Origin: Candidatus Zhuqueibacterota bacterium
GTDB lineage: Bacteria > SM23-31
NCBI GenBank assembly: GCA_022562855.1
Contig: JADFON010000165.1
Span: 1 to 5,361 of the forward strand
Direction of reading: 5' to 3'
DNA: 5,361 nt
The translations under genes were made by a program, and so were the position numbers. The notes beneath the pieces were generated by a model. The model was not told where the DNA came from. It saw nothing but the letters and a program-made list of their open reading frames with translations, and did no database searches. Below are positions 1 to 5,361 of this stretch, piece by piece (position 1 is the first letter of the stretch; each line of letters begins with the position of its first letter).

Positions 1-1203
1 AAATTTTTCTACTACATCCTTGATTCTATATATAGCTTTTTCGATATTTTCGATTGAATTAGCATAAGAAAACCGGAGATAACCTTTGCCCCATTTACCG
101 AATGACAGACCGGAAATTGCCGCAACTCCGGCTTTATTTAATAGTATCGATTCAAGCTCTTCGGATGTTTTTCCTGTCCCTTCTATATTCGGAAAAGCAT
201 AGAAAGCGCCTTTCGGCATAAGACACCGGAATCCCGGAATACTGTTCAAACCGGAGACAATAACGTCCCGTCTTTTTCTGAATTCTTCAACCATTTTCGC
301 AGAATCTTCCTGTGGACCGGTCAATGCCTCGATACCGGCAATCTGAGTAAAACTTGCTGTACAGGAATTGCTGTTTATGTGGAGTTTTTCAAATTGCAAA
401 GCCAGGTCATTCGGCATTACCCCATAGCCCATTCGCCAGCCGGTCATTGCAAAAGATTTAGAGAACCCATCTAATATAATAGTACGCTCCTGCATCCCAT
501 CGATGCTTGCAATGCTCTCAAAGGGATGTTCGTAGGTAATTCTACTGTAAACTTCATCAGAAAGAACCCAGCAATCATGTTTTTTTGCAAGATACGCAAT
601 TTCCTCAAGATCGTTTCGCGATAACATGCCTCCGGTAGGATTATGCGGCGTATTTAACAGTATTAATTTGGTGTTGTCGGAAACACTTTCACGAAGAGTC
701 TCAAGATCGAATGAAAAATCATTTTCTTCTAATAGTTTTATCGGAACTGGTTTTGCGTTTACGAATTCTGTCATCGATCTGAAAATCGGAAACCCCGGGT
801 CCGGAAAAACGACCTCATCACCTTCATCGGCAAGTGCAAGAATTGCAAAAAACATAATCGGTTTTGCACCGGGGGTTACTACTATTCCATCAGGATCAAC
901 GTCGATATTCCGTGTTTTTGAAACTTCATCGGCAATAGCGTTTCTGAGTTCAGGTAAACCGTTCGGCGGTCCATATTTTGTCCAGCCCTGGTCCAGCGCT
1001 CTTTTTCCTGCCTCCAGAATATTTTTGGGGGTAATAAAATCGGGTTCACCGAGTTCAAGATGAATTATGTCGCGTCCCTGTTTTTCTAATGCGGTCGCCT
1101 TCGCAAACACTTCAAAAGCAGTCTCGGTACCAAGTCTGCCCATCCGTTCAGCAAGAAACGATTTTTCGTCTACTACTTTATCTTCAACTAAGGTTTCGTT
1201 CAT
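1..1203 (-). CDS. PLP-dependent class I aminotransferase (aspartate/aromatic aminotransferase-like), C-terminus cut by window edge
   Basis: Cytoplasmic fold-type I aminotransferase that moves an amino group between an amino acid and a 2-oxo acid. Reading the minus strand from the ATG at 1203 gives 401 open codons to the left edge. Visible landmarks are GEPDF (52-56), the cofactor-phosphate turn TPGAKP (110-115), NTPHNPTGG (184-192) with Asn188, SDEVY (215-219) with Asp216 for the pyridine nitrogen, the Schiff-base lysine Lys249 in SKSFAMTGWRMGY (248-260), and YLRFSYA (375-381) with Arg377, the usual alpha-carboxylate ligand. The family ends near here, so probably only a few residues and the stop are missing. 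The ATG at 1203 is the first available after an in-frame stop at 1258-1260. It adds about 14 residues before the usual family start, and Met21 is an alternative; neither has a good ribosome binding site. The amino-acid substrate cannot be read from sequence; aspartate, aromatic acids or alanine are all possible. Confidence 0.93.
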   Translation of the reverse strand, partial: MNETLVEDKVVDEKSFLAERMGRLGTETAFEVFAKATALEKQGRDIIHLELGEPDFITPKNILEAGKRALDQGWTKYGPPNGLPELRNAIADEVSKTRNIDVDPDGIVVTPGAKPIMFFAILALADEGDEVVFPDPGFPIFRSMTEFVNAKPVPIKLLEENDFSFDLETLRESVSDNTKLILLNTPHNPTGGMLSRNDLEEIAYLAKKHDCWVLSDEVYSRITYEHPFESIASIDGMQERTIILDGFSKSFAMTGWRMGYGVMPNDLALQFEKLHINSNSCTASFTQIAGIEALTGPQEDSAKMVEEFRKRRDVIVSGLNSIPGFRCLMPKGAFYAFPNIEGTGKTSEELESILLNKAGVAAISGLSFGKWGKGYLRFSYANSIENIEKAIYRIKDVVEKF

Positions 1204-1288
1204 CCTAACATACCCGGTTAAGATTGCTGTGAGTTTTTGACGGGATATCCAAAATAATTAACGTGATTCATATGATTTGCGGTGTGAA

Positions 1289-1317
1289 AAAGTACGTAAA
1301 TGGAGCTTGATAGTCAA
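1289..1317 (-). promoter_or_regulatory. Candidate sigma70-type promoter for the aminotransferase gene
   Basis: On the minus strand, TTGACT (1317-1312, five of six matches to the -35 consensus) is followed after exactly 17 bases by TACTTT (1294-1289, three of six, keeping the key first T, second A and last T). Transcription would start near 1282, leaving a leader of about 80 bases before the ATG at 1203. The -10 box is weak, so this is tentative. Confidence 0.35.
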
Positions 1318-1340
1318 GGTTTTTTTGGTTTGCATCAATT

Positions 1341-1352
1341 GCGGTAAACCGC
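1341..1352. repeat. Perfect 12-bp inverted repeat, GCGGT-AA-ACCGC
   Basis: Two 5-base arms are perfectly complementary around a 2-base centre. The loop is too small for a good RNA hairpin, so a protein-binding operator is more likely than a terminator. It lies about 24 bp upstream of the proposed -35 box of the minus-strand aminotransferase promoter, a place where an activator could bind. Palindromes this short also arise by chance. Confidence 0.3.
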
Positions 1353-1507
1353 CTAAAATCGTAAAAAATAAGCGAATATGATTTTGTCGAAGAGAAATGT
1401 TTTGTTTGACCGTTCCTTTCAAAAACAGTATTTAATCAAGGCAAAATAACGGATGACTCAATATCTTAATCCGGTAAAGATTCAAAATTTATTATAATTA
1501 CAGCAAA

Positions 1508-1522
1508 TCCAAAATATTTGGA
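1508..1522. repeat. 15-bp inverted repeat overlapping the -35 box (TCCAAA-ATA-TTTGGA)
   Basis: Six-base arms pair perfectly around a 3-base centre. The right arm covers most of the proposed -35 box TTGGAA (1518-1523) of the promoter for the glutamate synthase-like gene. That position fits an operator at which a repressor would exclude RNA polymerase. No regulator is encoded in the window, so the binding protein is unknown. Confidence 0.35.
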
Positions 1523-1546
1523 ATCAATGCAAAAATAGTGTATATT
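1518..1546 (+). promoter_or_regulatory. Candidate sigma70-type promoter for the glutamate synthase-like gene
   Basis: TTGGAA (1518-1523, four of six matches) and TATATT (1541-1546, five of six) are separated by exactly 17 bases. Transcription would begin near 1553, giving a leader of about 55 bases before the ATG at 1609. Alternatives upstream are a perfect TATAAT at 1493-1498 with no recognisable -35 partner, and TTGACC (1406-1411) with a 17-base spacer to TATTTA (1429-1434). Confidence 0.45.
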
Positions 1547-1587
1547 TTGTAAATTTTTTTGTACTGCTATTTAACCGAAATAACATA

Positions 1588-1598
1588 CCTGTAACAGG
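1588..1598. repeat. 11-bp inverted repeat overlapping the Shine-Dalgarno (CCTGT-A-ACAGG)
   Basis: Five-base arms are perfectly complementary around one base. In RNA, CCUG and CAGG could pair around a UAA loop, partly masking the AGGAA ribosome binding site at 1596-1600. A DNA operator is the other possibility. The stem is only four pairs, so any effect on translation is speculative. Confidence 0.25.
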
Positions 1599-1608
1599 AA
1601 ATAATTAT

Positions 1609-3117
1609 ATGTGTGCGAAACCGGATGGAAGTTCGCTGGACTTGATGAGCCTTGCCAAAAGTTTTTCGACAATTCTTTATATAATAACCATGCTCTTATT
1701 TGCGCTCGGTTTTTTCATTCATTTAGCTTTTTACGCCGGAGCATTTCTGTTCGTTATGCTTCTGATTATCGATATCCGTTATAAGTATTTCCAAAAAAGC
1801 CACGCAATTCTCCGCAATTTCGGTCTTTTCGGGGCAATGCGTTACCTGATGGAGAGTATAGGTCCTGAATTACGTCAATACTGGATTGCGAGCGACGTCG
1901 AGGAAAAGCCCTTTTCCCGAAGAGAGCGTTCGGAAGTATACCGGTACGCAAAAAATATAGAAAGTACAGCCCCGTTTGGGACGTTGGAGAATTTACAATA
2001 TGGAATGATTCGTCATTCCATGTACCCTCTGCACAAAGAGGATATGCCTCAATTCTCATTGACATTTGGCGAGGAGAGGAATATCAAGAACGCCTATACG
2101 ATAACAAAGCCGTTTATGGTAAGCGCGATGAGTTTTGGCTCGCTTGGCGAGAACGCTGTGCGCGCGATTGCCCGCGGAGCAAAAAGAGGCGGGATACCGA
2201 TGTGTACGGGTGAAGGAGGATACCCGAAATATCACTTGATGGAGAAGCCTGATATAATATTCCAGATGGGTACGGCAAAATTCGGGGTGAGAAACGGCGA
2301 CGGGTCGCTCAATGATGAGAAATTGAGCTCCCTTGCAAGTGAAGAATGTATAAAAATGATCGAAATAAAGTTTTCACAGGGCGCTAAACCCGGAAAGGGC
2401 GGTCTGCTTCCGGGCGCAAAGGTGACCCCCGAAATTGCCGAAATCAGGGATGTTCCTGTGGGAAAAGACGTCTATTCGCCGCCGGGGCATATCGAATGCG
2501 ACAATGTAGAAAATACGGTTAAATTCATAAAGCGGGTACAGGAAGTATCAGATCTGCCGGTTGGCATAAAAATGTGTATTGGCAACGAGCATGAGTTTCA
2601 GGATTTTGTCCGTGAAATGCAAAAACAGGACGTTTTTCCCGACTATATCGATATCGACGGGGCAGAAGGCGGAACCGGAGCGGCGCCCCGAAGTTTTCTG
2701 GATTATGTCGGGATTCCCTTGTTTCATGCTCTCAAACTGGTCGTAAATATTCTGCATGAAGAAGGCGTAAGGGATAAAGTGAAATTGTTGGGAGCCGGTA
2801 AGCTCGTCAATCCTGCCCGACAGATCACGGCATTTTCTTTTGGCGTGGACGCCGTCTATACCGCGCGTGGATTTATGCTTGCGCTGGGATGCGTCCAGGC
2901 GCTGCAGTGCAACCAGGATACTTGTCCTGTCGGTATTACTACACATGACAAACATTTGCAAAGAGGTCTCGAAATAGAAGATAAGGCGCAGAGAGTAGAG
3001 CATTATATAAAAAATCTCGATAAAGCCTTGAAAGAGTTACTCGCCGCTACCGGTAATAAATCACTAAGAGAATTAAGAAATAAAAATATTATGTTCAGAC
3101 CGTGGGAGTATAATTGA
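1609..3117 (+). CDS. Membrane-anchored FMN-binding glutamate synthase family protein (GltB central-domain-like)
   Basis: This 502-residue protein corresponds to the FMN/iron-sulfur synthase domain of glutamate synthase, without the N-terminal glutaminase domain and without an adjacent GltD-type reductase. Two hydrophobic helices (about 20-38 and 40-56) should anchor it in the inner membrane. The TIM-barrel part follows, with SFGSLG (175-180), TGEGGY (200-205), QGAKPGKGG (257-265), the glycine-rich DIDGAEGGTGAAP (348-360), and Cys428, Cys434 and Cys439. Those cysteines have the C-x5-C-x4-C spacing of the glutamate synthase [3Fe-4S] cluster. The family would form glutamate from 2-oxoglutarate and ammonia using an electron donor, but for stand-alone membrane forms the reaction is unproven. 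The ATG at 1609 has AGGAA (1596-1600) eight bases upstream and keeps the whole first helix. It ends with tandem in-frame stops, TGA then TAA (3115-3120). No terminator hairpin follows. Confidence 0.9.
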   Translation: MCAKPDGSSLDLMSLAKSFSTILYIITMLLFALGFFIHLAFYAGAFLFVMLLIIDIRYKYFQKSHAILRNFGLFGAMRYLMESIGPELRQYWIASDVEEKPFSRRERSEVYRYAKNIESTAPFGTLENLQYGMIRHSMYPLHKEDMPQFSLTFGEERNIKNAYTITKPFMVSAMSFGSLGENAVRAIARGAKRGGIPMCTGEGGYPKYHLMEKPDIIFQMGTAKFGVRNGDGSLNDEKLSSLASEECIKMIEIKFSQGAKPGKGGLLPGAKVTPEIAEIRDVPVGKDVYSPPGHIECDNVENTVKFIKRVQEVSDLPVGIKMCIGNEHEFQDFVREMQKQDVFPDYIDIDGAEGGTGAAPRSFLDYVGIPLFHALKLVVNILHEEGVRDKVKLLGAGKLVNPARQITAFSFGVDAVYTARGFMLALGCVQALQCNQDTCPVGITTHDKHLQRGLEIEDKAQRVEHYIKNLDKALKELLAATGNKSLRELRNKNIMFRPWEYN

Positions 3118-3130
3118 TAAAAAATATGGA

Positions 3131-3158
3131 TTGTTATAGCGGAATACGAATATATATT
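3131..3158 (+). promoter_or_regulatory. Candidate promoter for the nucleotide-metabolism operon
   Basis: TTGTTA (3131-3136, four of six matches) and TATATT (3153-3158, five of six) are 16 bases apart in the 91-bp gap before the gene at 3209. Transcription would start near 3165. TACAAT at 3182-3187 is a second -10-like box but lacks a -35 partner. With no terminator seen after 3117, readthrough from the upstream gene is also possible. Confidence 0.35.
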
Positions 3159-3208
3159 TTCCTGAATTTAATACACTGCGATACAATTTTATTTAGGCAG
3201 CCGATCAT

Positions 3209-4228
3209 ATGAAAATTTTATGCACCGGGATAAGCGGAATACAAAAACTCAAGTACATTGAGGAGCTTGTTCCGTTTCTTGAAAAAAATGGTCATAAGGC
3301 AAAGATTTTTGATACCTGGGAATACCTTTCTCTTGCGGGAAAAGACCTTGGTCAGGAAATAACCAAAGAAAAGATACTCGACCAGCACAATCTTGACGCC
3401 TTGAGGGCGATAGCATTCGAACGTATCTGTAATGAAATAGAAAATCTCCTCAAAAAAGACAAAAACATCCATATAATAATCTCGACTCACGCCTGTTTCA
3501 GATGGAACAAATTCCTGAGGTCGGGGTTCGACGTGCATTATCTTAACAGGATAGACCCGGATATTTATGTGAACTTTATCGATGATGTGCATAGAATAAA
3601 TGAAAATCTATCAAAAGATTCGCAATGGGCAAACCGGCTGAATTTGGAAGAGATAATAACCTGGCGGGATGAGGAGATGTTTATTACAGAAACACTTGCC
3701 ATGTTTCAAAAGAAAAAGTTCTTTTTATTTGCCACATGCGAGAACTTATCGAGCCTCGGCGCGATGATTCTGCATCCCGAAAGAAAGAAAATATACCTCA
3801 GCTTTCCAATAACGGCTATTCAGCAGGAACAGCCTGAACTGTTGGAAGAGGCAAACGCATTTGCAGATGGTTTGCGAAAAGACTTTATCGTCTTCAATCC
3901 TATGTCTATAAAGGATCTTGGAGGGATCGACAACCAGGGAAATATGGTTCAAAAACAGCTCAAAGCCGCTACCGTTTGGCGCGATTTTAAGCTGATTTCT
4001 CAAAGCGACATAGTGGCAGTCTACTATCCGGTGGAAAAGAATTCTCCCGGCGTCAACCAGGAGATCATGTACGCCTTTACGCATGGCAAAGATGTCTACC
4101 TGTATTATCCGAAGCCCTTTGGTCTCAGTCCTTTTTGGGACCCGGAGATTGCCGTAACAAAGTCATTCGATGATCTGAATGATTTTAAGACCTATCTTAA
4201 ATCACTCGCTAATAATAAGAAAAAATAA
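3209..4228 (+). CDS. Two-domain protein: degenerate adenylate-kinase-like P-loop domain fused to nucleoside 2-deoxyribosyltransferase / dNMP N-glycosidase-like domain
   Basis: No close named relative is recognised; the call rests on motifs in 339 residues. Residues 1-190 resemble a small-molecule kinase: strand MKILCTG, then G7-x-x-G10-x-x-K13 at P-loop spacing, but Gln12 replaces glycine and Leu14 replaces Ser/Thr. A second strand ends in STH (92-94), and WRDEE (152-156) could supply a lid arginine. Residues 193-338 fit the nucleoside 2-deoxyribosyltransferase superfamily: Tyr196 in KIYLSFP, Asp259 in WRDF, Asp267 in QSDIVAVYYP, Ser279 and Glu285 in NSPGVNQEIMYA, then GKDVYLYYP. Asp259-to-Asp267 and Ser279-to-Glu285 spacings match Rcl/DNPH1, where Glu is the nucleophile and Ser contacts the 5'-phosphate; true nucleoside transferases have Asp there. 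This favours cleavage of the N-glycosidic bond of a deoxynucleotide (inference). The arginine-glycine phosphate loop of Rcl is not seen. The ATG at 3209 has only a weak AGG 11 bases upstream. Confidence 0.7.
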   Translation: MKILCTGISGIQKLKYIEELVPFLEKNGHKAKIFDTWEYLSLAGKDLGQEITKEKILDQHNLDALRAIAFERICNEIENLLKKDKNIHIIISTHACFRWNKFLRSGFDVHYLNRIDPDIYVNFIDDVHRINENLSKDSQWANRLNLEEIITWRDEEMFITETLAMFQKKKFFLFATCENLSSLGAMILHPERKKIYLSFPITAIQQEQPELLEEANAFADGLRKDFIVFNPMSIKDLGGIDNQGNMVQKQLKAATVWRDFKLISQSDIVAVYYPVEKNSPGVNQEIMYAFTHGKDVYLYYPKPFGLSPFWDPEIAVTKSFDDLNDFKTYLKSLANNKKK

Positions 4229-4266
4229 AACACTCTTTTTGATGTGCAAATCCGGGATTTTCATTA

Positions 4267-4962
4267 ATGTCACGAGTAATAATCGGAATAGGACATAAGG
4301 CGAGGCAGGGAAAGGATACCGCCGCAGAGCACTTGCAAAAAATATTCAAATGCACAATAATCCATTTTGCAGATTCTCTCTACGAAGAATGCCGTAATGC
4401 AACGATTTTGTACAAAGAGGGAGGTAAGTCCGGTGAGATTGCATCTGCGCTGTATCTGAAAACAAATGATGAAGATTATTATCATTTCACTGAATTCAAT
4501 GATACCATTACCGGGTGGATAAAGAAAAACGGGGTACGGATTGCGGATCTGCCCTATGATGCAGATCTGAGATATGACGGTATGACGGAAAAAGACGGAA
4601 CGTTGCTGCAATTCTGGGGAACTGAGTTTCGGAGAAAGGAATTTAACTGGGATTATTGGGTAGATATAGTCAAGAAAGAAATAGAGGCAAATCCCGACCG
4701 CGATTATATTATACCCGACACCAGGTTCAAAAATGAAGCGAAGATGATAAGTGCAATGGGTGGTGTGGTTTGGAAGATCAACCGTACCGGGTATACAGCG
4801 AAAGACCGCGACCCAAATCACATGAGTGAAGTAGATCTTGACGATTGGGAATTTGACACGGAAATTATTAACGACGGGTCGATTTCCGAATTAAATGAAA
4901 AAGCAGTAACACTGTTTAGAAAAATGAAAGGGCTGCCTGATGGAAACATCACGGGTAAGTAA
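4267..4962 (+). CDS. Deoxynucleoside monophosphate kinase, phage type
   Basis: A cytoplasmic P-loop kinase that converts dNMPs to dNDPs with ATP, related to T4 gene 1 kinase. The 231 residues begin with a beta strand and the phosphate loop GHKARQGKDT (9-18). GKDT is typical of this family, and the loop has five rather than four residues between its two glycines. Other family signatures are LLQFWGTEFRR (113-123) followed by YW (130-131), the Walker B-like strand IIPDTRFKNEAKMI (148-161) with Asp151 and Arg153, GGVVWKINR (165-173), His185 in HMSE, and the C-terminal IINDGSISELNEKA (200-213). Which dNMPs it accepts cannot be read. It starts 38 bp after the preceding stop, with GGGA (4254-4257) nine bases before the ATG. 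Its end overlaps the dCMP deaminase start by 23 bp, so the two are probably co-translated. Such kinases are common in phages, so its presence beside ordinary metabolic genes suggests past acquisition. Confidence 0.85.
   Translation: MSRVIIGIGHKARQGKDTAAEHLQKIFKCTIIHFADSLYEECRNATILYKEGGKSGEIASALYLKTNDEDYYHFTEFNDTITGWIKKNGVRIADLPYDADLRYDGMTEKDGTLLQFWGTEFRRKEFNWDYWVDIVKKEIEANPDRDYIIPDTRFKNEAKMISAMGGVVWKINRTGYTAKDRDPNHMSEVDLDDWEFDTEIINDGSISELNEKAVTLFRKMKGLPDGNITGK
4927..4932 (+). promoter_or_regulatory. Ribosome binding site for the dCMP deaminase, inside the kinase gene
   Basis: AAAGGG lies seven bases before the ATG at 4940 and within the last codons of the kinase gene. It is the best Shine-Dalgarno match of the three-gene group and decides the deaminase start, which otherwise has no upstream room free of coding sequence. 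Confidence 0.6.
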
Positions 4963-5361
4963 GGATGAATATTATTTAAGAATTGCTGAGAATATATTTG
5001 ACCGTTCCACCTGTCTGCGGCGTCACTTTGGCGCGGTCATTGTCAACAATGACGAAATTGTCGCAACCGGTTACAACGGCGCTCCCCGGAAGGTAAAGTC
5101 ATCGATGGAACACGGATTTTGCTGGAGGAAAGCTCACAACGTTCCTCACGGCAAGAACTATGAACTCTGCCGTTCGGTTCATGCGGAACAAAACGCGATG
5201 ATACAAGCATCCCGCCGTGATATGCTTGGTTCAACGTTGTATCTCGTTGGTGAAAATCCTGACAAGAGCCTTGTGGATGCGTTCCCCTGCGTCATCTGTC
5301 TCAGGATGATAATCAATGCCGGGATAGAGAGAATCGTCTTCCGGAAAGCCGACGGAAATAT
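4940..5361 (+). CDS. dCMP deaminase, C-terminus cut by window edge
   Basis: Zinc-dependent hydrolytic deaminase converting dCMP to dUMP, the precursor for thymidylate synthase. The frame, offset by one from the kinase, is open for 140 codons to the right edge. Landmarks: TCLRRHFGAVIV (24-35), GYNGAPR (44-50) typical of dCMP deaminases, LCRSVHAEQNAM (76-87) with zinc ligand His81 and proton shuttle Glu83, and PCVIC (116-120) with zinc ligands Cys117 and Cys120, followed by IINAGIERIVF (124-134). Cys25, Cys61 and Cys77 may hold a second, structural zinc as in T4 dCMP deaminase (inference). All catalytic residues are present and probably only a short tail is missing. The start is the ATG at 4940, preceded by AAAGGG. 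The 23-bp overlap with the kinase implies translational coupling. The GYNG and ELCRSVHAEQNA motifs argue against cytidine, tRNA-adenosine or riboflavin-type deaminases. Confidence 0.93.
   Translation, partial: METSRVSKDEYYLRIAENIFDRSTCLRRHFGAVIVNNDEIVATGYNGAPRKVKSSMEHGFCWRKAHNVPHGKNYELCRSVHAEQNAMIQASRRDMLGSTLYLVGENPDKSLVDAFPCVICLRMIINAGIERIVFRKADGN

Follow-up and report, generated by a model that had tools for sequence, protein, structure and literature searches.

A candidate operon for deoxynucleoside monophosphate supply and clearance pairs a T4-type kinase with a dCMP deaminase and, in one bacterial family, with an adenylate kinase-like/NDT fusion protein

Three tandem genes on a bacterial contig encode, in order, a fusion of a degenerate adenylate kinase-like domain to an NDT/DNPH1-like domain, a T4-type deoxynucleoside monophosphate kinase (dNMPK), and a dCMP deaminase. 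On balance, we favor a reading in which this operon governs both the supply and the clearance of dNMPs, with the kinase serving as a replacement dTMP kinase in a core pair with the deaminase, and with the fusion added to that pair as a predicted dNMP glycosidase.

The window analyzed here is 5361 bp long and is one entire contig (G000:C171) of a 2.5-Mb MAG in 491 contigs that is 80% complete. ORF calling found the three genes on the plus strand, with a gap of 38 bp (4229-4266) between the fusion and dNMPK genes and an overlap of 23 bp (4940-4962) between the dNMPK and deaminase genes, as the first-pass annotation of this DNA had described. A class I/II aminotransferase gene also lies upstream, on the opposite strand, and an Rfam search of the window gave no match. 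The features are as follows:

1609-3117: FMN-binding glutamate synthase-like gene, upstream of the three genes
3209..4228, + strand: fusion gene, 339 aa, degenerate AdkA-like kinase domain followed by a DNPH1-like domain of the NDT superfamily
3209..3778, + strand: N-terminal domain resembling archaeal adenylate kinase, residues 1-190 (6ln3 by profile at E 1e-12; VIA Z 21.5)
3227..3253, + strand: degenerate Walker A, GISGIQKLK, residues 7-15 (Mg-binding Thr/Ser position not T/S in any of 29 homologs)
3779..4225, + strand: C-terminal NDT/DNPH1-like domain, residues 191-339 (PF05014 in 26/29 members; VIA)
3794..3796, + strand: Tyr196 codon, equivalent to DNPH1 Y24 and MilB F17 (2'-deoxy preference); invariant in 29/29
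3983..3985, + strand: Asp259 codon, equivalent to DNPH1 D80; invariant in 29/29
4043..4063, + strand: S279-P-G-V-N-Q-E285, predicted phosphate-binding Ser (DNPH1 S98, MilB S97) and nucleophilic Glu (E104); S279 and E285 invariant in 29/29
4127..4129, + strand: Ser307 codon, candidate for DNPH1 S128' (phosphate contact by the second subunit); invariant in 29/29
4267..4962, + strand: T4-type dNMPK, 231 aa, proposed cellular dTMP kinase (PF21448, phrog_139, 1dek)
4940..5359, + strand: dCMP deaminase, 140 aa or more, running off the contig end (PF00383, phrog_174, PDB 2hvv)

The dNMPK matches PF21448 (2.8e-13, 50.5 bits against a cutoff of 27.1), phrog_139 (1.3e-37), and the T4 enzyme 1dek (2e-7). 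The catalytic motifs of the T4 kinase align in it, namely the P-loop RxGKDT, PDTR...E, H.[ST]E, and NDGS, and D151, R153, and E157, which form the dNMP-site motif D-x-R-x-x-x-E, are invariant in the dNMPK alignment. The above-cutoff PF21448 score, the P-loop, and the dNMP-site motif together identify a T4-type dNMP kinase. The third gene product matches PF00383 (2e-20), phrog_174 (1e-35), and PDB 2hvv (1e-16) and carries the HAE and PCxxC zinc motifs of dCMP deaminases, with H81-A-E83, C117, and C120 invariant in the alignment. The window copy is cut by the contig end; its intact relative in a second genome, G002, is 175 aa long.

An overlapping dNMPK-deaminase pair is present in 4 of the 6 genomes of the window's class, in four genera. 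Two of these genomes, G004 and G005, belong to another family of the class; there the pair overlaps likewise, with no fusion gene before it and a chloride-channel gene after it, and its products are 56-60% (kinase) and 64-66% (deaminase) identical to those of the window. The full three-gene order recurs in G002 (JANQEH010000013.1), a second genus of the window's own family, spaced 0 and -4 bp apart and with identities to the window of 73, 60, and 78% for the fusion, dNMPK, and deaminase, respectively. Since the order is kept in a second genus, the arrangement is more than chance. Beyond this family we found no such arrangement: the fusion gene lies beside a dNMPK or dCMP deaminase gene at only 1 of the 80 genome_contigs loci listed, plus the window. 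The earlier description of a conserved three-gene cassette thus does not extend past one family, and the neighbor tabulation that the annotation had proposed, once run, showed that fusion homologs rarely adjoin either gene. We conclude that, on this evidence, the pair is a separate, class-wide unit older than its association with the fusion, which joined it in one family.

The same comparison bears on the origin of the genes, for which the first-pass annotation had named a captured phage block among other options. A recent capture of all three from a phage we consider improbable. Genes for dNMPK are common in phages (1103 phage records), and in our dNMPK tree three kinases from viral contigs fall together with those of the class (SH-aLRT 91). 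That tree is poorly resolved, with 35 of 51 branches unresolved, so we do not claim a phage origin. Against recent capture stand the class-wide presence of the pair, its divergence between families, and the chloride-channel gene that adjoins it in G004 and G005. In addition, no relative of the fusion was found among plasmids or, in two scans, among 2.9 million viral contigs, and thus the block as a whole is not phage-borne in these data. The deaminase is found within the flanks of just 4 of 80 viral dNMPK loci, those 4 are near-identical, and the fusion is at none of the 80. By eye, we recognized no phage genes around the G002 locus, a prophage check that had also been proposed. What survives of the captured-block idea is the grouping of the kinase with viral kinases, and it is likely that the kinase by itself was captured long ago. 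Separately, one phage record matches the fusion at 32% coverage. On one viral contig a dNMPK gene overlaps a separate NDT-like gene, an independent pairing; when NDT-like genes were sought iteratively around viral dNMPKs, that locus was the only one among the 80.

Deaminases are known to serve in defense by depleting nucleotides, and the annotation had offered a role during phage infection and proposed a test for enrichment in defense islands. That the genes form an anti-phage system depleting dNTP precursors at infection strikes us as very improbable. The deaminase does match the PADLOC dCTPase model and NF041025, the latter scoring only 69.8 bits where the cutoff is 400, and over the deaminase core alone; the window copy is cut, yet the intact G002 copy is itself just 175 aa, and we do not assign it to the anti-phage dCTP deaminases. 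No convincing PADLOC family was found, no defense family fits the fusion, for which the viral contigs also gave no relative, the neighbors are by eye not defense genes, and the pair is present in four genera of one class. PADLOC/NCBIfam matches to BrxC (13.6 and 19.5 bits) and to the dCTPase model were set aside as partial or far under cutoff.

To our knowledge, thymidylate kinase (Tmk) is regarded as near universal in bacteria. With Tmk called by TIGR00041 at E<=1e-10, a canonical enzyme was detected in 136 of 145 genomes. The nine that gave none include every one of the six genomes from the class; outside the class the count is 136 of 139. A search restricted to the class scored all candidates from the first look, and each fell short of the curated cutoff. 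The weak PF02223/TIGR00041 matches examined in the class are deoxynucleoside kinases beside folK, in a fol cluster, or part of a larger multidomain acyltransferase-kinase-like protein. The class MAGs are 63-90% complete, and if Tmk were present, the probability that incompleteness alone hides it in all six is ~1e-4, assuming independence and a 2% miss rate.

A strong T4-type dNMPK match (E<=1e-25, a split picked after the table had been seen) occurs in 5 of the 9 Tmk-less genomes versus 2 of the 136 Tmk-bearing ones (Fisher 5e-6; treating the class as one lineage gives 0.004). The correlation is imperfect: G001 and G003, within the class, have neither Tmk nor a strong dNMPK match, G032 and G066 likewise lack both, and the two genomes just mentioned retain Tmk alongside dNMPK. 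Two controls, B. subtilis and Bacteroides ihuae, were negative for Tmk at 1e-10. Given these controls and the imperfect correlation, a divergent Tmk could be overlooked. P. putida KT2440 has been proven to rely on a T4-related dNMPK, PP_1964, as its only dTMP kinase, an essential enzyme there (PMC10653934). By analogy with PP_1964, and from the non-detection of Tmk, the T4-type dNMPK is most likely the dTMP kinase of the cell, and would then be essential. The first-pass annotation had named a dNMP kinase here; it noticed neither the absence of a detectable Tmk nor the likely housekeeping role.

The deaminase fits the same route. ThyX is encoded in G000, G003, G004, and G005, and neither dUTPase nor Dcd was detected in any of these four genomes, so the cassette deaminase is the sole dUMP source detected in G000, G004, and G005. 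In G001 and G002, PF00692 matches that might have been taken for dUTPases are dCTP deaminases. The core pair would make thymidine nucleotides from both sides of ThyX: the deaminase would convert dCMP to dUMP, ThyX, encoded elsewhere, would convert dUMP to dTMP, and the T4-type dNMPK would phosphorylate dTMP, and probably other dNMPs too, to diphosphates, substituting for canonical Tmk and closing the path dCMP -> dUMP -> dTMP -> dTDP.

We turn now to the fusion. Single-sequence Pfam searches with the window protein gave AAA_17 at 2e-4 and Nuc_deoxyrib_tr (PF05014) at 8e-4, both under cutoff. Across the fusion family these models are matched by 27/29 and 26/29 members, respectively, the latter counted at E<=0.01 and with the window protein under the curated cutoff. 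An AlphaFold model built with 29 homologs has two domains (pLDDT 91.9, pTM 0.89), and both the NDT/Rcl-like part and the N-terminal kinase-like part named in the annotation found structural matches in it. Residues 1-190 have the AdkA fold, as judged by both the profile match and the VIA comparison with 6ln3. For residues 190-337, VIA Z is 15.9 to the deoxyribosyltransferase 7o62, the closest match, 14.6 to human DNPH1, and 13.5 to MilB; together with the invariant catalytic Glu, E285, this fold places the domain in the NDT superfamily. In the papers searched, we found no description of an adenylate kinase-NDT fusion.

The NDT fold by itself cannot separate hydrolase from transferase, and we therefore looked to individual residues. 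DNPH1 has a catalytic triad of Y24, D80, and E104, a phosphate ligand, S98, and a further one, S128', contributed by the second subunit (PMC10603095). Residues were mapped onto DNPH1 and MilB by sequence motifs and profile alignment, with Y196 placed through a shared first-strand motif. The Tyr-Asp-Glu triad is present as Y196, D259, and E285 in 29/29 homologs, and S279, at Glu-6, aligns with the SPG motif of MilB and corresponds to Ser98. S307 lies at Glu+22; S128' of DNPH1 is at Glu+24. In nucleoside-specific NDTs, an Asp or Asn at Glu-6 binds the 5'-hydroxyl. The aligned NDTs 7o62 and 7m5h carry Asp there and all 29 fusion homologs carry Ser, a switch that sets this domain apart from nucleoside-using NDTs. 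With Tyr196 in place of MilB Phe17, 2'-deoxy substrates are predicted. By motif alignment, the position of DNPH1 Arg30 is Thr/Ser in 29/29 homologs and the E55-H56 motif was not recognized in them. The triad and phosphate Ser nevertheless support the NDT domain as a predicted dNMP N-hydrolase, and with it the suggestion of the first-pass annotation that all three products may act on dNMPs, as their predicted functions would have it.

If so, the fusion, added upstream of the pair in the window's family, would cleave dNMPs at the N-glycosidic bond through double displacement, with Glu285 as nucleophile and Asp259 as acid/base, and with Tyr196, Ser279, and probably Ser307' holding the 5'-phosphate. 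The products would be a base and deoxyribose 5-phosphate, and the fusion would compete with dNMPK for dNMPs, setting or cleaning the dNMP pool. The alternative is a phosphodeoxyribosyltransferase that, as in DmtZ, passes deoxyribose 5-phosphate from a dNMP to a free base, giving base salvage and not dNMP destruction. Such a reading would fit the top structural match, 7o62, and also P231, which follows the second strand of the NDT domain (F-D/N-P), is invariant in the 29 homologs, and may by sequence position be the transferase Pro; an equivalent Pro is conserved in transferases and DmtZ (PMC12884076). The deoC genes near some fusion loci instead fit a free deoxyribose 5-phosphate product, that is, hydrolysis. 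We regard transfer as unlikely and retain hydrolysis as the working prediction.

The N-terminal domain has kept its fold and lost key parts of its active site, a degeneration that had escaped notice when it was annotated as kinase-like. In all 29 homologs, Walker A has K, L, G, R, N, I, V, or E in place of Thr/Ser, and Walker B has S, G, A, or T in place of Asp. H94, F97-R98-W99, W152, and E156 are invariant in the 29 homologs. Because both Mg-binding positions are lost, the simplest and most likely reading of the alignment is that the domain binds nucleotide without phosphorylating it. One could instead propose that the domain still phosphorylates dNMPs or AMP through an unusual active site, which would give the fusion two activities; the many invariant residues would suit such an enzyme, and methanococcal AdkA proteins already deviate from the canonical Walker A Lys (GVPGVGGTT). 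With the Mg-binding Walker A Thr/Ser and Walker B Asp both gone in every homolog, we judge an active kinase to be quite unlikely. Nucleotide binding by a non-phosphorylating N-domain may instead control or feed the glycosidase.

The fusion has a wide distribution of its own. It occurs in 7 of the 145 sampled genomes, including G000, with one match marginal. Among at least 80 genome_contigs loci, it was found in Bacillota, Caldisericota, Poribacteria, Planctomycetota, Gemmatimonadota, unnamed bacteria, and several archaeal phyla, which puts it in archaea and in six or more lineages of bacteria. In the tree of fusion proteins, the window's family has as its sister a Gemmatimonadota copy (SH-aLRT 95) that lies 0.5 kb from deoC. 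By Pfam and tblastn, deoC is 0.5 kb from the fusion in two Gemmatimonadota-type loci and 1.6 kb from it in a Planctomycetota MAG, dcd is 69 nt away in Thermoprotei, a PnrA-type substrate-binding protein gene (transporter) is 62 nt away in an archaeon, and inorganic pyrophosphatase is 0.4 kb away in Bathyarchaeota. Most homologs (Poribacteria, Bacillota, Caldisericota) have no recognized nucleotide gene directly adjoining, and the nucleotide-gene neighbors are suggestive only. In some Poribacteria, a uridine-kinase-like match lies 4-5 kb from the fusion.

We tentatively extend the model, as a doubtful but possible generalization, to a broad family in which a non-phosphorylating adenylate-kinase domain acts as sensor or gate on a dNMP N-glycosidase, here wired into a Tmk-replacement operon such that one transcript would set both the source and the fate of dNMPs. 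The fusion would then exemplify a kinase fold that seems to have been co-opted, as a catalytically inactive partner, by an enzyme that cleaves nucleotides and whose catalytic residues are predicted.

Several known systems resemble parts of this arrangement. The N-domain shares its whole-domain fold with archaeal adenylate kinase AdkA (6ln3, 1nks, 1kht) but is without both Mg-binding positions and has new invariant motifs, FRW and W-x-x-E-E. The C-terminal domain has the fold of human and rat DNPH1 (Rcl) (Z up to 14.6), their Tyr-Asp-Glu triad, and the 5'-phosphate Ser at Glu-6; it differs in Thr/Ser at the R30 position, in the unrecognized E55-H56, and in the added adenylate-kinase-like domain. 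With the CMP N-glycosidase MilB, it has in common the SPG...E motif and phosphate-binding Ser, whereas MilB has Phe17 where the fusion family has Tyr. DmtZ of PurZ0 phages (PMC12884076) is likewise of the NDT superfamily, acts on dNMP, and is partnered by dUTPase-like genes or fusions. It is a viral protein with Asn in the triad and, in some phages, a fused dUTPase, whereas the fusion described here is cellular, has Asp, and has an AdkA-like partner. The dNMPK aligns with phage T4 gp1 (1dek) at all four motifs, over the P-loop and from residue 113 onward; the intervening part, with an insert-like stretch, is unaligned. Finally, as with PP_1964 (PMC10653934), a T4-type dNMPK appears to replace Tmk on a bacterial chromosome. 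In P. putida the kinase is carried by a genomic island that broke tmk, whereas here the kinase is class-wide, sits in an operon with a deaminase, and occurs where no tmk was detected; the class-wide absence of detectable Tmk, if true, would extend the P. putida case, the only proven one, to a fixed, ancient replacement.

Two sampled genomes outside the window's class (G066 and G032), one of them with 100% completeness, had no match to the canonical thymidylate kinase Tmk at 1e-10 and no strong T4-type dNMPK. Among the control genomes, B. subtilis and Bacteroides ihuae likewise lacked a Tmk match at 1e-10.

Within the class, a PF00303 match was found in one genome only (G002), in which a search for the thymidylate synthase ThyX detected none. 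The matching 344-aa protein (locus L136:1468-2502; 5e-21) is a divergent member of the ThyA family. A second class genome carries one uninterrupted 465-aa frame with two ThyX matches (G003:C137:4288-5583, loci L134/L135), possibly a tandem ThyX fusion.

At three Caldisericota loci (L029, L030 and L036), the order is ECF sigma factor gene, anti-sigma-like gene and the gene for the kinase-like/NDT-like fusion protein, whose start lies no more than a few bases from where the anti-sigma-like gene ends. Upstream of the fusion in some Poribacteria (L042, L055) are ORFs of ~2650-2750 aa and an outer-membrane-like gene.

On the viral contig IMGVR_UViG_3300037840_000148 (L140:4007-4949), separate NDT-like and dNMPK genes overlap by 8 nt. 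The NDT-like gene matches PF05014 (5e-4), and its product has Arg six residues before the presumed catalytic Glu, where DNPH1 has its 5'-phosphate ligand Ser and the fusion a Ser predicted to play that part.
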